Source of the DNA: Marinomonas spartinae | Lineage (GTDB): Bacteria; Pseudomonadota; Gammaproteobacteria; Pseudomonadales; Marinomonadaceae | Assembly (NCBI RefSeq): GCF_900089775.1 | Contig: NZ_FLOB01000001.1 | Location: 248,001 to 312,000 of the forward strand | Direction: 5' to 3' | Length of the DNA: 64,000 nucleotides | Part shown: piece by piece, positions 1 to 64,000 of the stretch | Layout of the letters: each line of letters opens with the position of its first letter | Numbering within the stretch: position 1 is the first letter of the stretch | Translations under genes and position numbers: made by a program | Notes under the pieces: model-generated | Seen by the model: the letters and a program-made list of their open reading frames with translations, nothing else | Database searches by the model: none | What the model was told of the DNA's origin: nothing

Positions 1-920
1 AATGCGTCTTGTACTTTCATACGCTTGCCGCCTGGAAACTGAATTTCGGTTAAGCGGATGGTGCCATTGCCTGTTGCGACGATGACTCCCTGCTTACTGA
101 CCACTAAAATATCACCAGGGGATGAGGTATCAGCACTCACATCGGCAAGTTCTGCTTGATGGATTTTCATAACACCCTGGCTACTTTGAGTATAGGCGAC
201 AGGCCAAGGCGATAAGCCACGTATTTTACGCTCGATTAATATTGCTGATTCATCCCAGTTGATTTCCGCCTCTTGCTTAGTTAATTTGGCAGCATAACAA
301 CTCAGGCCATCATCTTGTTTTTCCGGTGTCAGCTCCCCTGCTTTGATTTTTTCTAAAGCATCAACCAACGCACTGCCGCCGAGTTTGGCTAGTTTGTCAT
401 GAAGACTACCGGAAGTATCGGTAATTTTGATATCGCAGTAGGCTTTTAACAGCATGTCTCCTGTGTCTAATCCTTCATCCATTTGCATGATGGTAATCCC
501 CGTTTCATCATCCCCGGCGATCACCGCACGGTGAATCGGAGCAGCACCACGCCAACGAGGTAAAATAGAGCCATGCACATTAATGCATCCCATTTTAGGA
601 ATGTCTAATACCGCTTTAGGAAGAATGATGCCATAGGCCGCTACGATCATAATGTCGGCATTTAAGGCGGCCAATTCTGCTTTATCTTGGTCTGCTTTAA
701 AGTTCACTGGCTGAAAGACCGGAAGGTGGTGAGACAAGGCTAATTGTTTCACTGGGCTAGCAAGAAGTTTTTGACCTCGTCCCGCTGGTCGATCTGGCTG
801 TGTGTAGACACCAACGATGTGATAGTGATTTGTCTCTTGAGTATCTAACAGCGCCTGTAAGCTGGCAGCAGCAAAGTCTGGGGTGCCGGCAAAAACAATG
901 CGAAGTGGTGAAAATGTCAT
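1..920 (-). CDS. fmt: Methionyl-tRNA formyltransferase (3' end outside window)
   Basis: Transfers the formyl group of 10-formyl-THF to Met-tRNAfMet for translation initiation in the cytosol. About 306 codons are visible from the ATG at 918-920; the C-terminal tail lies beyond base 1. The N-terminal Rossmann-like formyltransferase domain starts RIVFAGTPDFAA. The catalytic region has the Asn/His of CINVHGSILPRWRGAAPI and the Asp of DEGLDTGD. A C-terminal OB-type domain follows (IRGLSPWPVAYTQ). AAGGAAG precedes the start. It lies downstream of def on the same strand, the classical def-fmt pair, but a hairpin with a T-run separates the two, so fmt may be expressed less than def or by read-through. 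Confidence 0.97.
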   Translation of the reverse strand, partial: MTFSPLRIVFAGTPDFAAASLQALLDTQETNHYHIVGVYTQPDRPAGRGQKLLASPVKQLALSHHLPVFQPVNFKADQDKAELAALNADIMIVAAYGIILPKAVLDIPKMGCINVHGSILPRWRGAAPIHRAVIAGDDETGITIMQMDEGLDTGDMLLKAYCDIKITDTSGSLHDKLAKLGGSALVDALEKIKAGELTPEKQDDGLSCYAAKLTKQEAEINWDESAILIERKIRGLSPWPVAYTQSSQGVMKIHQAELADVSADTSSPGDILVVSKQGVIVATGNGTIRLTEIQFPGGKRMKVQDA

Positions 921-940
921 AGTATTTTGCTTCCTTAACA

Positions 941-966
941 AAAAAATCAGGCCGAGGCCTGATTTT
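941..966 (-). terminator. Intrinsic terminator between def and fmt
   Basis: Arms AAAATCAGGC and GCCTGATTTT flank a CTCG tetraloop, followed on the minus strand by a run of T. It sits after the def stop and just before the fmt ribosome binding site, so it probably attenuates read-through from def into fmt. Confidence 0.75.
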
Positions 967-1040
967 GAGATATGTGAAATCGAAGTTAAGCGTTTCGGCT
1001 AATCGCTTTTTAAAATCTAGATAGACGAAAGTGAAGGCAA

Positions 1041-1547
1041 CTAGTCGCGTTTTTTAGCGGCTTTTTGCAGCTTCGTCTTGATGCGATTGCGCTTAAGTGG
1101 AGATAGGTAATCTACCATTAGCTTACCGTCTAAGTGATCGACTTCATGCTGAACGCATACCGCAAGCAACTTGTCGACTTCCATTTCAAAAGGTTTGCCA
1201 TGACGATCTAATGCTTTTACTTTCACTTTTGCCGCACGGTAAATATGCTCGTAGTAGCCAGGAACTGACAAGCAGCCTTCTTGGCACTCATTCGGTTCTT
1301 CGTCCACTATATCAAACTCTGGATTGATAAATACCAAAGGATCCGTATGGTCTTCGGAGAAATCCATTACGACTAAGCGGTAATGATAGTCTACTTGCGT
1401 TGCCGCTAGGCCTAAGCCTTTTTCTTCGTACATGGTGTCAAACATGTCGTCGATTTGTTTTTGCAATGCGTCAGTAAATTCTGTAATCGGCTCTGCGACT
1501 TTGCGCAAACGCGGATCAGGATATTCTAGTACGGGTAACACAGCCAT
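1041..1547 (-). CDS. def: Peptide deformylase
   Basis: Removes the N-formyl group from nascent proteins using a bound Fe2+ or Zn2+. All three signature motifs are present: GLGLAATQ at residues 44-51, EGCLS at 90-94 (metal-binding Cys92) and HEVDH at 134-138 (two metal-binding His and catalytic Glu). The length, 168 residues, is normal for a type 1 bacterial enzyme. It is divergent from dprA and upstream of fmt, the arrangement typical of gammaproteobacteria. Confidence 0.98.
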
Positions 1548-1843
1548 GATCTTGTCCAGTATCTTCTTTGTCTATTCTGAGTCTCTAAATACGCAAGTAC
1601 TCACTGCGCATTCGTTTTTTGCGTGCTCATGCACGGCGTTGATATGAGCCTATTGTAACGCAACTTGTCCTATTGGGCAGCGTTATGATGGCGGTTTTTT
1701 GGTCAATAAAAAAGAATTGCCTTGATAGAGTTGGTCTATTTCTAGACATAGCATCTGAAAAATGCGATTTTCAAAGCCATGCCATAGGATGGCGTCGCTT
1801 AGTTTTTCTCTTTAGTTTTATACAGCGCAAGGATCGCAACAAC

Positions 1844-3274
1844 ATGACAGTCTCTCATTTATCCACTTTGCCCTCTTCCCATTCTAATGACACTCCTTCT
1901 AGTAACGATGTTTCATTGAATAACCCTTGTGCTTTTCTTAGCGAAGAAGATTGGCTTTGTCTGAGTTTCCTTACTGGCATAGGCCCTTCCCGCCTCTCTC
2001 GTTTGTACACTTATCTAGAGCAGCTCGCGACAGGTTCGTCCTGCTTTTCTGAATCAATGTTCTCTGAATCAACGCACTCGTCTGTTTCAGGTAATCTATT
2101 TGAGAGTGATTTACCAACTGAGTCTGAGCCATACAGTCAAGACTCTAATCATTCGATTACTTATGAGTTATTACGATCCTTAAAGTGGCCAGAAATAACC
2201 GCCCGTGAAGCCATGTCTTATCTTGATCATGGGCTGCTAACGGAAGAGCAAAATCAAAAGCGTGAGATAAGCTTAGACTGGTTGGAAAAGCCAGATCATC
2301 ATGTGATTTTTCAGCATCATCCATCTTATCCTGAAGCACTAAAACAGATATCGGTAGCGCCAACTTTTTTATATGTAGAAGGGGCTTTGGCTGGTTTGTC
2401 TAAGCCTAAAGTTGGCATTGTTGGAGCGCGTCATTGTACTGGCTATGGCCGAGAAGCCATCTTGCAAATGGCAGAGCAACTTGCAAAACGAGGTGTTTGT
2501 GTAGTCAGTGGTGGTGCTCGTGGCATTGATACGGCTGCCCATCAAGGGGCCCTCAACGGAAAAGCAACACCGACTATAGCAGTGATGGGGACGGGGTTAC
2601 TTCACCGTTACCCTAAGCAAAACACAAAACTGTTTGAGTCGATTTTAACTCAAGGTGGTGTATTGTTGAGTGAGTACCCTTTAATGACAGAGGTACGTGC
2701 TCATCTCTTCCCACCTAGAAATCGTATTATTAGTGGATTAAGTTCGGGGATTTTGGTCGCGGAGGCCTCGCCAAAAAGTGGTTCATTGATTAGTGCAAAT
2801 TACGCCATGCAACAAAATAGAGAAGTGTTTGCTTTACCCGGTCGTGTGGTGGATTCCCAATCGGAAGGGTGTCATCAACTTATTCGCCAAGGGGCAATTC
2901 TGATTCGAAATGTTAATGACATTTTTACTGAGTGCCCTGCTCTGCTGCAAAATATCTCGGAAGAAAAACAAAATGTTTCACATGGAACATTGGGAAGAAA
3001 GCCAAATTTACATGACACATCCAGTGATCTTAATGTGCCTGATAAAGATAAACTCGAGTGTGATATGAAACGCTCGATAACTTCCTTGCCAGAGAGTCTT
3101 TCTAAAGAGGCAAAAATGGTTGCGAACTTATTAGAAGAAGACACTCAAGCTTTGGATTTTGATGCTCTGATCCGGCATACGCAATTAACTGCACAAGCGC
3201 TCATGCAAGCATTAATGGAGTTAGAATTAAGTACCTGCATTGTTAACTATAACGGCAGGTACGAACGCTGTTAG
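1844..3274 (+). CDS. dprA: DNA-processing protein DprA (Smf family)
   Basis: Loads RecA onto incoming single-stranded DNA during transformation and acts in recombination generally. The central Rossmann-like domain has the family motifs GIVGARHCTGYGREA, SGGARGIDTAAH and FPPRNRIISGLSSG. A winged-helix-like domain ends the protein. I chose the ATG at 1844 because AAGGA lies before it; the frame stays open further upstream without a ribosome binding site. The protein is long (476 residues): a Ser/Glu-rich low-complexity insert occupies about residues 64-104, and a polar linker precedes the C-terminal domain. The tsaC/yrdC gene that often follows dprA is absent here. Confidence 0.95.
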   Translation: MTVSHLSTLPSSHSNDTPSSNDVSLNNPCAFLSEEDWLCLSFLTGIGPSRLSRLYTYLEQLATGSSCFSESMFSESTHSSVSGNLFESDLPTESEPYSQDSNHSITYELLRSLKWPEITAREAMSYLDHGLLTEEQNQKREISLDWLEKPDHHVIFQHHPSYPEALKQISVAPTFLYVEGALAGLSKPKVGIVGARHCTGYGREAILQMAEQLAKRGVCVVSGGARGIDTAAHQGALNGKATPTIAVMGTGLLHRYPKQNTKLFESILTQGGVLLSEYPLMTEVRAHLFPPRNRIISGLSSGILVAEASPKSGSLISANYAMQQNREVFALPGRVVDSQSEGCHQLIRQGAILIRNVNDIFTECPALLQNISEEKQNVSHGTLGRKPNLHDTSSDLNVPDKDKLECDMKRSITSLPESLSKEAKMVANLLEEDTQALDFDALIRHTQLTAQALMQALMELELSTCIVNYNGRYERC

Positions 3275-3349
3275 GTACGTTGTATTATGAGACCTTGAGC
3301 TAGTGTATGGGACGTTGGAAGTGGGAAAACGTACCTTGGAAAAACTGCA

Positions 3350-3769
3350 CTAATCCTGATCGCTGAAAATATCTTTTTTCAATTGCCTAATATCACGTCG
3401 CTCTTTCTTGTTTGGTTTATGGTCTGACATGATTCGACCACCGAAAGATTTGTTTTGAAGTGAACGCTTTTCTCTTTTTTCAATGGATTCTGGCGTTTCT
3501 TCATAAAGCATTTGTGCCTCTGGTGCCCCGCGACGTTGTTCACTGATGGCGAGCACTTTGACGACCTTTTCATCCCAGCCTAAGCGTAAGCCAATTAACG
3601 CCCCCACTTCCACATTACGACTTGCTTTACCCTTGGCACCATTGTACGTGACCTTGCCACCATCAATAGCATCCTTACAAAGTGAGCGGGTTTTATAAAA
3701 ACGTGCCGCCCAAAGCCATTTATCCAATCTAACTGCTTGTGGTGTTGACTGCTTTTCTGCTTTACTCAT
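3350..3769 (-). CDS. hslR: Ribosome-associated heat shock protein Hsp15
   Basis: Binds free 50S subunits carrying nascent peptidyl-tRNA and helps recycle stalled ribosomes after heat stress. An S4 RNA-binding domain opens the protein (VRLDKWLWAARFYKTRSLC, then GGKVTYNG). The Hsp15-specific EQRRGAPEAQMLYEETPES stretch and a Lys/Arg-rich tail follow. The ATG at 3767-3769 gives 139 residues; an in-frame TTG three codons upstream, with GGAT at better spacing, is an alternative start. It is convergent with dprA and divergent from cysQ. Confidence 0.93.
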   Translation of the reverse strand: MSKAEKQSTPQAVRLDKWLWAARFYKTRSLCKDAIDGGKVTYNGAKGKASRNVEVGALIGLRLGWDEKVVKVLAISEQRRGAPEAQMLYEETPESIEKREKRSLQNKSFGGRIMSDHKPNKKERRDIRQLKKDIFSDQD

Positions 3770-3814
3770 ATGAGACAATATCGATCCAGTTTGTAGTTTA
3801 TGTTAGAGGCTGTT

Positions 3815-4669
3815 ATGCAGGATGTAAATCATCACCCTTTTTTCCAAGCTCTGCAAAAAATAATACACGATGCCGCCGATGTGATCATGCAAATTTATCA
3901 ACGTGCAGATCTCGGTGTCGAGCAAAAGTCCGACGACAGCCCTGTTACCGCAGCGGATCTGGCAGCGCACAATGTCATACTTGCTGGTTTGCAAACGTTG
4001 ACACCAGCGATTCCAGTGCTGTCTGAAGAAGGGGTGGCTCCCTATTCTGAGCGTTCTAAATGGTCATTACTATGGATCGTTGATCCGTTAGACGGTACCA
4101 AAGAGTTTATCAAGCGTAATGGCGAGTTCAGCATTAATATTGCATTGGTTGAAAATGGACAACCGATTCTAGGAATGGTGTATCTACCGACGACTTCTGA
4201 GGGCTACTTTGGCGTGACGCAATCGTATCAAGGCTTGCCCATCGGAGCAGTGAAATGGCATGGCAAGGATTTTGAAAGCATTAAAATGCGAGAGCCACGG
4301 GATCCGATTATCGTGATGACCAGTCGTAGTCATGGCCCTGCCTTACCAGCCGATTTAAAAGAAACCCTTAAAGGGACGTATGACCAAGTACGCGAGCTCC
4401 CTAAAGGCAGTTCGATAAAAGGTTGTCGAATTGCCGAAGGTATTGCGGACCTTCATCTGCGTCGTGGGCCCACCAGCGAGTGGGATACGGCGGCACAACA
4501 AGCCATCATTGAAGCAGCTGGTGGTATGCTTGTCACACCAGAGGGCAAACCCTTTCGCTATAACCAAAGAGAAACTCTACTCAACGGTCACTTCTTCGTC
4601 TCAGGCCACGAGCTCGCTCCTCATGTGCTGGATTGGTATCAGCTCCATGATAAGGACGAAGAAGACTAA
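3815..4669 (+). CDS. cysQ: 3'(2'),5'-bisphosphate nucleotidase CysQ
   Basis: Hydrolyses PAP or PAPS to AMP or APS plus phosphate, removing a toxic by-product of sulfate assimilation. It belongs to the inositol-monophosphatase superfamily. Metal-binding motifs are the EE pair at residues 71-72, DPLDGTKEF at 90-98 and EWDTAAQQA further on. The ATG at 3815 is preferred because AGAGGC stands five bases before it; an ATG five codons earlier has no ribosome binding site. At 284 residues the length is normal. A hairpin at 4738-4769 may end the transcript. Confidence 0.94.
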   Translation: MQDVNHHPFFQALQKIIHDAADVIMQIYQRADLGVEQKSDDSPVTAADLAAHNVILAGLQTLTPAIPVLSEEGVAPYSERSKWSLLWIVDPLDGTKEFIKRNGEFSINIALVENGQPILGMVYLPTTSEGYFGVTQSYQGLPIGAVKWHGKDFESIKMREPRDPIIVMTSRSHGPALPADLKETLKGTYDQVRELPKGSSIKGCRIAEGIADLHLRRGPTSEWDTAAQQAIIEAAGGMLVTPEGKPFRYNQRETLLNGHFFVSGHELAPHVLDWYQLHDKDEED

Positions 4670-4737
4670 TGGACGTTGCTTTGCCCACTCAATACCCTCA
4701 AAGCTTGTTGATTAAATAGACTCTTTACTCGAATCCG

Positions 4738-4769
4738 TTCAGGATAAGTGAGTGTTTACTCATCCTGAA
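4738..4769 (+). terminator. Hairpin downstream of cysQ
   Basis: Arms TTCAGGAT and ATCCTGAA, with an inner GAGT/ACTC pairing, are followed by AAAA rather than a T-run. It is plausibly a weak terminator of cysQ. Confidence 0.4.
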
Positions 4770-4777
4770 AAACTCGA

Positions 4778-5008
4778 GTGAACTCTAGATACACCGTGTT
4801 ATTTGAAAGTCCCTGTTTACTGCGTGAGGCGGTGATAAAGGCGTTAGACGCAAGAGAAATTCCATGGCGAATTGTGATCTCTAGTCATAGTTTATCGGGG
4901 ATATGGGCTGCAACAGAAGTGGGCTTAGGCATGACGGTTCGTACTCCTGCCGGCCGGCCCTGCTTCCTTACTAAACTTAAGCAAGCTTTCCCACGCTGGG
5001 TTTATTAG
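4778..5008 (+). pseudogene. Remnant of a LysR-family regulator (C-terminal effector domain)
   Basis: This 76-codon frame from a GTG resembles only the last third of a LysR effector-binding domain. It shows LFESPCLLREAVIKALD, then SSHSLSGIWAATEVGLG and TVRTPAGRP, matching the usual PPC-R-ALD, SLSG-AAVEAGLG and VRTP positions. The helix-turn-helix half is missing and the residues after the VRTP motif diverge before the stop. There is no ribosome binding site. I read it as the decayed 3' end of a lost regulator gene. Confidence 0.7.
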
Positions 5009-5017
5009 GGTAAATTG

Positions 5018-5629
5018 TCAGCCTTTCACCAGGTCGCTGTCGTCTTCTTTTTGGAAGCCGCTGTTGAGGCGATTGACGATGCGTTCTTGGGCGCGTTTTA
5101 AAAAGTCATTTTGCAGTGGTTGGGTAAACGAACGCGCAATCGCAACGGTACCTACCAGTGATACGACCGTTTCTTCTGCCAGTGTTTCCGCGTCTTGGCT
5201 GCCGCGTTTTTTGAGAATGCCAGCAAGGCGCTCAACAAGACTATCGAAACAGGCTTGATAGGCTTGACGTACCTTTTCTTCCGTGTGGGCAGCATCAGTA
5301 ACAAGAAACTCCAGTGGTGATGGATGCTCCTTGTCATTTCGACTCCAGCTAAGATAGCGGGTGACCATGGCTTTTAGATGAGTTTCTTTGCCTTCGGTTT
5401 GTTTGTCATCCCGAGCCCAAAAGGCGTGTGAAGCAGCAAATTGCATGGCCGCTTCATAAAGACTGCTCTTGCCAGAAAAATGTGCGTAAAAAGCGCCATG
5501 GGTCATGTTGGCTTGTTTCATGATCTGATGCAGTGTGACGCGATCAAATCCGTGGGCGCAAAACAGCTTTGCCGCCGATTGGAGAATTCGCTGTCGTGTC
5601 TTTTCTTTATGCTTTGGGCTGTATGGCAT
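5018..5629 (-). CDS. TetR/AcrR-family transcriptional regulator
   Basis: A dimeric repressor with an N-terminal helix-turn-helix: residues about 5-55 include RQRILQSAAKLFCAHGF and ITLHQIMK-type helices followed by THGAFYAHFSGKSSLYEAA. The C-terminal ligand domain has no recognisable substrate signature. The ATG at 5627-5629 was chosen because GGAGA lies six bases upstream; a longer frame lacks this. It is divergent from the fabF-like gene, and an inverted repeat at 5730-5760 is a candidate operator, so it probably controls that gene and itself. The inducer is unknown. Confidence 0.88.
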   Translation of the reverse strand: MPYSPKHKEKTRQRILQSAAKLFCAHGFDRVTLHQIMKQANMTHGAFYAHFSGKSSLYEAAMQFAASHAFWARDDKQTEGKETHLKAMVTRYLSWSRNDKEHPSPLEFLVTDAAHTEEKVRQAYQACFDSLVERLAGILKKRGSQDAETLAEETVVSLVGTVAIARSFTQPLQNDFLKRAQERIVNRLNSGFQKEDDSDLVKG

Positions 5630-5729
5630 ATTTAGTCTCCTAAATATTATCTTGATCATATATAACGCTACTTTAGCATGAAGACTTTCTTCTCGTCGAA
5701 ATCATTTGCGAGATTGTTATTTGTTTTCT

Positions 5730-5760
5730 TTGATATTCATCACGACAGAATGAATATCAA
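5730..5760. promoter_or_regulatory. Inverted repeat upstream of fabF-like gene
   Basis: Perfect 10-base arms TTGATATTCA and TGAATATCAA separated by 11 bases, 28 bases before the fabF-like ATG. The position suits an operator for the divergent TetR regulator; this is inference. Confidence 0.45.
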
Positions 5761-5788
5761 TAAGTGTATCTATTGCTAAGAGGTCATT

Positions 5789-7063
5789 ATGTCGATTAAA
5801 GAGCGTATTGTCATTACTGGAATGGGGATCGTCTCTCCTTTAGGCTTAGGCGTTAGTGCCGTTTGGAACCGTTTAATTAAGGGAGAATCTGGTATTCGTC
5901 CTTTACCAGCTGAAATGGTCGAAAACTTAGGGACAAAAATCGCGGGTCAGGTACCAAGCCATACAGAGCAAGAAAATGGCTTAAACGAAGACGATTACAT
6001 GACGCCTAAAGAACGCAAACGTATCGATTTGTTTACTCTGTATGCCTTAGCCGCTGCAGAAGAAGCACTAAAACAGGCTAATTGGTTTCCTGAAACAGAT
6101 GAAGAAAAAGAATCAACCGCAACCGTCATCGGTACTGGAATCGGTGGTTTGCCTGCGTTAACCAATGCCCACAATATTTTAAATGAGCAAGGTGCCCGTC
6201 GTCTTTCACCTTTCACGGTACCCAGTTTCTTGGCAAATTTAGCCGCCGGTAACGTTTCCATCAAATATGGCTTTAAAGGCCCATTGGGGGCTCCTGTGAC
6301 GGCCTGTGCCGCTGGTGTGCAAGCCATCGGTGATGCCGTGCGTATGATCCTGACTGGCGAAGCGAAAGTGGCACTCGCGGGTGGTGCCGAGGGCTGTATC
6401 GATCCTTTGTCAATTGGCGGATTTGGTGCCCTAAAAGCCTTATCAACACGTAACGATGCACCTGCTGAAGCGTCTCGTCCGTTCGATAAAGACCGTGAAG
6501 GCTTTGTTATTGGGGAAGGTTCTGGGCTGATTGTGATCGAAACCTTAGAGCATGCTTTGGCTCGTGGAGCCAAACCTTTGGTTGAAATTGTCGGCTATGG
6601 TACCAGTGGTGATGCTTATCATCTAACATCCGGCCCTGAAGATGGCGATGGTGCAGCTCGTGCAATGAAAGCGGCGATCAAGATGGCGGGCATTGACGTG
6701 TCGCAAATTGGCTATGTTAATGCCCACGCCACTTCAACGCCAGTGGGTGATCGTGGTGAAGTCAATGCTCTGCGCAGTGTGTTTGGCGACTATGTAACCA
6801 AGGTTGCGATTTCTTCCACCAAGTCTGCGACTGGACATTTGCTAGGAGCGGCTGGTGGTATTGAAAGTATTTTTAGTGCCCAAGCCATTATGACCTCTAT
6901 GTTACCACCTACCTTGAATATGCATCATGCTGACGAGGGTATGGAAGATTTGGATTTTGTACCGCTAGTGGCGCGTCAAAAAGAAGTGGAATACGTGTTG
7001 TCTAACGGCTTTGGCTTCGGTGGCGTCAATGCGGCTTTATTATTGAAGCGTTACACGGCTTAA
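5789..7063 (+). CDS. fabF: Beta-ketoacyl-ACP synthase II (FabF type)
   Basis: Condenses malonyl-ACP with a growing acyl-ACP in fatty acid elongation. The thiolase-fold Cys-His-His triad is intact: Cys173 in VTACAAG, His313 in NAHATSTPVGD and His350 in STKSATGHLLGAAGG, with Lys345. At 424 residues it is slightly longer than housekeeping FabF because of an insert around residues 55-75 (QENGLNEDDYMTPKERKR). It stands alone, without fabD, fabG or acpP, beside a TetR gene, so it is likely a second KAS II with a regulated role rather than the essential copy. Confidence 0.93.
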   Translation: MSIKERIVITGMGIVSPLGLGVSAVWNRLIKGESGIRPLPAEMVENLGTKIAGQVPSHTEQENGLNEDDYMTPKERKRIDLFTLYALAAAEEALKQANWFPETDEEKESTATVIGTGIGGLPALTNAHNILNEQGARRLSPFTVPSFLANLAAGNVSIKYGFKGPLGAPVTACAAGVQAIGDAVRMILTGEAKVALAGGAEGCIDPLSIGGFGALKALSTRNDAPAEASRPFDKDREGFVIGEGSGLIVIETLEHALARGAKPLVEIVGYGTSGDAYHLTSGPEDGDGAARAMKAAIKMAGIDVSQIGYVNAHATSTPVGDRGEVNALRSVFGDYVTKVAISSTKSATGHLLGAAGGIESIFSAQAIMTSMLPPTLNMHHADEGMEDLDFVPLVARQKEVEYVLSNGFGFGGVNAALLLKRYTA

Positions 7064-7450
7064 GCTTACTATTTAAATCAATGCTTTTTCTGTAAGTTAG
7101 TATTCACTTTCTTTCTCGCTGCATCGCAGATAAATGACATATTATCAAAATAAAAAAGACGACTTTATCCGGTCGTCTTTTTTGCTTTTAATGCTCTTTT
7201 TTATGCATTAGTGCAAGGAAATGTCCCAAATGCCTTCTATGTAGCAAAGAAAAGATATTTTCTCTCTAATATCTTTTTCCCCCGCTAATTAATGATTATA
7301 TTGCCTCCATCACTGGTCAAATTATAAGACCCGAACACCGTTATCCATCATTACAAGGCGTGGATATGGCGTGGTAATGATATTGAGATCCTTTGTTTTA
7401 CCGTATTTAGTCATGATGATCTGACTAACTCTTTTAGGGAAGATTTCTTT
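7064..7450. other. Intergenic region with two hairpins, no gene seen
   Basis: This AT-rich spacer holds the fabF terminator (7152-7183) and a second hairpin at 7250-7277 (arms AAAAGATATT and AATATCTTTT, then T). The final 170 bases presumably carry the promoter of the glycosyltransferase gene. I found no convincing coding frame. Confidence 0.6.
7152..7183 (+). terminator. Intrinsic terminator of fabF-like gene
   Basis: Twelve-base arms AAAAAAGACGAC and GTCGTCTTTTTT with an eight-base loop; the 3' arm supplies the T-run. Confidence 0.85.
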
Positions 7451-8941
7451 ATGCGTTTCTCCACTGTGTATTTTCCCTCATCCACTCCTGCTACCGCAAA
7501 GGTATATGCCTATCGAGCGGCGTGTATTTGGTGTTTTATCTATGCCACGGCTTGGGCATTGGCGTCTTTTTCACTGGATCCGGCGGTCCCCTATGATGCT
7601 ATAGAGGCATTAAATTGGGCTGTTAATAATGAGTGGGGTAGTCCAAAAAATCCTTGGATGATCGGGACCTTTTTCAAGCCGCTATACAACCTGCACTCGG
7701 CTTCACTGTCGGCGTTTTATTGGTACGCTAGCCATTTCTTTGTTACTGGCATTGGTATGCTAGGCTGCTATTGTCTTGCTTATAAGTTGACGGATTCTCG
7801 ACCGTTGGCTTGGTTCGCTATGCTGACGTTGAATTTATCGACTGTGATTAACGTCGATGTGATTCCATATAACGATAACTTCCTGCTATTTGGCTCTTGG
7901 CCTTGGATCGGATTGTTGTTTATTAAGGCCGTGTATGACTCACCTAAGTGGTGGGTATTATTAGGGGTGCTGCTCGGTCTGGCGACCATGTCAAAATACA
8001 CCTCTATTTGCCTCGTGGGCATGATCTTTTTCTTTACCCTTACCGTTCCTTCGGTGCGTCGCTGTTGGCAAAGCCCCTACTTTTATGCTGGCATGCTATG
8101 CTTTTTAGCGTTTGTTTTGCCAAATGTTTTCTGGTTGATTAATCACAACTTTGCTGCAGTTAAGTGGGTTGGCAGTGAAATGTCTCCCCATTTGAGTGCA
8201 GAAAACTGGTTACCTTTTTTATCCGTTTTTTATCCTTTGCTGTTCGTCGCGGCGCTATTAGGTCGACAAATGAGTCACTTGACTTGGCGTGTTCCTGAAC
8301 AAGTATATCTGAGTGCTGGGGTTCTGTTAGTGCCTTTAGCTGTGATTATGGGATGGTTTAGTTTCCATCAAGGGGAACGTTTGACCGAATGGTTACAGCC
8401 CTTTTTTATGGCGGCTCCTGCTGTATTAGTTGGCTTTTTTTCAAAAGGCGTTGAGCGGCATCTACGTCGTCTCTTTAATATTTTAATGGCCTTCGCGCTG
8501 ATTCTGTTTGCAGGTTATATCCTGGTGATGTCATTAAATATTAAAAATGCCGGTAAGCATTTTAGTGGCATTAAAACCTTTAGTGATGAAGCGATTACTT
8601 TTTGGGAACTGAATACCGAAAAGCCATTAACACTGGTGGGCGGCGCGAAGTTGTCACAGTGGTTAACGTTTTATATAGGCTCCCACCCTCAGGTAACGAA
8701 TACATGGCGTGATGAGGCTCAGGATAGTATTTATAACCCTCATATTAGTGCTCAAACGATCGAACGTCAGGGAGTACTGGTGTTGGGCAAGGTGGGTGAA
8801 GGATGTCAAAAAGGAGCCTTCTCAGACTTTACCAACGAATGGAAAGGCTTTAAACCTGCAATCCAAGAAGAGGTCACCTTTCAGCCATCTCCGAACAAAA
8901 CCGCCCAGCGTGTCTGTTTAGGTATTGTTAGCCCCAACTAG
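7451..8941 (+). CDS. Glycosyltransferase family 39-like membrane protein
   Basis: A polytopic inner-membrane protein of 496 residues resembling the dolichyl-phosphate-mannose/ArnT group, which transfers sugars from polyprenyl-phosphate donors on the periplasmic side. Family-like features are the acidic first loop (VPYDAIEALNWA), the IPYNDNFLLFGSWPW loop, and GLLLGLATMSKYTS near residue 180. About ten hydrophobic segments precede a soluble C-terminal domain of roughly 140 residues. AGGGAAGA lies before the ATG. It is a single gene between terminators; substrate and acceptor cannot be told from the sequence. Confidence 0.8.
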   Translation: MRFSTVYFPSSTPATAKVYAYRAACIWCFIYATAWALASFSLDPAVPYDAIEALNWAVNNEWGSPKNPWMIGTFFKPLYNLHSASLSAFYWYASHFFVTGIGMLGCYCLAYKLTDSRPLAWFAMLTLNLSTVINVDVIPYNDNFLLFGSWPWIGLLFIKAVYDSPKWWVLLGVLLGLATMSKYTSICLVGMIFFFTLTVPSVRRCWQSPYFYAGMLCFLAFVLPNVFWLINHNFAAVKWVGSEMSPHLSAENWLPFLSVFYPLLFVAALLGRQMSHLTWRVPEQVYLSAGVLLVPLAVIMGWFSFHQGERLTEWLQPFFMAAPAVLVGFFSKGVERHLRRLFNILMAFALILFAGYILVMSLNIKNAGKHFSGIKTFSDEAITFWELNTEKPLTLVGGAKLSQWLTFYIGSHPQVTNTWRDEAQDSIYNPHISAQTIERQGVLVLGKVGEGCQKGAFSDFTNEWKGFKPAIQEEVTFQPSPNKTAQRVCLGIVSPN

Positions 8942-8954
8942 GGATAGTCGTAAC

Positions 8955-8984
8955 GTGGCGTTTTTATTTGTGTAAAAACGCCAC
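8955..8984. terminator. Bidirectional terminator
   Basis: Perfect 12-base arms GTGGCGTTTTTA and TAAAAACGCCAC with a six-base loop, lying between the convergent glycosyltransferase and TRAP genes. Confidence 0.75.
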
Positions 8985-8996
8985 CTTTAGCAAAGA

Positions 8997-10316
8997 TTAA
9001 CTCATCAATTTATTCGGTAGCCAAGTCACGAGCTCTGGCATCAACATCACAATGATAAGCACCAAGAGTTTGATTAGAACAAACGGCGTGATGGATTTGT
9101 AGATATCCAACATGGTAATCCCCGGAGGGGCAATGCCTTTTAAATAGAACAAGGCAAAGCCATAAGGTGGGGTTTGTACGGCAATCTCAATGTTTAAAAT
9201 CATCAAGATACCAAACCAAATTGGGTCGTAGCCGAGAGACACCGCAATAGGGGTGAAGATAGGTGCACACATCAAAACGATGATAAATTCATCGATAATG
9301 AACCCCAGCAGCAACATAATCACTTGAAACATCATGATGACGACAATAGGTGGCCAACCTAAATCCTGAGTAAAGCCTGCTACCATGCTTTGTACCCCCA
9401 TCAATAAATGGAAGTTACTGAACACGGAGGCGCCAAAGATGATCCACATGGCGACACTGACCAACAGTGCCGCTTGCATGCCCGCCTTTTGTACCATGCG
9501 AGGTTTAAAACGTTTAAAGAGGATGGCTAAAATCATCGCCCCGACGACGCCAATTGCACCGGACTCCGTTGGTGTGGCGATCCCCATAATAATGCTACCC
9601 AATACGGCAATAATCAGCAGCAAAGACAACAAGCCATCACGGGCAGTAAGGAACTTTTCTTTTGTTGTGGGTGGGTTGTCAGGGGCAACATCTAGTGGCG
9701 CACGTTGCGGATTTAATTTGCAGGAGATCACCACATAAGCGATTAATAGGACGATGGTGATCAGTGCGGGAATTAGGGCTCCGATGAACATGCGCCCTAC
9801 TGAGTTCTGTGTGGATGAAGCAAACATGATCATGGGGATGCTGGGAGGAATCAAAATCCCCAAGCCGCCGCCCGCCATAATCACGCCAAGGGCTAAACGC
9901 TTGTCATAGCCTCGGTCCAGCATGGGTTTCAGAGCAATACTGCCGGAGGTCATAATACCGGCCCCAATAATGCCTACCATTGCGCCAATCATCGAGCAGA
10001 CAACAATGACGCTGATGGCTAACGAACCTCGAACCCGGCCAATTAGCATCTGACTGGCGTTGAACATCGCATCGCCAATGCCTGAACGAGTGAGCAGTTG
10101 CCCCATATAAATGTATAAAGGAATGGCAAGCAAGATAAAGCTGAAATAGGTGTCTTCCAGTGTGGTTGGGATAACGTTAAAAAGAGCCTCCCCCCAAGTT
10201 GCATAGCCGATGCCCATGGCAATACCGCCTAAGGCGAGGCCAACGGGGGCCCCTAAAGCGAATGCGGCGATAACACAGACAAAGAGTATGCCAGTTAACA
10301 CTTCGATACTGATCAT
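8997..10316 (-). CDS. TRAP transporter large permease DctM (first system)
   Basis: The 12-TM-type subunit of a TRAP transporter, which takes substrate from the periplasmic binding protein and couples uptake to the sodium gradient. It is 439 residues and entirely hydrophobic, with family motifs GAIMVGIIGAGIMTSG-like and AGGGLGILIPPSIPMI in the middle and IDEFIIVLMCAPIF near the end. The ATG at 10314-10316 overlaps the dctQ TAA by one base (TAATG), showing translational coupling. An open frame extends upstream into dctQ but has no support. Confidence 0.94.
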   Translation of the reverse strand: MISIEVLTGILFVCVIAAFALGAPVGLALGGIAMGIGYATWGEALFNVIPTTLEDTYFSFILLAIPLYIYMGQLLTRSGIGDAMFNASQMLIGRVRGSLAISVIVVCSMIGAMVGIIGAGIMTSGSIALKPMLDRGYDKRLALGVIMAGGGLGILIPPSIPMIMFASSTQNSVGRMFIGALIPALITIVLLIAYVVISCKLNPQRAPLDVAPDNPPTTKEKFLTARDGLLSLLLIIAVLGSIIMGIATPTESGAIGVVGAMILAILFKRFKPRMVQKAGMQAALLVSVAMWIIFGASVFSNFHLLMGVQSMVAGFTQDLGWPPIVVIMMFQVIMLLLGFIIDEFIIVLMCAPIFTPIAVSLGYDPIWFGILMILNIEIAVQTPPYGFALFYLKGIAPPGITMLDIYKSITPFVLIKLLVLIIVMLMPELVTWLPNKLMS

Positions 10317-10867
10317 TAGGCGTGTTCCTCGGTATGTCGAATGTTCTCGGGAAGCAGTTGTTTGCCGGTCAACAAGTGGTAACACTCTTCTACCCAGTCG
10401 CTAACGAGTTGTAAGGCCAGTAGTCCACTGGCGACGGACATCATGAGCCAGTAATGGTGCATGTGTGGTGCCCATTCACTTTGACGACGGTAGTTAAACT
10501 TCAGCGCTTCTTCGAATTTGCCAATGCTCATTTTGCAAACTAATAAGACAAAGAAGAGCGCCAATATAAAAGAGACCATATTGAATAGACTGCGCATACG
10601 TGGCGATACTTTGTTATATAAAATGTCGACGTTAATATGAGCCCGTTGTTGCTGCACATAAGCACCGCCAAGGGCGGCTATGTAGCCAAAAAGGAATAAA
10701 GCGGTATCGTGGGCCCAGACGGTTGGATGGCTGAGTACATAGCGGCAAAAGACTTCAAACGCGACGACAAATGCCAAAATGGGCATTAAATAGGAAACAG
10801 ATTTTCCGATGAAAGCCACCAATGCGTGGACTCCTAGGCAGTAATACCTAATCGCAGTCATTATCAT
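10316..10867 (-). CDS. TRAP transporter small permease DctQ (first system)
   Basis: The 4-TM small subunit that braces DctM in the inner membrane. Typical features are FCRYVLSHPTVWAHDTALFLF (family R-Y and W-E/H-D positions) and HINVDIL after the second segment. I start it at the ATG at 10865-10867, just before the first hydrophobic helix; an upstream GTG has no ribosome binding site. A basic/acidic C-terminal tail follows TM4. It lies between dctP and dctM in one operon. Confidence 0.9.
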   Translation of the reverse strand: MIMTAIRYYCLGVHALVAFIGKSVSYLMPILAFVVAFEVFCRYVLSHPTVWAHDTALFLFGYIAALGGAYVQQQRAHINVDILYNKVSPRMRSLFNMVSFILALFFVLLVCKMSIGKFEEALKFNYRRQSEWAPHMHHYWLMMSVASGLLALQLVSDWVEECYHLLTGKQLLPENIRHTEEHA

Positions 10868-10968
10868 GGTTTTATACCTGTTAGGTTGAGCGCTTTGCCC
10901 TGCCACTACATGACGAATGGCGGGCCGTTATCAACATAGTTAGATCGGGGTGGAACGAAAAAAGCGAA

Positions 10969-11005
10969 AGGCAGCCATTGTTTACCCTCAAATCAATGGC
11001 TGCCT
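10969..11005 (-). terminator. Attenuating hairpin between dctP and dctQ
   Basis: Perfect 12-base arms AGGCAGCCATTG and CAATGGCTGCCT around a 13-base loop, with a T-rich stretch following on the minus strand. It would lower transcription of the permease genes relative to the binding protein, or protect the dctP mRNA end. Confidence 0.7.
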
Positions 11006-11029
11006 GCTTGATAAAGTGAGTGAACCTAA

Positions 11030-12064
11030 TTAGTCATTAGCTTGATCTTTACGCAGAATATCGATCAGCTCTTTGCTGTACTCATCTTGGGCTGCGTATT
11101 CGTCCATCAGTTTGGCTCCCGCTGCTTTCCAAGCGGCTTTATCGGCAGCACTTGGTTCAGGGCTCCATTGCAAACCTTTGGCTTCCATATCGGCAACCGC
11201 TTGAGATTCCCATAAACGAGACTTCGTCATTTGTTCTTGGGCATGAACGGCCGTTGCTGCTTTGACAATGGCTTTGAGGTCCGTTGGCAACTTATTCCAG
11301 GCACTTTGGTTGACGATGATCGGTAAGACTTGAGCGCCAGCAAGCGGTAATGGGTACATGTATTTTGCCACTTCAACGTGGTTGCCATCGCGGTGGTCAA
11401 TCATGTTTGAGCCGATAGAGCCGTCAATCACGCCTGTGGAAAGACTGGTATAGATCTCAGACCAAGCTAGAGACACTGGAGAAGCTCCTAAGTTACGGAG
11501 GAATTTACCGTAAGCCCCTGGTGCACGGATTTTCAAGCCTTTGAAATCGGCAATGGAGTTAATTGGCTTTTTAGTGATGACGTACACTGCAGGCTGAATG
11601 TAAGGATCAAGCCAAACTAGGCCTTGCTCGCCATAGGCTTTTTTCAGAATGGGTGCCCAGCCTTTTTCGTAGAACAACGTGCTTAGATCGCCCACATCAT
11701 TGGTGCCACCAGGCAGACCGATTTCGACGATACCGGCAGGCAGCTCCCCTGCATTGAGTGACTGGAATGGTGCCCCCATGGTGATGAGACCGGTTTTCAC
11801 CGCACCAAAAATGCCGGAAGAGCCGACACCTTCGCCAGAGTAAAGTACTTGTACTTTAATTCGGCCATTCGACATTACTTCGATGTTTTTTGCCAAACCT
11901 TCGTAGACTGCGCCAAAAGCAGTGCCACGGCTGTATAGGTTAGCAAAACGCCAGTTGTACTCAGCGGCATGAACGGCGCTTGAAGCGATCGCTCCGACGC
12001 TAAGAGCGACGGCGAGAGAGCTTGCTACTAGGTGCTGTTTTAGTTTTTTTACGGTCTTAAGCAT
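11030..12064 (-). CDS. TRAP transporter solute-binding protein DctP (first system)
   Basis: A periplasmic substrate-binding protein of 344 residues with a signal peptide (basic start, hydrophobic core, cleavage near AVHAAEYNW). The organic-acid-binding Arg region of DctP folds is seen in IADFKGLKIRAPGAYGKFLRN, followed by the GVIDGSIGS and WSEIYTSLSTG motifs. The protein belongs to the branch binding small carboxylates, but its ligand cannot be assigned. It is the first gene of a dctPQM operon divergent from a LysR gene. Confidence 0.93.
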   Translation of the reverse strand: MLKTVKKLKQHLVASSLAVALSVGAIASSAVHAAEYNWRFANLYSRGTAFGAVYEGLAKNIEVMSNGRIKVQVLYSGEGVGSSGIFGAVKTGLITMGAPFQSLNAGELPAGIVEIGLPGGTNDVGDLSTLFYEKGWAPILKKAYGEQGLVWLDPYIQPAVYVITKKPINSIADFKGLKIRAPGAYGKFLRNLGASPVSLAWSEIYTSLSTGVIDGSIGSNMIDHRDGNHVEVAKYMYPLPLAGAQVLPIIVNQSAWNKLPTDLKAIVKAATAVHAQEQMTKSRLWESQAVADMEAKGLQWSPEPSAADKAAWKAAGAKLMDEYAAQDEYSKELIDILRKDQAND

Positions 12065-12723
12065 GAAATGACTTCCTTATTATTGGATTTTGCAAATAAA
12101 TGTGACAAAAATATAACATATCGTCCTTATTTCGATGTTTTCAAAAACCATTAAAAGGTTAAATCGTGCCTTATCCACCTAAAGTTTTGTTTTCACCAAA
12201 CAAAGTAAAACTATAAAAAATACAAATAAATCAAATAAATGGCGTTTCTTTTCATGCACTATCTTGGATAAAAACCGACTCAATATAGTGCAAATTTAGT
12301 TGAAAGATCGACTTTTAATCGATATCAATATAATGACAATAAATTGACGAATATGACTGATTTTATACAATAAAACGCGGTATCAGTTTACTATTTGCCG
12401 ATACTTGTACAGAAAAATCAAACAAGAAGTGTAAGCGTCACAATCACCAATGCACACTATTAGTGCTCCCCTTCCTTTGGTAGCCATCTTATTGAAAGTG
12501 GCCTTGCTATATATCACAGCCTTTGCTTTTCTGATTGGTCTGAGTGTGTTTGTGTTGTCTTATTTAGCTCTACTAATTATCTGTATCCATTTGTGGTGAT
12601 ATTTGTCTGCTATTCGTCTTCATGCTATCCCCTTTCTATCAGGGCTTCTGGTAGACTTTGCTGTGGATTGCACTAGGAAAATAATGACTTACAAAAAGTG
12701 CGATATTGCTATCAGGGGGAGCC
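12065..12723. other. Long AT-rich divergent regulatory region
   Basis: A 659-base gap between dctP and a divergent LysR gene. It is very AT-rich near dctP and should contain the promoters of both. The only coding signal is the 49-codon hydrophobic frame at 12450-12599. No strong palindrome or terminator was found. Confidence 0.5.
12450..12599 (+). CDS. Possible small two-helix membrane protein
   Basis: An ATG-to-TGA frame of 49 residues, almost entirely hydrophobic. It begins MHTISAPLPLVAILLKV and continues with two leucine/valine-rich stretches that could form one or two membrane helices. There is no clear ribosome binding site and T-rich DNA can give hydrophobic frames by chance, so the call is weak. 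If real, it lies between a TRAP operon and its presumed regulator. Confidence 0.25.
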   Translation: MHTISAPLPLVAILLKVALLYITAFAFLIGLSVFVLSYLALLIICIHLW

Positions 12724-13668
12724 ATGAGCACAAAGAATTATTCGTTGGGTCAGGTTGGTGACTACGAAATCAAGCAATTAAAGGTATTTAAAACCGTGGT
12801 GGATTGCGGTGGTTTTTCGGCGGCAGAAACCGCCCTTAATATTGGCCGTTCAACCATCAGTTTGCATATTTCAAATTTAGAGTCCCGTTTGAACCTAGTG
12901 CTTTGTAAGCGTGGTCGAGGCGGTTTTTCCCTAACGGAAGAAGGTGTCATTATTTACCAAATGACGGAACAATTATTGGAGTCGCTGGACGCCTTTCGTA
13001 CCACAGTGAATAACCTGAATGCCAGTTTAACTGGACAGTTGCGCATTGCCTTATCGGATAAAGTGAGTCTGGATTCGCGCAGTCGCTTCCCTGAGCTGAT
13101 TCGAGCTTTTTCCCAAGCGGCACCAGAGGTGTTTATTACCACGAACGTGGCGTCAATGACGAATATCGAAAGGATGATTCTCAATGATGAGGCGGATGTG
13201 GGTTTTATTCCCTATCACCGCAAGTTAGATGGCTTGGACTACATCCATTTATACAGCGACAACTGCTTTGTGTATGCGGCAAAAGATCATCCGCTCGTGG
13301 CTATGTCGAAGAAAAAGCAAGAACAAGAGATAGACCATTTCCCCGCTTCCCACGCAGGCTTGAAGCACCATGAACAAGCCAGCGAACAAATATCCCATGT
13401 GAAATTGGCGGCTATCAGTTATTTTTATGACAGCCGTTTAGCCTTGATTTTATCAGGTCGTTATATTGGTTTTTTACCTGAGTTATACGCCAAACCATAC
13501 GTGGACGCTGGGCAGATTGTCGCCGTTGCGACTCAGACACGCCACTACAACCTGGGGGTCGCCGTGACGACTAAAAAAACCGCCCAACCTAATAAACCAC
13601 GCGAATTGTTTATTAATCAAATTCGTAGTGTCTTCGATCTCGAACAGATAGATGAAGCACCTTACTGA
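12724..13668 (+). CDS. LysR-family transcriptional regulator
   Basis: A winged helix-turn-helix at residues about 10-70 (VVDCGGFSAAETALNIGRSTISLHIS split by helices, then LESRLN and RGGFSLTEEG) is followed by a periplasmic-binding-like effector domain. The ATG at 12724 follows AGGGGGA and gives 314 residues; a TTG six codons upstream is unsupported. It is divergent from the first TRAP operon, so it is probably its activator. The effector is presumably the transported acid or a derivative. It is convergent with the GntR gene. Confidence 0.9.
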   Translation: MSTKNYSLGQVGDYEIKQLKVFKTVVDCGGFSAAETALNIGRSTISLHISNLESRLNLVLCKRGRGGFSLTEEGVIIYQMTEQLLESLDAFRTTVNNLNASLTGQLRIALSDKVSLDSRSRFPELIRAFSQAAPEVFITTNVASMTNIERMILNDEADVGFIPYHRKLDGLDYIHLYSDNCFVYAAKDHPLVAMSKKKQEQEIDHFPASHAGLKHHEQASEQISHVKLAAISYFYDSRLALILSGRYIGFLPELYAKPYVDAGQIVAVATQTRHYNLGVAVTTKKTAQPNKPRELFINQIRSVFDLEQIDEAPY

Positions 13669-13686
13669 TCAGAGATCCCGTACGAA

Positions 13687-14409
13687 TTAATGCTGTGGAT
13701 TGGCAAATAAATACCCATCAAAATTGGGAGCATCTGTATCAGATAGTTCAAACAAGGTTTGTTTCACGTTCTCTAAATGTTGCCACATGGCCTGTCTTGC
13801 ACCCTCTGCATTGCGTTTTCTGAGTTGATCAAATACTTGCTGATGATCATCCAACCATTTGCCATGGTATGACGAATCTTTTATACGCTCATGTAGCTGT
13901 TGCCACATGGAGTTTTCATCCCGCATATCCCACAAGCGGGTAGCGGTATCCAGCAATAAGGTGTTTTGCGTTGCTTTGGCAATTAAAAGATGGAAATCTC
14001 GGTCTGCCGCATTGGCTTTTTCGACTGAGTTAAGCTCCGAGCTTTCTAAATCTAATGTTACCTGTAGTGCGTTCAAGTCTGCTTTGGTAATGGAGTGTGC
14101 GGCACAGGCTGCAATGGAGCTTTCCAGTACTTGTCTGGCTTGCAGTAACTCAAAGGGACCCACATCCGAGATTTTACTGCTTTGCTGGTTGGATATCTGG
14201 CTTTTTAAATAGCTGCCAGAGCCTTTTTTTACCTCAATTAGCTTTTCTATCTCCAGCATAATGAAGGCTTCCCTTACTAGGGTTCTGCTCACACCAAACA
14301 GTTCTGCGTAGATGCGCTCTGTCGGCAGTTTATCCCCTACTTTTAGTTTGGATTTTATGATTTCCAATTTTATTTTTTCGCCGATCTCTCTATAAAGTCG
14401 TTCTGCCAT
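13687..14409 (-). CDS. GntR/FadR-family regulator of the uronate locus (UxuR/ExuR-like)
   Basis: A 240-residue FCD-type regulator: an N-terminal winged helix (KLPTERIYAELFGVSRTLVREAFIMLE at residues about 28-53) and an all-helical C-terminal effector domain with the metal-binding Asp/His positions. It is divergent from manD. Three copies of the TTGGTATRCCAA palindrome in the shared intergenic region match the operator known for UxuR and ExuR, which supports control by D-fructuronate, mannonate or a related acid. Assigning the ligand is inference. Confidence 0.88.
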   Translation of the reverse strand: MAERLYREIGEKIKLEIIKSKLKVGDKLPTERIYAELFGVSRTLVREAFIMLEIEKLIEVKKGSGSYLKSQISNQQSSKISDVGPFELLQARQVLESSIAACAAHSITKADLNALQVTLDLESSELNSVEKANAADRDFHLLIAKATQNTLLLDTATRLWDMRDENSMWQQLHERIKDSSYHGKWLDDHQQVFDQLRKRNAEGARQAMWQHLENVKQTLFELSDTDAPNFDGYLFANPQH

Positions 14410-14433
14410 AGTACTGTCTTTTGTTTAGTGATT

Positions 14434-14445
14434 TTGGTATGCCAA
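14434..14445. promoter_or_regulatory. UxuR-like operator 1
   Basis: TTGGTATGCCAA, 25 bases upstream of the GntR start; probably autoregulatory. Confidence 0.7.
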
Positions 14446-14506
14446 TTTTCTAATTTTGTTAATAAAATCAATAAGACTACAAAATATCAAAGGCTTATCC
14501 ATTATA

Positions 14507-14518
14507 TTGGTATGCCAA
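14507..14518. promoter_or_regulatory. UxuR-like operator 2
   Basis: TTGGTATGCCAA, 73 bases from operator 1, about seven helical turns, allowing both dimers on one DNA face. Confidence 0.7.
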
Positions 14519-14579
14519 ATTTGAATTTTGGTCTTGTTTTTTGCTTTTTATTCCGTTAAGTTTAGTACAATTTCTTATT

Positions 14580-14591
14580 TTGGTATACCAA
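14580..14591. promoter_or_regulatory. UxuR-like operator 3
   Basis: Perfect palindrome TTGGTATACCAA, 73 bases from operator 2 and 22 bases before the manD ATG; likely the main repression site for the catabolic operon. Confidence 0.75.
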
Positions 14592-14612
14592 AAAAATAAT
14601 CAGGTACCTTTT

Positions 14613-15824
14613 ATGAAGATTTGTTCTGCAAAAGTGATTGTAACCTGCCCTGGTCGTAATCTGGTTACTATAAAAATTGAGACGGACGAGGGCGTATACG
14701 GAATCGGTGATGCGACGTTAAATGGCCGTGAAAAGTCCGTCGTTGCTTACCTTGAAGATCATGTCATTCCTACCCTTATTGGCAAAGATCCCCATCGTAT
14801 AGAAGATATCTGGCAATACTTATATAGAGGCGCTTATTGGCGCCGTGGCCCTGTTGGGATGACATCTATCGCGGCCGTTGATGTGGCCTTATGGGATATT
14901 AAAGCCAAAGTGGCTGGTATGCCACTGTACCAACTACTCGGTGGGAAAAGTCGCGATAAAGTCATGGTGTATGGGCACGCGACAGGGCTAGATATTGATT
15001 CTTGTCTTGAAGAAGTCCAAAAGCATGTTGATAGAGGTTACAAAGCAGTACGAGTTCAATGCGGGATTCCTGGTATACCAACCACCTATGGTGTATCGAA
15101 AACCCCTGGTCAGCCATATGAACCAGCGGACTCTTCCTTACCTGCCGAACATGTTTGGTCGACTGAGAAATACCTAAATCACGTCCCTTCTTTATTTGCC
15201 GCCGTTCGCAAAGAATTTGGTGAGGATCTACATATTCTTCATGATGTTCATCATCGCCTGACGCCAATTCAAGCAGGCCGATTAGGTAAAGACGTCGAGC
15301 CTTATCACCTATTCTGGCTAGAAGACTGTACACCAGTAGAAAATCAGTCTTCTTATGAATGGATTCGTCAGCATACGACTACGCCATTGGCGATCGGCGA
15401 GGTATTTAACAGCCTGTCCGACTGTCAGGAGCTGATCCAAAGGCAATTGATCGATTATCTTCGAGCTACCATTAGTCACGCGGGTGGTATCACCAATGTG
15501 CGTCGTATTGCCGATTTTGCCGCTAATTTTCATGTCAAAACTGGTTTTCATGGTGCGACGGATTTGTCGCCGATCACGATGGGGGCCGCATTGCACTTTG
15601 ATTCTTGGGTACCAAATTTTGGTATTCAAGAGCACATGCCCCACACAGAAGAAACCGATCTTGTATTTCCGCATGCCTATCAATTTAACGACGGCTTCTT
15701 TACTCCTGGGGAAGTGCCGGGCCACGGCGTTGATATTGATGAAGTGTTAGCAGCGAAATATCCCTATCAACCTGCTTATCTTCCGGTAAATCGCTTGGAA
15801 GATGGCACCATCTGGAATTGGTAA
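14613..15824 (+). CDS. manD: D-mannonate dehydratase, enolase superfamily (ManD/RspA)
   Basis: Dehydrates D-mannonate to 2-keto-3-deoxy-D-gluconate. The Mg2+ ligands Asp211, Glu237 and Glu263, the catalytic His213, and Arg147/Tyr159 sit one residue off the positions known in Novosphingobium ManD, so the enzyme should be active. It is 403 residues, normal for the family. The ATG at 14613 follows AGGT; a longer frame reaches through operator 3 and is rejected. It leads an operon with an RspB-type dehydrogenase six bases downstream. A second, unrelated mannonate dehydratase (uxuA) lies in the same locus. Confidence 0.92.
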
Positions 15825-15830
15825 CCGATT

Positions 15831-16850
15831 ATGAAAGCTTTCCAAGTTGCAAACGTTAATGACTATGCACTGATCGATATAGATAGACCTGTTGTTGAAG
15901 CGGGAGAAGTGTTAATCAAAACCTCTTTTGCTGGGATCTGTGGGTCTGATCTCCATATCATTCACGGACAGAACCCCTTTGTGCAGTTTCCTCGCATTAC
16001 GGGTCATGAGTTTTCCGGTGTCGTAGCGGCGGTAGGAGACGGTGTTGACCATGTATCGGTTGGCGATCATGTCTGTGTCGATCCGGTTATTGGTTGCGGG
16101 AAATGTTATGCCTGTCGAGCTGGCCGTTCGAATGTGTGCGCTAACTTACAAGTATTTGGCGTGCACCGTAATGGTGGTTTTGGTGAGTTTACCAGTGCCC
16201 CTGCCAGCAATATTATAAAGCTGCCTGACAATGTGAGCCTTGAGCAGGCCGCTTTAGTGGAGCCTTACTCTATTGCTGCGAATGTGCTCTCTCGTATGGC
16301 GCCCATTCCTGGGGATACCTTGCTGGTCTATGGTGCAGGAGTGATCGGTTTGACTATTGTGCAAGTGGCTAAGGCCATGGGCATTGAGCGCATTATTGTC
16401 ACTGACATTGTTGAGGAGCGATTAGCCGCCGCCAAGTCCTTGGGCGCGACTGACACCATTAACAGCAAAGAGCAAAAGGTAGAGGACTGTATCCAAGAAT
16501 GGATGAACGGAGAAGGTGTACCTTTGATTGCTGATGCGGCTTGCATCCCCGCCTTATTGCCTGAAATTCTACGCATTGCTTGCCCTGCAGGCCGTGTTGG
16601 CTTGTTAGGTTTTAGTGCGACGCCGAGTGATCTGGCACAAATTGAAGTGATTAAAAAAGAGCTAACCATTGTGGGCTCTCGTCTGAATAACAAACGTTTT
16701 CCTTATGTGCTGGAAATGATTTCAACTGGCCGTTTGGATCCACTCGCGCTTATTAGCCACCGCATCTCATTAGACAGTATCTCTGAAGGGATTCAGCTAA
16801 TGGAAAACCACCCTGAACTGACTCGTAAAGTGCTTGTGGAGATGAGATGA
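15831..16850 (+). CDS. Zinc alcohol dehydrogenase, RspB / L-gulonate 5-dehydrogenase-like
   Basis: A medium-chain dehydrogenase of 339 residues. Catalytic zinc ligands are Cys37 (GICGSD) and His59 (GHE); structural zinc is held by Cys89, Cys92, Cys95 and Cys103. The NAD-binding motif is GAGVIG. Its length and its position right after ManD match E. coli rspAB. RspB-type enzymes in such clusters oxidise L-gulonate to D-fructuronate, which would feed the uxuB and uxuA steps downstream. The exact substrate is inferred from family and context. Confidence 0.85.
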   Translation: MKAFQVANVNDYALIDIDRPVVEAGEVLIKTSFAGICGSDLHIIHGQNPFVQFPRITGHEFSGVVAAVGDGVDHVSVGDHVCVDPVIGCGKCYACRAGRSNVCANLQVFGVHRNGGFGEFTSAPASNIIKLPDNVSLEQAALVEPYSIAANVLSRMAPIPGDTLLVYGAGVIGLTIVQVAKAMGIERIIVTDIVEERLAAAKSLGATDTINSKEQKVEDCIQEWMNGEGVPLIADAACIPALLPEILRIACPAGRVGLLGFSATPSDLAQIEVIKKELTIVGSRLNNKRFPYVLEMISTGRLDPLALISHRISLDSISEGIQLMENHPELTRKVLVEMR

Positions 16851-16943
16851 GTGAGTGATTAATTAATTTTTGCACGAGAAGTTCATAACGAGACCGCATG
16901 TCTCATGAAATAAAAATAAAAATAAAAAACAACGGAGACGATT

Positions 16944-17909
16944 ATGACGATCAAAAGAACATGGTTAATAGCATCTGTATCACTTATTAGCTTGTCGGCT
17001 CATGCTGCCTCGTACACGCTAAATATGAGTACGGTGTTGGCACCAAACAACCCGCTAACCAAAGGACTGTATTATTTTAAAAAACAAGTAGAGTCTGCCT
17101 CCCATGGGGATATTAAGATTAACGTTTTCCCGAGTGGCTCTCTTGGAGGAACAGGTGACTTAATTGAGCAAGCTAGAGCGGGCTCTAATGTCTCTATGAT
17201 GGCGGATCCATCACGTTTACAGAATTATGTTAATGATTTTGGTGTGTTGGCCAGCCCTTATATTTTTGACTCTTTAAAGCAAGCTCAAAAATACTATAGA
17301 TCAGATGCTTTCAAAAAATTAGAAGCGAAATTACAAAAAAAAGGTGGGTTAGATATTCTTTCTGCGAACTGGTTTCAGGGAACCAGAATGTTAATTACAA
17401 AAAAACCGGTATCAACACCTGCTGATGTAAAAGGTATGCGTATTAGAGCGGCAGATTCAAAGATTGGTATTAAAACCGTTGAAGTGCTAGGAGGGACAGC
17501 AACACCTATGCCGTGGAACGAAGTCTATACCGCATTACAGCAAAAAGTAATTGATGGTGTAGAAGTTCATCCTGCCGCATTTTATGATTCCAAGCTATAT
17601 GAAGTCGCTAAATATATTCAACCAACAGATCATGCATATTTAATGACATATCTTGTTGTAGGAGATCATTGGCTAAAATCTTTGCCCGAAAAATATCAAA
17701 AATTACTAAAAGAAAAAGCATTTGATGCAGGCAATTTGGTGACTAATGAAATTATTAAAAATGAGAAGCATTATATTCAAGAGTCTGTTAAGCATGGAAT
17801 GATCTTTCACCCCGTTGATGTCAATAAATTTAAAGAAAATAGCAAAGGATTATTTAAAGAATTAGGGCTGGAGTCGGAATATAAAAAAGTAGAAGCAAGC
17901 TTAAAATGA
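16944..17909 (+). CDS. TRAP solute-binding protein DctP (second system)
   Basis: A periplasmic binding protein of 321 residues with a signal peptide (MTIKRTWLIA start, cleavage near SAHAASYTL). The DctP core is seen in KGMRIRAADSKIGIKTVE and NEVYTALQQKVIDGVE; the Arg in the MRIRA strand normally pairs with the substrate carboxylate. GGAGACG precedes the start. It lies between the dehydrogenase and its own dctQ and dctM, so it probably binds a hexuronate or aldonate. It shows a lower GC content than manD. Confidence 0.92.
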   Translation: MTIKRTWLIASVSLISLSAHAASYTLNMSTVLAPNNPLTKGLYYFKKQVESASHGDIKINVFPSGSLGGTGDLIEQARAGSNVSMMADPSRLQNYVNDFGVLASPYIFDSLKQAQKYYRSDAFKKLEAKLQKKGGLDILSANWFQGTRMLITKKPVSTPADVKGMRIRAADSKIGIKTVEVLGGTATPMPWNEVYTALQQKVIDGVEVHPAAFYDSKLYEVAKYIQPTDHAYLMTYLVVGDHWLKSLPEKYQKLLKEKAFDAGNLVTNEIIKNEKHYIQESVKHGMIFHPVDVNKFKENSKGLFKELGLESEYKKVEASLK

Positions 17910-17958
17910 TAAACCTAAAAATGGTAGTTCATTATTAAATTGAGCTTTAGGAGCTTTT

Positions 17959-18459
17959 ATGTTTAATAAAATAAGCCGATATATTTATCGCCTAGAAGTT
18001 GTTTTGTCTCAGATTGTTTTATCATTAATTGTTGCACTTGTATTTTGCTCCGCTGTATCAAGAAGTTTGGGATATCCAATAATTTGGTCTATTGAAATTG
18101 CCAAAATACTCTTCATGCTTATTTGTTTTTTATGTGTCGATATAACGCTAAAGAAAAAACAACATATTGGGATAACATACCTTGTCGAAAAACTAAGCGA
18201 AAAGACACAAAACATCATTCAATTATTAGTACTTATACTGATGTTAGGCTTTACCCTCTTTTCTATTAGTAGAGGTATGGAGTTGATTCAAGTGTATAGG
18301 TTTAGGATGTTTAATGCGACTGGCATTCCATACAGATATGTGATGCCGATTATTCCAATCTCCATGTTCTTGATGTCTATTACCATCATGGCTCAAATAG
18401 AAACCTGTATAAAAAAAATAGGATGTTATAAATTTAAAGAAGAAAAGGCAGAGGTATAA
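17959..18459 (+). CDS. TRAP small permease DctQ (second system)
   Basis: A 166-residue four-helix protein. The family positions are YPIIWSIEIAKILFMLICF, in the R-x-x-x-x-x-x-W-x-x-E region, and KKKQHIGITYLVEKL after helix two. It follows dctP by 49 bases and is followed by dctM one base after its stop, indicating coupled translation. It forms the membrane complex with DctM. Confidence 0.92.
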   Translation: MFNKISRYIYRLEVVLSQIVLSLIVALVFCSAVSRSLGYPIIWSIEIAKILFMLICFLCVDITLKKKQHIGITYLVEKLSEKTQNIIQLLVLILMLGFTLFSISRGMELIQVYRFRMFNATGIPYRYVMPIIPISMFLMSITIMAQIETCIKKIGCYKFKEEKAEV

Positions 18460-18460
18460 G

Positions 18461-19741
18461 ATGTTAACATTAAGCATAGTGTTTTTTGTCTTAATTCTCA
18501 TAGGTATGCCCGTCTCTTTTTCAATTTTAATATCATCAGCTGTCTATTTTTACTTTATTGGTGAGTTACCATTTACTATTTTTTATCAAAAAATAGCCTC
18601 GCCTACGCAGAATTTTGCGTTACTGGCGGTGCCGTTATTTATTCTAGTTGGTAACATTATGAATGAAACGGGCATTGCTGCCCGCCTTTTTCATTTTACT
18701 CGCTATGTTGTGGGCTGGATGTCGGGTGGTTTAGCGCAAATATCTATCTTTATGAGTGCCATCCTTGGAGGTGTCTCTGGGTCTGCTGTGGCTGATGCTT
18801 CCATGCAAAGTCGATTGATTGGACCAGAGATGGCGCGTAAAGGCTATCCTGTTCCTTATTCTGCTAATGTGATTGCCTTTAGCTCTCTTATTACCGGTCT
18901 ATTTCCTCCTAGCATTAGCTTGATTCTATTTGGTTTTGTCGGAAATGTATCAATCGGTAAGCTTTTTTTAGCGGGTATCATCCCTGGATTACTACTAACG
19001 GTTATGCAGATGATGCTAAGTTGGTGGATTGCAAAACGTTATAAAATACAACCTGAACTACCGGGATTGCCTAAGTTCAAAGAGGTATCTCATAGCGCGA
19101 AAATCAATATTTGGGCGTTGTTATTCCCTGTTTTTTTACTATTTGTTATTCGACTTGGCCTTTTTACTCCTAGTGAAGCTGGTGCTTTTATCGTGGTTTA
19201 TGCATTGATTGTGGGGCGCTGGGTTTACAAAGAGTTATCTTTTTATGGTCTGAAAAAGGCGTTAAAAAACTCGGCCGTCGACTTAGGTATGGTGATGTTC
19301 TTGATAATGGCTGCTGGGGCATTAGGGTATGCCATCATATTAGAGCAACTACCTGTCGCAGCAGGAGATTTCATTTCAAGGATCACTACCAACCATTATT
19401 TGATATTAGCCTTGTGTTTATTGCTCGTATTATTTTTCGGAATGATTCTAGATGGTTCGGTTTGTATACTCCTATTGACTCCAATTATCTTACCTGTTTT
19501 GACCTCAATTGGTTACGATCCTGTACATGTTGGTATAATTATGACAACAACCATTCTCATCGGAGCAAACACGCCTCCTGTTGGTATCTGTATGTTTACC
19601 GTATGCAGTTTGTTGAAGTGTAAAACGGAAGATTTTTTCAAATCCTCACTGCCATTTATTATGACCTTCATATTGTTTTTAATTATTTTAACTTTGTTTC
19701 CTGAGATATCTTTGATGCTGCCTTCTACTTTAATGGAGTAA
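18461..19741 (+). CDS. TRAP large permease DctM (second system)
   Basis: A 426-residue, roughly 12-helix permease. Characteristic motifs are GGVSGSAVADAS in the first half, FPPSISLILFG (the family's IPPS-type loop, with Phe before the prolines), and FFGMILDGSVCILLLTPI and GANTPPVGICMF near the C-terminus. It starts one base after dctQ and ends three bases before the Ldh_2 gene, so all four are one transcript. Confidence 0.94.
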   Translation: MLTLSIVFFVLILIGMPVSFSILISSAVYFYFIGELPFTIFYQKIASPTQNFALLAVPLFILVGNIMNETGIAARLFHFTRYVVGWMSGGLAQISIFMSAILGGVSGSAVADASMQSRLIGPEMARKGYPVPYSANVIAFSSLITGLFPPSISLILFGFVGNVSIGKLFLAGIIPGLLLTVMQMMLSWWIAKRYKIQPELPGLPKFKEVSHSAKINIWALLFPVFLLFVIRLGLFTPSEAGAFIVVYALIVGRWVYKELSFYGLKKALKNSAVDLGMVMFLIMAAGALGYAIILEQLPVAAGDFISRITTNHYLILALCLLLVLFFGMILDGSVCILLLTPIILPVLTSIGYDPVHVGIIMTTTILIGANTPPVGICMFTVCSLLKCKTEDFFKSSLPFIMTFILFLIILTLFPEISLMLPSTLME

Positions 19742-19744
19742 GAA

Positions 19745-20794
19745 ATGAACTTTACCTATTTTAATCGTAATGAATTGAAAACATTAGGAACCAAACTATT
19801 AAATCAATATGGAATGCCTGAAGAAAGAGCCAATATTACCACTGAACTATTAATTCAAAGTGATGAATTAGGTTTTACGACACATGGCTTATCGTTAATT
19901 CCTTATTATATTCCAGAGTTACAGGCGGGGAAGATGCAAGAAGCCGATGACGTTGTCATCGTTAACGATACTGGCTCGACATTTGTCTGGAATGCACAAT
20001 ACCTTCCAGGGATCTGGATGATGAATAAAGCAATGGATGAAGCGTTTTCGCGTATAAAAGAGTATGGGGTTGTTACCGCTTCGATTAATCGGGCACATCA
20101 CATTGGTTGTTTATCCACTTATGTTAAGTTAGCGGCGGATAAGGACTTGATTTGTATTGTTTCAACATCCGATCCTGCTGGGAAACTTGTAGCACCATTT
20201 GGTGGGCTTGATCCAGTGTTAACGCCCAACCCTTGGGCGATTGGTTATCCGACAAGTGAAGATCCAGTGATTATTGATACCGTTACTTCTATTTGTACCT
20301 TTTCTAAAGTCCGTGAACATTTAAATACTGGCCTGCCTATGCCCTACCCAATGCTGCAAGATAAAAAAGGCAATGAATCAACGGATGCAACCGTTATCAA
20401 TGATGGAGGCGCAATACTTCCTATTGGTGGCGCAGATTATGGGCACAGAGGTTATTGTTTCAGCATGATGGTAGAGATGCTGACGCAAGGCCTTTCAGGG
20501 CATGGCCGAGCAGATGATGTATCGCGGTGGGGTGGGAATGTTTATATCCAGCTGATTGATCCAGAAGCTTTTGCTGGCTTAGCAGTCTTTAAGCAACAGA
20601 TGGATAAATTGACAGAGCTCTGTCTTGCTTCTCGTCCTAAAGACGACACGAGTCCTGTGCGAGTACCCGGGCAGTTTGGCCTTGATTGCGCTAAACAGTC
20701 TAAGGTTCATGGCGTTCGATTAAATGATGAGACGTTAAACCGTTTGCAGAAATCCGCACAAGAGGCAGGAATTGAGTTTCCTAAGCCACACTAA
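19745..20794 (+). CDS. Ldh_2-family NAD(P)-dependent oxidoreductase
   Basis: Belongs to the malate/L-lactate dehydrogenase family (YiaK, AllD, ComC), which reduces or oxidises 2-oxo/2-hydroxy acids without a Rossmann fold. It has the ELGFTTHGL motif at residues about 44-52, the catalytic His in NRAHHIGCLSTY, and DYGHRGYCFSMMVEML near the C-terminus. At 349 residues it is of normal size. Being in the TRAP/uronate transcript suggests a sugar-acid substrate, for example a diketogulonate-type compound, but this is not shown by the sequence. Confidence 0.88.
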   Translation: MNFTYFNRNELKTLGTKLLNQYGMPEERANITTELLIQSDELGFTTHGLSLIPYYIPELQAGKMQEADDVVIVNDTGSTFVWNAQYLPGIWMMNKAMDEAFSRIKEYGVVTASINRAHHIGCLSTYVKLAADKDLICIVSTSDPAGKLVAPFGGLDPVLTPNPWAIGYPTSEDPVIIDTVTSICTFSKVREHLNTGLPMPYPMLQDKKGNESTDATVINDGGAILPIGGADYGHRGYCFSMMVEMLTQGLSGHGRADDVSRWGGNVYIQLIDPEAFAGLAVFKQQMDKLTELCLASRPKDDTSPVRVPGQFGLDCAKQSKVHGVRLNDETLNRLQKSAQEAGIEFPKPH

Positions 20795-20808
20795 TCAGCG
20801 TTTAAGTT

Positions 20809-20833
20809 CCACCCAAAAGGCCTTTTTGGGTGG
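20809..20833 (+). terminator. Hairpin after Ldh_2 gene
   Basis: Arms CCACCCAAAA and TTTTGGGTGG with a five-base loop. Only a weak T-stretch follows, so it may stabilise the mRNA or end part of the transcripts before the next TRAP set. Confidence 0.6.
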
Positions 20834-20925
20834 CTCTATTGATTACGGAAGGAAAATGACCAGTGGGTAAAGAGGTGATGAGTAAATATCCCATCCATTT
20901 AAAAATAAAAAATTGGAGCTAGAAA

Positions 20926-21882
20926 ATGATAAAACCAATCTTAAAAGCGGCCTTAATGTCATCTGTTTTGTTGGCAGGCTTTTCTCAAGCGGCGGATTTC
21001 ACATTGAAATTTGGCTACCCAGTTAATAACCAAAACATTTGGGGGAAAGCGGCGATTAAGTTCAAACAAGTCGCCGAGCAAGAATCACATGGGCGTATCA
21101 AAGTAAAACTTTACCCTAATGAGCAGTTGGGTAAAGAAATGGATGTGATCAATAGCATTCAACTGGGTACGGCGGATATGACCATCACCGGGGAATCCTT
21201 GCAAAACTGGGCACCTAAAGCCGCGTTACTGGCCGTTCCCTATGCTATTACCAGTTCTAAACAGATGAAACAGGTGGTCGATGGCGAAGTAGGTAAAGAA
21301 ATCAAGCAACAAATTGAACAGCGTACTGGTCTTAAGCCGATTGCTTGGTTTGAACGTGGTCCTCGCTACCTTACCTCAAACCGCAAAATCATTGAACCGA
21401 GCGACTTAGATGGCTTGAAACTTCGAGTACCGAACGTACCTTTGTTTGTGAAGGTATGGCAAAAATTGGGGGCAAAACCAATACCTATGGCATTCAGCGA
21501 GGTGTTTACAGCACTTCAGCAACACACGATTGATGCGCAAGAAAACCCTCTGAGCTTGATTAACAGTGCGAGTTTTTATGAGGTGCAAAAATACGTCGAC
21601 CTAACGGGCCATGTGCGTAGCTGGATCTATGTGGTTATTGGCCAAGATAAGTTTAACAGCATGCCGAAGGATCTGCAGGCGGTGGTGTTAGATGCGGCGA
21701 AAAAGATGCAAAACTACGAGCATAGTATGTTTGCCTCTGATGAAGCCAATTTAAGAAAGACCCTTGAAAAACATGGAATGATCTTTGTGAAATCGGATGT
21801 GGCAGCTTTTAAAGCCAAGGCGAAAGAAGCAGTAAAAGAGTCTTTAACACCTGAGCAACTTGCACTTTATAACAAAATCTAA
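20926..21882 (+). CDS. TRAP solute-binding protein DctP (third system)
   Basis: A periplasmic protein of 318 residues with a signal peptide ending near SQAADFTL. DctP motifs are LDGLKLRVPNVPLFVKVW, with the carboxylate-binding Arg, and FSEVFTALQQHTIDAQENP, a strong family signature. GGAGCT precedes the ATG. It begins a second dctPQM set inside the uronate locus and differs clearly in sequence from the protein at 16944-17909, so the two probably bind different sugar acids. Confidence 0.93.
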   Translation: MIKPILKAALMSSVLLAGFSQAADFTLKFGYPVNNQNIWGKAAIKFKQVAEQESHGRIKVKLYPNEQLGKEMDVINSIQLGTADMTITGESLQNWAPKAALLAVPYAITSSKQMKQVVDGEVGKEIKQQIEQRTGLKPIAWFERGPRYLTSNRKIIEPSDLDGLKLRVPNVPLFVKVWQKLGAKPIPMAFSEVFTALQQHTIDAQENPLSLINSASFYEVQKYVDLTGHVRSWIYVVIGQDKFNSMPKDLQAVVLDAAKKMQNYEHSMFASDEANLRKTLEKHGMIFVKSDVAAFKAKAKEAVKESLTPEQLALYNKI

Positions 21883-21883
21883 T

Positions 21884-21932
21884 CTCAAAAAGTGGTGTCC
21901 CTATTACCTGAGTAATGGGGGCTTTTTGTGAG
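21884..21932 (+). terminator. Compound hairpin between dctP and dctQ (third system)
   Basis: An outer stem CTCAAAAAG / CTTTTTGTGAG encloses an inner nine-base stem CCCTATTAC / GTAATGGGG (one G-T pair) with a CTGA loop. Such structures after TRAP binding-protein genes usually favour expression of the binding protein over the permeases. Confidence 0.6.
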
Positions 21933-21982
21933 GAAAGTGCTGTGACATTGTTGGTAATCATTCGACGTTGAGAATAAGGCTT

Positions 21983-22486
21983 ATGAAGCTTGTGCAAGGG
22001 TTAAGGTGGCTGGTCAGAATAACGGATTGGGTTTTTGCAACCCTTGCTGTGTCTGCTTTATTGGGCATAGTGGTGGTCGTGATTATTCAAGTCGTATCAC
22101 GTTTTATGCTTCCTTCCTCTCCTATTTGGACAGAAGAGCTGTCTCGCTATCTGTTTCTTTATCTAATTGTGTTTAGTTCGGGGTTGGTGATTCGACATAA
22201 TCGCCATGTTCGTTTAGAGCTGTTCCATTGGGCGTTGCCCCCTGCATGGCATAAAGCTTATCAGATTTTTTGCCATGTTCTGATCGGCGGTTTTGCCTAT
22301 TATATTTTACCGTTTGCCTTGAAGTACGTGATGATAGGTCGTTGGCAAACCTCCCCTACTCTAGAAATTCCTATGTCGTGGATCTTTATGTCTGTGTACG
22401 TGTTTTTCTGTGTAACCGTCTTTTACAGTGTGGTCTGCGCACTATTTTTGCTGCTTGATCGCGATAACCAAGGAGCAGAGTCATAA
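21983..22486 (+). CDS. TRAP small permease DctQ (third system)
   Basis: A 167-residue four-helix subunit with VVSRFMLPSSPIWTEELSRYLF, the classic R-F-x-W-x-E-E-x-x-R pattern, and RHNRHVRLELF. The ATG at 21983 follows AAGG; a TTG five codons earlier is less likely. Its TAA overlaps the dctM ATG by one base (TAATG). Confidence 0.92.
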   Translation: MKLVQGLRWLVRITDWVFATLAVSALLGIVVVVIIQVVSRFMLPSSPIWTEELSRYLFLYLIVFSSGLVIRHNRHVRLELFHWALPPAWHKAYQIFCHVLIGGFAYYILPFALKYVMIGRWQTSPTLEIPMSWIFMSVYVFFCVTVFYSVVCALFLLLDRDNQGAES

Positions 22487-23760
22487 TGGATACATTCGTT
22501 CTTTTTGCTGTGTTCTTTTCTTTATTATTGATTGGTGTGCCCATCGTTTTTTGCTTGGGTATCTCTTCATTGAGTTACTTAATGCTGGCTGGGATTTCGC
22601 TGACCATCGTTCCTCAGCGTTTGTATGCGGGAATGGATTCCTTTGTATTGCTGTGTATTCCCGGTTTTATCCTTGCGGGGAATTTAATGAATGTGGGGAA
22701 TATAACGGACTATATTATTCGCTTTAGTAATGCCTTGTTGGGCCATATTCGTGGCGGTTTAGGCTTGGCCAACGTGGGTGGTTCGATGATCTTTGGTGGC
22801 ATCTCTGGAACTGCCGTGGCTGATACCGCCAGTATTGGTGCCGTGATGATTCCGGGGATGACACGCAGCGGTTATGACAAATCCTTCGCGGCGGCTGTAA
22901 CGGCGGCTTCTTCGACGGTTGGACCGATCATTCCCCCTAGTGTGCCAATGATCATTGTTGGTTCTTTAAGCGGTATATCGGTTGGCAAAATGTTTCTCGC
23001 AGGTGTTGTCCCAGGCTTTTTATTGGGGCTTGCGATGATGATAACGGCCTACATTATCGCCGTGAAACGTCAGTACCCTCGTGAGAAAAAAGCGACCTTT
23101 CGTGAGGTTCTGTCGGTTGGTAAAGGAGCTTTTTGGGCCCTATTGATGACCTTTATCATCCTCTATGGGATTATCGGCGGACTCTTTACGCCAACCGAAG
23201 CCTCGATCATGGCCAGTTTGTATGCCTTTGTCGTTGGTATGTTTGTTTATAAGGGCATTACTTGGAAAAATCTGCCTAAGTTGCTTGTGGATACGGCCAT
23301 GAGCTCGGCAAGCTTGTTGCTTTTAGTTGGCATGGCCAATTTGTTTGGCTGGATTTTGACCAGTGAGCAGCTTCCACAAATGTTGGCCAATGCCATCTTT
23401 GATATCAGCAAAAACCCTTATGTGGTTATTCTCATTATCAATATTGTGCTGCTGATAGTGGGCGGCTTTATGGAAACCATCGCGGCGTTGATCATTCTCT
23501 TTCCTGCCTTGTTAAAAGTTGCGGAAGGGGTTGGAATGGACCCTATTCACTTTGGTGTGATGGCCGTACTGAACTTGATTATTGGCCTGACGACGCCACC
23601 CGTTGGTGTGTGCCTCTTTGTTGCCGCTGGTATTGGTGAATTGCCCATGACCAAAGTGGTGAAAGCCATTTGGCCTTTTCTAATCTGTAACCTAATTGTT
23701 TTACTGCTTGTGTCTTATATCCCTGCAGTGTCTTTATGGTTGCCGTCACTCATTCATTAA
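22486..23760 (+). CDS. TRAP large permease DctM (third system)
   Basis: A 424-residue permease with the family motifs GGSMIFGGISGTAVADTASIG split over one loop, GPIIPPSVPMIIVG, FTPTEAS and GLTTPPVGVCLFVAAG. Its start is coupled to dctQ by a one-base overlap. The uxuB gene follows after 13 bases, so transport and catabolism share a transcript. Confidence 0.95.
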   Translation: MDTFVLFAVFFSLLLIGVPIVFCLGISSLSYLMLAGISLTIVPQRLYAGMDSFVLLCIPGFILAGNLMNVGNITDYIIRFSNALLGHIRGGLGLANVGGSMIFGGISGTAVADTASIGAVMIPGMTRSGYDKSFAAAVTAASSTVGPIIPPSVPMIIVGSLSGISVGKMFLAGVVPGFLLGLAMMITAYIIAVKRQYPREKKATFREVLSVGKGAFWALLMTFIILYGIIGGLFTPTEASIMASLYAFVVGMFVYKGITWKNLPKLLVDTAMSSASLLLLVGMANLFGWILTSEQLPQMLANAIFDISKNPYVVILIINIVLLIVGGFMETIAALIILFPALLKVAEGVGMDPIHFGVMAVLNLIIGLTTPPVGVCLFVAAGIGELPMTKVVKAIWPFLICNLIVLLLVSYIPAVSLWLPSLIH

Positions 23761-23773
23761 GAGCGCTTTTACT

Positions 23774-25222
23774 ATGCAAATTAATACGATTCCGAGTTCT
23801 CTTGATCCATCAAAACATCAAGTAGGCATTGTCCATATTGGGCTTGGGGCATTTCATCGTGCCCATCAAGCGGTGTATGGAGAGCAAGTATTGGCATTAC
23901 ACGGTGGTGATTGGATGATTGCCAGTGCGAATATTCGCTCCAATTATCAGCTGGTGGAGCAACTGAACAAAGCGAATAATCAATACCAAGTGATTGAATA
24001 CGCTGACAGCCAACATTTTACCATCCGTTCCATTAAAGCGATAAAACAGACGCTGTTTAGTGGCACGAAGGAAGGCGGCCTCGACCTGATCAATACTCTG
24101 GTGGCACCACATATCAAGATAGTGACGTTAACGGTGACGGAAAAAGGCTACTACTTAGCACCGTCAACTGGAGCATTGCTAGTGGACAACCCGGATATTC
24201 AGCATGATATTGCTTCACCCGATACTCCAAAAACCGCTTTAGGCTTTATCGTGGTGGCGTTAAAGCTACGTCGTGAGAAAGGCATGCCGCCGTTTACCGT
24301 CTTATCTTGCGATAATATGCCCCATAACGGTAAGCGAACCAAAAATGCGGTGGTGGCCTTGGCGCATGCTCAGAATCCAGCCTTAGCACAATGGATTGAG
24401 AGCCATGTGGCGTTTCCAAGTTCTATGGTCGATCGCATTGTGCCAGCGGTCACCCCAGAAGACTTAGCCGACATTGAACGGGACACTGGCATTAGCGAAC
24501 CAACGGTGGTGAAGTGTGAGCAATTTAGCCAATGGGTAGTAGAAGACCACTTTCCTGCTGGCCGACCTAAATGGGAAGACGTTGGTGTAGAAATGGTCGA
24601 TGATGTTGCCCAGTATGAAATGATGAAGTTACGCATGCTCAACGGTAGTCATTCATTGCTGGCTTATCTTGGCTCTCTAGCTGGCTATAAAACCGTGGCA
24701 CAAGCTATGCAGGACGAGGCGATTGGTCGCTTGCTTGAGGGCTTTATGCTTAAGGAAGTGGCGCCGACGCTGTCCGGTTTTCCTGAATCTATGTTGACTG
24801 ATTATTATCAGCGGCTAATTGCTCGTTTCAAAAATGACAGTCTGCAACATCAGCTAATTCAAATCGCGATGGATGGCAGTCAAAAGCTGCCTCAGCGCTG
24901 GTTAGGCACGCTTGTCGAACAGCGGGGGGTATTCCATAAAACCCCCGCCATCGAGCTTGGTATTGCCGGTTGGATGGCATTTATCTACTTAGCGGAAAAA
25001 GCTCAACGATCCATAAATGATCCGTTAGAAAGTGACCTATTTAACATTATGAAACAGCCCAACGCTACCGCATCTGAGTTAGTGACTGCGTGCTTATCGC
25101 GGGACGATATTTTTCCAGTTGAGATTCGTTCCGATAGCGACTGTGTGAGTCGAATGGTTCATTATTTTAGCGCACTGATCAACAAAACACGTGTTCAAGA
25201 ACTTATCCATTCAAGCTATTAA
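23774..25222 (+). CDS. uxuB: Mannitol dehydrogenase-family oxidoreductase (UxuB-like fructuronate reductase)
   Basis: A long-chain NAD-dependent polyol/aldonate dehydrogenase of 482 residues that interconverts D-fructuronate and D-mannonate. The N-terminal nucleotide-binding region reads VGIVHIGLGAFHRAHQ, and the catalytic Lys-Asn-His motif is KLRMLNGSHS near residue 288. The ATG at 23774 was chosen because it begins the conserved domain; the frame extends back into dctM. The neighbours uxuA and kdgK fit the fructuronate assignment better than mannitol. Confidence 0.9.
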   Translation: MQINTIPSSLDPSKHQVGIVHIGLGAFHRAHQAVYGEQVLALHGGDWMIASANIRSNYQLVEQLNKANNQYQVIEYADSQHFTIRSIKAIKQTLFSGTKEGGLDLINTLVAPHIKIVTLTVTEKGYYLAPSTGALLVDNPDIQHDIASPDTPKTALGFIVVALKLRREKGMPPFTVLSCDNMPHNGKRTKNAVVALAHAQNPALAQWIESHVAFPSSMVDRIVPAVTPEDLADIERDTGISEPTVVKCEQFSQWVVEDHFPAGRPKWEDVGVEMVDDVAQYEMMKLRMLNGSHSLLAYLGSLAGYKTVAQAMQDEAIGRLLEGFMLKEVAPTLSGFPESMLTDYYQRLIARFKNDSLQHQLIQIAMDGSQKLPQRWLGTLVEQRGVFHKTPAIELGIAGWMAFIYLAEKAQRSINDPLESDLFNIMKQPNATASELVTACLSRDDIFPVEIRSDSDCVSRMVHYFSALINKTRVQELIHSSY

Positions 25223-25273
25223 AAGTATTTGACTAATTGCTGGAATGTCTCAATAAAAACAAGAGAGTTTACT

Positions 25274-26470
25274 ATGGAACATACATGGCGCTGGTTTGGG
25301 GAGCAGGATCCCATCTCATTACAGGATATTCGACAAGCGGGTGTAACGGGCATTGTCACTGCACTGCACCATATTCCTAATGGGGAAGTGTGGCCTACTG
25401 AGGCTATCCAAAAGGTTAAAAACACGATTGAACAGGCCGGCATGCGCTGGTCTGTGGTTGAAAGTATTCCTGTGCATGAGGATATTAAACAACGCACTGG
25501 TCATTACCAAACCTACATTCAGAATTATGCCCAGAGTGTTCAAAACTTGGCGGAGTGTGGTGTAACCACGGTGTGCTATAACTTTATGCCCGTCTTGGAT
25601 TGGACACGTACTGATTTAACCTATTCCCTACCAGATGGCTCCCGCGCGCTGCGTTTTGATCAAACTGCTTTTGCCGCGTTTGACCTATTTATCTTGCAGC
25701 GATCTGGTAGTGAAAACACCTATACGGACGTGGACATACACGCCGCCAAGCAGTATGTTGAGCAATTAACGCAAGAGCAAAAGGACGTTTTAATTGGCAC
25801 TATCCTAGCGGGCTTACCTGGGGCAGAAGAAAGCTATACTTTGGACAACTTCCGCGAGGCCTTAGCCGCTTACGATGGCATTGATAAAACCACATTAAGA
25901 GAAAATTTTGGCCTCTTTTTAGATGAGATTGTCCCCATTGCCGAACGCTGTGGTGTGCATTTGGCGGTTCATCCGGATGACCCACCGCGCCCTTTGTTTG
26001 GGTTGCCGCGCATTGTGTCGACAAAAGACGATATTGAATGGTTGATTCAACGGGTGCCTTCCATGACCAATGGTTTAACCTTTTGCACTGGGTCTTATGG
26101 CGTCCGTGAAGATAATGCATTATGTGATATGGCCACTAGTTTCGCTGAGCGGATTTACTTTACCCACCTACGTTCCACGCAACGAGAAGACTCTTGGGGC
26201 AGCTTCCATGAAGCGGCCCATTTAGAAGGCAACGCTGATATTGCGGATGTGATGCTGGTGTTGTTAAAAGAGGAGCAACGTCGTCGATCATTGGGATTGC
26301 ATCACCCTATTCCCTTACGCCCTGACCACGGCCATCAAATCATGGACGATTTACGTCGAGAATCGAAGCCTGGGTATTCTGCGCTAGGTCGAATGAAGGG
26401 CTTGGCAGAAATTCGCGGTGTGGAGTTCGCGTTAAAGCGATATGTTTTGCAAGAGGAAAACACACAATGA
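25274..26470 (+). CDS. uxuA: Mannonate dehydratase UxuA
   Basis: An iron/manganese-dependent TIM-barrel enzyme of 398 residues converting D-mannonate to KDG. Motifs are [14 protein letters not shown] at the start, the metal-binding region [24 protein letters not shown], and [11 protein letters not shown] near the C-terminus. AGAGAG precedes the ATG at 25274. It overlaps kdgK by four bases (ATGA). Because manD at 14613 performs the same net reaction with an unrelated fold, this locus has two non-homologous mannonate dehydratases. Confidence 0.96.
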
Positions 26471-27378
26471 CACATTGTTCTGTGGTCTGCATTGGTGAAT
26501 GCATGGTGGAACTGATGGCATCGGATCAGCCTGACCAATTAAAAAAAGGCTTCGCTGGGGACACTTTCAATACAGCTTACTATTTGAAGCATATTTTAGG
26601 TACAGGTGAATGTGTTAGTTATATGACCGCTGTTGGTAAGGATGTGTTGAGTCAGGAACTTGTGCAAACCTTAGAAAATGCGGGCCTTGATACACAATAC
26701 ATCCGTCAGATGGATGATCGCACTGTGGGGCTTTATTTAGTCGAAAACGATGTCCACGGGGAGCGCTATTTTACCTATTGGCGTTCACAATCGGCGGCGA
26801 AAAGTCTGTTCCAAGGGCAAGAGGGTTATCGTTTGTTGGCGTCGTTAGAATCCTTCTCAACGGTTTATCTATCGGGTATTTCGTTGGCGATCTTACCACC
26901 TAATGATCGAGCATTGTTAATCGATACGTTGAAAGAACAGGGTCGTCAGGTGATTTTTGATCCGAATTATCGCCCCGCTTTATGGGAATCAAAACGCGAC
27001 GCATTAGCAAGCTTCCAAGCCCTAGCGAAAACGGGAGCGATTGTCATGACGACCCTAGAAGACGAAGAGGCACTGCAGGACCTAAATAGCGCCGATACGG
27101 TGACGGCTTTCTGGTTAGCGCAGGGAGCTGGTGATGTGATTGTCAAAATGGGAGCAAAAGGTTGCTTTATTGCGTCAGAGAAAACACTCGTGCCTGCCCT
27201 ATCAGGTATTACACCGATTGATACCACTGGTGCTGGAGATTCATTCAATGGTGGCTATATCGCAGGGCTTCTTCAGGGGGCTAGCCCTAAAGAAGCAGCT
27301 ATCAAGGCACATACTTTAGCGGCGCAAGTGATCCAGCAGCGTGGCGCGATTATTCCGTCAGATCTAGTCACTGACTAA
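26467..27378 (+). CDS. kdgK: 2-dehydro-3-deoxygluconokinase (PfkB family)
   Basis: Phosphorylates KDG to KDPG for the Entner-Doudoroff aldolase. It is a ribokinase/PfkB protein of 303 residues: GECMVELMA at the start with the substrate loop [13 protein letters not shown], and the catalytic [13 protein letters not shown] near residue 255. It is translationally coupled to uxuA and ends the operon, six bases from the convergent LysR gene. The aldolase gene eda is not in the window. Confidence 0.94.
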
Positions 27379-27384
27379 ACTGCA

Positions 27385-28329
27385 TTAGGGCCAAGGCAGA
27401 GCTTGATGGGGGTGATCCGCCGAGGGCTTTTTATTTTTTCGTTCGGTTTCTAGGAGTGTCCAATCAACAAAGGCTTCAATACGTGCTTTTTTCGGGGAGC
27501 TTTTTGCGTAGGTGGCGTAGAACTCTATTGGTTGATTAATGGCTTTAGGAAAGGCCTCTACCAATGTTCCTTCTTGTAATTCTTCTTCCACCAAAAAGCG
27601 TGGGCATAGGAACACTCCGTGCCCTGCTTTCACTGCGCTGATGCCCATGTACCAAGAGTTCACTTCGGCCCAAGGAATATTGCCTGTACGTATCGGACAG
27701 ATTGACTGCTCAGCAAACCACACCTTCCATTGATAGACTGGGTCATCAACTTGAATCATCCAGCATTTCAATAGGTCTGACGCATGATAAAAACCAATTC
27801 GAGCTTCTAATAAGGGCGAACAGACAGGAATTACCTCAGAAGATAATAAGCGTTGTTGAACAATGTCTTCTTTGTCGTTGGTTAGCTTGTTATCAATAAT
27901 GACGTCTATTTTACCGGAGTGAATGTCTTCTCGTTCATCGGATGAAAAGAGCTTTACTGTAATTTCTTGGTGCAGATCCGAGAAACGCCATAATCTGGGC
28001 ATCAACCATAAGGATACGAAACTTTGTAGCCCTGATACTTCCAAAATCCCTTCTAAGGGTTCGAGTTTGACACCGTCTAAGCCTTTTTGAATATGATCAA
28101 ACGCTTGAGTCAGGTGGGATGACAAGTGTTGCCCTTGGCGTGTTAAGCGCATTTCTCGCCCATGACGATAAAACAACGGTACTCCCAAATAGTCTTCCAA
28201 TAAGCGAATTTGTTGGCTGACGGCGGCTTGGGAAACGTGGAGTTGCTGGGCTGCCTTGGTGTAACTCAAGGTTTGGCTGGCAATACAGAAATAATGTGTG
28301 GCTTTAAGGTGGGAGACTCGTGTGTTCAT
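27385..28329 (-). CDS. LysR-family regulator (GcvA-like)
   Basis: A 314-residue regulator. The helix-turn-helix at residues about 20-65 reads LSYTKAAQQLHVSQAAVSQQ then LEDYLGVPLFYR, typical of the GcvA/TrpI branch, and a LysR substrate-binding domain follows. It is divergent from a DUF1127-type small protein and convergent with kdgK. GcvA-like regulators usually control a divergent neighbour; here that is only the small protein. Its effector cannot be predicted. Confidence 0.9.
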   Translation of the reverse strand: MNTRVSHLKATHYFCIASQTLSYTKAAQQLHVSQAAVSQQIRLLEDYLGVPLFYRHGREMRLTRQGQHLSSHLTQAFDHIQKGLDGVKLEPLEGILEVSGLQSFVSLWLMPRLWRFSDLHQEITVKLFSSDEREDIHSGKIDVIIDNKLTNDKEDIVQQRLLSSEVIPVCSPLLEARIGFYHASDLLKCWMIQVDDPVYQWKVWFAEQSICPIRTGNIPWAEVNSWYMGISAVKAGHGVFLCPRFLVEEELQEGTLVEAFPKAINQPIEFYATYAKSSPKKARIEAFVDWTLLETERKNKKPSADHPHQALPWP

Positions 28330-28461
28330 GGGGGGCGTCCATGTGAGGTGGTCGAAAACAGCAATGTATAAGATTTTCTAATGTATATCGTAAGAATACA
28401 ACGTTCGTTTTTTATGCATTTCTTTTTAATAATACAAGCCTACAGACAAGGAGAGAAGGCT

Positions 28462-28653
28462 ATGTGGACATTATTGTTATGGTTAAACCAAAAAATAATC
28501 AAATGGTATAAAGACCAAAAGGAAAAAAGAAAAGATAAGGAAATCTATCGTAAAGAGCAGAATATACAGCAGTCATCCCGTCATCTACCGGATTTTGTTA
28601 AACGAGATATGGGGTTACCTCCTTATAATTCGAATCGTCACGACCTTCCCTAA
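28462..28653 (+). CDS. DUF1127-type small protein (YjiS-like)
   Basis: A 63-residue basic protein starting MWTLLLWLNQKIIKWYKD, with a C-terminal motif SRHLPDFVKRDMGLP that matches the L-x-D-x-x-K-D-I/M-G-L signature of DUF1127. A strong GAGAGAAGG precedes the ATG at 28462, so I reject the longer frame that opens upstream. Larger DUF1127 proteins affect RNA turnover and phosphate or carbon metabolism in alphaproteobacteria; the role here is unknown. It is divergent from the LysR gene. Confidence 0.75.
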   Translation: MWTLLLWLNQKIIKWYKDQKEKRKDKEIYRKEQNIQQSSRHLPDFVKRDMGLPPYNSNRHDLP

Positions 28654-28666
28654 GAGCTTCTCAACT

Positions 28667-28706
28667 CCTATTCAAGCCGCTGCAGCGAATACAGCGACTT
28701 GATAGG
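28667..28706. terminator. Hairpin between convergent genes
   Basis: Arms CCTATTCAAG and CTTGATAGG (one bulge) plus an inner GCTG/CAGC pairing lie between the DUF1127 gene and the convergent ABC operon. There is no clear T-run. Confidence 0.35.
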
Positions 28707-28765
28707 GGGTGATAGCTGTATCCGTTCTTTAGAGCATTCGGCTATTTGTTCCTACCTACAATAGA

Positions 28766-29779
28766 TTAGAGATGGCGCATGGCCGACTTATCAATCAAGA
28801 TAGAGAGCTCGCTTCCCACATCGAACAGTCGTTCCGCGTGACGATTGAGTAGATCGACAGTGAGTTCAACATTATTGGCGATTAGCTGGTAACGGATGAT
28901 GGAGCCCAGTAATTGGTGACTTTTGACGGTGGCGGCAATTTTCTCTGAAAATCGCTCATCGTATTGTCGGTTATCCTCAAAGACATAAATCGACTCAGGG
29001 CGAATGGCGAGCGAACCTTGGTAGGATTCTTTAAACAGTTGTTGCGCTTGATCGGCATCCAGCACGTTATATTGCCCCATAAAGCGAGCAGTAAAGTCGG
29101 AGCTTGGTTCGATATAGAGTTTTTCCGGCGGGTCACATTGTATGATTTTACCTTCGTTCATCAAAGCAATACGGTCCGACATGGTCAGGGCTTCTTCTTG
29201 ATCGTGGGTGACGAAGACCGTTGTGAGTTTGAGCTCCCTTTGAATGGCACAGATTTGCTGGCGTAAATGCTTGCGAATACGCGCATCAAGTGCCGATAGC
29301 GGCTCATCTAGTAAGAGCATTTTGGGGCGTACCACCAAGCTGCGGGCTAACGCCACCCGTTGGCGCTGACCGCCTGATAAAGAATGAGGATAACGCTCGG
29401 CAAACTCCCCTAGCTCAACCAGTGCTAGGATGTCATCGACACGCTGTTTGATTTGCTTTGTATCCAGCTTTTGAATGCGCAAACCGAAGGCGACATTTTC
29501 TCTTACCGTGAGGTTGGGAAACAGCGCGTAGCTTTGGAACACCATGCCAATATCTCGTTTTTGAGGGGCAAGGTGAGTGATGTCCTGTTCGCCTAATTGT
29601 ATAGTTCCGTTGTCGACTTGGGTGAGTCCTGCCAAACAGCGTAATAGTGTGGATTTACCACAGCCAGAAGGGCCTAATAGCGTGAAAAACTCGCCGTCTT
29701 GAATGGTTAAATTAATATCAGAGAAGACCGTTTTTTCAGTAAAGCGTTTTGTTAAATGGGAAATGGCAACTGAATTCAT
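28766..29779 (-). CDS. ABC importer ATPase (PotA/PhnT-like)
   Basis: The cytoplasmic ATPase of a substrate-binding-protein-dependent importer, 337 residues. It has Walker A GPSGCGKST, Q-loop Q in VFQSYALFPNLT, the LSGGQRQRVALARS signature, Walker B LLLDEPLSALD and the H-loop TVFVTHDQ. A TOBE-like regulatory domain occupies the last 100 residues. The family (polyamine, iron or aminoethylphosphonate type) fits two permeases with one binding protein. It is the last gene of a five-gene operon. Confidence 0.93.
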   Translation of the reverse strand: MNSVAISHLTKRFTEKTVFSDINLTIQDGEFFTLLGPSGCGKSTLLRCLAGLTQVDNGTIQLGEQDITHLAPQKRDIGMVFQSYALFPNLTVRENVAFGLRIQKLDTKQIKQRVDDILALVELGEFAERYPHSLSGGQRQRVALARSLVVRPKMLLLDEPLSALDARIRKHLRQQICAIQRELKLTTVFVTHDQEEALTMSDRIALMNEGKIIQCDPPEKLYIEPSSDFTARFMGQYNVLDADQAQQLFKESYQGSLAIRPESIYVFEDNRQYDERFSEKIAATVKSHQLLGSIIRYQLIANNVELTVDLLNRHAERLFDVGSELSILIDKSAMRHL

Positions 29780-29789
29780 GGATGACGTC

Positions 29790-30569
29790 CTAACGGTTAA
29801 ATCGAGTGGCTAGCAGTGTCAGTATCAAAGTGATGGAGAAATAGGAAATCACCAATGCTGAAGTAAAATGGCTGCTGTTTTGCTGCATGTTGTAGAGATA
29901 GACCTGTAACGTCTCAAAATTGGCGCCAGCCAGCAGGTTAGCAAAGACAAACTCACCAATTAGGAAAGAGAAGGACAGAAATAAAGACGCCATCAAGCCC
30001 TTACGAATGTTGGGTAAAATCAATTTAAAAAAAGCCTGAGTACTGCTGGCGCCTAATAGACGTGCGGCATCCATGAGGTCATGCACGTTTAGGGCTCGTA
30101 GGTTGTTGTTCACAGCACGATAGATAAAAGGTAGCGCAATGCCCACATAACAACCGACGAGAATCCAAGGAGTACCCGTTAACAGTAATGGGTAATCAGA
30201 ATAAAGCTGCAACAAGCCAACGGATGACACCACAGGGGGGATGGCAAATGGCAGCAGAGTCAAAATGTTCAGCCCAGTATCGAGCTTAGGGTAGTAGTAA
30301 AACACCACAAACACGCAAGGAACAATTAACACGGCACTGAGAATCAGTGTGCCAACGGCCAGTGTCATAGAATGATAGAGTGCCGTGAGAAAGCGTGGAT
30401 CTGTCCAAAGCTGAATGTACCATTTAAAAGTAAAACCAGAGGGCAAAATGGTGGCACCCCATTGATCGCATAGGGAATAGACCAAGGTGGCGAGCAACGG
30501 AATGAGCAACAGAAAATAGATAAAACAAGTGACCGAATAGTGATAAGCCATCGCACGTTTAGTAGACAT
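29790..30569 (-). CDS. ABC importer permease 2 (PhnV/PotC-like)
   Basis: An inner-membrane permease with about six helices, 259 residues. The cytoplasmic EAA-type loop that contacts the ATPase reads LMDAARLLGASSTQAFFKLILPNIRKG, conserved at A-x-x-L-G-A and P. The ATG at 30567-30569 follows AAAGGAGC and overlaps the upstream permease by 11 bases. It would pair with the permease at 30559-31392. Confidence 0.9.
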   Translation of the reverse strand: MSTKRAMAYHYSVTCFIYFLLLIPLLATLVYSLCDQWGATILPSGFTFKWYIQLWTDPRFLTALYHSMTLAVGTLILSAVLIVPCVFVVFYYYPKLDTGLNILTLLPFAIPPVVSSVGLLQLYSDYPLLLTGTPWILVGCYVGIALPFIYRAVNNNLRALNVHDLMDAARLLGASSTQAFFKLILPNIRKGLMASLFLSFSFLIGEFVFANLLAGANFETLQVYLYNMQQNSSHFTSALVISYFSITLILTLLATRFNR

Positions 30570-31392
30570 GGTAGCTCCTTTTAACGAGCCATTGATTAAC
30601 ACAAGTAATAAAAATTAACAGGGACATCAAGATGACCGAAATCGCAGCGGCAAGATTGGGTTGCAGAAATAAATCCCCTGCGACCAAGTTAGCAATGCGC
30701 ACCGTGACCAAATTGTAGTTACCTGAGGTCAGGGTATAAGCCGTTGCATAGGTACCTAAGCCATTGGCTAATAAAATAATGAAGGTGCCTAATAACGCAG
30801 GGCTAAGAACTGGTAGTGCAATATGTTGCCAATAATAGCGGTGAGAAGCCCCTAATAAACTGGCTGCTTCCTCCCAATCAACTTTTAAGGCATCAAACGC
30901 GGGATAAAGTAACAACATGGCAAGCGGAATCTGAAAATAGGTATAGACGACAGACAAGCCTTGAGTACCATACAGATCAAAACTGTTTATCCATCCCCAT
31001 TTACGAAGCATTAAGGTGATTGCCCCGTTAAAGCCCAAGACAATAATGAAAGCAAACGCCAGCGGCACACCCGCGAAGTTACTGGTCATATTGGTAAAAG
31101 CAATCATGATATTGCGTATTTTTCCCTGCATATGGCGGAGCGAAGCACAGCCTATCGTTGCGATGAGCAAACCCGCCACCGCAGAAAAAATCGATACCAA
31201 AAAGCTATGGGTAAAGGCCTGCCGGTAGAATGGCGAACTCACCACTTGCTGATAATTGTCCAGCGACCAATGGCCATCGTTATTGATGAAACTGTTGATA
31301 ACGACCCAAACCAAAGGGGCCAGTTGAAACAGGCCGAGGATGATGAAAAAAGGAATGAACACCAAAAACGGGCGACATAATCGATTATTCAC
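30559..31392 (-). CDS. ABC importer permease 1 (PhnU/PotB-like)
   Basis: A six-helix permease of 277 residues with the EAA loop DWEEAASLLGASHRYYWQ then P-VLSPALLGTF. It starts in a four-base ATGA overlap with the upstream hydrolase gene and ends inside the next permease start, so the operon is tightly coupled. Confidence 0.9.
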   Translation of the reverse strand: MNNRLCRPFLVFIPFFIILGLFQLAPLVWVVINSFINNDGHWSLDNYQQVVSSPFYRQAFTHSFLVSIFSAVAGLLIATIGCASLRHMQGKIRNIMIAFTNMTSNFAGVPLAFAFIIVLGFNGAITLMLRKWGWINSFDLYGTQGLSVVYTYFQIPLAMLLLYPAFDALKVDWEEAASLLGASHRYYWQHIALPVLSPALLGTFIILLANGLGTYATAYTLTSGNYNLVTVRIANLVAGDLFLQPNLAAAISVILMSLLIFITCVNQWLVKRSYHVY

Positions 31393-32204
31393 GGAGTATC
31401 CTTAAGCATGGTTCGGCAGTTCGGCTTGTCATGAGGGAGCTTGAGAATATCGGCGACTAAGCCACACAACTGTGTCTGTTTAGGGCTGGCAAACTTATCA
31501 TGGCTAAACACCTCCCCCATTACAAACAAGGGCACTTGGCGTTCTTCCGGTAGGATACCGCCATGACTATAATCGTTATTCATACCATGATCGGCGGTGA
31601 TGACGATCTGATAGCCCTGTTCCAACCAGCTGGGTAGCCAGTTTGACAAAATGCCATCCGTCATACGCGCTTGATTGCGATATTGCTTGGAATCAAAAGC
31701 GAACTTGTGGCCCGCATCGTCAATATTCATCGGGTGGATCAGGAGCAAATCTGGGTCATAAGTACGGCGCAGATACTCGGCGTCCAAAAATAAGTGATCA
31801 TCTGGATAATGATCTTTGTGATAAAACATCCCGTACTGGATCGGCAACGAAGGTGCACACGTGATGCGATCTCTTACGGGGTCATAAGGGGCATTATTAT
31901 AGAGTTCACTGACCCAATGATAGGCTGCTGCAGCGGTAGTTTTGCCTTGTGAACGGGCCAGATCGAATAAACTGGTCTGATTACTAAGGCGAACCACTTG
32001 ATTGTGCAGTACGCCACTTTCTACCGGCGTGGCTCCTGTTAATAGGCACTCGTAGAGGGGGCGTGAAATCCCAGGCAGCTCACAGGAAATAGTATAGTGA
32101 GTGGCGATATTGGCTTCGGTCAAAGCAAGTAGGTAGCCCATGTGTTCACGGGCTACCAGATCACTTAAACCGTCCAGTACAATATATATGACGCGTCTGG
32201 ACAT
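31389..32204 (-). CDS. Alkaline-phosphatase-superfamily phosphodiesterase/hydrolase
   Basis: A 271-residue enzyme of the nucleotide pyrophosphatase/phosphodiesterase group. It shows the metal Asp in VLDGLSD (residue about 9), the region around the nucleophile (ELPGISRPLYECLLTGATP, then GVLHN), the metal pair in DDAGHKF and the ITADHGMN motif near residue 208. No signal peptide is visible, so it is presumably cytoplasmic. Its place between the binding protein and permease genes of an importer suggests that it cleaves the imported phosphoester or phosphonate. The exact substrate is unknown. Confidence 0.8.
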   Translation of the reverse strand: MSRRVIYIVLDGLSDLVAREHMGYLLALTEANIATHYTISCELPGISRPLYECLLTGATPVESGVLHNQVVRLSNQTSLFDLARSQGKTTAAAAYHWVSELYNNAPYDPVRDRITCAPSLPIQYGMFYHKDHYPDDHLFLDAEYLRRTYDPDLLLIHPMNIDDAGHKFAFDSKQYRNQARMTDGILSNWLPSWLEQGYQIVITADHGMNNDYSHGGILPEERQVPLFVMGEVFSHDKFASPKQTQLCGLVADILKLPHDKPNCRTMLKDTP

Positions 32205-32211
32205 ATTAACC

Positions 32212-33264
32212 TCAGTGTTGGTAAATCATAACTTGGCTTTGCCATTCTTGTGGTAAACGGCTAGAAACATAACGCCATGCTTTGAAGTCTCGAATCGGAT
32301 GAGCATGTTTATACTCAGAGTTAGGCAACAGCTTACTCTTCGCATCTGCAGGCAGCTTGACATCGGTACGGATGGGGCGAGCATAGCCACGGGCTAGGTT
32401 AATTTGCCCAGCATCAGAGAAGATATATTCCCGTGTTAATTTTGCCGCCCATGGGTGAGGAGCGTATTTGTTAATGATAGAAACATAGCCTGAGGTCACC
32501 GAACCATCAGAAGGAATTAACACAGTAAATTTGCTGCGATCAATCTTATCGCGGTAATTCAAGGCGTTGAAATCCCACATAACCCCCACTTCTACTTCAC
32601 CTTTTTCCAGATTGGCAAGGCTCGGTCCATTCGGTGATAGACGACCTTGTTTTGCTAATTCTGCGAAGAATTTTAAGGCGGGTTCGATGTTTTTTTCACT
32701 GCCACCATTAGCGTAGGCACAGGCTAGTATAGCGTTATTGGCTTGTGCTGCCGAACCCACATCCCCAAGGGAAACACGGTAGTGGCCTTTTAATAGATCA
32801 TGCCAGCTATGGGGGATGTTTTTGACTAATTTGTTATTAATAATGAAGGCAATCGTACCTGTGTACCCCATAGCCCAATAACCATCGGGGTCTTTGGCCC
32901 AGTTTGGAATATCGTTCCAAGTGGTGGGTTTATAAGGCAGCAGAATGTTTTTCTGCTTGGCAATTTTGGCAAAGCCAAAACCAATGTCACCGATATCGGC
33001 CGTTGCATGGTGTTTTTCAGAGGCAAAACGCGCGATTTCTTGTGCTGAGCTCATGTCAGTATCTTGATGCTGGATACCATATTTGGTTTTTAAATCTTGC
33101 CACGTTTCTTTCCAGTTAGCCCAGCTATCGGGCATCCCCACACTGACTACTTCGCCTTCTTGCTGGGCTTTTTTTATCAATTCGGGTGGAATGGTCGATG
33201 AGGCAAAGGTTAGTTGGCTACTGAGAACAGCAATAGCGCTGGCGGCAAACATCAGCTTTTTCAT
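32212..33264 (-). CDS. ABC importer substrate-binding protein
   Basis: A periplasmic binding protein of 350 residues of the iron/polyamine/aminoethylphosphonate-like type. The signal peptide starts MKKLMFAASAIAVLSS and is cleaved near TFASS. The ATG at 33262-33264 was chosen because GGAG lies about ten bases upstream; a longer frame adds an unlikely leader. It is first in the operon binding protein, hydrolase, permease, permease, ATPase, so uptake and hydrolysis of one substrate are co-expressed. Confidence 0.88.
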   Translation of the reverse strand: MKKLMFAASAIAVLSSQLTFASSTIPPELIKKAQQEGEVVSVGMPDSWANWKETWQDLKTKYGIQHQDTDMSSAQEIARFASEKHHATADIGDIGFGFAKIAKQKNILLPYKPTTWNDIPNWAKDPDGYWAMGYTGTIAFIINNKLVKNIPHSWHDLLKGHYRVSLGDVGSAAQANNAILACAYANGGSEKNIEPALKFFAELAKQGRLSPNGPSLANLEKGEVEVGVMWDFNALNYRDKIDRSKFTVLIPSDGSVTSGYVSIINKYAPHPWAAKLTREYIFSDAGQINLARGYARPIRTDVKLPADAKSKLLPNSEYKHAHPIRDFKAWRYVSSRLPQEWQSQVMIYQH

Positions 33265-33481
33265 AAGCGTTTTGATCTCCAAGTGGCGTAAGGAAGATAG
33301 GAATAGACAAACAATGTAATAAAATGTAAGTGACAGAATGAAGTCACGACGGTGAAACATTGATGACAGAGCAAAAAGTAGTGACCTACGGGGACACACT
33401 TAACTCTAGAGATTCGCAAAAATAGGTGAGCTCATTCTATTTGTGCGTTATTGATGGGGTGAACATTGTGTTGAGCATAAA

Positions 33482-33515
33482 AAAACGCTGCTCCGATGGG
33501 TCAGAACAGCGTTTT
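33482..33515 (-). terminator. Intrinsic terminator of gabT
   Basis: Arms AAAACGCTG and CAGCGTTTT with a 16-base loop; seven T follow on the minus strand. It lies just after the gabT stop. Confidence 0.8.
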
Positions 33516-33536
33516 GTAGGGTGATCTTATGGGTTA

Positions 33537-34814
33537 TTAAACCAGTTCTTTAAAGCAGCGTTTGAAGATTTCCATACCTTCGTCAATGAGAGTGGTTTCA
33601 ATCGTTAGCGCGGGTAGGAAGCGAATCACGTTGCCGCGAATACCACAAGAAAGCAGTATCAGACCATTTTCTCCTGCTTTAGCAGAGAGTTTTTTAGCCA
33701 GCTCAGGGTAAGGTTTGTTCACATCCCCATCCTGTACGAATTCCACGGCAATCATGGCACCAGCATGGCGAACGTCACCAATGATTTGTGGATATTCTGC
33801 TTGTAGAGCGGTTAGATGCTCAGCAAAGTGTGCCCCAATTTGTTTTGCGCGGTCACACAGTTTTTCTTCTTCGATTGCTTCGAAAACGGCAAGACCTGCA
33901 GCACAACCCACAGGAGAGCCACCGTATGTACCGCCTAGGCCGCCAGGGATCGGTGCATCCATAATGTCCGCTTTACCGACAACAGCTGCCAGTGGGAAGC
34001 CACCAGCGATGCCTTTTGCGGCAGTCATAAGATCGGCTTCGATGCCTGCTTGTTCGTGGCAGAACATGGTACCAGTACGGGCAAAGCCAGCTTGAATTTC
34101 ATCAAGGATTAGCAAAATACCGTGGTCATCACACAGCTTACGCAGTGCTTGTAAGAAACTGGCTGATGCTGGGTAGAAGCCCCCTTCACCTTGTACCGGC
34201 TCGATGATAATCGCCGCCACCCGAGATGGCTCAATATCGCATGTAAAGCGCATTTGAAGGTCAGCAAGTGCTTGCTCTTCAGTAATGCCCAAATACTCAT
34301 TTGGGAAAGGAACATGGTAAATATCGCTTGGGAAAGGACCAAAGCCAATTTTATATGGGTTAACCTTACCCGTTAAGCCCATGGTCATGTTGGTACGTCC
34401 ATGGAAGCCACCGTTGAATGCAATGATGCCAGGACGCCCTGTATAAGCTCGAGCGATTTTCACGCAGTTCTCGACCGCTTCCGCACCGGTGGTGACGAAG
34501 ATAGACTTTTTCGGTGTATTACCAGGCGCTGCCGCATTGAGTTTTTCTGCCAAGGCAACAGCGGATTCATAGGGGCTGACCATCACACAAGTGTGGGTGA
34601 AGCGTTCTAGCTGGGCTTGGACTGCGGCTTTCACTTTCGGGTGATTGTGGCCCGTGTTGACTACCGCAATACCTGCGCCGAAATCAATATGGCGTTTGCC
34701 TTCTACGTCCCAGATTTCTGCGTTTAAAGCTCGGTCAACATACAAAGGGGCCATGTTGCCCTGACCACGAGCAATCGCACTTTCTTTGCGTTTTTGTAAA
34801 TCTGCGTTTTTCAT
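33537..34814 (-). CDS. gabT: 4-aminobutyrate aminotransferase
   Basis: A PLP-dependent class III aminotransferase of 425 residues converting GABA and 2-oxoglutarate to succinate semialdehyde and glutamate. It has TTGAEAVENCVKIARA, the FHGRTNMTMGLTGK loop, the PLP Asp in LILDEIQAGFARTG, and the Schiff-base Lys in TAAKGIAGGFP near residue 268. AAGGTGAAG precedes the ATG. It follows gabD after 120 bases containing a small hairpin at 34856-34878. Confidence 0.94.
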   Translation of the reverse strand: MKNADLQKRKESAIARGQGNMAPLYVDRALNAEIWDVEGKRHIDFGAGIAVVNTGHNHPKVKAAVQAQLERFTHTCVMVSPYESAVALAEKLNAAAPGNTPKKSIFVTTGAEAVENCVKIARAYTGRPGIIAFNGGFHGRTNMTMGLTGKVNPYKIGFGPFPSDIYHVPFPNEYLGITEEQALADLQMRFTCDIEPSRVAAIIIEPVQGEGGFYPASASFLQALRKLCDDHGILLILDEIQAGFARTGTMFCHEQAGIEADLMTAAKGIAGGFPLAAVVGKADIMDAPIPGGLGGTYGGSPVGCAAGLAVFEAIEEEKLCDRAKQIGAHFAEHLTALQAEYPQIIGDVRHAGAMIAVEFVQDGDVNKPYPELAKKLSAKAGENGLILLSCGIRGNVIRFLPALTIETTLIDEGMEIFKRCFKELV

Positions 34815-34855
34815 TTTGTCTTCACCTTTAGAGCATGCTCTACGTTATGTACATA

Positions 34856-34878
34856 AAGCGGTAGCGTCTGTACCGCTT
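34856..34878 (-). terminator. Hairpin between gabD and gabT
   Basis: Perfect eight-base arms AAGCGGTA and TACCGCTT with a seven-base loop; it is followed by TTATG on the minus strand, so termination would be partial at best. Confidence 0.35.
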
Positions 34879-34934
34879 GTTCTTAATTGAGATACAAGTG
34901 AGTTGAGATAAGCCGAGTAGAGTTAAGGAATCCC

Positions 34935-36404
34935 TTACGCCAAGCCGCCCATACACAAGTATTTGATTTCAACGTATTCGTCGATACCGTATTGGGACCC
35001 TTCGCGGCCACTACCGGACTCTTTAACCCCACCAAATGGCGCTACTTCCGTCGAGATAATGCCTTCGTTGATGCCAACCATGCCGTATTCCAAAGCTTCA
35101 GACACACGCCAAATACGACCGATATTTTGAGAATAGAAGTAAGACGCCAAACCAAATGGGGTATTGTTCGCCATGGCAACGGCTTCTTCTTCGGTTTTAA
35201 ATTTAAACAATGGTGCCACTGGACCAAAGATCTCATTGGAGAAGATGTCCATGTCTTCGGTTACGTCAGTTAAAATGGTGGGCTCAAAGAACTGCGTACC
35301 GACCGTGCTGTCTTTTGAACCACCAATCAGCGTTTTTGCGCCTTTTTCAATGGCGTTACTGACTAAGGCTTCCACTTTTTCAATGGCAGCGGCGTTGATC
35401 AAAGGACCAATATTCACGCCCTCGCCAAAACCATCGCCAGTTTTAAAGCTGGCAACACGTTTGGCTAACTTTTCGGCAAACGCCTCGTACACGCCTTCTT
35501 GCACCAAGATACGGTTGGCACAAACACAGGTTTGTCCGGCGTTACGGTATTTAGAGGCAATGGCTCCTTCTACCGCCGCATCTAGGTCGGCATCGTCAAA
35601 GACGATAAAAGGCGCGTTACCACCCAATTCCATTGAAGTACGTTTCACCGTTTGGGCGCACTGAGATAACAGCAATTTGCCAACAGGAGTTGAGCCTGTG
35701 AAAGACAATTTCCGTACCGTAGGATGGCCTGTTAAGACACCACCGATGGCTTTTGCATCTTTGCCGACCACCACATTTAATACACCAGCGGGGATGCCTG
35801 CTTGATGAGCCAGTTCCGCTAGAGCCAAAGCGCACAGAGGTGTTTCGTCAGAAGGCTTAATGACAATGGTACAACCCGCCGCCAACGCAGGGCCGGCTTT
35901 ACGGGTAATCATGGCGATGGGGAAGTTCCAAGGTGTAATCGCCGCGACCACACCAATGCCTTGTTTAATGGTTAAAACACGCTTGTCCTTAGCATAGGTA
36001 GGAATCACATCACCATTTAAACGGCGTGCTTCATCAGCAAACCATTCGATAAAAGAGGCACCATACGCCACTTCCCCTTTTGCTTCTGCTAAGGGTTTGC
36101 CCTGTTCTAAGGTCATCAGTTTAGCGAGGTCATCTTGGTTGTCTAAAATCAGTTGGTTCCAGCGACGTAATAGTGTAGCGCGTTCCTTTGCAGTAAGTGC
36201 TTGCCAACCTTTTAATGCTTTATTGGCGGCTTCTACTGCAGCATTTGTTTCATCAGCACCTAGGTCGGCAACATCGATAAGATGTTGTCCATTTGATGGA
36301 TTGGTAATTGCAAAGGTATTGCCTGATTGTGCGGCAACCCATTCGCCATTGATGTAGGAATGGCTTTTAAGCAATGAAGCTTGGGTTAACTCTACTTGCA
36401 TCAT
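34935..36404 (-). CDS. gabD: Succinate-semialdehyde dehydrogenase (GabD-type)
   Basis: An NAD(P)-dependent aldehyde dehydrogenase of 489 residues. It has TPWNFPIAMITRK, ELGGNAPFIVFDDADLD with the catalytic Glu, the catalytic Cys in NAGQTCVCANR, and EIFGPVAPLFKF. GGAG lies before two adjacent ATG codons at 36399-36404. Beside gabT it should oxidise succinate semialdehyde. Because a hydroxyproline pathway lies next door, it may also serve as the 2-oxoglutarate semialdehyde dehydrogenase that pathway needs; no other candidate is in the window. Confidence 0.93.
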   Translation of the reverse strand: MMQVELTQASLLKSHSYINGEWVAAQSGNTFAITNPSNGQHLIDVADLGADETNAAVEAANKALKGWQALTAKERATLLRRWNQLILDNQDDLAKLMTLEQGKPLAEAKGEVAYGASFIEWFADEARRLNGDVIPTYAKDKRVLTIKQGIGVVAAITPWNFPIAMITRKAGPALAAGCTIVIKPSDETPLCALALAELAHQAGIPAGVLNVVVGKDAKAIGGVLTGHPTVRKLSFTGSTPVGKLLLSQCAQTVKRTSMELGGNAPFIVFDDADLDAAVEGAIASKYRNAGQTCVCANRILVQEGVYEAFAEKLAKRVASFKTGDGFGEGVNIGPLINAAAIEKVEALVSNAIEKGAKTLIGGSKDSTVGTQFFEPTILTDVTEDMDIFSNEIFGPVAPLFKFKTEEEAVAMANNTPFGLASYFYSQNIGRIWRVSEALEYGMVGINEGIISTEVAPFGGVKESGSGREGSQYGIDEYVEIKYLCMGGLA

Positions 36405-36717
36405 GAACTCCAAATTTGGTCGCATGCTGGTGGTTTTATCGAGTGCTAGAACTCAATCGCATATTTCGATAGTAGGTAAAGGCAGGGAGAGAAAAAAGGG
36501 AAAGCTATCAATTCAATGTTTGATATCCTTCAAACATTCATACCAGACTCAAGTAAAATCATTCAAAGAATGAGTACAAAGTGACTGAGCTGTTAGTCAC
36601 TCCTAATAAAAATAATGGATAAATAACTCATAAAAGTGATGCTGATCTCACGTACTTAGTGCTTTTGCGTATAATTAAGCTGATGTTAATAACCATTGGC
36701 TGTGAAGGAGTTGTAAA
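36405..36717. other. Divergent control region of gabD and GntR gene
   Basis: An AT-rich 313-base spacer with no gene. It contains the inverted repeat AATGTTTGA / TCAAACATT at 36515-36538 and presumably the promoters of both flanking genes. Confidence 0.5.
36515..36538. promoter_or_regulatory. Candidate GntR operator
   Basis: Perfect nine-base arms AATGTTTGA and TCAAACATT separated by six bases, midway between gabD and the divergent GntR gene. Confidence 0.4.
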
Positions 36718-37386
36718 TTGGCGTCGAAAAGAGCGGTAGTGCGTCAAAGTTTGCCCGATGTCATAGTGGCGGATCTGCGTCAGCGTATTTTGTCAGGGGA
36801 GCTGTCCGAAGGGGAACTGATTCGCCAAGAGCTGTTGGCAGAAGAGTACGATGTGTCCCGTATGCCCATTCGGGAAGCGCTAAAACGTCTTGATGCCGAA
36901 GGGCTGGTGGTATTTACCAATCACCGTGGAGCCACCGTGACTCAGCATTCTCTGGATGAAATTGCAGAAATTTTTGATGTCCGAATGATGCTGGAAGTGG
37001 ATCTTTTTAGCCGTGCCATTCCTTTAATGAGAGAGGAAAACGTTGCTGAATGTGAGCGTATCCTGAAAGAAATGGAAGCGTCTTATGCATCGGGTGATAT
37101 CGCCGCTTGGGGGCCATTAAACGCTGCCTTTCATGGCGCTCTGTACGTGGCCGCAGAGAGAAAACTGACCAATCAGCTATTGGAACGCGCCAGCTTACAA
37201 TCCAACCGTTATGTGAGCATGCACATCGATCAATTGAACCAATCCCAACATGCCCAGCAAGATCATAGTGATTTATTAATACTGGCTCGCCAAGGCAATG
37301 TCGAAGGCGCTATTGAAAAATTACGCTCCCATATTGCAAACACCAAACGTCAAGTACTAGAGCATATTGCTGCATCCCGTCGTTAA
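36718..37386 (+). CDS. GntR-family regulator (FCD domain)
   Basis: A 222-residue regulator: a winged helix (LSEGELIRQELLAEEYDVSRMPIREAL, residues about 28-55) then an FCD domain with metal-binding Asp/His positions (FDVRMMLE, AFHGALY, DHSDLL). Translation starts at a TTG at 36718, supported by GAAGGAG seven bases upstream and by the absence of another start. It lies between gabD and the hydroxyproline genes, so it probably controls one or both. Confidence 0.88.
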   Translation: MASKRAVVRQSLPDVIVADLRQRILSGELSEGELIRQELLAEEYDVSRMPIREALKRLDAEGLVVFTNHRGATVTQHSLDEIAEIFDVRMMLEVDLFSRAIPLMREENVAECERILKEMEASYASGDIAAWGPLNAAFHGALYVAAERKLTNQLLERASLQSNRYVSMHIDQLNQSQHAQQDHSDLLILARQGNVEGAIEKLRSHIANTKRQVLEHIAASRR

Positions 37387-37412
37387 CCCTTCCCTTATCA
37401 AGGGGAGGTGTT
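37387..37412. repeat. CCCTTCCCTTATCAAGGGGAGG-type hairpin
   Basis: A short C-rich/G-rich inverted repeat between convergent genes (arms CCTTCCCTT and AAGGGGAGG). It is related in sequence to the elements at 56085-56126 and 59130-59180 and may end transcription from both sides. Confidence 0.5.
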
Positions 37413-37428
37413 CTAAATAACTGGCCTG

Positions 37429-38676
37429 CTAAAACCGACTTGCTGAAAATGGTACCAGATCGATATCTGGCGTCTTGTTATTAATAAGAGCGGCCACGAG
37501 TTCTGCTGTCCCAGACGATTGGGTAAGCCCTAAATGTCCGTGTCCAAAGGCGTATATTACTCGCTTAGATCGGCTTGAATGGCTGATCACTGGCAGGCTG
37601 TCTGGCATGGAGGGGCGAAATCCCATCCACTGTTTGCCGCCTGTGGTTTTTAAACCCGGTAAGAAAGAGGCGGCTTTGTCGAGCAAGGTATCCGCACGTT
37701 TATAATTGGGTTTTAGATTTAACCCACCCAGCTCCACGGCGCCGCCAATGCGAACGCCCTCACCTATTTTTGTCACCACAAAACCATGATTGCTAAAAGT
37801 AATATGAGTTTTTAACTCGAAGGCACCTGCTGGTAAAGTGGTGTTGTACCCTCGTTCTGTATCCAGGGGAAAACTGTCGCCAATAGATTTCGCTAATTTT
37901 TTAGACCAAGCCCCTGCAGCGAGTACCAACTGACTTGCTTGATAATCGGCTGCTCCGCTTTTTAACGTCACGCAATTGTCGTTCACTGTAATCGCATAAA
38001 CCGTTGCAATGGCGATTTTGCCGCCACGTTTTTGGAACTCATCGGCGAGATACTGAGTCCATAAGGCAGGGTCACACACATTCTTCCATTCTGGTGTAAA
38101 GCCTGCGTGGGTAAATCTTGGATGGATGCCCGGTTGAATCTCAGCGATGGCCTCGGGGCGGGTTAGGAACTCAAAGACCACGCCATGTTCTTTACGTGTC
38201 TGCCAGCCGGATAAACTCGCGTTGAACTTGGCTTCCCCTTCATAAAGTTGCAACTGGCCTTCACGTCGAATCATGGCTTCGCCATTCACCGCTGTAATTT
38301 GTCGCTCAAGAGCGGCCTTGGAGAGGGCCATTAAATTCGCTTGGGCGAAGAGCGAGGTCTGATAACGGTCTGACCAGCTTGCTCGCCAGAATTTCAACAT
38401 CCAGGGGAGAATCTTCAAGACATAAGCAGGGCGTAACGACAATGGGCCGAGGGGATCCATCAACCACAGGGGCGCTTTTTTCATAATGCCAGGGGTAGCG
38501 AGAGGCATCACATCTGCGAAAGCAAAGGCTCCTGCGTTACCGGCAGAGGTTTCGGCAGCAATGCCTTTGCTGTCTAAGATTAAGACCTGACGACCTTGAG
38601 ACTGCAGCTGAAGGGCAATACTGATGCCGATAATCCCCGCACCAATCACAATGATATCGTGATCTGTTGAAGACAT
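37429..38676 (-). CDS. FAD-dependent D-amino-acid oxidase/dehydrogenase (D-hydroxyproline oxidation)
   Basis: A DAO-fold flavoprotein of 415 residues: the FAD-binding GAGIIGISIALQLQ at residues 12-25, then TSAGNAGAFAFADVMPLATPG typical of DadA-like enzymes, and the C-terminal GHGHLGLTQSSGT. With the epimerase and deaminase next to it, the likely reaction is oxidation of cis-4-hydroxy-D-proline to pyrroline-4-hydroxy-2-carboxylate. It is 14 bases downstream of the epimerase on the same transcript. DadA-type alanine dehydrogenase activity is the alternative. Confidence 0.87.
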   Translation of the reverse strand: MSSTDHDIIVIGAGIIGISIALQLQSQGRQVLILDSKGIAAETSAGNAGAFAFADVMPLATPGIMKKAPLWLMDPLGPLSLRPAYVLKILPWMLKFWRASWSDRYQTSLFAQANLMALSKAALERQITAVNGEAMIRREGQLQLYEGEAKFNASLSGWQTRKEHGVVFEFLTRPEAIAEIQPGIHPRFTHAGFTPEWKNVCDPALWTQYLADEFQKRGGKIAIATVYAITVNDNCVTLKSGAADYQASQLVLAAGAWSKKLAKSIGDSFPLDTERGYNTTLPAGAFELKTHITFSNHGFVVTKIGEGVRIGGAVELGGLNLKPNYKRADTLLDKAASFLPGLKTTGGKQWMGFRPSMPDSLPVISHSSRSKRVIYAFGHGHLGLTQSSGTAELVAALINNKTPDIDLVPFSASRF

Positions 38677-38690
38677 GGGTTGTCTCTCTT

Positions 38691-39629
38691 TTAGATGCCG
38701 TGTCGTAGTGGATCCGTCGGATTGATGATCAGTTTTGCTTCCTTGGTCACAAAGGCTTGTCCGGTGATACGTGGAATAATCGCTGCAGGCATCGCTTCGT
38801 CGTTGGCGGGCTGATAGCTTAAACGATAGTGGCTGCCAATCGTGCTTTCCTGAATGATTTCTTCATTAGGGGCGAGACGATCATCGTCGGCAAGACAAGC
38901 TAAACGTGCTGAGCTTCCGGTGCCACAAGGTGAGCGGTCATAGGCATTGTCTGGGCAAAGTACAAAGTTTCGACTGTGGCCGTGCTCCGTCAATGGTGGA
39001 CCGTAAAGAATAATATGATCAATGATGCCACCATCGGTACCTGTTAAGGATGACGCTTGAATGGCCTCACGAATTTTAATGGCGACGTCGGTCAAATCGC
39101 GAATATTATCCGGTGTCACGGGAATGGGACTTTGATCGACAATAAAGAACCAATTCCCCCCGTAGGACACATCGCCAGAGACGGTGCCAACTCCATCTAT
39201 CTCAAGACGAATATCTTTATAGAGACGGTGGCTTGCCACGTTTTGTACTGTGATGGTGTTAGCATCAGACAGAGTCACCTCGACGACGCCCACAGGCGTT
39301 TCTATTTTGTGCGTCCCCACGCCTATTTTTCCCATATGAGCCAGCGTTGCAGCGACGCCAATGGTGCCATGACCGCACATGCCAATAACGGCCGCCGCGT
39401 CAAAGTAAATCACCCCTGCTACGCATTCTGGGTCCACTGGCTCGACCAGTATTACGCCAACCATGGCTTCTTGCCCATAAGGTTCGGACACTACCCCACG
39501 ATAAAATGCTTGATGTTCTGTCGCCAATATTTTCGCTCGCTCGGCTAAAGAGCCAGACCCTAAATCGGGTCCGCCAGAAATGATAACGCGGGTTGGCTCA
39601 CCTTCCGTATGACTGTCGATTACTTGCAT
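38691..39629 (-). CDS. 4-Hydroxyproline 2-epimerase (proline racemase family)
   Basis: Interconverts trans-4-hydroxy-L-proline and cis-4-hydroxy-D-proline. Both catalytic cysteines are present: Cys85 in GMCGHGTIG and Cys235 in RSPCGTGSS, which distinguishes it from the Thr-containing hydroxyproline dehydratases. It is 312 residues from the ATG at 39627-39629, where the family's MQVIDSHTEGEPTR start begins; a longer frame overlapping the deaminase gene is rejected. It lies between the deaminase and the oxidase genes. Confidence 0.93.
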   Translation of the reverse strand: MQVIDSHTEGEPTRVIISGGPDLGSGSLAERAKILATEHQAFYRGVVSEPYGQEAMVGVILVEPVDPECVAGVIYFDAAAVIGMCGHGTIGVAATLAHMGKIGVGTHKIETPVGVVEVTLSDANTITVQNVASHRLYKDIRLEIDGVGTVSGDVSYGGNWFFIVDQSPIPVTPDNIRDLTDVAIKIREAIQASSLTGTDGGIIDHIILYGPPLTEHGHSRNFVLCPDNAYDRSPCGTGSSARLACLADDDRLAPNEEIIQESTIGSHYRLSYQPANDEAMPAAIIPRITGQAFVTKEAKLIINPTDPLRHGI

Positions 39630-39636
39630 GTCTCTA

Positions 39637-40578
39637 TTACTCCCCTTGTTTAACCCAATCCGCAAACCAGTCTTTAAAGAGCGCATATTGCTCTTCACAA
39701 TAATGACGTTGCGCGGCATTAAGTTCATCCGTTTCGTTGAAATGTAATCGATACTCTTCTTCGCCGTTCAACACAAGTAAATATTTAAAGAACAACACCA
39801 GTTCTGGGCCTTCATCGAAACTCGCTAGGACAGAAAAGGCTTCTTCTAATTCTTGGGCGCGAACACGGGCTTCGGCGTTGCCTTGGGCGGCAAGTTTGCA
39901 TAAGTTGGCGAGTAATAAGACTTCTTTTGGTAACGCCGTACCAATGCCCGTAATGGCACCGACCGCACCACATTTGACGAAACCATGGTAAACCGCCGTA
40001 TCGACGCCCACCATCAGCAATACTTCATCGTCTTGCGAGGTGATATTTTCTGCGGCGTAACGCAGGGCCTCTTTACTACCAAACTCTTTAAAGCCGACCA
40101 GGTTTTTATGCTCGTCTCGCAGGGCAAAAAACAAATCGGCACGGGTTTCGAAACCATAGACAGGACTGTTATAGATAATCGCGGGAATGGACGGCGCCGC
40201 GGATAAAATCGCTTTAAAGTGGTTACGTTGCGCGGCCATCACCGAACCGCGAGACAACACACGAGGAATCACCATCAACCCTGCCGCGCCGACTTTTTCC
40301 GCATGGGCGGCAAGCGCCACTGCCGATTTGGTATTAATGGCGCCCGTTCCCACGACCACAGGCACCCCCGCATTCACCAAGCGCTCCACGCCTTCCATAC
40401 GCTCAGCATCGGTTAGTAAAGGCCAATCGCCCATGGAACCGCAATAGACCACAGCTGACATCCCCGCCGCGATCATCTCCTTGCCCTTCTTCACCAAGGC
40501 ATCGTAATCCGGCGTACGGTCTGCTTTACAAGGTGTCATTAGGGCTGGCATCACACCATTAAACACGGCTTTATTCAT
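39637..40578 (-). CDS. DapA-family lyase, likely pyrroline-4-hydroxy-2-carboxylate deaminase
   Basis: A TIM-barrel class I aldolase-type enzyme of 313 residues. The Schiff-base Lys164 is in LVGFKEFG and Tyr136 is in IIYNSPVYGF; GSMGDWPLLT replaces the GTTGE loop of true DapA. In hydroxyproline clusters this branch deaminates and dehydrates pyrroline-4-hydroxy-2-carboxylate to 2-oxoglutarate semialdehyde. It is the first gene of the operon, seven bases before the epimerase. Confidence 0.88.
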   Translation of the reverse strand: MNKAVFNGVMPALMTPCKADRTPDYDALVKKGKEMIAAGMSAVVYCGSMGDWPLLTDAERMEGVERLVNAGVPVVVGTGAINTKSAVALAAHAEKVGAAGLMVIPRVLSRGSVMAAQRNHFKAILSAAPSIPAIIYNSPVYGFETRADLFFALRDEHKNLVGFKEFGSKEALRYAAENITSQDDEVLLMVGVDTAVYHGFVKCGAVGAITGIGTALPKEVLLLANLCKLAAQGNAEARVRAQELEEAFSVLASFDEGPELVLFFKYLLVLNGEEEYRLHFNETDELNAAQRHYCEEQYALFKDWFADWVKQGE

Positions 40579-40618
40579 CGCTGTTACCTGCCTGATTTCG
40601 AATGCATTAGTAATGTTA

Positions 40619-40643
40619 TTGTATAAATGGATATTGGATACAA
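40619..40643. promoter_or_regulatory. Candidate operator upstream of hydroxyproline operon
   Basis: TTGTAT and ATACAA form an inverted repeat with a 13-base spacer, 41 bases upstream of the deaminase ATG. It is a plausible binding site for a GntR-type regulator, but weak on its own. Confidence 0.3.
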
Positions 40644-40739
40644 AATAGGCCTGGAATGAAAAATAGTCAACGGCGGTAAAGTCAGAACGGATAAAAAAAT
40701 TGTAGTAACATAGTGATTGCTTAGATCAGGAGAGGTTGA

Positions 40740-41093
40740 TTGTCTTATTTAAATCAGTTTGTGCAGCAGTGGAAAGCCCATTTAAAAAGCGAGCTTGCTG
40801 ACTGTGGGTTACGCTTTATTACAACGGAAGATGGGGATGAGGTGGATGTTAAAACCAATTCCTTGGCGTATTTTCGTTGTCTACGGACGATTTCTAACAC
40901 CAATGATCATTTGGACGAGTCAAGAGACGATCTGGCTTGGGTCATGTTGGAAAAACAATTAAAAGCTAAGGCCGAGATGGCTGAACGCGGTACGTCCAGC
41001 CTTGTGGCTACGCTGCATATCGAAGCAAGCCAAATCGAGATTCGTCTTAATTTTAGCTATGACGAAGAACAGCATATTGTCTTTAGTAGTTAG
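40740..41093 (+). CDS. Hypothetical protein
   Basis: A 117-residue soluble acidic protein that I do not recognise. It starts at TTG 40740 with a strong AGGAGAGG four bases before it. Predicted content is an N-terminal helix (MSYLNQFVQQWKAHLKSELA), a middle region with RCLRTISN, and a strand-rich end (SLVATLHIEASQIEIRLNF). It has no signal peptide or membrane helix. It overlaps the convergent membrane-protein gene by 11 bases. Confidence 0.75.
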   Translation: MSYLNQFVQQWKAHLKSELADCGLRFITTEDGDEVDVKTNSLAYFRCLRTISNTNDHLDESRDDLAWVMLEKQLKAKAEMAERGTSSLVATLHIEASQIEIRLNFSYDEEQHIVFSS

Positions 41094-41496
41094 GTTTATT
41101 TGCCCTATTTTTATAGATAAAAGGTAATATAATCAGCTTATACAGAAAAATCGAGATAATATAGGAGAGTATGATCGTGTTGTCTAACCCCATATTATTG
41201 AAAAAGATAGATAGCAGGTAAGAGATACCGACAAACAGCCCTATCTCGACAATAAAATCTACCATAAATAGCATGAACTTAGTGAATGACTTGCATGAGA
41301 CCGTTGGCATGATTACGGTTTGGCATAGCTCAAAAGCTAAAAGTACAGAAATTATGGTAACTGTCGTTGATCTTAGACTACTTAAGCTACGGAAAAGAAA
41401 AATCAGAGACTTTGATATGGCAATGATTAAAATCAGCTGAATCGTTAAACCTTTAAGCCACTTTCCCCATTCGGAAGACGGTTTAGATAACAACAT
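41083..41496 (-). CDS. Small membrane protein with internal duplication
   Basis: A 137-residue integral membrane protein with four predicted helices in two similar halves. Each half has an amphipathic start (WGKWLKGL / FTKFMLFMVDF), a helix ending in L-x-x-LF, a short polar loop, and a second helix ending in (I/L)-x-x-P. The second half resembles the 73-residue protein at 41701-41922. AAGGAG precedes the ATG. No known family was recognised. Confidence 0.75.
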   Translation of the reverse strand: MLLSKPSSEWGKWLKGLTIQLILIIAISKSLIFLFRSLSSLRSTTVTIISVLLAFELCQTVIMPTVSCKSFTKFMLFMVDFIVEIGLFVGISYLLSIFFNNMGLDNTIILSYIISIFLYKLIILPFIYKNRANKPNY

Positions 41497-41577
41497 ATGC
41501 TTTCTCCTTGTCGCTATAAGATGGGTTATCCTTCGTTCTTTTTATATCACCTTTTTAATCCATGTTTTGTATCCTTG

Positions 41578-41611
41578 CACAAACACAAACACAAACATAA
41601 ACATATGTTTA
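41578..41611. repeat. ACAAAC tandem repeats and palindrome
   Basis: Four near-identical six-base units (ACAAAC, the last ATAAAC) lead into the palindrome TAAACATATGTTTA at 41598-41611. It lies between the two membrane-protein genes. Function unknown. Confidence 0.5.
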
Positions 41612-41628
41612 TTTCTTTAAGGCTCTTA

Positions 41629-41694
41629 TATTTTGCAAATTGGTAATGGTTCTAGCAGTCATCTTTTCCGTCAGACCAACGCTTTTATGCAAGC
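41629..41694 (-). pseudogene. Duplicated 3'-end fragment of lpd
   Basis: On the minus strand this stretch reads LHKSVGLTEK then TARTITNL, against LHESVGLAAE and GAGTITDL at the C-terminus of Lpd. The DNA matches 42051-42116 at about 55 of 66 positions without gaps. It has no start or frame of its own and begins seven bases after the small membrane-protein stop. Confidence 0.7.
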
Positions 41695-41700
41695 ATAAAA

Positions 41701-41922
41701 TTATTTGTCCTTCATCGCTCTCATTTTTATTGCATAGGGTAGTATGACGACCCTGTATAGAAGCACCGAAGCAAAAACCGAAATCATCAAAAGAGTATTT
41801 GAGCTAAGCGTGCTGACAAATAGGCTTAAGAGATAAAAGATAGCGACCACTAAGACTATCTCAATGGCTAAATCGACAAGCAGTCTCGTTAATTTTTTAG
41901 CGAACGAGTTAGATGGGGACAT
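41701..41922 (-). CDS. Small membrane protein, paralogue of 41083-41496
   Basis: A 73-residue protein with two hydrophobic helices (VDLAIEIVLVVAIFYLLSLF and a second ending VVILPYAIK). It aligns with the second half of the 137-residue neighbour (VEIGLFVGISYLLSIF; LIILPFIYK). GGAG stands five bases before the ATG at 41920-41922; a GTG two codons earlier would be too close to it. It is set between the lpd gene and a copy of the lpd 3' end. Confidence 0.72.
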   Translation of the reverse strand: MSPSNSFAKKLTRLLVDLAIEIVLVVAIFYLLSLFVSTLSSNTLLMISVFASVLLYRVVILPYAIKMRAMKDK

Positions 41923-42030
41923 ACCCACTCCTTTTTATATGACAAAGTGCTTTCATTCGATGTTAGATTCTATACATCTCCACGGTTAATTCTATAGCCT
42001 TTTAATGGGAGTTCGTTACGATGACAGTGG

Positions 42031-43440
42031 TTAAGCCAAACGCTTTTTCTTATTGGGCAAATCGGTAATGGTTCCAGCACCTACCTCTGCTGCGAGGCCA
42101 ACGCTTTCATGCAAGCTTGGGTGAGCATGAATAGTAAGGGTGATGTCTTCTAAGGTGGCGCCAAATTCGATAGCGAGGGTGAGTTCCCCAAGTAGTTCTC
42201 CTGCGTGGGAGCCGACAATGCCCGCACCCAGTACCCGTTGGCTTTCTGCATCGTAAATCAGCTTGGTTTTACCCTGGGTCACGCCAGACGCGATGGCACG
42301 ACCACTGGCACTCCAAGGAAACACGGCGCTTTTTACTTTGATGCTATCTCGTTTGGCTTGGTTTTCGGTTAGACCCACCCAAGCGACTTCTGGAAAAGTG
42401 TAGGCAATGGATGGAATCGCCATCGGCTGAAAATCGACCTTATGGCCTGCGATCACTTCTGCTGCAGTGTGTCCTTGATGGGAGGCTTTGTGGGCCAACA
42501 TGGGGCCGTGTGTCACATCCCCGATGGCATAAATATTGGGTACAGATGTTTGGCATTGTTCATTAGTCATAATAAAACCTCGCGGATCAATGTCGGCACC
42601 CATCTCAGGAATACCTGCGTTTCGGCCATTGGGGGTGCGACCAACAGCGACCAACACGGCATCCACATCAAGATGTCGTTCACCGTCTTTGTCTTGTAAA
42701 GTGATGGTCAAGGCCTCTGGGTGTGCATCGACTTTAGTGACTTGGGTTTGCGTTAAGAAGGTCATGCGATCTTTATTGGCGTTTTCAAATACACGTACCA
42801 AGTCTTTATCCGCGCCTGTCATGATCTGATCGCCTAATTCCGCTACGGTAATTTGGCTACCTAGGGCTTGATAAACGGTCGCCATTTCCAAGCCGATAAT
42901 GCCGCCACCCATGACAAGCATGTGTTTGGGAATGCGTTTTAGTTGTAACGCACTGGTTGCATCGAGGATTCTCGGATCATCATAGGGAATAAATGGCAAG
43001 CGAATGGCACGGGAGCCAATGGCAATAATAGCCGACTCGAACTCAATCGTTTCTGTCTCTTGATCGACTTTGTTGAGGGTGAGGCTGTGGTGGGAAGTAA
43101 ACTGCCCTTCCCCGTGAAAAACTGCCACATTGCGACCTTTGGCCATAATGGCGAGGTTGTTTGTTAGGGCATCAACAGTGGACTGTCTATGCTGACGAAT
43201 GGCATCCAAATCAATAGTCGGTTTAACGAAGCTCACACCATGGCTGGGTTCGTCGGCCATACGTATCTTGCCTGCAATGTGTAATAAGGCTTTGGAAGGA
43301 ATGCAGCCGACGTTTAAGCAAACACCGCCCAGGGTGTTATGTCGTTCGACCAATGCCACAGACAACCCCAGATCTGCCGCACGAAATGCGGCGGCGTAGC
43401 CGCCAGGGCCGCTTCCTAGTACTAATACATCGTATTTCAT
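42031..43440 (-). CDS. lpd: Dihydrolipoyl dehydrogenase
   Basis: Reoxidises dihydrolipoyl groups of 2-oxoacid dehydrogenase or glycine cleavage complexes with NAD+. It is 469 residues with FAD motif GSGPGGYAAAFRA (10-22), the redox disulfide Cys41/Cys46 in GGVCLNVGCIPSK, the NAD motif GGGIIGLEMA, and the C-terminal His/Glu of HAHPSLHES. No lipoyl domain is fused. It stands alone without E1/E2 genes and is divergent from a TetR regulator, with long palindromes between them, so it is probably an inducible second copy. Confidence 0.95.
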   Translation of the reverse strand: MKYDVLVLGSGPGGYAAAFRAADLGLSVALVERHNTLGGVCLNVGCIPSKALLHIAGKIRMADEPSHGVSFVKPTIDLDAIRQHRQSTVDALTNNLAIMAKGRNVAVFHGEGQFTSHHSLTLNKVDQETETIEFESAIIAIGSRAIRLPFIPYDDPRILDATSALQLKRIPKHMLVMGGGIIGLEMATVYQALGSQITVAELGDQIMTGADKDLVRVFENANKDRMTFLTQTQVTKVDAHPEALTITLQDKDGERHLDVDAVLVAVGRTPNGRNAGIPEMGADIDPRGFIMTNEQCQTSVPNIYAIGDVTHGPMLAHKASHQGHTAAEVIAGHKVDFQPMAIPSIAYTFPEVAWVGLTENQAKRDSIKVKSAVFPWSASGRAIASGVTQGKTKLIYDAESQRVLGAGIVGSHAGELLGELTLAIEFGATLEDITLTIHAHPSLHESVGLAAEVGAGTITDLPNKKKRLA

Positions 43441-43454
43441 TGTCTTCTCCTTTT

Positions 43455-43498
43455 AGCTATATTTTATCTATCTATCAATAGGTAGATAAAATATAGCT
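43455..43498. promoter_or_regulatory. Long palindrome upstream of lpd
   Basis: Perfect 16-base arms AGCTATATTTTATCTA and TAGATAAAATATAGCT around a nearly symmetric 12-base centre holding CTATCAATAG. It overlaps the likely lpd leader and probably binds the divergent TetR regulator. Confidence 0.75.
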
Positions 43499-43524
43499 TG
43501 TGATATCATCGTTCGTCAATAAAA

Positions 43525-43545
43525 TACCTATCAATAGATAGATAA
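43525..43545. promoter_or_regulatory. Second copy of the CTATCAATAG operator core
   Basis: TACCTATCAATAGATAG repeats the core of the palindrome 56 bases away and lies 20 bases before the tetR ATG, suggesting autoregulation. Confidence 0.65.
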
Positions 43546-43564
43546 ACATTGTGGAAGTAACATC

Positions 43565-44131
43565 ATGAAGACGTCGTCCAACAAACAACCTGATAAAGAC
43601 ACCAAAACCCGCATCATGGACAGCGCCGAGCGTGCCATTGTACAAAGTGGCTATGGTGCATTTAGCTTTCGTGATATTGCCGAAGAGATTGGTATTAAAA
43701 GCGCCAGTGTGCATTATCACTACCCGACGAAAGGAGATTTGGCTGTTGCAGTCATGACGCGTTTTACCGACGAATTCCGTGCTCTGTTGCCGGATCCCAA
43801 AGTGGCATCCATTGATCCACGGGCCATGCTCGACGGTTTTATCGATGGTTTTAAAAAGAAGATTGTCGAACAGCATAATATGAGTCTGTGTACTATGTTG
43901 ACGGCGGATAAACATCTGTTACCAGAATCCGTCGGTGTGGCGCTGGCCGAGTTTTATGAAGTGAAGCTCAGTTGGCTAACGCAAGTCTTTGTTCGTCTTA
44001 ATAATCTTGACGAAGATCAAGCACGGTTGAAAGCCGGTCAGCTGTTGGCATCTTTGCATGGTGCGTCTGTGTTAGTGCAAGCGACAGGCGAGGTGGATTG
44101 GTACGAGAAAGCACTATCCTTGTGGAGATAA
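43565..44131 (+). CDS. TetR-family regulator divergent from lpd
   Basis: A 188-residue repressor. The helix-turn-helix occupies residues about 14-58 (RIMDSAERAIVQSGYGAFSF split by helices; IAEEIGIKSASVHYHYPTKGDL), and the C-terminal domain (LTQVFVRLNNLDEDQARLKAGQLLASLHGASVL in segments) resembles TetR_C domains of unknown ligand. Two CTATCAATAG-centred sites in the intergenic region are the likely operators. It is convergent with the diguanylate cyclase gene. Confidence 0.9.
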   Translation: MKTSSNKQPDKDTKTRIMDSAERAIVQSGYGAFSFRDIAEEIGIKSASVHYHYPTKGDLAVAVMTRFTDEFRALLPDPKVASIDPRAMLDGFIDGFKKKIVEQHNMSLCTMLTADKHLLPESVGVALAEFYEVKLSWLTQVFVRLNNLDEDQARLKAGQLLASLHGASVLVQATGEVDWYEKALSLWR

Positions 44132-44178
44132 AGTGCTTTTTAAGATACACAACACTTGGCGCTGACGTGTTTTTGCTG

Positions 44179-45558
44179 CTAGTCCTCACTAAACACACAG
44201 ACTTTATTACGGCCTGTTTGTTTGGCTTTATAAAGGGCTTTGTCTGCTTCGCTGAGCAGTTCACCTATGGTGTTACATTTATCTTGGCAAGAAGAGACGC
44301 CAAGGGAAACGGTATAGTGGATTCGTTCGCCCTTTTGGCTCTTTATCTCCATGTGTGACAATGTCGTTCGTAATTGCTCAGCAACTTGAATAGCTTGTTT
44401 ATGGTGGCTGTTTGGTAGAAAAATGGCGAACTCTTCTCCACCAATTCGACCTAAGATTGCGTTCTTAGGAATGGCTGTTTGACTTGTTTTCGCGAGTATC
44501 TGCAGAACTTGGTCGCCTGAATCGTGTCCATAGATATCGTTGATTCTTTTAAAATGGTCGACATCCATCATTAGCAAAGCGTAGCTTTCTTTTGCTTGTT
44601 TCGCTTGTTGTAATGCGCGGGTGCTTAACTCGAAAAAAGAACGTCGGTTGGCGAGGTCGGTTAAATAATCATTGTAAGCACGGCGTTCCAATTCCTCATG
44701 AGTGTTATGATTCTCAATGGCGATGCTGGCTAGGTTACTGGCAAAATTAATCAGTTCTAAATCATGTTTGTTAGGCGTGAGGTTGATATTGTTGTAGATC
44801 GCAAATGTACCTAATAGCTCCCCATTGGCCGAATGGATTGGGTCGGACCAGCAAGAGTGTAAGCCGGCTTTTTGTGCCAGTTCGGTAAAGTTTTCCCAGT
44901 AAGGGTGGGTTGCGATATCAGCCACGATCACTCTTTCATTTAGGTAGGCGGCTGTACCACAAGAGCCAATATTAGGGCCAATTTTGATACCGTTAATGGC
45001 CATGTTGTAATCGTCTGTCAGATTGGACGCAGCCCCTAAATTTAAGGTTTGATTGGCTGCATCAAATAGCAAGATACTGCATAACGCCCCCGGCATTTCT
45101 TTTTCAATTTGTTTGATAATAACAAAGAGTGTTTTGTTAAGGGCGGAGCTTTTAGCGACCATTTCGAGCATGTCACTACGGGCTTGAAGGCGCTGTTCTT
45201 TGATGTAATGCTCTGATAGGTCGTAGAAATACCAAAAGCGTTCATCTCCAAAATCAGTAAAAGAAAAACTGACGTAGCGTACTGTGCCATCTTTACAGGT
45301 TACTTTATTTTCTACATCATCAATCGATTGCTCCGGTTGACGAATAGGCAGCTTAGAGGGATTGGCCTTTTGAGACCAAACGTCCAGGTTGGGAAGGTCA
45401 TGGAGGGTGTAGCCAAATAGTGTCGTAAAGGATCGGTTCAGAAAATTAATGCGGCCAGACAAGATATTATAGCGGCCTATGGCGATAGGAGCATGCTCTA
45501 AAAGGTCTTCCATCTGAGTAAGATGAAGCTGTTGAAGCCGCTGATTGATTAATTTCAT
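44179..45558 (-). CDS. PAS-GAF diguanylate cyclase
   Basis: Makes the second messenger c-di-GMP from two GTP. Domain order in 459 residues: PAS about 15-115, GAF about 135-285 (with GPNIGSCGTAAYL and HSCWSDPI, typical of GAF domains in such sensors), GGDEF 295-455. The catalytic motif is intact (GGEEF, 373-377), as are the metal site DVDHFKRIND and DKALYKAKQTGRN. The RxxD inhibitory site is absent (the residues are IPKN), so product inhibition through that site is not expected. It has no membrane helix and is probably cytosolic. Confidence 0.92.
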   Translation of the reverse strand: MKLINQRLQQLHLTQMEDLLEHAPIAIGRYNILSGRINFLNRSFTTLFGYTLHDLPNLDVWSQKANPSKLPIRQPEQSIDDVENKVTCKDGTVRYVSFSFTDFGDERFWYFYDLSEHYIKEQRLQARSDMLEMVAKSSALNKTLFVIIKQIEKEMPGALCSILLFDAANQTLNLGAASNLTDDYNMAINGIKIGPNIGSCGTAAYLNERVIVADIATHPYWENFTELAQKAGLHSCWSDPIHSANGELLGTFAIYNNINLTPNKHDLELINFASNLASIAIENHNTHEELERRAYNDYLTDLANRRSFFELSTRALQQAKQAKESYALLMMDVDHFKRINDIYGHDSGDQVLQILAKTSQTAIPKNAILGRIGGEEFAIFLPNSHHKQAIQVAEQLRTTLSHMEIKSQKGERIHYTVSLGVSSCQDKCNTIGELLSEADKALYKAKQTGRNKVCVFSED

Positions 45559-45734
45559 TTAACGTTCTCTAAAGGACAGATCTGGGGCGCTTACTGTTTC
45601 AAGTCAGATATTTTATTAACTTGTATAAGTTTATTTTCTGATAAATTTTATTGCTGATAAAGTGAACAAATTTAAGGATAGTCTATTTCTTGTCTGAGTT
45701 TTGTAACCGGAAGGAAATCTGCTTTTAAAAAAAT

Positions 45735-45768
45735 TAAAAAAAGCCGCCTATTTGGCCATAGACGGCTT
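45735..45768 (-). terminator. Intrinsic terminator of the GMC/peptide operon
   Basis: Arms AAGCCGCCTAT and ATAGACGGCTT (one mismatch) with a six-base loop, followed on the minus strand by TTTTTT. It comes 40 bases after the 47-codon gene, which supports that gene being part of the operon. Confidence 0.75.
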
Positions 45769-45807
45769 GTTGTTGGTTCATTTGACTAGGTCAAACGCTA
45801 TACGACA

Positions 45808-45951
45808 TCAAAGCGAACACTGTGCCTGTGCCGTTGGATTGTTTGGGGGCGCGCCGTAAGAGTCTGTTCGGTGACTTGCGTCCCTTGCTCTCGTGGCGCC
45901 ATTTTTTTTTACTACTGCTTGGTTTTTATCTTTATGTGGTTGTGCTTTCAT
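45808..45951 (-). CDS. 47-residue peptide gene at the operon end
   Basis: A short frame starting two bases after the GMC oxidoreductase stop. A perfect AAGGAGA lies seven bases before its ATG, inside the last codons of the GMC gene, and a terminator follows. The peptide has a basic, hydrophilic N-terminal half (MKAQPHKDKNQAVVKKNG) and a tail rich in Pro, Asn, Gln and Ala with one Cys near the end (YGAPPNNPTAQAQCSL). It has no signal peptide and is of no recognised family. It may be a partner, a regulator or a modified-peptide precursor; the sequence does not decide. Confidence 0.6.
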   Translation of the reverse strand: MKAQPHKDKNQAVVKKNGATRARDASHRTDSYGAPPNNPTAQAQCSL

Positions 45952-45953
45952 GA

Positions 45954-47990
45954 TCAATCTCCTTTTGCGGCTATTTCATCGGCTACCTTTGCCATACAGT
46001 ACTCTGCCACGGCGGCGATGGTCCATGCGGGTGTACAGGCCCCGGTCGAGCCTGGAATTAATGAGCCATCAGCCACGTATAGCCCTGGTATCTCTTTTCC
46101 ATCCGCGCCTCTTACTCTGCCAAAACCATCACAGGCTTTACCAAGAACACAGCTCCCGAGTGGATGTGCGGTCATTCCATAAGCCACATCAAAATTGTTT
46201 TCATCCTCATGTCTATCGTGAGTATGGGATAATTGCGTTGTGGATTCTTTTATTGGCATAGGGCCTGAGTAATGTATTTTTTTGTCGATGGGGTCAAAAC
46301 TGTTTGCTTCATTCCACTTATTTAAGGTGTAAGCTAATGTGTTAGCAGCATCTGCAACACCTTCAGCATATTTCTTTGAAATACCTTGATAACTATCGTC
46401 TTCTACAATTTTAGTAGGAGGATAAGATAACTCGTAACCTCCTTTTCCGTTATAAATAAATGACCCAGGAGCAGTGTTATAGCATACCCCCATATTATAG
46501 GTATTTTGTAGACTATCGGATTCTTCGTACCATGCGGGATAAAGTAAGAAGCGGATAAAAGGAGAAGCCTGATATTGTTTCATGAACTTTAAGCAGTTTT
46601 GCTCGATTTCAGTAGAGTCACTATCAACTCTAGTGATTTCATCACTCACCCCTTCAATATAAGAAAAATAGGCATCGACAGACCCAGGCCCACCATTAGA
46701 GGATCTGACCCGATTAGGTACACTCTGAGTCGCCATTACATCGCCATTTTGTCCCCAGTATTTACCCATATAATGACTTAGAGTAGGTAAGCTGGATGTT
46801 TTGGTATCATCTGGGTTGGGAGTGTTGGCCGACTCCAGTAATAATCGTGCCGTATGCATGGATCCTGCAGAGAAAATGATGTTTTTTGTATCAATAATTT
46901 GCTGCGTTGATTTATCGAGTTCATCTGCATTAATTTGAGTCACATAAATACGGTAAATAGGATCCTTCTCAGTAGAATTTGGAGCCATGGCGATATGAGT
47001 CACCTCACTGAGGCATTGAATATCAAGAAGACCTGTTTCTTTCGCCTTTTTCAAATAGTTTTGATCCAGTGTTTTTTTAACGCCATAAAGTTGATTATGA
47101 TCGTCATTATTTTGGCTGTAGCTGTTCATCCCATACCACATCTCACCAATTGTGGCAGAAGGAAGCATTGTGGCTTCCGCTTCTTTTACCACCACACCCC
47201 AATTGAATGCCATTTCGATATTACCAATTTCAGCTTCTTTAATATTTGGCGGTGTTTCGGTTTCCAAAGGTTTTTTTGTTGCCGCTAGTTTTTGGGCTTG
47301 CTCTTTGAAAGACCTAGTAGAAAGATAGCTTGGCGTATCTATTAATGGGATTGTGTGATTATCCTTTCCATTGTTTATTTGGATCTTAGCTACCTCAATT
47401 GTTTCTAAAGACATCATGTCTTTTACTGTATCGTAATGGGGGGCTAAAGCCTGATAATCTAACAACTTTTTCGAGAGGTCATCAGGAAACTCAGGGTCGC
47501 GAAAAGCCAGATTAAAAGCGACTCGTGACGGTTTTTGGAAAAAGGTATTGTACACATGAGAGGTCCCACCTAAGGCGGCACCGACTAGGACTGTCATATT
47601 TTCATTCGGGATCGCTTCAACTAAACCAGGGTATTTTTGAATTGGCTTTGCTGCGTAAGTACCACTGTTAAAATTCAGTACACTATCAGTCATTCCTGTC
47701 TGTTTTTGACCTGGGGTGAAGGTGACAGCTGTCCCTAGAGGTTCTGCTTCAACCATCCAGCCAGCGCGAGCATCGGGTTGACGATAAGTACAAAAAGGTG
47801 GCTCTTTTACTGGATTATCCGTTAGGTTACCCCACCAATCTTTGCCTCGTTCCAATAATAATACAGGTTTTTTATCGTCCGGACTCTTCTCTTTTTTAGA
47901 GTAAGCCTCACTAATGCGTAGTGCTGACACACTGCCGCCAAAGCCTGAGCCGATAATCACTGTGTCATAGGTCTTGTTTGGGTTAGTCAT
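45954..47990 (-). CDS. GMC-family FAD oxidoreductase (cholesterol-oxidase-like C-terminus)
   Basis: A 678-residue flavoprotein with N-terminal Rossmann motif IIGSGFGGSVSALR (GSGFGG at 14-19). The FAD-contacting VGAALGGTSHVYN region is present. The C-terminal signature HPLGSCVLGKACDGFGRV, then GLYVADGSLIPGSTG, is close to the cholesterol-oxidase branch of the GMC family; the His is catalytic in relatives. No secretion signal is seen. It lies in an operon behind an SHMT-like PLP enzyme and ahead of a 47-residue peptide. The substrate is unknown. Confidence 0.85.
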   Translation of the reverse strand: MTNPNKTYDTVIIGSGFGGSVSALRISEAYSKKEKSPDDKKPVLLLERGKDWWGNLTDNPVKEPPFCTYRQPDARAGWMVEAEPLGTAVTFTPGQKQTGMTDSVLNFNSGTYAAKPIQKYPGLVEAIPNENMTVLVGAALGGTSHVYNTFFQKPSRVAFNLAFRDPEFPDDLSKKLLDYQALAPHYDTVKDMMSLETIEVAKIQINNGKDNHTIPLIDTPSYLSTRSFKEQAQKLAATKKPLETETPPNIKEAEIGNIEMAFNWGVVVKEAEATMLPSATIGEMWYGMNSYSQNNDDHNQLYGVKKTLDQNYLKKAKETGLLDIQCLSEVTHIAMAPNSTEKDPIYRIYVTQINADELDKSTQQIIDTKNIIFSAGSMHTARLLLESANTPNPDDTKTSSLPTLSHYMGKYWGQNGDVMATQSVPNRVRSSNGGPGSVDAYFSYIEGVSDEITRVDSDSTEIEQNCLKFMKQYQASPFIRFLLYPAWYEESDSLQNTYNMGVCYNTAPGSFIYNGKGGYELSYPPTKIVEDDSYQGISKKYAEGVADAANTLAYTLNKWNEANSFDPIDKKIHYSGPMPIKESTTQLSHTHDRHEDENNFDVAYGMTAHPLGSCVLGKACDGFGRVRGADGKEIPGLYVADGSLIPGSTGACTPAWTIAAVAEYCMAKVADEIAAKGD

Positions 47991-48035
47991 GTTACTTTAT
48001 CTCCATATTAAGTTTGTGGTTGAGTTGTCCGTGCT

Positions 48036-49211
48036 CTACATCATGATGGTTTGGTGAGCAGCATTGATTTTGCCTATTTCTTCTTTTAGCTCCGGTAGTA
48101 TCGCTTTATCTGAAAGAACGATCTGACTCATCAAGTTGCCAAGGTGAGTACAGTCTTCGGCGGTGTAACCCAGGCGAGTGATTTCAGCGGTACCGATGCG
48201 CATAAAGCCATCCACATGGATGCCGTGTTTGGCGAGCTTATCTCGATGCGCTACGCCCTGCTCTCTCTCCAGTTTGGGGAGCACTTGATGGCAATACGTG
48301 AGGTGTTTGAAATTTGTGCTGCTCTGCCCACGCATTTCAAAGCCATTATCGATCAGGGCATCAGAAAACGCGCGCGAGTTGTCAACGATTTGTGCCGCGT
48401 ATTTCTCCCAAGGCACTTCATCTATCACGATGCCCATACTGGCAATGCGTGCCAGATGAGGGTTACAGATCATGGTGGGGCCATTTAATGGGGTAAAGTT
48501 CGAGACCACATCGATGCGATCATTTAGCTCATCACTATTGGTAAGAATGATGCCGCCTTGAGGACCTGGAAAGGTTTTATGCGTCGAGCCAAAGATAAGG
48601 TCTGCGCCCTCACCTAATGGGTCCTGATACTGTCCGCCAGCGGTTAGCCCCAAGCTATGGGAGCTGTCGTACGCTAAGATGCCTCCGTAGGAATGAACCA
48701 CTTCGGCGACTTCTTTGACGGGCATGGGGCGTGTGTAAATTGAGGCACCTAGAATGACCAGTTTGGGCTGTTCTTTACTGAGCAATTCCAACGTTGCAGG
48801 CACATCGAGTTGCCAGTTTTCATCTGAAAAAGGCAAGGGTAAAGACACACGATGGAAGACTTCATAGTTAAACGGATAGCCGCCACCAGGGAAAAAAGGT
48901 GGCACACGGCCAACTTTATCGCCAGGATTGGTGAGTGCGAAGACCACCGCCATCAAACTGTTACTGCCTGAAATGGGCGATAGGTTCACATGTTTGGCGT
49001 TGAATAGGCGTTGGGCTTTTGCCGTGGTTTGCGACATGATTTCTTGAGAAATCGAGGTGCCAGCATAAAAGGGGGCGGCATAGCGTGAAGCAAGATCGCT
49101 GGCCAGTACTTCGGATGCGGCGTCTGATAAACGGTTCTCGCTGACAATCATATTGATTGCTTGCTTTCGAATGTCGGTATGACCTTTTACGAGTTCAATA
49201 ATGGATTGCAT
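48036..49211 (-). CDS. SHMT-like PLP-dependent enzyme
   Basis: A fold-type I PLP enzyme of 391 residues resembling serine hydroxymethyltransferase. It has INMIVSENRLSD near residue 20 (matching IELIASEN), the Asp-x-x-His pair in YDSSHSLGL (Asp182, His185) and the PLP Lys212 in GSTHKTFPGPQGG. It differs strongly from housekeeping GlyA, which has TTHKTLRGPRGG, and shares its operon with a GMC oxidoreductase, not folate genes. An aldolase, transaldolase or racemase role on an amino acid is as likely as folate-dependent SHMT. GAAGGAAAAG precedes the ATG. Confidence 0.8.
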   Translation of the reverse strand: MQSIIELVKGHTDIRKQAINMIVSENRLSDAASEVLASDLASRYAAPFYAGTSISQEIMSQTTAKAQRLFNAKHVNLSPISGSNSLMAVVFALTNPGDKVGRVPPFFPGGGYPFNYEVFHRVSLPLPFSDENWQLDVPATLELLSKEQPKLVILGASIYTRPMPVKEVAEVVHSYGGILAYDSSHSLGLTAGGQYQDPLGEGADLIFGSTHKTFPGPQGGIILTNSDELNDRIDVVSNFTPLNGPTMICNPHLARIASMGIVIDEVPWEKYAAQIVDNSRAFSDALIDNGFEMRGQSSTNFKHLTYCHQVLPKLEREQGVAHRDKLAKHGIHVDGFMRIGTAEITRLGYTAEDCTHLGNLMSQIVLSDKAILPELKEEIGKINAAHQTIMM

Positions 49212-49310
49212 CTTTCTTTTCCTTCGCTAGGTATTAAGAAAATTATCCATTTCTCTTTTTTTATTGTTCTTATTGCAATGGGATAGTTTCTGATGGTTGA
49301 GAGTAAATAT

Positions 49311-49327
49311 GTGATGCTAAACATCAC
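49311..49327. promoter_or_regulatory. Inverted repeat upstream of SHMT-like gene
   Basis: GTGATG and CATCAC with a five-base spacer, 100 bases upstream of the SHMT-like ATG; candidate operator. Confidence 0.35.
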
Positions 49328-49358
49328 TTAAGAAAGGCTAGTTGTGATTGTCAAAAAT

Positions 49359-49383
49359 GGTATTACACGGTATTACACGAAAA
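49359..49383. repeat. 25-bp tandem element, copy 1
   Basis: Two adjoining copies of GGTATTACAC followed by GAAAA, identical to 50002-50026. It lies 148 bases upstream of the SHMT-like gene. The 10-base period equals one helical turn, as in binding sites of cooperating regulators. Confidence 0.8.
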
Positions 49384-49423
49384 TAGAAACAGGGGGGGTA
49401 TTGGATAGTTGGCTGCTCTTTCC

Positions 49424-49945
49424 CTAGGCAGCCTGTTGATTTTGTTCTGCAATGGCTAACGTTGCAGAGGTGATCACAAAATATTTGGGAGTAAATCGTT
49501 TGCTCTTCGATTGTATTTTTAACTGTAGCCGGTAGCGATACTTTCCTACTAGCTGTTTTCTATTGGATATATTGCCGGATAAGTTAGAGATAGATTGAGC
49601 TGTCTTGATTAGGTCATCAGGTTTTGAGCCGAATTCGTCCAAATTCACAACTTGAGCGTCTTCAAAAAGGATGCGGTGAATAGATACCGAATAGTCTCCA
49701 TTTTGATATGAGGCTTGGTTCGAATCACTCATAGTAAGTGGATGAACTGACCAGTTAATCATTTGCCCTAATGCTGCAAATGAGCATAATGCCGTCGAAC
49801 CCTCTCCTTTGCTATTTGGGTTGTTATCCATCATAAAAGCAGAGCCTTTTAACGAGTTATTTTTGAGAGCCTTTTTAATATTAATAAACACCATAATGTC
49901 CAGCTCTTGTGGGTTTGGTGCTTGATGTTCGTGGAAGATAGACAT
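49424..49945 (-). CDS. AidA/PixA-like inclusion-body family protein (tentative)
   Basis: A 173-residue soluble protein without a signal peptide. The pattern is that of the AidA/PixA family: an early strand ending in MVFINIKKALKNN, a polar MDNNPNSKG stretch, then GQMINWSVHPLTMSDSNQ, a VSIHRILFEDAQVV strand, and a C-terminal YRLQLKIQSK ... KYFVITSATLAI. PixA forms cytoplasmic inclusions in Xenorhabdus and AidA is quorum-regulated in Burkholderia. The match is by pattern only. It lies between two copies of a 25-bp tandem element. Confidence 0.5.
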   Translation of the reverse strand: MSIFHEHQAPNPQELDIMVFINIKKALKNNSLKGSAFMMDNNPNSKGEGSTALCSFAALGQMINWSVHPLTMSDSNQASYQNGDYSVSIHRILFEDAQVVNLDEFGSKPDDLIKTAQSISNLSGNISNRKQLVGKYRYRLQLKIQSKSKRFTPKYFVITSATLAIAEQNQQAA

Positions 49946-49981
49946 AACGTTTGTCCGAATGGTCGAAATTAACCAAACGTT
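49946..49981. promoter_or_regulatory. Inverted repeat at the start of the PixA-like gene
   Basis: Arms AACGTTTG and CAAACGTT, 20 bases apart, directly upstream of the ATG. Confidence 0.35.
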
Positions 49982-50001
49982 ACAATAGTTGGGGCTTTGT
50001 G

Positions 50002-50026
50002 GGTATTACACGGTATTACACGAAAA
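50002..50026. repeat. 25-bp tandem element, copy 2
   Basis: Same doubled GGTATTACAC plus GAAAA as copy 1, here 57 bases upstream of the PixA-like start and 86 bases before the divergent acyltransferase gene. Confidence 0.8.
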
Positions 50027-50111
50027 ATCAGTTTGTTCTGTTAGTGTTTTGAAGGCCAGTTGAATTAGGGTAATATGGCCGATTATTTGAAGACAACTGC
50101 TTCGGTTATAT

Positions 50112-51053
50112 ATGAGTATTCAAGATAAATACGTTCACAACCCCACTTTTGAGTGGCGTTTTCTACTTCCACAATATTGGTTGACATGGATTGGTTTGCT
50201 GTTCGCCGTTTCATTGGCGTTTGTACCGTTTCGTATACGGGATAAGCTGGCGTCAAAAATGGCACACCTTCTTGTCACGCGTAGAAGCAGCTCAACCATA
50301 AAGCGAGCCAGAATCAATTTAGAGCAGTGCTTTCCTGAAAAATCTTTAGCAGAACGGGAAGATATTCTTAAACGTTGCTGTGAGACGGCGCTGCAATTTT
50401 ACCTCGGCTATGCGGGCTTATTAGTACGCAGTAAGCGCCATAATCAATCTAAAGGGTCGATGATTGGGGCAGAACATTTGCTACCCTTGTTAGATCGTGG
50501 GGAAAAAATCATCGCGTTAGTACCGCACTGCTGGGCCATTGACTACGCAGCGGTGATGATTGCAGCGAAAGGTTATCAGGTTTCTACCATGATGAAGCCG
50601 CAGAAACAAAAGATTCTCGATTGGTTGATCCATAAACAGCGTATGCAGTATGGCGGTAAAATTTACCCTCGTGAGGTGGGTATTAAGCCGTTTTTGAAAT
50701 CGGTGAAAGAAGGGTATTTGGGCTATTACTTACCGGATGAAGATTTAGGCCCCCAGCATTCTGTGTTTGTGCCTTTTTTCGGTGCTCAAAAAGCCACCAT
50801 GAAAGGGCTTGGCAAGTTTGCCAAATTAACAAAAGCGGTGGTAGTTCCTATGTTACCAACCTATAATGCGGAAAATGGTCAGTATGAGTTGTTTATACTG
50901 CCTGCGTTGGAAAACTTTCCTACAGGGGATGAAGAGCAAGATGCTATTGCCATGAACCAAGCCATGGAAACCTTAATCGCCGAACATCCTGAACAATATA
51001 TGTGGATTTTGAACCTGCTTCGTAGCCGTCCGGATGGCTCTAAATTGTATTAA
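50112..51053 (+). CDS. lpxM: Lipid A late acyltransferase (LpxM/LpxL family)
   Basis: Adds a secondary acyl chain to lipid A on the cytoplasmic face of the inner membrane. It is 313 residues: one N-terminal membrane helix (about residues 22-40), the catalytic H-x4-D motif HCWAIDYA (His139, Asp144), and GYYLPDEDLGPQHSVFVPFFG, characteristic of the family. The tail MWILNLLRSRPDG matches LpxM better than LpxL. It is a single gene divergent from the PixA-like gene. Confidence 0.9.
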   Translation: MSIQDKYVHNPTFEWRFLLPQYWLTWIGLLFAVSLAFVPFRIRDKLASKMAHLLVTRRSSSTIKRARINLEQCFPEKSLAEREDILKRCCETALQFYLGYAGLLVRSKRHNQSKGSMIGAEHLLPLLDRGEKIIALVPHCWAIDYAAVMIAAKGYQVSTMMKPQKQKILDWLIHKQRMQYGGKIYPREVGIKPFLKSVKEGYLGYYLPDEDLGPQHSVFVPFFGAQKATMKGLGKFAKLTKAVVVPMLPTYNAENGQYELFILPALENFPTGDEEQDAIAMNQAMETLIAEHPEQYMWILNLLRSRPDGSKLY

Positions 51054-51234
51054 TCTCTTTGAGACCTTTGCTTGAAACGTTGAGCAAAGGTCTCCATGTG
51101 TTTCTTTTCACACTCTTCTCCCTCTTCGCTCTTTTTTCCTCTTCTTTCAATGGTAAACTCAATCCACAAGTTTAAGCTTATTTACTCGGCAGTCGATTGT
51201 TCGCTTGCCAGATAAGTGGCTTATTAGGTATTAG

Positions 51235-52218
<984 letters not shown>

Positions 52219-52225
52219 ACTTATT

Positions 52226-53038
52226 TTGGATCAATACGCCGTTGTCGGGAATCCCATTGCTCACAGCAAATCACCCAGTATTCACGCGCATTTTGCTCAG
52301 CAAACAGGCCAACAAATGGTCTATTCGACGTTACTGGGTGACGAGGTTGATTTTGAAGCGCAGGTACGTGACTTTTTTTCCAAAGGGGGAAAAGGTCTTA
52401 ATATTACGGTGCCCTTTAAAGAACGTGCTTTTGCCATGTGCGATATTCTTAGCAAACGCGCGAAGCAAGCAGGTGCAGTGAACACGTTATTAATGGGCAA
52501 AAATGGCGATTTGTTTGGCGATAATACTGATGGTGTGGGCATGGTGCGAGACATTACCCAAAATCACGGCCAATCGTTAAAAGACAAACGCATCTTGCTG
52601 ATTGGTGCGGGTGGCGCGGTACGTGGCGTTTTAGAACCCTTGCTAAACGAGCAGCCAGAATCTGTCATCATCGCCAATCGTACCGTAGAAAAAGCCCAGG
52701 CTTTAGCGGAGCATTTCGATTGCTTGGCATCGTCTTTTGAGGCGCTTCAAGGCGACTTTGATGTCATTATCAACGGAACATCGGCGAGTTTATCGGGTCA
52801 CTTACCGCCACTAAAAGACGAGCTGATTGGCAAGCAGACTTGGTGTTACGACATGATGTACGGCAAAGAGCGAACCATCTTTTTGCAATGGGCTTATGAG
52901 CGTGGCGTGACGGGAGCCGATGGCCTTGGCATGTTAGTCGGACAGGCCGCTGAGTCTTTCTACCTGTGGCGTCAGGTACGCCCAGAAACCGCCAGCTTGG
53001 TGGACCAAATGCGTCAGCAAATGAAAGCCGCTGACTAA
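52226..53038 (+). CDS. aroE: Shikimate dehydrogenase
   Basis: Reduces 3-dehydroshikimate with NADPH in aromatic amino acid synthesis. Translation most likely starts at a TTG at 52226, giving DQYAVVGNPIAHSKSPSIH, the exact family start, with AAGGAG ten bases before it inside hemF; a GTG at 52205 is unsupported. Catalytic Lys65 and Asp102 (TVPFKERAF, DNTDGVG) align with E. coli numbering. The NADPH motif is GAGGAVRGVLEPLL, then ANRTVEKA. hemF-aroE is a conserved pair. Confidence 0.96.
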   Translation: MDQYAVVGNPIAHSKSPSIHAHFAQQTGQQMVYSTLLGDEVDFEAQVRDFFSKGGKGLNITVPFKERAFAMCDILSKRAKQAGAVNTLLMGKNGDLFGDNTDGVGMVRDITQNHGQSLKDKRILLIGAGGAVRGVLEPLLNEQPESVIIANRTVEKAQALAEHFDCLASSFEALQGDFDVIINGTSASLSGHLPPLKDELIGKQTWCYDMMYGKERTIFLQWAYERGVTGADGLGMLVGQAAESFYLWRQVRPETASLVDQMRQQMKAAD

Positions 53039-53101
53039 TCGGTGACATAAGTTGGTTAATCTGTGAAGTGATTCAGCGACATGAGTAAAAAGGAAAGCGG
53101 T

Positions 53102-54262
53102 ATGAAAGCGCAATGGTTTAATTCGGTCGATCAAATAGGTGAAGCAAGGTGGCAAGCGGCCATTGGTGAGACCCGTTATCCTTTTGCGCAGTTTGCTTTT
53201 CATAAAGCCTTGGAGCAAAGTCACAGCATTGGCGACGGTACGGGGTGGTATCCTGAATACCTGCTAGTGATGAACGAGGATGACTCGCCTCTTGCCATCG
53301 CACCGACCTATTTAAAAACGCACTCCCAAGGAGAATTTGTCTTTGATTGGTCTTGGGCGGATGCCTACCAGCGTTACGGTATGCACTACTTTCCGAAACG
53401 TATTTGGGCGGTGCCGTTTTCGCCTGTGACGGGCGTTCGATTATTCTCCCATATGGATCCAAAGGGGGGTGATGTTGAGTTTGCCCATCTGTACCCTGCT
53501 CTTGCGGATGTTATGACCCAAGCGAACCAAGAACGCGGCTTTTCCAGTTGGCATCTGTTGTTTACCAAGCCAGAACACGCGGATTTATTTCGTCATAATG
53601 AAGACCTGCTGCAGCGTATCTCTTGCCAGTTCCATTGGTTCAATCGGGGCTATCAAGACATGGAAGATTACTTTTCGCACTTTGCCAGTCGCAAGCGTAA
53701 AGCAGCTCGTAAAGAGCGTGATAAAGTCGCTAAACAAGGGATCACACTGACGCGTACCTTGGGCAGCGAACTAACGCCAGCGGAAATCGACTTTTTCTAC
53801 CTGTGCTATCAATCTACCTACGCCAAACGTGGACAGCAAGGTTATTTGACTCGCGAATTTTTCGCACAGTTAGCTGAAACCATGGGCGAGCAGATTCTCT
53901 TAGTGCAAGCCTATAAGAACGACGAGCCAATCGCCGCTTCTTGGTGTTTCTTCGATGATCATTCTTTATACGGCCGCTATTGGGGCTGTGTGGAAGAGGT
54001 GGATTGCCTGCATTTTGAGGCGTGCTACTATCAAGGCATCGAGTTTTGCTTAGAAAAAGGGTTACAGCATTTTGATCCAGGCACTCAAGGGGAACATAAA
54101 ATTGCCCGTGGTTTCGAACCAGTATTCAGTTACAGCGTCCACTACATCGCCCACGAAGGCTTTCGCGAAGCCATTGGTAACTTTTGTGAAGAAGAAGCCC
54201 AAGCCGTGAGGCAATACCATCAAGATACCCATGAAATGCTGCCGTTTAAGCAAGCCACATAA
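53102..54262 (+). CDS. FemAB-like GNAT-fold protein (peptidogalycan biosynthesis family)
   Basis: A 386-residue cytosolic protein with the doubled GNAT arrangement of the FemAB-like family (PF04339 type). It shows YPFAQFAFHKALEQS near the start, SSWHLLF in the first half, RKRKAARKERDKV in the centre, then ASWCFFDDHSLYGRYWG and FDPGTQGEHKIARGF, all typical. The ATG at 53102 follows AAGGAAAG; an earlier ATG is less likely. Relatives are predicted to acylate or aminoacylate cell-envelope precursors, but no reaction is established. Confidence 0.87.
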   Translation: MKAQWFNSVDQIGEARWQAAIGETRYPFAQFAFHKALEQSHSIGDGTGWYPEYLLVMNEDDSPLAIAPTYLKTHSQGEFVFDWSWADAYQRYGMHYFPKRIWAVPFSPVTGVRLFSHMDPKGGDVEFAHLYPALADVMTQANQERGFSSWHLLFTKPEHADLFRHNEDLLQRISCQFHWFNRGYQDMEDYFSHFASRKRKAARKERDKVAKQGITLTRTLGSELTPAEIDFFYLCYQSTYAKRGQQGYLTREFFAQLAETMGEQILLVQAYKNDEPIAASWCFFDDHSLYGRYWGCVEEVDCLHFEACYYQGIEFCLEKGLQHFDPGTQGEHKIARGFEPVFSYSVHYIAHEGFREAIGNFCEEEAQAVRQYHQDTHEMLPFKQAT

Positions 54263-54294
54263 TTATCGGCTTACTCAATCCAGCCATTGTCCCT

Positions 54295-54324
54295 GCTGAT
54301 CGGCACATCCCTGTGCCGATCAGC
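54295..54324. repeat. Perfect 13-base-stem hairpin
   Basis: Arms GCTGATCGGCACA and TGTGCCGATCAGC with a TCCC loop and no T-run on either strand, between the FemAB-like gene and the convergent immunity gene. It could end transcription factor-dependently or be a REP-like element. Confidence 0.6.
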
Positions 54325-54442
54325 TTACGCCGTCATCCTGACAGCTGGCCTTTTGGCTTAGTATTTATCAAGCCCCATCTCTGCATAAATCTAAATCACC
54401 ATTGCCTAAAGATGGGGACAGCAGTATTTACAGGTTCTTAAG

Positions 54443-55021
54443 TTAAAAGATATTATTAATCTCTTTCTCGAATACAAGTCCTTGAAGAGAATGGTTTTCC
54501 ACTAATTCCTTAAATTCGTCATTGCAGTACATGCAGACTCTAGCGGTATATTTTGATTTAAAAACCAATTTGTCTTCTGTTGAGTTATCAAAAACTAAAT
54601 ATTTGATCCCTATTTCTTCCCCGTCGTAATACTCTTTCTCGCTCCTCTCCATATCCTCGGTTCCGAATACAAGAGGGTTGAACAGCATCATAGGAATACC
54701 TTCTACATCAAGGTCTAGAAACTCCCCGTAGTTTCTTAACGAATCTTGAACAACATCGTAGGCTTTCTGAGTTAGGACAAGAAAACTTCCGTAAGCGTTG
54801 ATATCTTGATAAGTCTCTTTCGAATCTTTAAAGAATAAACACTGCAGTCCTGTCTTTGGCCATAGGTCACTGAGTTTATCGTTATTCACAGGTAGCATGG
54901 CTAGATGCGTCATTAGACTTAAACTCTTAGGAGCATAAGGCTTGAGCTTATCAGTAAGTTGGCGAACATCGAGATCAATTACATCAGCCGTACCGTTTTT
55001 GCGTTTTATTCTGTATATCAT
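54443..55021 (-). CDS. Putative immunity protein of the AHH toxin
   Basis: A 192-residue acidic protein, not secreted. Its layout resembles Imm11/Imm43-type immunity proteins: LFNPLVFGTEDMERSE, then KYLVFDNSTEDKLVFKSKYTA in segments, and a C-terminal DEFKELVENHSLQGLVFE. The ATG at 55019-55021 overlaps the nuclease stop as ATGA and follows GGAGCG, so both proteins are made together, as expected for a toxin-immunity pair. The family assignment is tentative; the partnership rests on gene order. Confidence 0.65.
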   Translation of the reverse strand: MIYRIKRKNGTADVIDLDVRQLTDKLKPYAPKSLSLMTHLAMLPVNNDKLSDLWPKTGLQCLFFKDSKETYQDINAYGSFLVLTQKAYDVVQDSLRNYGEFLDLDVEGIPMMLFNPLVFGTEDMERSEKEYYDGEEIGIKYLVFDNSTEDKLVFKSKYTARVCMYCNDEFKELVENHSLQGLVFEKEINNIF

Positions 55022-55704
55022 TCTGTACCGCTCCAATTAGCGTCTTTTGCTGACATTACTTCTACTGGCATAGCGTTGTTTTTAATTTTGTCCTTAACTT
55101 GTCTTAGTCTGGCTTCCACTGCTTTCCTGCTACTTGCGATAGCAAACCGTTCTCCGATCCACGTTTCATAATTGTAACGATGCAAATTTCTATGGGGAAC
55201 GGATTTAGCAGTTGCCCAATCATCTGGCTTATTCTTTTTATAGTTAAGCAACCAAACCCCATTCATTGGATCATTAATGCCAATTCCCCACATGTATAAA
55301 GTTAATCTAGCTTGTTGATAGCGTCCTTTGCCTGGCACTATATGATGAGCTTCGTGATTAATTGTAGGCTTGAACTCGCCCTGAGATGTGAGAAGTCGTG
55401 CAAGCTTCTCTGTCGGGTGGTGTTCTTCGTATTCTAGCTGTTCTATGTTCGCTTTTTCAGTGTATGTTCGATAGCCTTCTAGTGACTCTCTTGCTATGGC
55501 AATGGAAAGTAACCGCTGTTTCTCTTTTTGGAGGTGATCAAAGTCTCTTTGCATTTTTGCTTGCTGTTCTTTATCACTGGAAGTTTCTTTTAGGCGTTGA
55601 TCGTGGTGGGCTTTGGCTTTTAGTTCGTAATTATAGATAGCCATTTCTAGATGAGTCGGATCATTAGGGCGTTCAGGCTTAGGATAAGTGCGTAATAATG
55701 ACAT
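55018..55704 (-). CDS. AHH-family nuclease toxin
   Basis: A 228-residue protein ending in an AHH (HNH-type) nuclease domain: the eponymous AHH at 119-121 in NHEAHHIVPGKG, then GIGINDPMNGVWL and SVPHRNLHRYNYE with His171 and His175. This family occurs as C-terminal tips of polymorphic toxins. Here the N-terminal 100 residues are a charged, coiled-coil-like stretch rather than a delivery domain, so it may be a free effector, such as a type VI cargo, or a detached toxin tip. The region is more AT-rich than its flanks, suggesting transfer. Confidence 0.8.
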   Translation of the reverse strand: MSLLRTYPKPERPNDPTHLEMAIYNYELKAKAHHDQRLKETSSDKEQQAKMQRDFDHLQKEKQRLLSIAIARESLEGYRTYTEKANIEQLEYEEHHPTEKLARLLTSQGEFKPTINHEAHHIVPGKGRYQQARLTLYMWGIGINDPMNGVWLLNYKKNKPDDWATAKSVPHRNLHRYNYETWIGERFAIASSRKAVEARLRQVKDKIKNNAMPVEVMSAKDANWSGTE

Positions 55705-56035
55705 GATAAGTCCATTTATAAATGTGATCGATCAAGCTTTTAATCGTTCTTCCGTTGATGCACTCCACTCCTCCCACGGTAGTTTTGACAAAATGCTAAA
55801 AACTGTGTTCGATCAAATAGCTAAAGGCCCTTATTTACTGGGAGAAAAACTTTACGCTGTGGATATCCTTTGGGGTATCAGCTTGAAATGGTGTCGTATG
55901 TTTGGATTGATTACGACAAACCCAGTCGTTGACGCTTATATTGAACGCATCACCTCACGTCCAGCCTTCATTAGCGTTGAACAACAAGATCAAGCACTGA
56001 AACTCGGCCAAGAGTCGTTGGTAGATAAGCGATGA
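55688..56035 (+). pseudogene. Truncated glutathione S-transferase (C-terminal half)
   Basis: The translated frame gives only a GST C-terminal all-helical domain: FDKMLKTVFDQIAKGPYLLGEKLYAVDILWG in segments, then NPVVDAYIERITSRPAF. The thioredoxin-like N-terminal half that binds glutathione is missing. The recognisable part begins about 50 bases inside the frame, next to the toxin start at 55704. The toxin/immunity pair probably replaced the 5' half, and no other part of the gene was found in the window. Confidence 0.72.
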
Positions 56036-56048
56036 GTTGTAAACCATA

Positions 56049-56126
56049 TACACCTCCCTCTTACCAGGGGTAGGTGTATAGGCTTTCTGTTCCCTCCCCT
56101 TATTTAAGGGGAGGGTTAGGGAGGGG
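56049..56126. repeat. C-rich/G-rich inverted repeats downstream of hmp
   Basis: Two adjacent elements. The stronger has perfect 11-base arms CCCTCCCCTTA and TAAGGGGAGGG (56091-56114) and continues GTTAGGGAGGGG. The weaker is CCTCCCTCTTACCAGGGGTAGG at 56052-56073. Related sequences lie at 37387-37412 and 59130-59180, so this is a dispersed intergenic element that may also terminate transcription. Confidence 0.65.
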
Positions 56127-56129
56127 TTA

Positions 56130-57320
56130 TCAAACCTCTTGATGTGGGCCAAATAGTTCGTAATGAATACGATCTGCTTCCACGCCTAATGTCAGCAATT
56201 GCTGCTTCATAAACATCATAAAACCAACTGGACCACACAAGTAGAATTCGCCATTACTCAGAGGCAAGTTCGCTTTGATATCGTCTAACTGCATATAGCC
56301 TTCAAACTCACTGTCAGCCAACTCATGGGCACGTTCGTACCAAGTATATACAGACAAATCTAGAGCACCTTTTAAGCCGTTAACATGGTCTTTGAAAGAA
56401 TGTAGTCCTTCATGGGCACAGGCGTGCAAGTAACTCACAGGCTGGCTATAGTTCTGTTTGGCAAGAGTGTCTAGCATTGCTTGCATTGGTGTTAAGCCCA
56501 CGCCGCCTGAGATCAAGACCACAGGTGTGCCTTTGTCTTGGAAGTGGAAGTCCCCTGCTGGTGGCATGACGTCGATTTCATCGCCCACTTCAATATGGTT
56601 GTGTAAGTAGTTGGACATGACGCCCGCTGTATCGCCTGTACCTTCACGTTTGACACTGATGCGGTAGCTTTTGCCGTTGGCCATTGTCGATAAAGAGTAT
56701 TGGCGAATTTCATCAAATTCTGCGCCCTTAGGATGTAGCTTCACGCCCAAGTATTGGCCTGGCTGAAAGTCGATCACCGCTTGGCCATCTACTGGCTCTA
56801 AGACAAAACTGGTGACCAATTCAGATTCTGGTGTTTTGGATGCCACACGGAAACGACGGAAGCCTTCCCAGCCACCCGTTTGTGCTGCGTGTTCTTTGTA
56901 TAAATCCCCTTCCACCTTGATAAAAATTTCCGCAAGCTGAACGTAAGCTGCAGTCCATGCTTCTTCGACCTCTTTGGTGAAGGCATCGGGTGCCAGTTCA
57001 CGCAGAGTTTCAATCAAATGATGACCGACAATATCGTACTGTTCAGGTTGAATATTGAAGCTGGTGTGTTTGTGGGCAATGCGCATTACCGCGCTGGTTA
57101 ATGCTTCTAAATTGTCGATGTAAGTGGCATAAGCGGCAATCGCATTGAATAAGGCCGCAGGCTGACGGCCAGTCTTCTGATGGGTCATATTGAAGACGTT
57201 TTTCAGCTCAGGGTTGTGGGTAAACATACGGTTATAAAAATGCTCTGTGATGGCAGTACCCGCAGACGCAAGAAGTGGAATGGTCGCTTTTACTGTGTCG
57301 ATGTGCTGTTGAGATAACAT
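56130..57320 (-). CDS. hmp: Flavohaemoprotein (nitric oxide dioxygenase)
   Basis: Oxidises NO to nitrate with O2 and NAD(P)H. It is 396 residues: a globin domain (1-140) with proximal His85 and distal Tyr29 and Gln53, all at E. coli Hmp positions; an FAD domain with RQYSLS; and a NAD domain with GGVGLTPMQAML and the C-terminal YELFGPH. It is divergent from norR. A sigma-54-type promoter at 57370-57385 on the minus strand and NorR-type boxes beyond it show NO-responsive control. Confidence 0.97.
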   Translation of the reverse strand: MLSQQHIDTVKATIPLLASAGTAITEHFYNRMFTHNPELKNVFNMTHQKTGRQPAALFNAIAAYATYIDNLEALTSAVMRIAHKHTSFNIQPEQYDIVGHHLIETLRELAPDAFTKEVEEAWTAAYVQLAEIFIKVEGDLYKEHAAQTGGWEGFRRFRVASKTPESELVTSFVLEPVDGQAVIDFQPGQYLGVKLHPKGAEFDEIRQYSLSTMANGKSYRISVKREGTGDTAGVMSNYLHNHIEVGDEIDVMPPAGDFHFQDKGTPVVLISGGVGLTPMQAMLDTLAKQNYSQPVSYLHACAHEGLHSFKDHVNGLKGALDLSVYTWYERAHELADSEFEGYMQLDDIKANLPLSNGEFYLCGPVGFMMFMKQQLLTLGVEADRIHYELFGPHQEV

Positions 57321-57369
57321 CAGATAGCCCTCGTTATTGGACAGTTACGGTTTGATTCACTCTTGTTAT

Positions 57370-57385
57370 AGCGAAAGCTGTGCCA
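57370..57385 (-). promoter_or_regulatory. Sigma-54 promoter of hmp
   Basis: Minus-strand TGGCACAGCTTTCGCT has the invariant GG and GC dinucleotides ten bases apart; the -24 part is perfect (TGGCAC), the -12 part imperfect. It is 50 bases upstream of hmp, as expected for a NorR target. Confidence 0.7.
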
Positions 57386-57439
57386 ATAAATTAATTCCTT
57401 ATTTTTCAAATCATTACTGTTTTTTGTTTTTTAAAAAGA

Positions 57440-57450
57440 GTCATAATGAC
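57440..57450. promoter_or_regulatory. NorR-type box 1
   Basis: GTCATAATGAC, matching the GT-N7-AC inverted repeat bound by NorR, about 55 bases upstream of the sigma-54 promoter. Confidence 0.65.
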
Positions 57451-57483
57451 CTGATCTATATCAAGTCCTAACACTTCAAATAT

Positions 57484-57494
57484 GTCATTATGAC
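57484..57494. promoter_or_regulatory. NorR-type box 2
   Basis: GTCATTATGAC, 44 bases (about four helical turns) from box 1 and 45 bases before the norR ATG; probably also gives autoregulation. Confidence 0.65.
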
Positions 57495-57538
57495 CTATAT
57501 TGAAATTCACCTAGATTTGTCTAGAAAATGAGAACGCT

Positions 57539-59128
57539 ATGAAGCAAGTGTCGAATAATGCCTTATTGAGTTTTGCGTTGGATTTAGCCAGCGCGGTGAC
57601 CCAAGCCAATCGATTTGAGCAATTAGTGTATGCGGTAAAAGCCACCATCAATTGTGATGCGGTGGTGCTCTTGGTTCATCAACACGGAGTGTTAACCCCG
57701 ATTGCCCAGCGGGGCTTGTCGGATGATTTAATGGGTCGGCGTTTTATTATTGCAGAACACCCGCGACTTAATGAAATCTGTGCTGGGCATTATCCGGTTC
57801 GCTTTCCCGCAGACTCTGCCCTTCCTGATCCTTACGATGGCATGGTACTTGGGCATGATGAAAACCTTCCTGTGCATTCCTGCATGGGTGTGCCTTTGTA
57901 TGTGGAAGGCAAATTGATCGGGGTTGTGACGTTGGACAGTATCGAGCCCTATGTGTTTGATTCCATCGACTCTCGTGCCTTAGAAATCATCGGCAGCATG
58001 GCGTCGATGACGCTTAATACTGCAATACTGATGGAGCAGTTAGAGAATAAATCTCAACGTGCTGAACATGTATTACAAGCCATGAACGAGCAGGTCAATG
58101 AAAAAGATGGGCACATGGAAATGATCGGGCAAAGCGATGGTATGAAAGCCTTGATCCAAGCAATCAAACTGGTTGCCCCTTCCGACTTCGCTATCTTAAT
58201 TGAAGGTGAAACTGGGGTAGGCAAAGAGCTGGTGGCACGTACCCTTCATCAAGCCTCAAGTCGTGCATCGGCCCCCATGGTGTATGTGAATTGTGCGGCG
58301 ATTCCGCAACATCTGATCGAAAGCGAATTATTCGGCCATGTGAAAGGAGCATTTACGGGGGCGGATCGAGATCGTGAAGGCAAATTTCTTTTGGCCGATG
58401 GCGGCACCTTGTTTCTGGATGAAATTGGCGAGCTACCTTTGGAGGTGCAAGGAACCCTACTTCGTGCGATTCAAAACCAAGAAATTCAAGCCGTGGGTAA
58501 AGATCAAACTCGCAAAATCGATGTACGTGTCATTGCGGCGACCAATCGTCATTTAGAAACGGAAGTCGCGGAGCATCGTTTTCGAGCCGATCTTTTCCAT
58601 CGCCTAAGTGTTTTTCCAATTCAAGTGCCGCCTTTAAGAGAACTGCAAGGCGATGTGCCTTTATTAGCGGGCTTTTTTGCTGAACGCTTTCGTCGCAAGC
58701 TGGGCCTGCAGCAGCTTACCTTATCGGCATCAGCCATGAGATTGCTGGAGAGTTATCATTGGCCTGGTAACGTGCGTGAACTTGAGCATGTAATCTCCCG
58801 AGCTGCACTCTATGCTAAAGCAGCAGTGCCAACAGGGATTACCACCATTACACCCGCACACCTAACAGGGTTACAGATAGATAACACTTTTAAAAAACAG
58901 CAACAGAGTATTTTTGACACAGAGGAAAGCGTTTCAAACGCGTTTGAAGAACCCATAAATTTACGTGAAAAAACAGACGCTTATCAGCAAGGTTTGATAC
59001 TTAGTGCTTTAAAAGAAGCCGATGGTAGTTGGGCGCAATCGGCGCGATTTTTGTCGATGGACAGAGCCAATTTGGTTCGTTTAGCGAAGCGTTTGGGCGT
59101 GTCTGTCAGTAAGGAAGTGAAGGCCTGA
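57539..59128 (+). CDS. norR: NO-responsive sigma-54 activator NorR
   Basis: A 529-residue enhancer-binding protein. The N-terminal GAF domain (about 15-165) senses NO through a non-haem iron in the family. The AAA+ domain has Walker A GETGVGKE (223-230), the sigma-54-contacting GAFTGA (270-275) and Walker [15 protein letters not shown] Fis-type helix-turn-helix ends the protein ([23 protein letters not shown]). It is divergent from hmp with matching operators and a sigma-54 promoter between them. Confidence 0.95.
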
Positions 59129-59129
59129 A

Positions 59130-59180
59130 ACCTCTCCCTGTCTCCCCTTTTGTCTTTCAAGGGCTGGGTTAGGGAGAGGT
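59130..59180. repeat. C-rich/G-rich inverted repeat between norR and globin gene
   Basis: AACCTCTCCCTGTCTCCCC on one side and GGGTTAGGGAGAGGTT on the other form an imperfect hairpin related to the elements at 37387 and 56049-56126. It sits between convergent genes. Confidence 0.55.
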
Positions 59181-59182
59181 TG

Positions 59183-59629
59183 TTAACTATGTTTCGCCGC
59201 GCTTACTTGTCGAATGCGTTCAGCAGGAAATTCGAGTTTGGGGAGCAAGTAAGCTTTTAAGTCATTTGGGTAGCCGAGTTCATCTAATGCGGCAGCCATA
59301 CAATTGAGCCACATGGCTTTTTCTTTATCCGTGACGATTAAGTGTGCATGGGCTTGGGGTAAACTGATTGGCCCATATTTTTTCGAAAATAACTTTTCGC
59401 CGCCCATCCAACCAGATAGAAAAGACACCAATTTATCGATGGTTAGCTCAAGGTTGTTAGGGTGCATATCAAACAAGGGGCGAAATTCAGGGGTGTTTCC
59501 CATGATGCGATAGAAGGTTTCGACTAGGATTTGTAGCCCAGTTAAACCACCAACCGCTTGTAAGGTTCCATCGCCTTCACCATAAACGGGTATATTAGTC
59601 GTTGTCATTGTCGTCGGCATCTTTTCCAT
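59183..59629 (-). CDS. Group II truncated haemoglobin
   Basis: A 148-residue 2-on-2 globin of the YjbI/trHbO type. Tyr40 (B10) in ETFYRIM, Phe/His-containing FRPLFDMHP, the proximal His near 96 in PQAHAHLIVT and the group II Trp107 in KEKAMWLNCM are visible. Such globins bind O2 or NO and can carry out NO or peroxide chemistry. Together with hmp and norR it forms an NO-defence group, although it is transcribed separately and convergent with norR. Confidence 0.92.
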   Translation of the reverse strand: MEKMPTTMTTTNIPVYGEGDGTLQAVGGLTGLQILVETFYRIMGNTPEFRPLFDMHPNNLELTIDKLVSFLSGWMGGEKLFSKKYGPISLPQAHAHLIVTDKEKAMWLNCMAAALDELGYPNDLKAYLLPKLEFPAERIRQVSAAKHS

Positions 59630-59652
59630 GAAATCACTATGAGACTTTTGCT

Positions 59653-59780
59653 CGACTACTGCGCTTGCTAATACTTTGTTAAAAACAGACTCAAAATGCT
59701 CATTTATAGGGATAAACTCCGCTTTCTCGTCTGTTTTTGCCGCGTCTTAGCGTTGCTCGTGACATCGTGCAAAGGTCTCA
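59653..59780. repeat. 128-bp dispersed repeat, copy A
   Basis: Begins CGACTACTGCGCTTGC and ends near AAAGGTCTCA. It matches 62351-62477 with about six substitutions and one single-base gap, in the same orientation. It has no open frame and no terminal inverted repeats. Confidence 0.85.
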
Positions 59781-59837
59781 CAGGGTATAAAAATGAGCAG
59801 TGATTTTAGCAAATTTTCCATTGATTTGAGAGATAAT

Positions 59838-60087
59838 TGTGGAAAAAAGAATCGGTTATCCCTCTATGCTAAACTTGGTATGGTCAATATTTTTTCTTGT
59901 CACTGTGGATAAATACAGTATCAGATCAAAAAATGAACATTTCATAGTGTGTTTCACACCAAATTGCGCTTTTTACTGCAAAAAAGTGCGTTAATTATGT
60001 ATAACTAGCACTATTTTCCACATAGGTGATTGAAAAATCGCGATGTGTATAGTATTGCCGTTACCCACAGAATCGCGATTATCCACA
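59838..60087. promoter_or_regulatory. Cluster of DnaA boxes
   Basis: Perfect TTATCCACA at 60079-60087 and its reverse TGTGGATAA at 59904-59912. One-mismatch TTTTCCACA occurs at 60014-60022 and reversed at 59838-59846, and TTACCCACA at 60061-60069. Five boxes in 250 bases of AT-rich intergenic DNA is far above chance. It may be a DnaA-titrating or reactivating site, or a DnaA-controlled promoter; oriC itself is not excluded. Confidence 0.6.
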
Positions 60088-60101
60088 AGGATCCGTTCCC
60101 A

Positions 60102-61466
60102 GTGCTCAAAAAATCTTTTCAACAGCTGCGCCATTCCTATCAAGTTGATGCCCCTCTTCATCAAAAAATCTGGCGAATGGCTTGGCCGCCCATGGTGTCG
60201 AATATCACTACGCCACTTCTCGGTTTGGTGGATACGGCGGTAGTGGGTCATCTAGGGACCGCAACGCATCTTGGTGCTGTGGCGATTGGCGGTAGTATCT
60301 TTAGCTTCCTGTTTTGGGCATTTGGCTTTTTGCGCATGGGATCCACTGGATTGACGGCGCAAGCCATGGGCCAAGAGGATGATCGGCGCGTTCGAGAGCT
60401 ATTATTGCAATCGGTGTTGATGGGAGTGTTTATCGGCTTAATGCTGATTCTATTTCGCGGGCCGATTATTGATTTGGCGATCGATCTAATGTCGCCCAGT
60501 GCCGATGTCGCACCATGGGCTCGATTGTATTGTGAGATACGAATTTTCAGTGCGCCTGCAGTATTAGCGGGCTATGCCTTAATTGGCTGGTTTTTCGGTG
60601 TGCAATATTCCAAAGGCCCACTTTGGATGTTATTGACGATTAACCTTGCGAACATGATATTCGATTACATCGCGGTCTATCATATGGGCATGGCCAGTGA
60701 TGGAGTCGCTTGGGGAACTGTACTGGCTCAATATCTTGGCGTGACCATTGCGATTGGTCTGGCATTTTTCCGCTTAAAAGGCTTTTCTGGTCAAGTACCG
60801 CTGAAGGCACTTGCTAAATGGCGGGCGTATATTGCCTTGATTCAAGTAAACCGATACTTATTTGTACGGACGATTTTACTTTTGATAGTGATGCTCTTTT
60901 TCACCGCTCAAGGGGCGCGTCAGGGAGATGATATCTTGGCGGCGAATGCGGTGTTAATGACATTTTTAATGATCATATCGAATGCGTTAGATGGTTTTGC
61001 CTTTTCTGTTGAAGCATTATGTGGTGAGTCCTATGGTCGTAAAGATAAAACTAATTTCCAAAAGGTTATGCGTCTTTCTACCTATTGGGCCCTACTTGCA
61101 GCATTGATATTAGTCGCTATTTTTTGGATTTTTGGCAATCAAATTATTGCCTTATTAACAAGTGTTCAAAGTGTTCGAAACGATGCGGCTCTGTACCTAC
61201 CTTGGCTGATTAGCTATCCTCTGTTGGGTATTTGGTCGTTTATGTTAGACGGTGTATTTATTGGTACAACCAGCGTGAAACAGATGCAAAACTCCATGAT
61301 TCTCTGTGTATTAGGCGTCTTTTTTCCGGTTTGGTATCTGTCTCAAGGGCTCGGAAACCATGGTTTATGGTTAAGCCAAGCCGCTTTGTTTGTTGCTCGC
61401 GCCATCACCTTGTATTGGTGCTATCGACAAAATATAAAAAACAATGTTTGGTTTGCTGCAAGATAG
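60102..61466 (+). CDS. MATE-family exporter (DinF-like)
   Basis: An inner-membrane Na+- or H+-coupled multidrug/metabolite exporter of 454 residues with 12 predicted helices. The MATE start IWRMAWPPMVSNITTPLLGLVDTAVVGHLG occupies residues about 22-51 (seen in overlapping parts), followed by GFLRMGSTGLTAQAMGQ; the second half repeats the fold with ALDGFAFSVEALCGESYG. The GTG at 60102 is preferred because AAGGAT lies nine bases upstream; the frame continues 24 codons further without a ribosome binding site. It abuts the convergent LldR-type gene with no gap. Confidence 0.9.
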   Translation: MLKKSFQQLRHSYQVDAPLHQKIWRMAWPPMVSNITTPLLGLVDTAVVGHLGTATHLGAVAIGGSIFSFLFWAFGFLRMGSTGLTAQAMGQEDDRRVRELLLQSVLMGVFIGLMLILFRGPIIDLAIDLMSPSADVAPWARLYCEIRIFSAPAVLAGYALIGWFFGVQYSKGPLWMLLTINLANMIFDYIAVYHMGMASDGVAWGTVLAQYLGVTIAIGLAFFRLKGFSGQVPLKALAKWRAYIALIQVNRYLFVRTILLLIVMLFFTAQGARQGDDILAANAVLMTFLMIISNALDGFAFSVEALCGESYGRKDKTNFQKVMRLSTYWALLAALILVAIFWIFGNQIIALLTSVQSVRNDAALYLPWLISYPLLGIWSFMLDGVFIGTTSVKQMQNSMILCVLGVFFPVWYLSQGLGNHGLWLSQAALFVARAITLYWCYRQNIKNNVWFAAR

Positions 61467-62243
61467 TTAATGGGGCGGTTGGTGTTCATTTCGCCGTAAT
61501 GAGCGCTGAATGCGCGTTTCTTCTTTTTGCCTGTTTAATAGATGATCTTCCACAAAGACCAAATGATCGTGTGCGGCCGCCCGGGCGGCGTTGCCATCAC
61601 CTGCCATGATGGCCTCATAAAGGGTTTTGTGTTGTGCCATCACCGCTTGTCTCGCTTGAGGTTGTTTGAACAGGTTCTGCAAGTTCGCCGAGACACTTCT
61701 AGCAAGCACTGCGTATAGACTGCGTAATGTATGCAGCAAAACGATATTGTGGGCGGCTTCTGCAATGATCATATGAAAGTCGGCATCAAGCCTTGCTTCA
61801 AGGGCAAAGTCTTGTGCTTGGTTAGCCTCGACTAAGGCATGGAAGCATCGAGTCAATTTGGCTCTATCGGCCTCGGTACTTCGCGTGGCGGCATAATAAG
61901 ATGATAAACCTTCCAAGGCATCGCGAAACTCCAATTGATCGTATAAAAACTCATCATGGGCACACAGCAGGTCTTGTAATGGATCCGCAAATGAGCTGCC
62001 AATGTTGTCTGCTACGTAAGTACCGCCACCATGTCGGCTGAATAAAATTCCCCGCGCGATTAGCTTTTGAATGGCTTCTCTGAGTGATGGGCGAGATACC
62101 TCAAAGCGGGCGGCTAATTCCCGTTCTGGTGGTAATTTTTGCCCTGGCGTAAAGCTGCCTTCAAGGATCATGCTTTCCAATTGTTGCATAATGATATCGG
62201 AGATTTTTGGTGGTTTTACACGGCTGAATGAGTCGGATGTCAT
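61467..62243 (-). CDS. lldR: GntR/FadR-family regulator, LldR/PdhR-like
   Basis: A 258-residue FCD regulator. The winged helix at residues about 14-72 reads PGQKLPPERELAARFEVSRPSLREAI in segments, then FSRHGGGTYV. The FCD domain shows the metal-binding pattern (EFRDALEG, DADFHMIIAEAAHN, QHKTLYEAI). The ATG at 62241-62243 follows AAAGGAAT. A perfect GGT-N3-ACC palindrome of the PdhR/LldR type stands before the divergent D-lactate dehydrogenase gene, so it most likely represses that gene in response to lactate. Confidence 0.88.
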   Translation of the reverse strand: MTSDSFSRVKPPKISDIIMQQLESMILEGSFTPGQKLPPERELAARFEVSRPSLREAIQKLIARGILFSRHGGGTYVADNIGSSFADPLQDLLCAHDEFLYDQLEFRDALEGLSSYYAATRSTEADRAKLTRCFHALVEANQAQDFALEARLDADFHMIIAEAAHNIVLLHTLRSLYAVLARSVSANLQNLFKQPQARQAVMAQHKTLYEAIMAGDGNAARAAAHDHLVFVEDHLLNRQKEETRIQRSLRRNEHQPPH

Positions 62244-62303
62244 CTTGTTATTCCTTTTTAGCTCAAGGATGGTATGGAACACACGGTTTCTATTTAACTT
62301 TTT

Positions 62304-62320
62304 ATAGTGGTCTGACCTAT
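62304..62320. promoter_or_regulatory. Weak LldR/PdhR-type operator
   Basis: The core TGGTCTGACCTA resembles the palindrome at 62622-62642 and lies about 60 bases upstream of the regulator start. Confidence 0.4.
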
Positions 62321-62350
62321 TTGTCTTTTATACATTTTGAGGTTTTTACA

Positions 62351-62477
62351 CGACTACTGCGCTTGCCAGTACTTTGTTAAAAACAGACTCAAAATGCTCA
62401 TTTATAGGGATAAACTCCGCTTTCTCGTCTTTTTTGCCGCGTCTTGGCGTCGCTCGTGACATCGTGTAAAGATCTCA
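62351..62477. repeat. 128-bp dispersed repeat, copy B
   Basis: Same orientation as copy A at 59653-59780, about 95% identical. It sits between the two LldR-type operators. With copy A it brackets the MATE and lldR genes. Confidence 0.85.
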
Positions 62478-62621
62478 TTTGAGATGGCGATGTTTATTTT
62501 CTGTGTATAAGTGAAAAAGTGGTAAAACCAATCAAAAATGTCGCTAAAATTCATTAAATGTCGCCAATTTAACCACTTGACAAAAGCCGTCTTGATTTCT
62601 ATTGTTGCTCTATATTCACGG

Positions 62622-62642
62622 TTAATTGGTATGACCAATTAA
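62622..62642. promoter_or_regulatory. LldR/PdhR-type operator
   Basis: Perfect nine-base arms TTAATTGGT and ACCAATTAA around ATG, matching the ATTGGT-N3-ACCAAT consensus of PdhR/LldR regulators. It is 118 bases upstream of the dehydrogenase ATG. Confidence 0.8.
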
Positions 62643-62759
62643 AAGAGTTGTCGATGTATTTGTCCAGTCGTACTCTTTTAAAATAATAAAATGCTTTGAG
62701 TTGTTTGCTTGGCTTTCAAGGAAAACGGCTTAGCAAGACCATTCACAATGGGACGTTAT

Positions 62760-64000
62760 ATGACTTCTTCACCTGCAATGACGGATAAAAAAGCCCAATA
62801 CGATGCGATCCATCAATCACTGAAAAATACGATAGATGAGTCTCGATTGATTCGAGATCCGCTGCGTACCCTTGCCTATGGTACGGATGCGAGCTTCTAT
62901 CGTTTGCTTCCTCAGTTAGTGGTCCGAGTGAACAACGAAGACGAAGTTCGTATGGTACTCAAAGAGGCGAAATCGCGGAATTTGCCGGTAACGTTTCGAG
63001 CGGCGGGCACGAGTTTGTCTGGACAGGCGGTAACCGACTCCATATTGCTTCAGTTGTCCGACCAATGGAAAGGTCATCGCATTCTCGATCAAGGTCAGCG
63101 CATTTCACTGCAACCCGGCATTATCGGTGCACGCGCCAATCAACTACTGGCACCGTTTCAACGTAAAATTGGCCCCGATCCCGCGTCTATCAATGCCTGC
63201 ATGATTGGTGGTATTGCCGCGAATAACGCCAGTGGTATGTGCTGTGGTACGGCACAAAACAGCTACCAGACGATTGAAAGTGCTAGGCTGATTTTTGCGG
63301 ATGGCACTTTACTGGATACCGCCGATGAAAGTAGCCGCTTAGCTTTTGGTAATCACCATGCCGATTTATTAGATACCTTGACTCAACTGTCAAAGCAAGT
63401 TCGAGCTAATGATGACTTGGCAAACAAAATAAGACACAAATATCGTTTAAAGAACACAACAGGATACAGTTTAAATAGCTTGGTGGACTACCAAGACCCG
63501 TTTGATATTTTGCTGCATCTGATGATTGGTTCCGAGGGAACGTTAGGGTTTATTAGCGAAGTCACTTACCAAACGGTGGTGGATCACCCAATCAAAGCGG
63601 CAGCCATGATCTTTTTTGCCGATATGGAGGCGACTTGTCGAGCGGTCACGTCCTTAAAAAGTGCCCCTGTGTCCGCCGTTGAGTTGATCGACCGAGCAGG
63701 GCTTCGGGCAGTTGAAGGCAAACCAGGTATGCCGGAGAGTCTATCCTCTCTGGAAGCGCAAGCGGCGGGCTTGTTGGTGGATGTTCGAGCTGCTACGGAA
63801 GAAGAGTTAGAAAGCAATTTGGCTCTGGTAAAGCAGGCGCTAAATGGGCAGGCAACTCTAAACGACATTGAGTTTACTCAAGACAAAGTCATTTACGATT
63901 CTTATTGGAAGATCCGCAAAGGCTTGTTTCCTGCCGTCGGTGCGGTACGTCCTGTTGGGACGACCGTGATTATTGAAGACGTGGCTTTTCCGGTCGAAAA
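62760..64000 (+). CDS. FAD-linked D-lactate dehydrogenase, Fe-S type (3' end outside window)
   Basis: About 413 codons are visible. The N-terminal half is a PCMH/VAO-type FAD-binding domain: VRVNNEDEVRMVL, VTFRAAGTSLSGQAV (FAD pyrophosphate loop), CMIGGIAANNASGMCCGT and MIGSEGTLGFISEV. The C-terminal FAD-oxidase and 4Fe-4S domains expected of the large Dld/YdiJ type lie beyond the window. It would oxidise D-lactate and feed electrons to quinones or cytochromes. An in-frame ATG four codons upstream is an alternative start. The divergent lldR and a consensus operator support the lactate assignment; glycolate oxidase GlcD-like use is the alternative. Confidence 0.88.
   Translation, partial: MTSSPAMTDKKAQYDAIHQSLKNTIDESRLIRDPLRTLAYGTDASFYRLLPQLVVRVNNEDEVRMVLKEAKSRNLPVTFRAAGTSLSGQAVTDSILLQLSDQWKGHRILDQGQRISLQPGIIGARANQLLAPFQRKIGPDPASINACMIGGIAANNASGMCCGTAQNSYQTIESARLIFADGTLLDTADESSRLAFGNHHADLLDTLTQLSKQVRANDDLANKIRHKYRLKNTTGYSLNSLVDYQDPFDILLHLMIGSEGTLGFISEVTYQTVVDHPIKAAAMIFFADMEATCRAVTSLKSAPVSAVELIDRAGLRAVEGKPGMPESLSSLEAQAAGLLVDVRAATEEELESNLALVKQALNGQATLNDIEFTQDKVIYDSYWKIRKGLFPAVGAVRPVGTTVIIEDVAFPVE

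Follow-up and report, generated by a model that had tools for sequence, protein, structure and literature searches.

The window, the whole 64,000-nucleotide stretch of Marinomonas DNA analysed (from the genome here called G000), carries two neighbouring units on the minus strand that are each preceded by a copy of one short element. The features of this locus are listed below, where the -10 hexamers are predictions drawn from an alignment of 36 sites.

50005-50021, minus strand: box 1, with core GTGTAATACCGTGTAAT, ahead of the PixA-like gene; kept in G044
49977-49982, minus strand: predicted -10 TAACGT for the PixA-like gene, beginning 22 nt beyond box 1
49424-49945, minus strand: PixA/MakCD-like gene of 173 aa (P0001) that makes up the first boxed unit; detected in no genus genome but G000 and G044 (48 searched)
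49362-49378, minus strand: box 2, with core GTGTAATACCGTGTAAT, ahead of the SHMT-like/GMC operon; kept in G044
49335-49340, minus strand: possible -10 TAGCCT of the SHMT-like promoter, at offset 21, not 22
48036-49211, minus strand: SHMT-like PLP enzyme of 391 aa (P0002), whose gene opens the second boxed unit; PF00464, E 7.2e-31
45954-47990, minus strand: GMC oxidoreductase, 678 aa (P0003); PF05199, PF00732

An earlier note on this DNA had described an exactly doubled 25-mer, and this was borne out: GGTATTACACGGTATTACACGAAAA was present at 49359-49383 and 50002-50026 on the plus strand, 643 bases apart from start to start, and occurred in none of 100 shuffles of the window. These coordinates take in bases flanking the two cores. 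No further match was found in the window with up to three mismatches allowed. The distances given in the same note, 57 bases to the start of the PixA-like reading frame and 148 bases to that of the SHMT-like operon, were both correct. With the copies on the plus strand and the genes on the minus strand, each copy is oriented alike relative to the gene it precedes, and the 25-mer read on the gene strand is TTTTCGTGTAATACCGTGTAATACC.

The names attached to these genes differ in how well they hold. P0001 matched no Pfam family up to E = 1, including PixA (PF12306); against NCBIfam MakCD it gave E 8.8e-9, but only 35.5 bits against a cut-off of 110, so that "PixA-like" is a weak label. MakD and a PDB "inclusion body protein" surfaced only with E values of 0.31 and 0.39, and the structure model of P0001, with a mean pLDDT of 35, was unusable. 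For the downstream unit, which had been labelled an SHMT-like/GMC/peptide operon, the SHMT and GMC assignments were upheld by Pfam, and the GMC gene, on the same strand after a gap of 45 bp, probably belongs to the same operon. The peptide gene was not convincing: the interval at the end of the operon (45808-45957, minus strand) holds on that strand only reading frames of 34 and 49 codons, one of which overlaps the GMC stop. In NCBIfam the SHMT-like protein fell short of the cut-off for SHMT (228 of 335), as did its match to fluorothreonine transaldolase of the cut-off there (152.5 of 650); it is perhaps not a housekeeping SHMT. Elsewhere in the genus, no relative of the SHMT-like gene exceeded 33%.

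Both boxes are kept in G044, taken as M. spartinae, at a spacing of 644 as against 643 bases. The PixA-like and SHMT-like proteins are 85% and 98% identical between the two genomes, and over both loci 791 of 898 aligned bases agree. From box to -10, identity was 44/45 for the PixA-like promoter and 43/45 for the SHMT-like promoter; just upstream of this interval it was 53/60 and 50/60, and just downstream 54/60 and 57/60, respectively.

A search of the genome and its relatives for the element, as the earlier note had envisaged, showed that it recurs. Across the 4.72 Mb of G000, the 20-mer core was found again once with one mismatch and three times with three mismatches, and the reversed-pattern control gave none; the third copy, that with one mismatch, ends 76 bp before a choloylglycine-hydrolase/penicillin-V-acylase-type gene and is oriented alike. 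With up to two mismatches the 20-mer is missing from 45 of 48 genus genomes, and beyond G000 and G044 it was found only in G014, as a single hit with two mismatches inside a reading frame. Searches with GTGTAATNNNGTGTAAT at one mismatch gave 12 hits in G000 (4 with the reversed control), 13 in G044 (3), 13 in G020 (1), 11 in G043 (0), 6 in G035 (1) and 5 in G009 (0). These six genomes of 48 were enriched, with 60 hits of at most one mismatch against 9 for the control; the remaining 42 together gave 63 against 44. Exact hits to GTGTAATNNNGTGTAAT numbered 28, spread over 7 of the 48 genomes. The stricter GTGTAAYNCCGTGTAAT was found in 5 of 390 genomes of the order (G000, G041 and three single hits elsewhere; control 3), a collection with 18 members of the genus that does not include G044, G020, G043 or G009. 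Among 84,980 species genomes, CGTGTAAYACCGTGTAAT recovered five stretches: four were single hits in unrelated organisms, and the fifth was Marinomonas spartinae USM8, with two copies 644 bp apart. G020 carries two CGTGTAAYACCGTGTAAT sites (L111, L116) yet was not recovered from this collection, from which it may be omitted.

To define the element, 36 sites were aligned on the box alone. The sites of L118, L120, L122, L124 and L125 and the minus-strand ones of L123 and L126 (G043, G035) were left out of this alignment, and the G044 pixA/SHMT pair (L130) was left out of both it and the 43-site set used below. On the gene strand the core reads GTGTAAY-NNN-GTGTAAT, that is, two heptamers one helical turn (10 bp) apart, which would place the half-sites on one DNA face. 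The 3-bp spacer is often NCC, with C in 27/36 and 20/36 sites at its last two positions. The earlier description of a tandem 10-mer was therefore right as to the period but not as to the unit: positions 7-9 vary, and what is conserved is a heptamer with a 3-bp spacer.

Downstream of the box, a -10 hexamer starts 22 nt past the box end, with T in 29/36, A in 32/36 and T in 31/36 sites at positions 1, 2 and 6. TAnnnT lay at exactly offset 22 in 24/36 sites, whereas the next best of 120 offsets had 5 and the mean was 1.05. When the 43 sites from eight Marinomonas genomes were reduced to 41 unlinked groups by joining related sites, 23/41 had TAnnnT at offset 22; across 95 offsets the runner-up had 5 and the mean was 1.3. 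The place of the -35 element (positions 16-21) reads T36 T20 G18 A16 C14 A14 of 36, the final A being tied with T; this weak TTGACA-like -35 is located 17 bp before the -10, and the box ends on its first base. If the -10 is numbered -12 to -7, the box occupies roughly -51 to -35. An operator that overlaps the -35 place in fixed phase to the -10, as predicted here, has the geometry of a class II activator site at a sigma-70 promoter. TAnnnT at offset 22 is missing from 18/43 sites, including the SHMT-like promoter of the window and the PVA-type promoter; the former has AGCCTT at offset 22, and its possible -10 is weaker than that of box 1.

Placement relative to genes was compared between the 43 sites and a control in which the same pattern was taken from other genus genomes without enrichment. 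None of the 43 sites lay inside a reading frame of at least 150 aa and 25 had the -10; for the controls, 21/26 lay in reading frames and 0/26 had the -10 (Fisher 2.4e-13 for placement, 2.0e-7 for the -10). The controls were one hit per genome, 4 of 30 having been removed (G003, G009, G020, G035). The 43 sites comprised 41 from the six enriched genomes and one each from G003 and G041, and represented the following shares of all hits with at most one mismatch: G020 13/13, G009 4/5, G043 10/11, G035 4/6, G003 1/3, G041 1/2, G044 3/13 and G000 7/12.

Given that the 43 sites were chosen partly by match quality, the test was repeated on an unselected set, consisting of the 30 hits to TGTGTAATNCNGTGTAAT kept as loci out of 99 listed for G000 and G044. 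Here, intergenic meant outside reading frames of 150 aa or more, and mismatches were counted in the heptamers. All 22 hits with at most one mismatch were intergenic and 17 of them had TAnnnT at +22; by contrast, all eight with two or more mismatches lay inside reading frames and none had the -10. The set covers 12/12 (G000) and 10/13 (G044) of the hits with at most one mismatch, and since the two genomes are close relatives their orthologous sites are not independent. A same-strand reading frame of at least 90 aa started within 400 nt of 38/43 sites, and 5/43 had none; an opposite-strand one lay on the other side of 20/43. Placement is thus intergenic and mostly sense. The earlier note had named many copies in unrelated places as a finding that would speak against a shared regulator; the copies are indeed many, but their kind is different, since the other copies are promoter sites.

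In G020 the genes behind boxes include those for a GoxA homologue (L114, 89% identical to L103) and for a LodA-like protein under both the GoxA and LodA cut-offs (L115). Boxes there also precede genes for a multicopper oxidase (L107) and a tyrosinase (L117), for ferritin-like (L109) and TIG/glucanase-like (L116) proteins and for a PVA-type hydrolase (L110), and at L113 a tail-collar protein cluster begins 460 nt past the box. L103 is GoxA by NCBIfam (1192 bits, cut-off 750); an assignment of L103, L114 and L121 to LodA was rejected, the NCBIfam scan having covered L103, with L114 and L121 (80% identical) placed by identity to it. Boxed genes in G000 include those of L133, a cluster encoding Cys-repeat and ThiF-YcaO proteins, and of L134, a GNAT/methyltransferase/collar cluster, as well as genes for an XRE-type regulator (L135) and the PVA-type protein (L003); in G003 a collar protein directly follows the box (L128). 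In G043 a genuine PixA protein (PF12306, E 9.4e-25) has a weaker box (score 19.5) 104 bp upstream with a rightly placed TAAATT, and this protein showed no significant similarity to the PixA-like protein of the window (E 0.28).

Two of these loci have further features. L133 (9639-14494, G000 C24), about 13 kb before the window, has a boxed promoter followed by genes for 353-aa Cys-repeat and 801-aa ThiF-YcaO proteins and is, from its gene content, a candidate modified-peptide cluster. L119 (1-19001, G043 C16) combines genes for a LodA-like protein and its flavoprotein partner with a kinase-like gene, one for an EndoU-domain protein, a PixA gene recognised by Pfam, and YcaO- and TfuA-like genes judged by eye; it has two strong boxes and one weak.

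The element is very probably the operator of an activator-dependent sigma-70 promoter that is common to both units of the window and to the other sites. Under this model, GTGTAAY-N3-GTGTAAT would be bound head to tail, either by a pair of identical protein molecules or by a single protein whose two DNA-reading domains are equivalent, on one DNA face over about -51 to -35. From there, the bound protein would contact sigma region 4 and so bring in RNA polymerase (class II activation). Besides the two window units, the same activator would serve as many as ten further sites in the genome, counting hits with at most one mismatch; a related gene set would be under the same control in M. mediterranea-like genomes. 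Protein binding, activation, the head-to-tail mode and the kind of reader are all deduced from sequence, and we infer activation rather than repression from the geometry. The suggestion in the earlier note of a site for a shared regulator, with tandem half-sites on one helix face, is strongly supported as a prediction by the recurrence of the box at promoters.

Elements of this kind, tandem activator boxes at sigma-70 promoters, are already known. Tandem heptamers one turn apart by the -35 suggest that the protein binds head to tail, in the manner of OmpR/PhoB-type regulators, whose operators likewise have tandem direct half-sites at or over the -35 of activator-dependent sigma-70 promoters. 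The period of 10 bp agrees with the spacing of about 10-11 bp between such half-sites. The half-sites of the Pho box, next to or over the -35, are CTGTCAT with an 11-bp period, whereas here they are GTGTAAT with a 10-bp period, and no OmpR-type regulator that was compared tracks the box. The CpxR box, GTAAA-N5-GTAAA, shares the 10-bp period and the core GTAA but has A at the fifth half-site base, where the present box has T or C; a CpxR-like regulator, identified by eye, is present in all seven genomes compared, boxed or not.

Tests of response-regulator and XRE-type proteins, and a partial one of AraC-type proteins, gave no candidate for the reading protein. For the OmpR/PhoB type (PF00486), 80 of 86 proteins were compared between box-rich (G009, G020, G043, G000) and box-poor (G021, G030, G011) genomes, and none was limited to the former; six groups had reciprocal best hits in all four box-rich genomes, each with a counterpart in at least one box-poor genome. 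A NarL/LuxR-type (PF00196) response regulator with a hybrid kinase was at first promising, being present in four box-rich genomes with only 29-31% matches in two controls, but was rejected on finding it at 68% identity or more in 38/48 genomes, box-poor ones included. Among AraC-type proteins (PF12833), seven of G043 had a G009 relative at 49-76%, in a comparison of 17 of the 20 matches of G043 with 20 of the 23 of G009, both box-rich. The XRE-type P0005 itself lies behind a box in G000, G044 and G020; it is not the general regulator, as it was not found in box-rich G009 and G035 but was found in box-poor G006, G018 and G040. A genus-wide regulator, PpoR included, is possible, given that its targets rather than the regulator may be the accessory part.

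The PpoS/PpoR system of M. mediterranea (BarA/UvrY-type) bears on this point, because its dependent laccase and tyrosinase correspond in kind to boxed genes of G020. According to passages of PMC8523701, RNA-seq showed laccase and tyrosinase mRNAs to fall in PpoR- and PpoS- strains, the repressed share of all genes in the PpoS-/PpoR- data came to 8.83% and 9.14%, lodA depends on PpoS/PpoR as well, the CRISPR-Cas operons also belong to the regulon, and CsrA1 is suggested as the route from PpoS/PpoR to the oxidases. Passages of PMC8523701, PMC2855505 and PMC4417212 present this regulon as one of stationary-phase exoproducts, in which three oxidases are co-regulated from separate operons with none in common; no oxidase-promoter box of the present kind was found in those passages. 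If L107 is ppoA and L117 is ppoB1, identities assigned by domain, two of the three known PpoS/PpoR-dependent oxidase loci would be boxed. For the lodA-type gene of G020 (L110, 726 aa), no site of 10 bits or more was found in the upstream stretch scanned, which argues that the box is not the whole explanation of PpoS/PpoR control. G020 has, besides one LodA-type and one GoxA-type gene, another of the LodA family; in a passage of PMC4417212, more than one copy is attributed only to M. mediterranea among the five Marinomonas then sequenced, which would fit G020 being M. mediterranea.

An unlikely alternative for the reader is that PpoR, as a UvrY/GacA-type protein, binds the boxes directly through the tandem half-sites, which would make control of laccase and tyrosinase direct and not through CsrA. 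The dependence of both mRNAs on PpoR and PpoS fits this, as such kinds of gene have boxes in G020. If the regulator were genus-wide and its targets accessory, this would also explain why no regulator tested tracks the box, and the published GacA box, TGTAAGN6CTTACA (PMC8523701, in the passages available), shares TGTAA with the heptamer GTGTAAT. Five common bases could, however, be chance. That published site is inverted, whereas the present box is a direct repeat (only the direct form was searched, so that inverted variants would have been missed), and lodA is PpoR-dependent in those passages yet has no box.

It is a little less probable again that the box binds a repressor blocking the -35 rather than an activator. 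The box does overlap the -35 place by one base, where many repressors sit, but a repressor would need no fixed phase to the -10, and a -35 as weak as that of the 36 sites is expected of activator-dependent promoters. Moreover, mutants of the upstream cascade lower, and do not raise, laccase and tyrosinase expression, according to passages of PMC8523701.

Activation through the box remains the preferred reading, and the 25-mer pair is not chance. The alternative raised in the earlier note, a scar left by duplication or by insertion of the PixA-like gene, is suggested by identical 25-mers bracketing a gene found in only two of 48 genomes, but is highly improbable as the sole explanation: the flanks past 25 bp are unrelated (local alignment scores of 9 and 8, against a mean of 8.1 and a maximum of 12 for 200 random pairs), the box recurs at many unrelated promoters with no PixA neighbour or link to a mobile gene, and the 20-mer is missing from nearly all genus genomes. 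Copying of one promoter into the other is possible, and the function would stay the same.

In some marine Marinomonas the box precedes about a dozen genes for oxidases, peptides and other specialised products. The cascade in M. mediterranea is probably under PpoS/PpoR, given that two published dependent oxidases match boxed genes in kind. Tentatively, and with less than an even expectation of being right, the box may mark a transcriptional step that has been missing between the global PpoS/PpoR (Gac-type) cascade and the products at its end: one dedicated, so far undescribed tandem-binding activator would switch on antagonism and exoproduct genes, and the regulon would have been built gene by gene through gain of one promoter module. 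That set would comprise glycine oxidase, laccase, tyrosinase, LodA-like proteins, PVA-type hydrolases, YcaO clusters, PixA-like proteins and collar proteins. A 17-bp box before two of the three oxidase kinds and a GoxA-type gene makes the missing step directly testable. As a search key, the box would also pick out uncharacterised genes for the same programme, such as the SHMT-like/GMC operon of the window and the YcaO peptide cluster.

No description of this box, its regulon or its reader was found in the literature searched, judged mostly by titles and passages. None of the matches listed for GTGTAAT as a direct repeat was relevant by title, and none on Marinomonas regulon binding motifs concerned this box by title.

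Two minor observations concern regulatory genes. At L112 (5113-6740, G020 near 2.99 Mb) an XRE-like N-terminus fused to an AAA ATPase lies behind a box, its frame seemingly interrupted, and beside it is a gene for a sigma54-type AAA domain fused to an AraC-type HTH. In L141, L142, L143, L135 and L110, a gene for a small XRE-type protein recurrently has as neighbours a lodB-like flavoprotein gene and all or the end of a LodA-like gene, whether a box is present or not.
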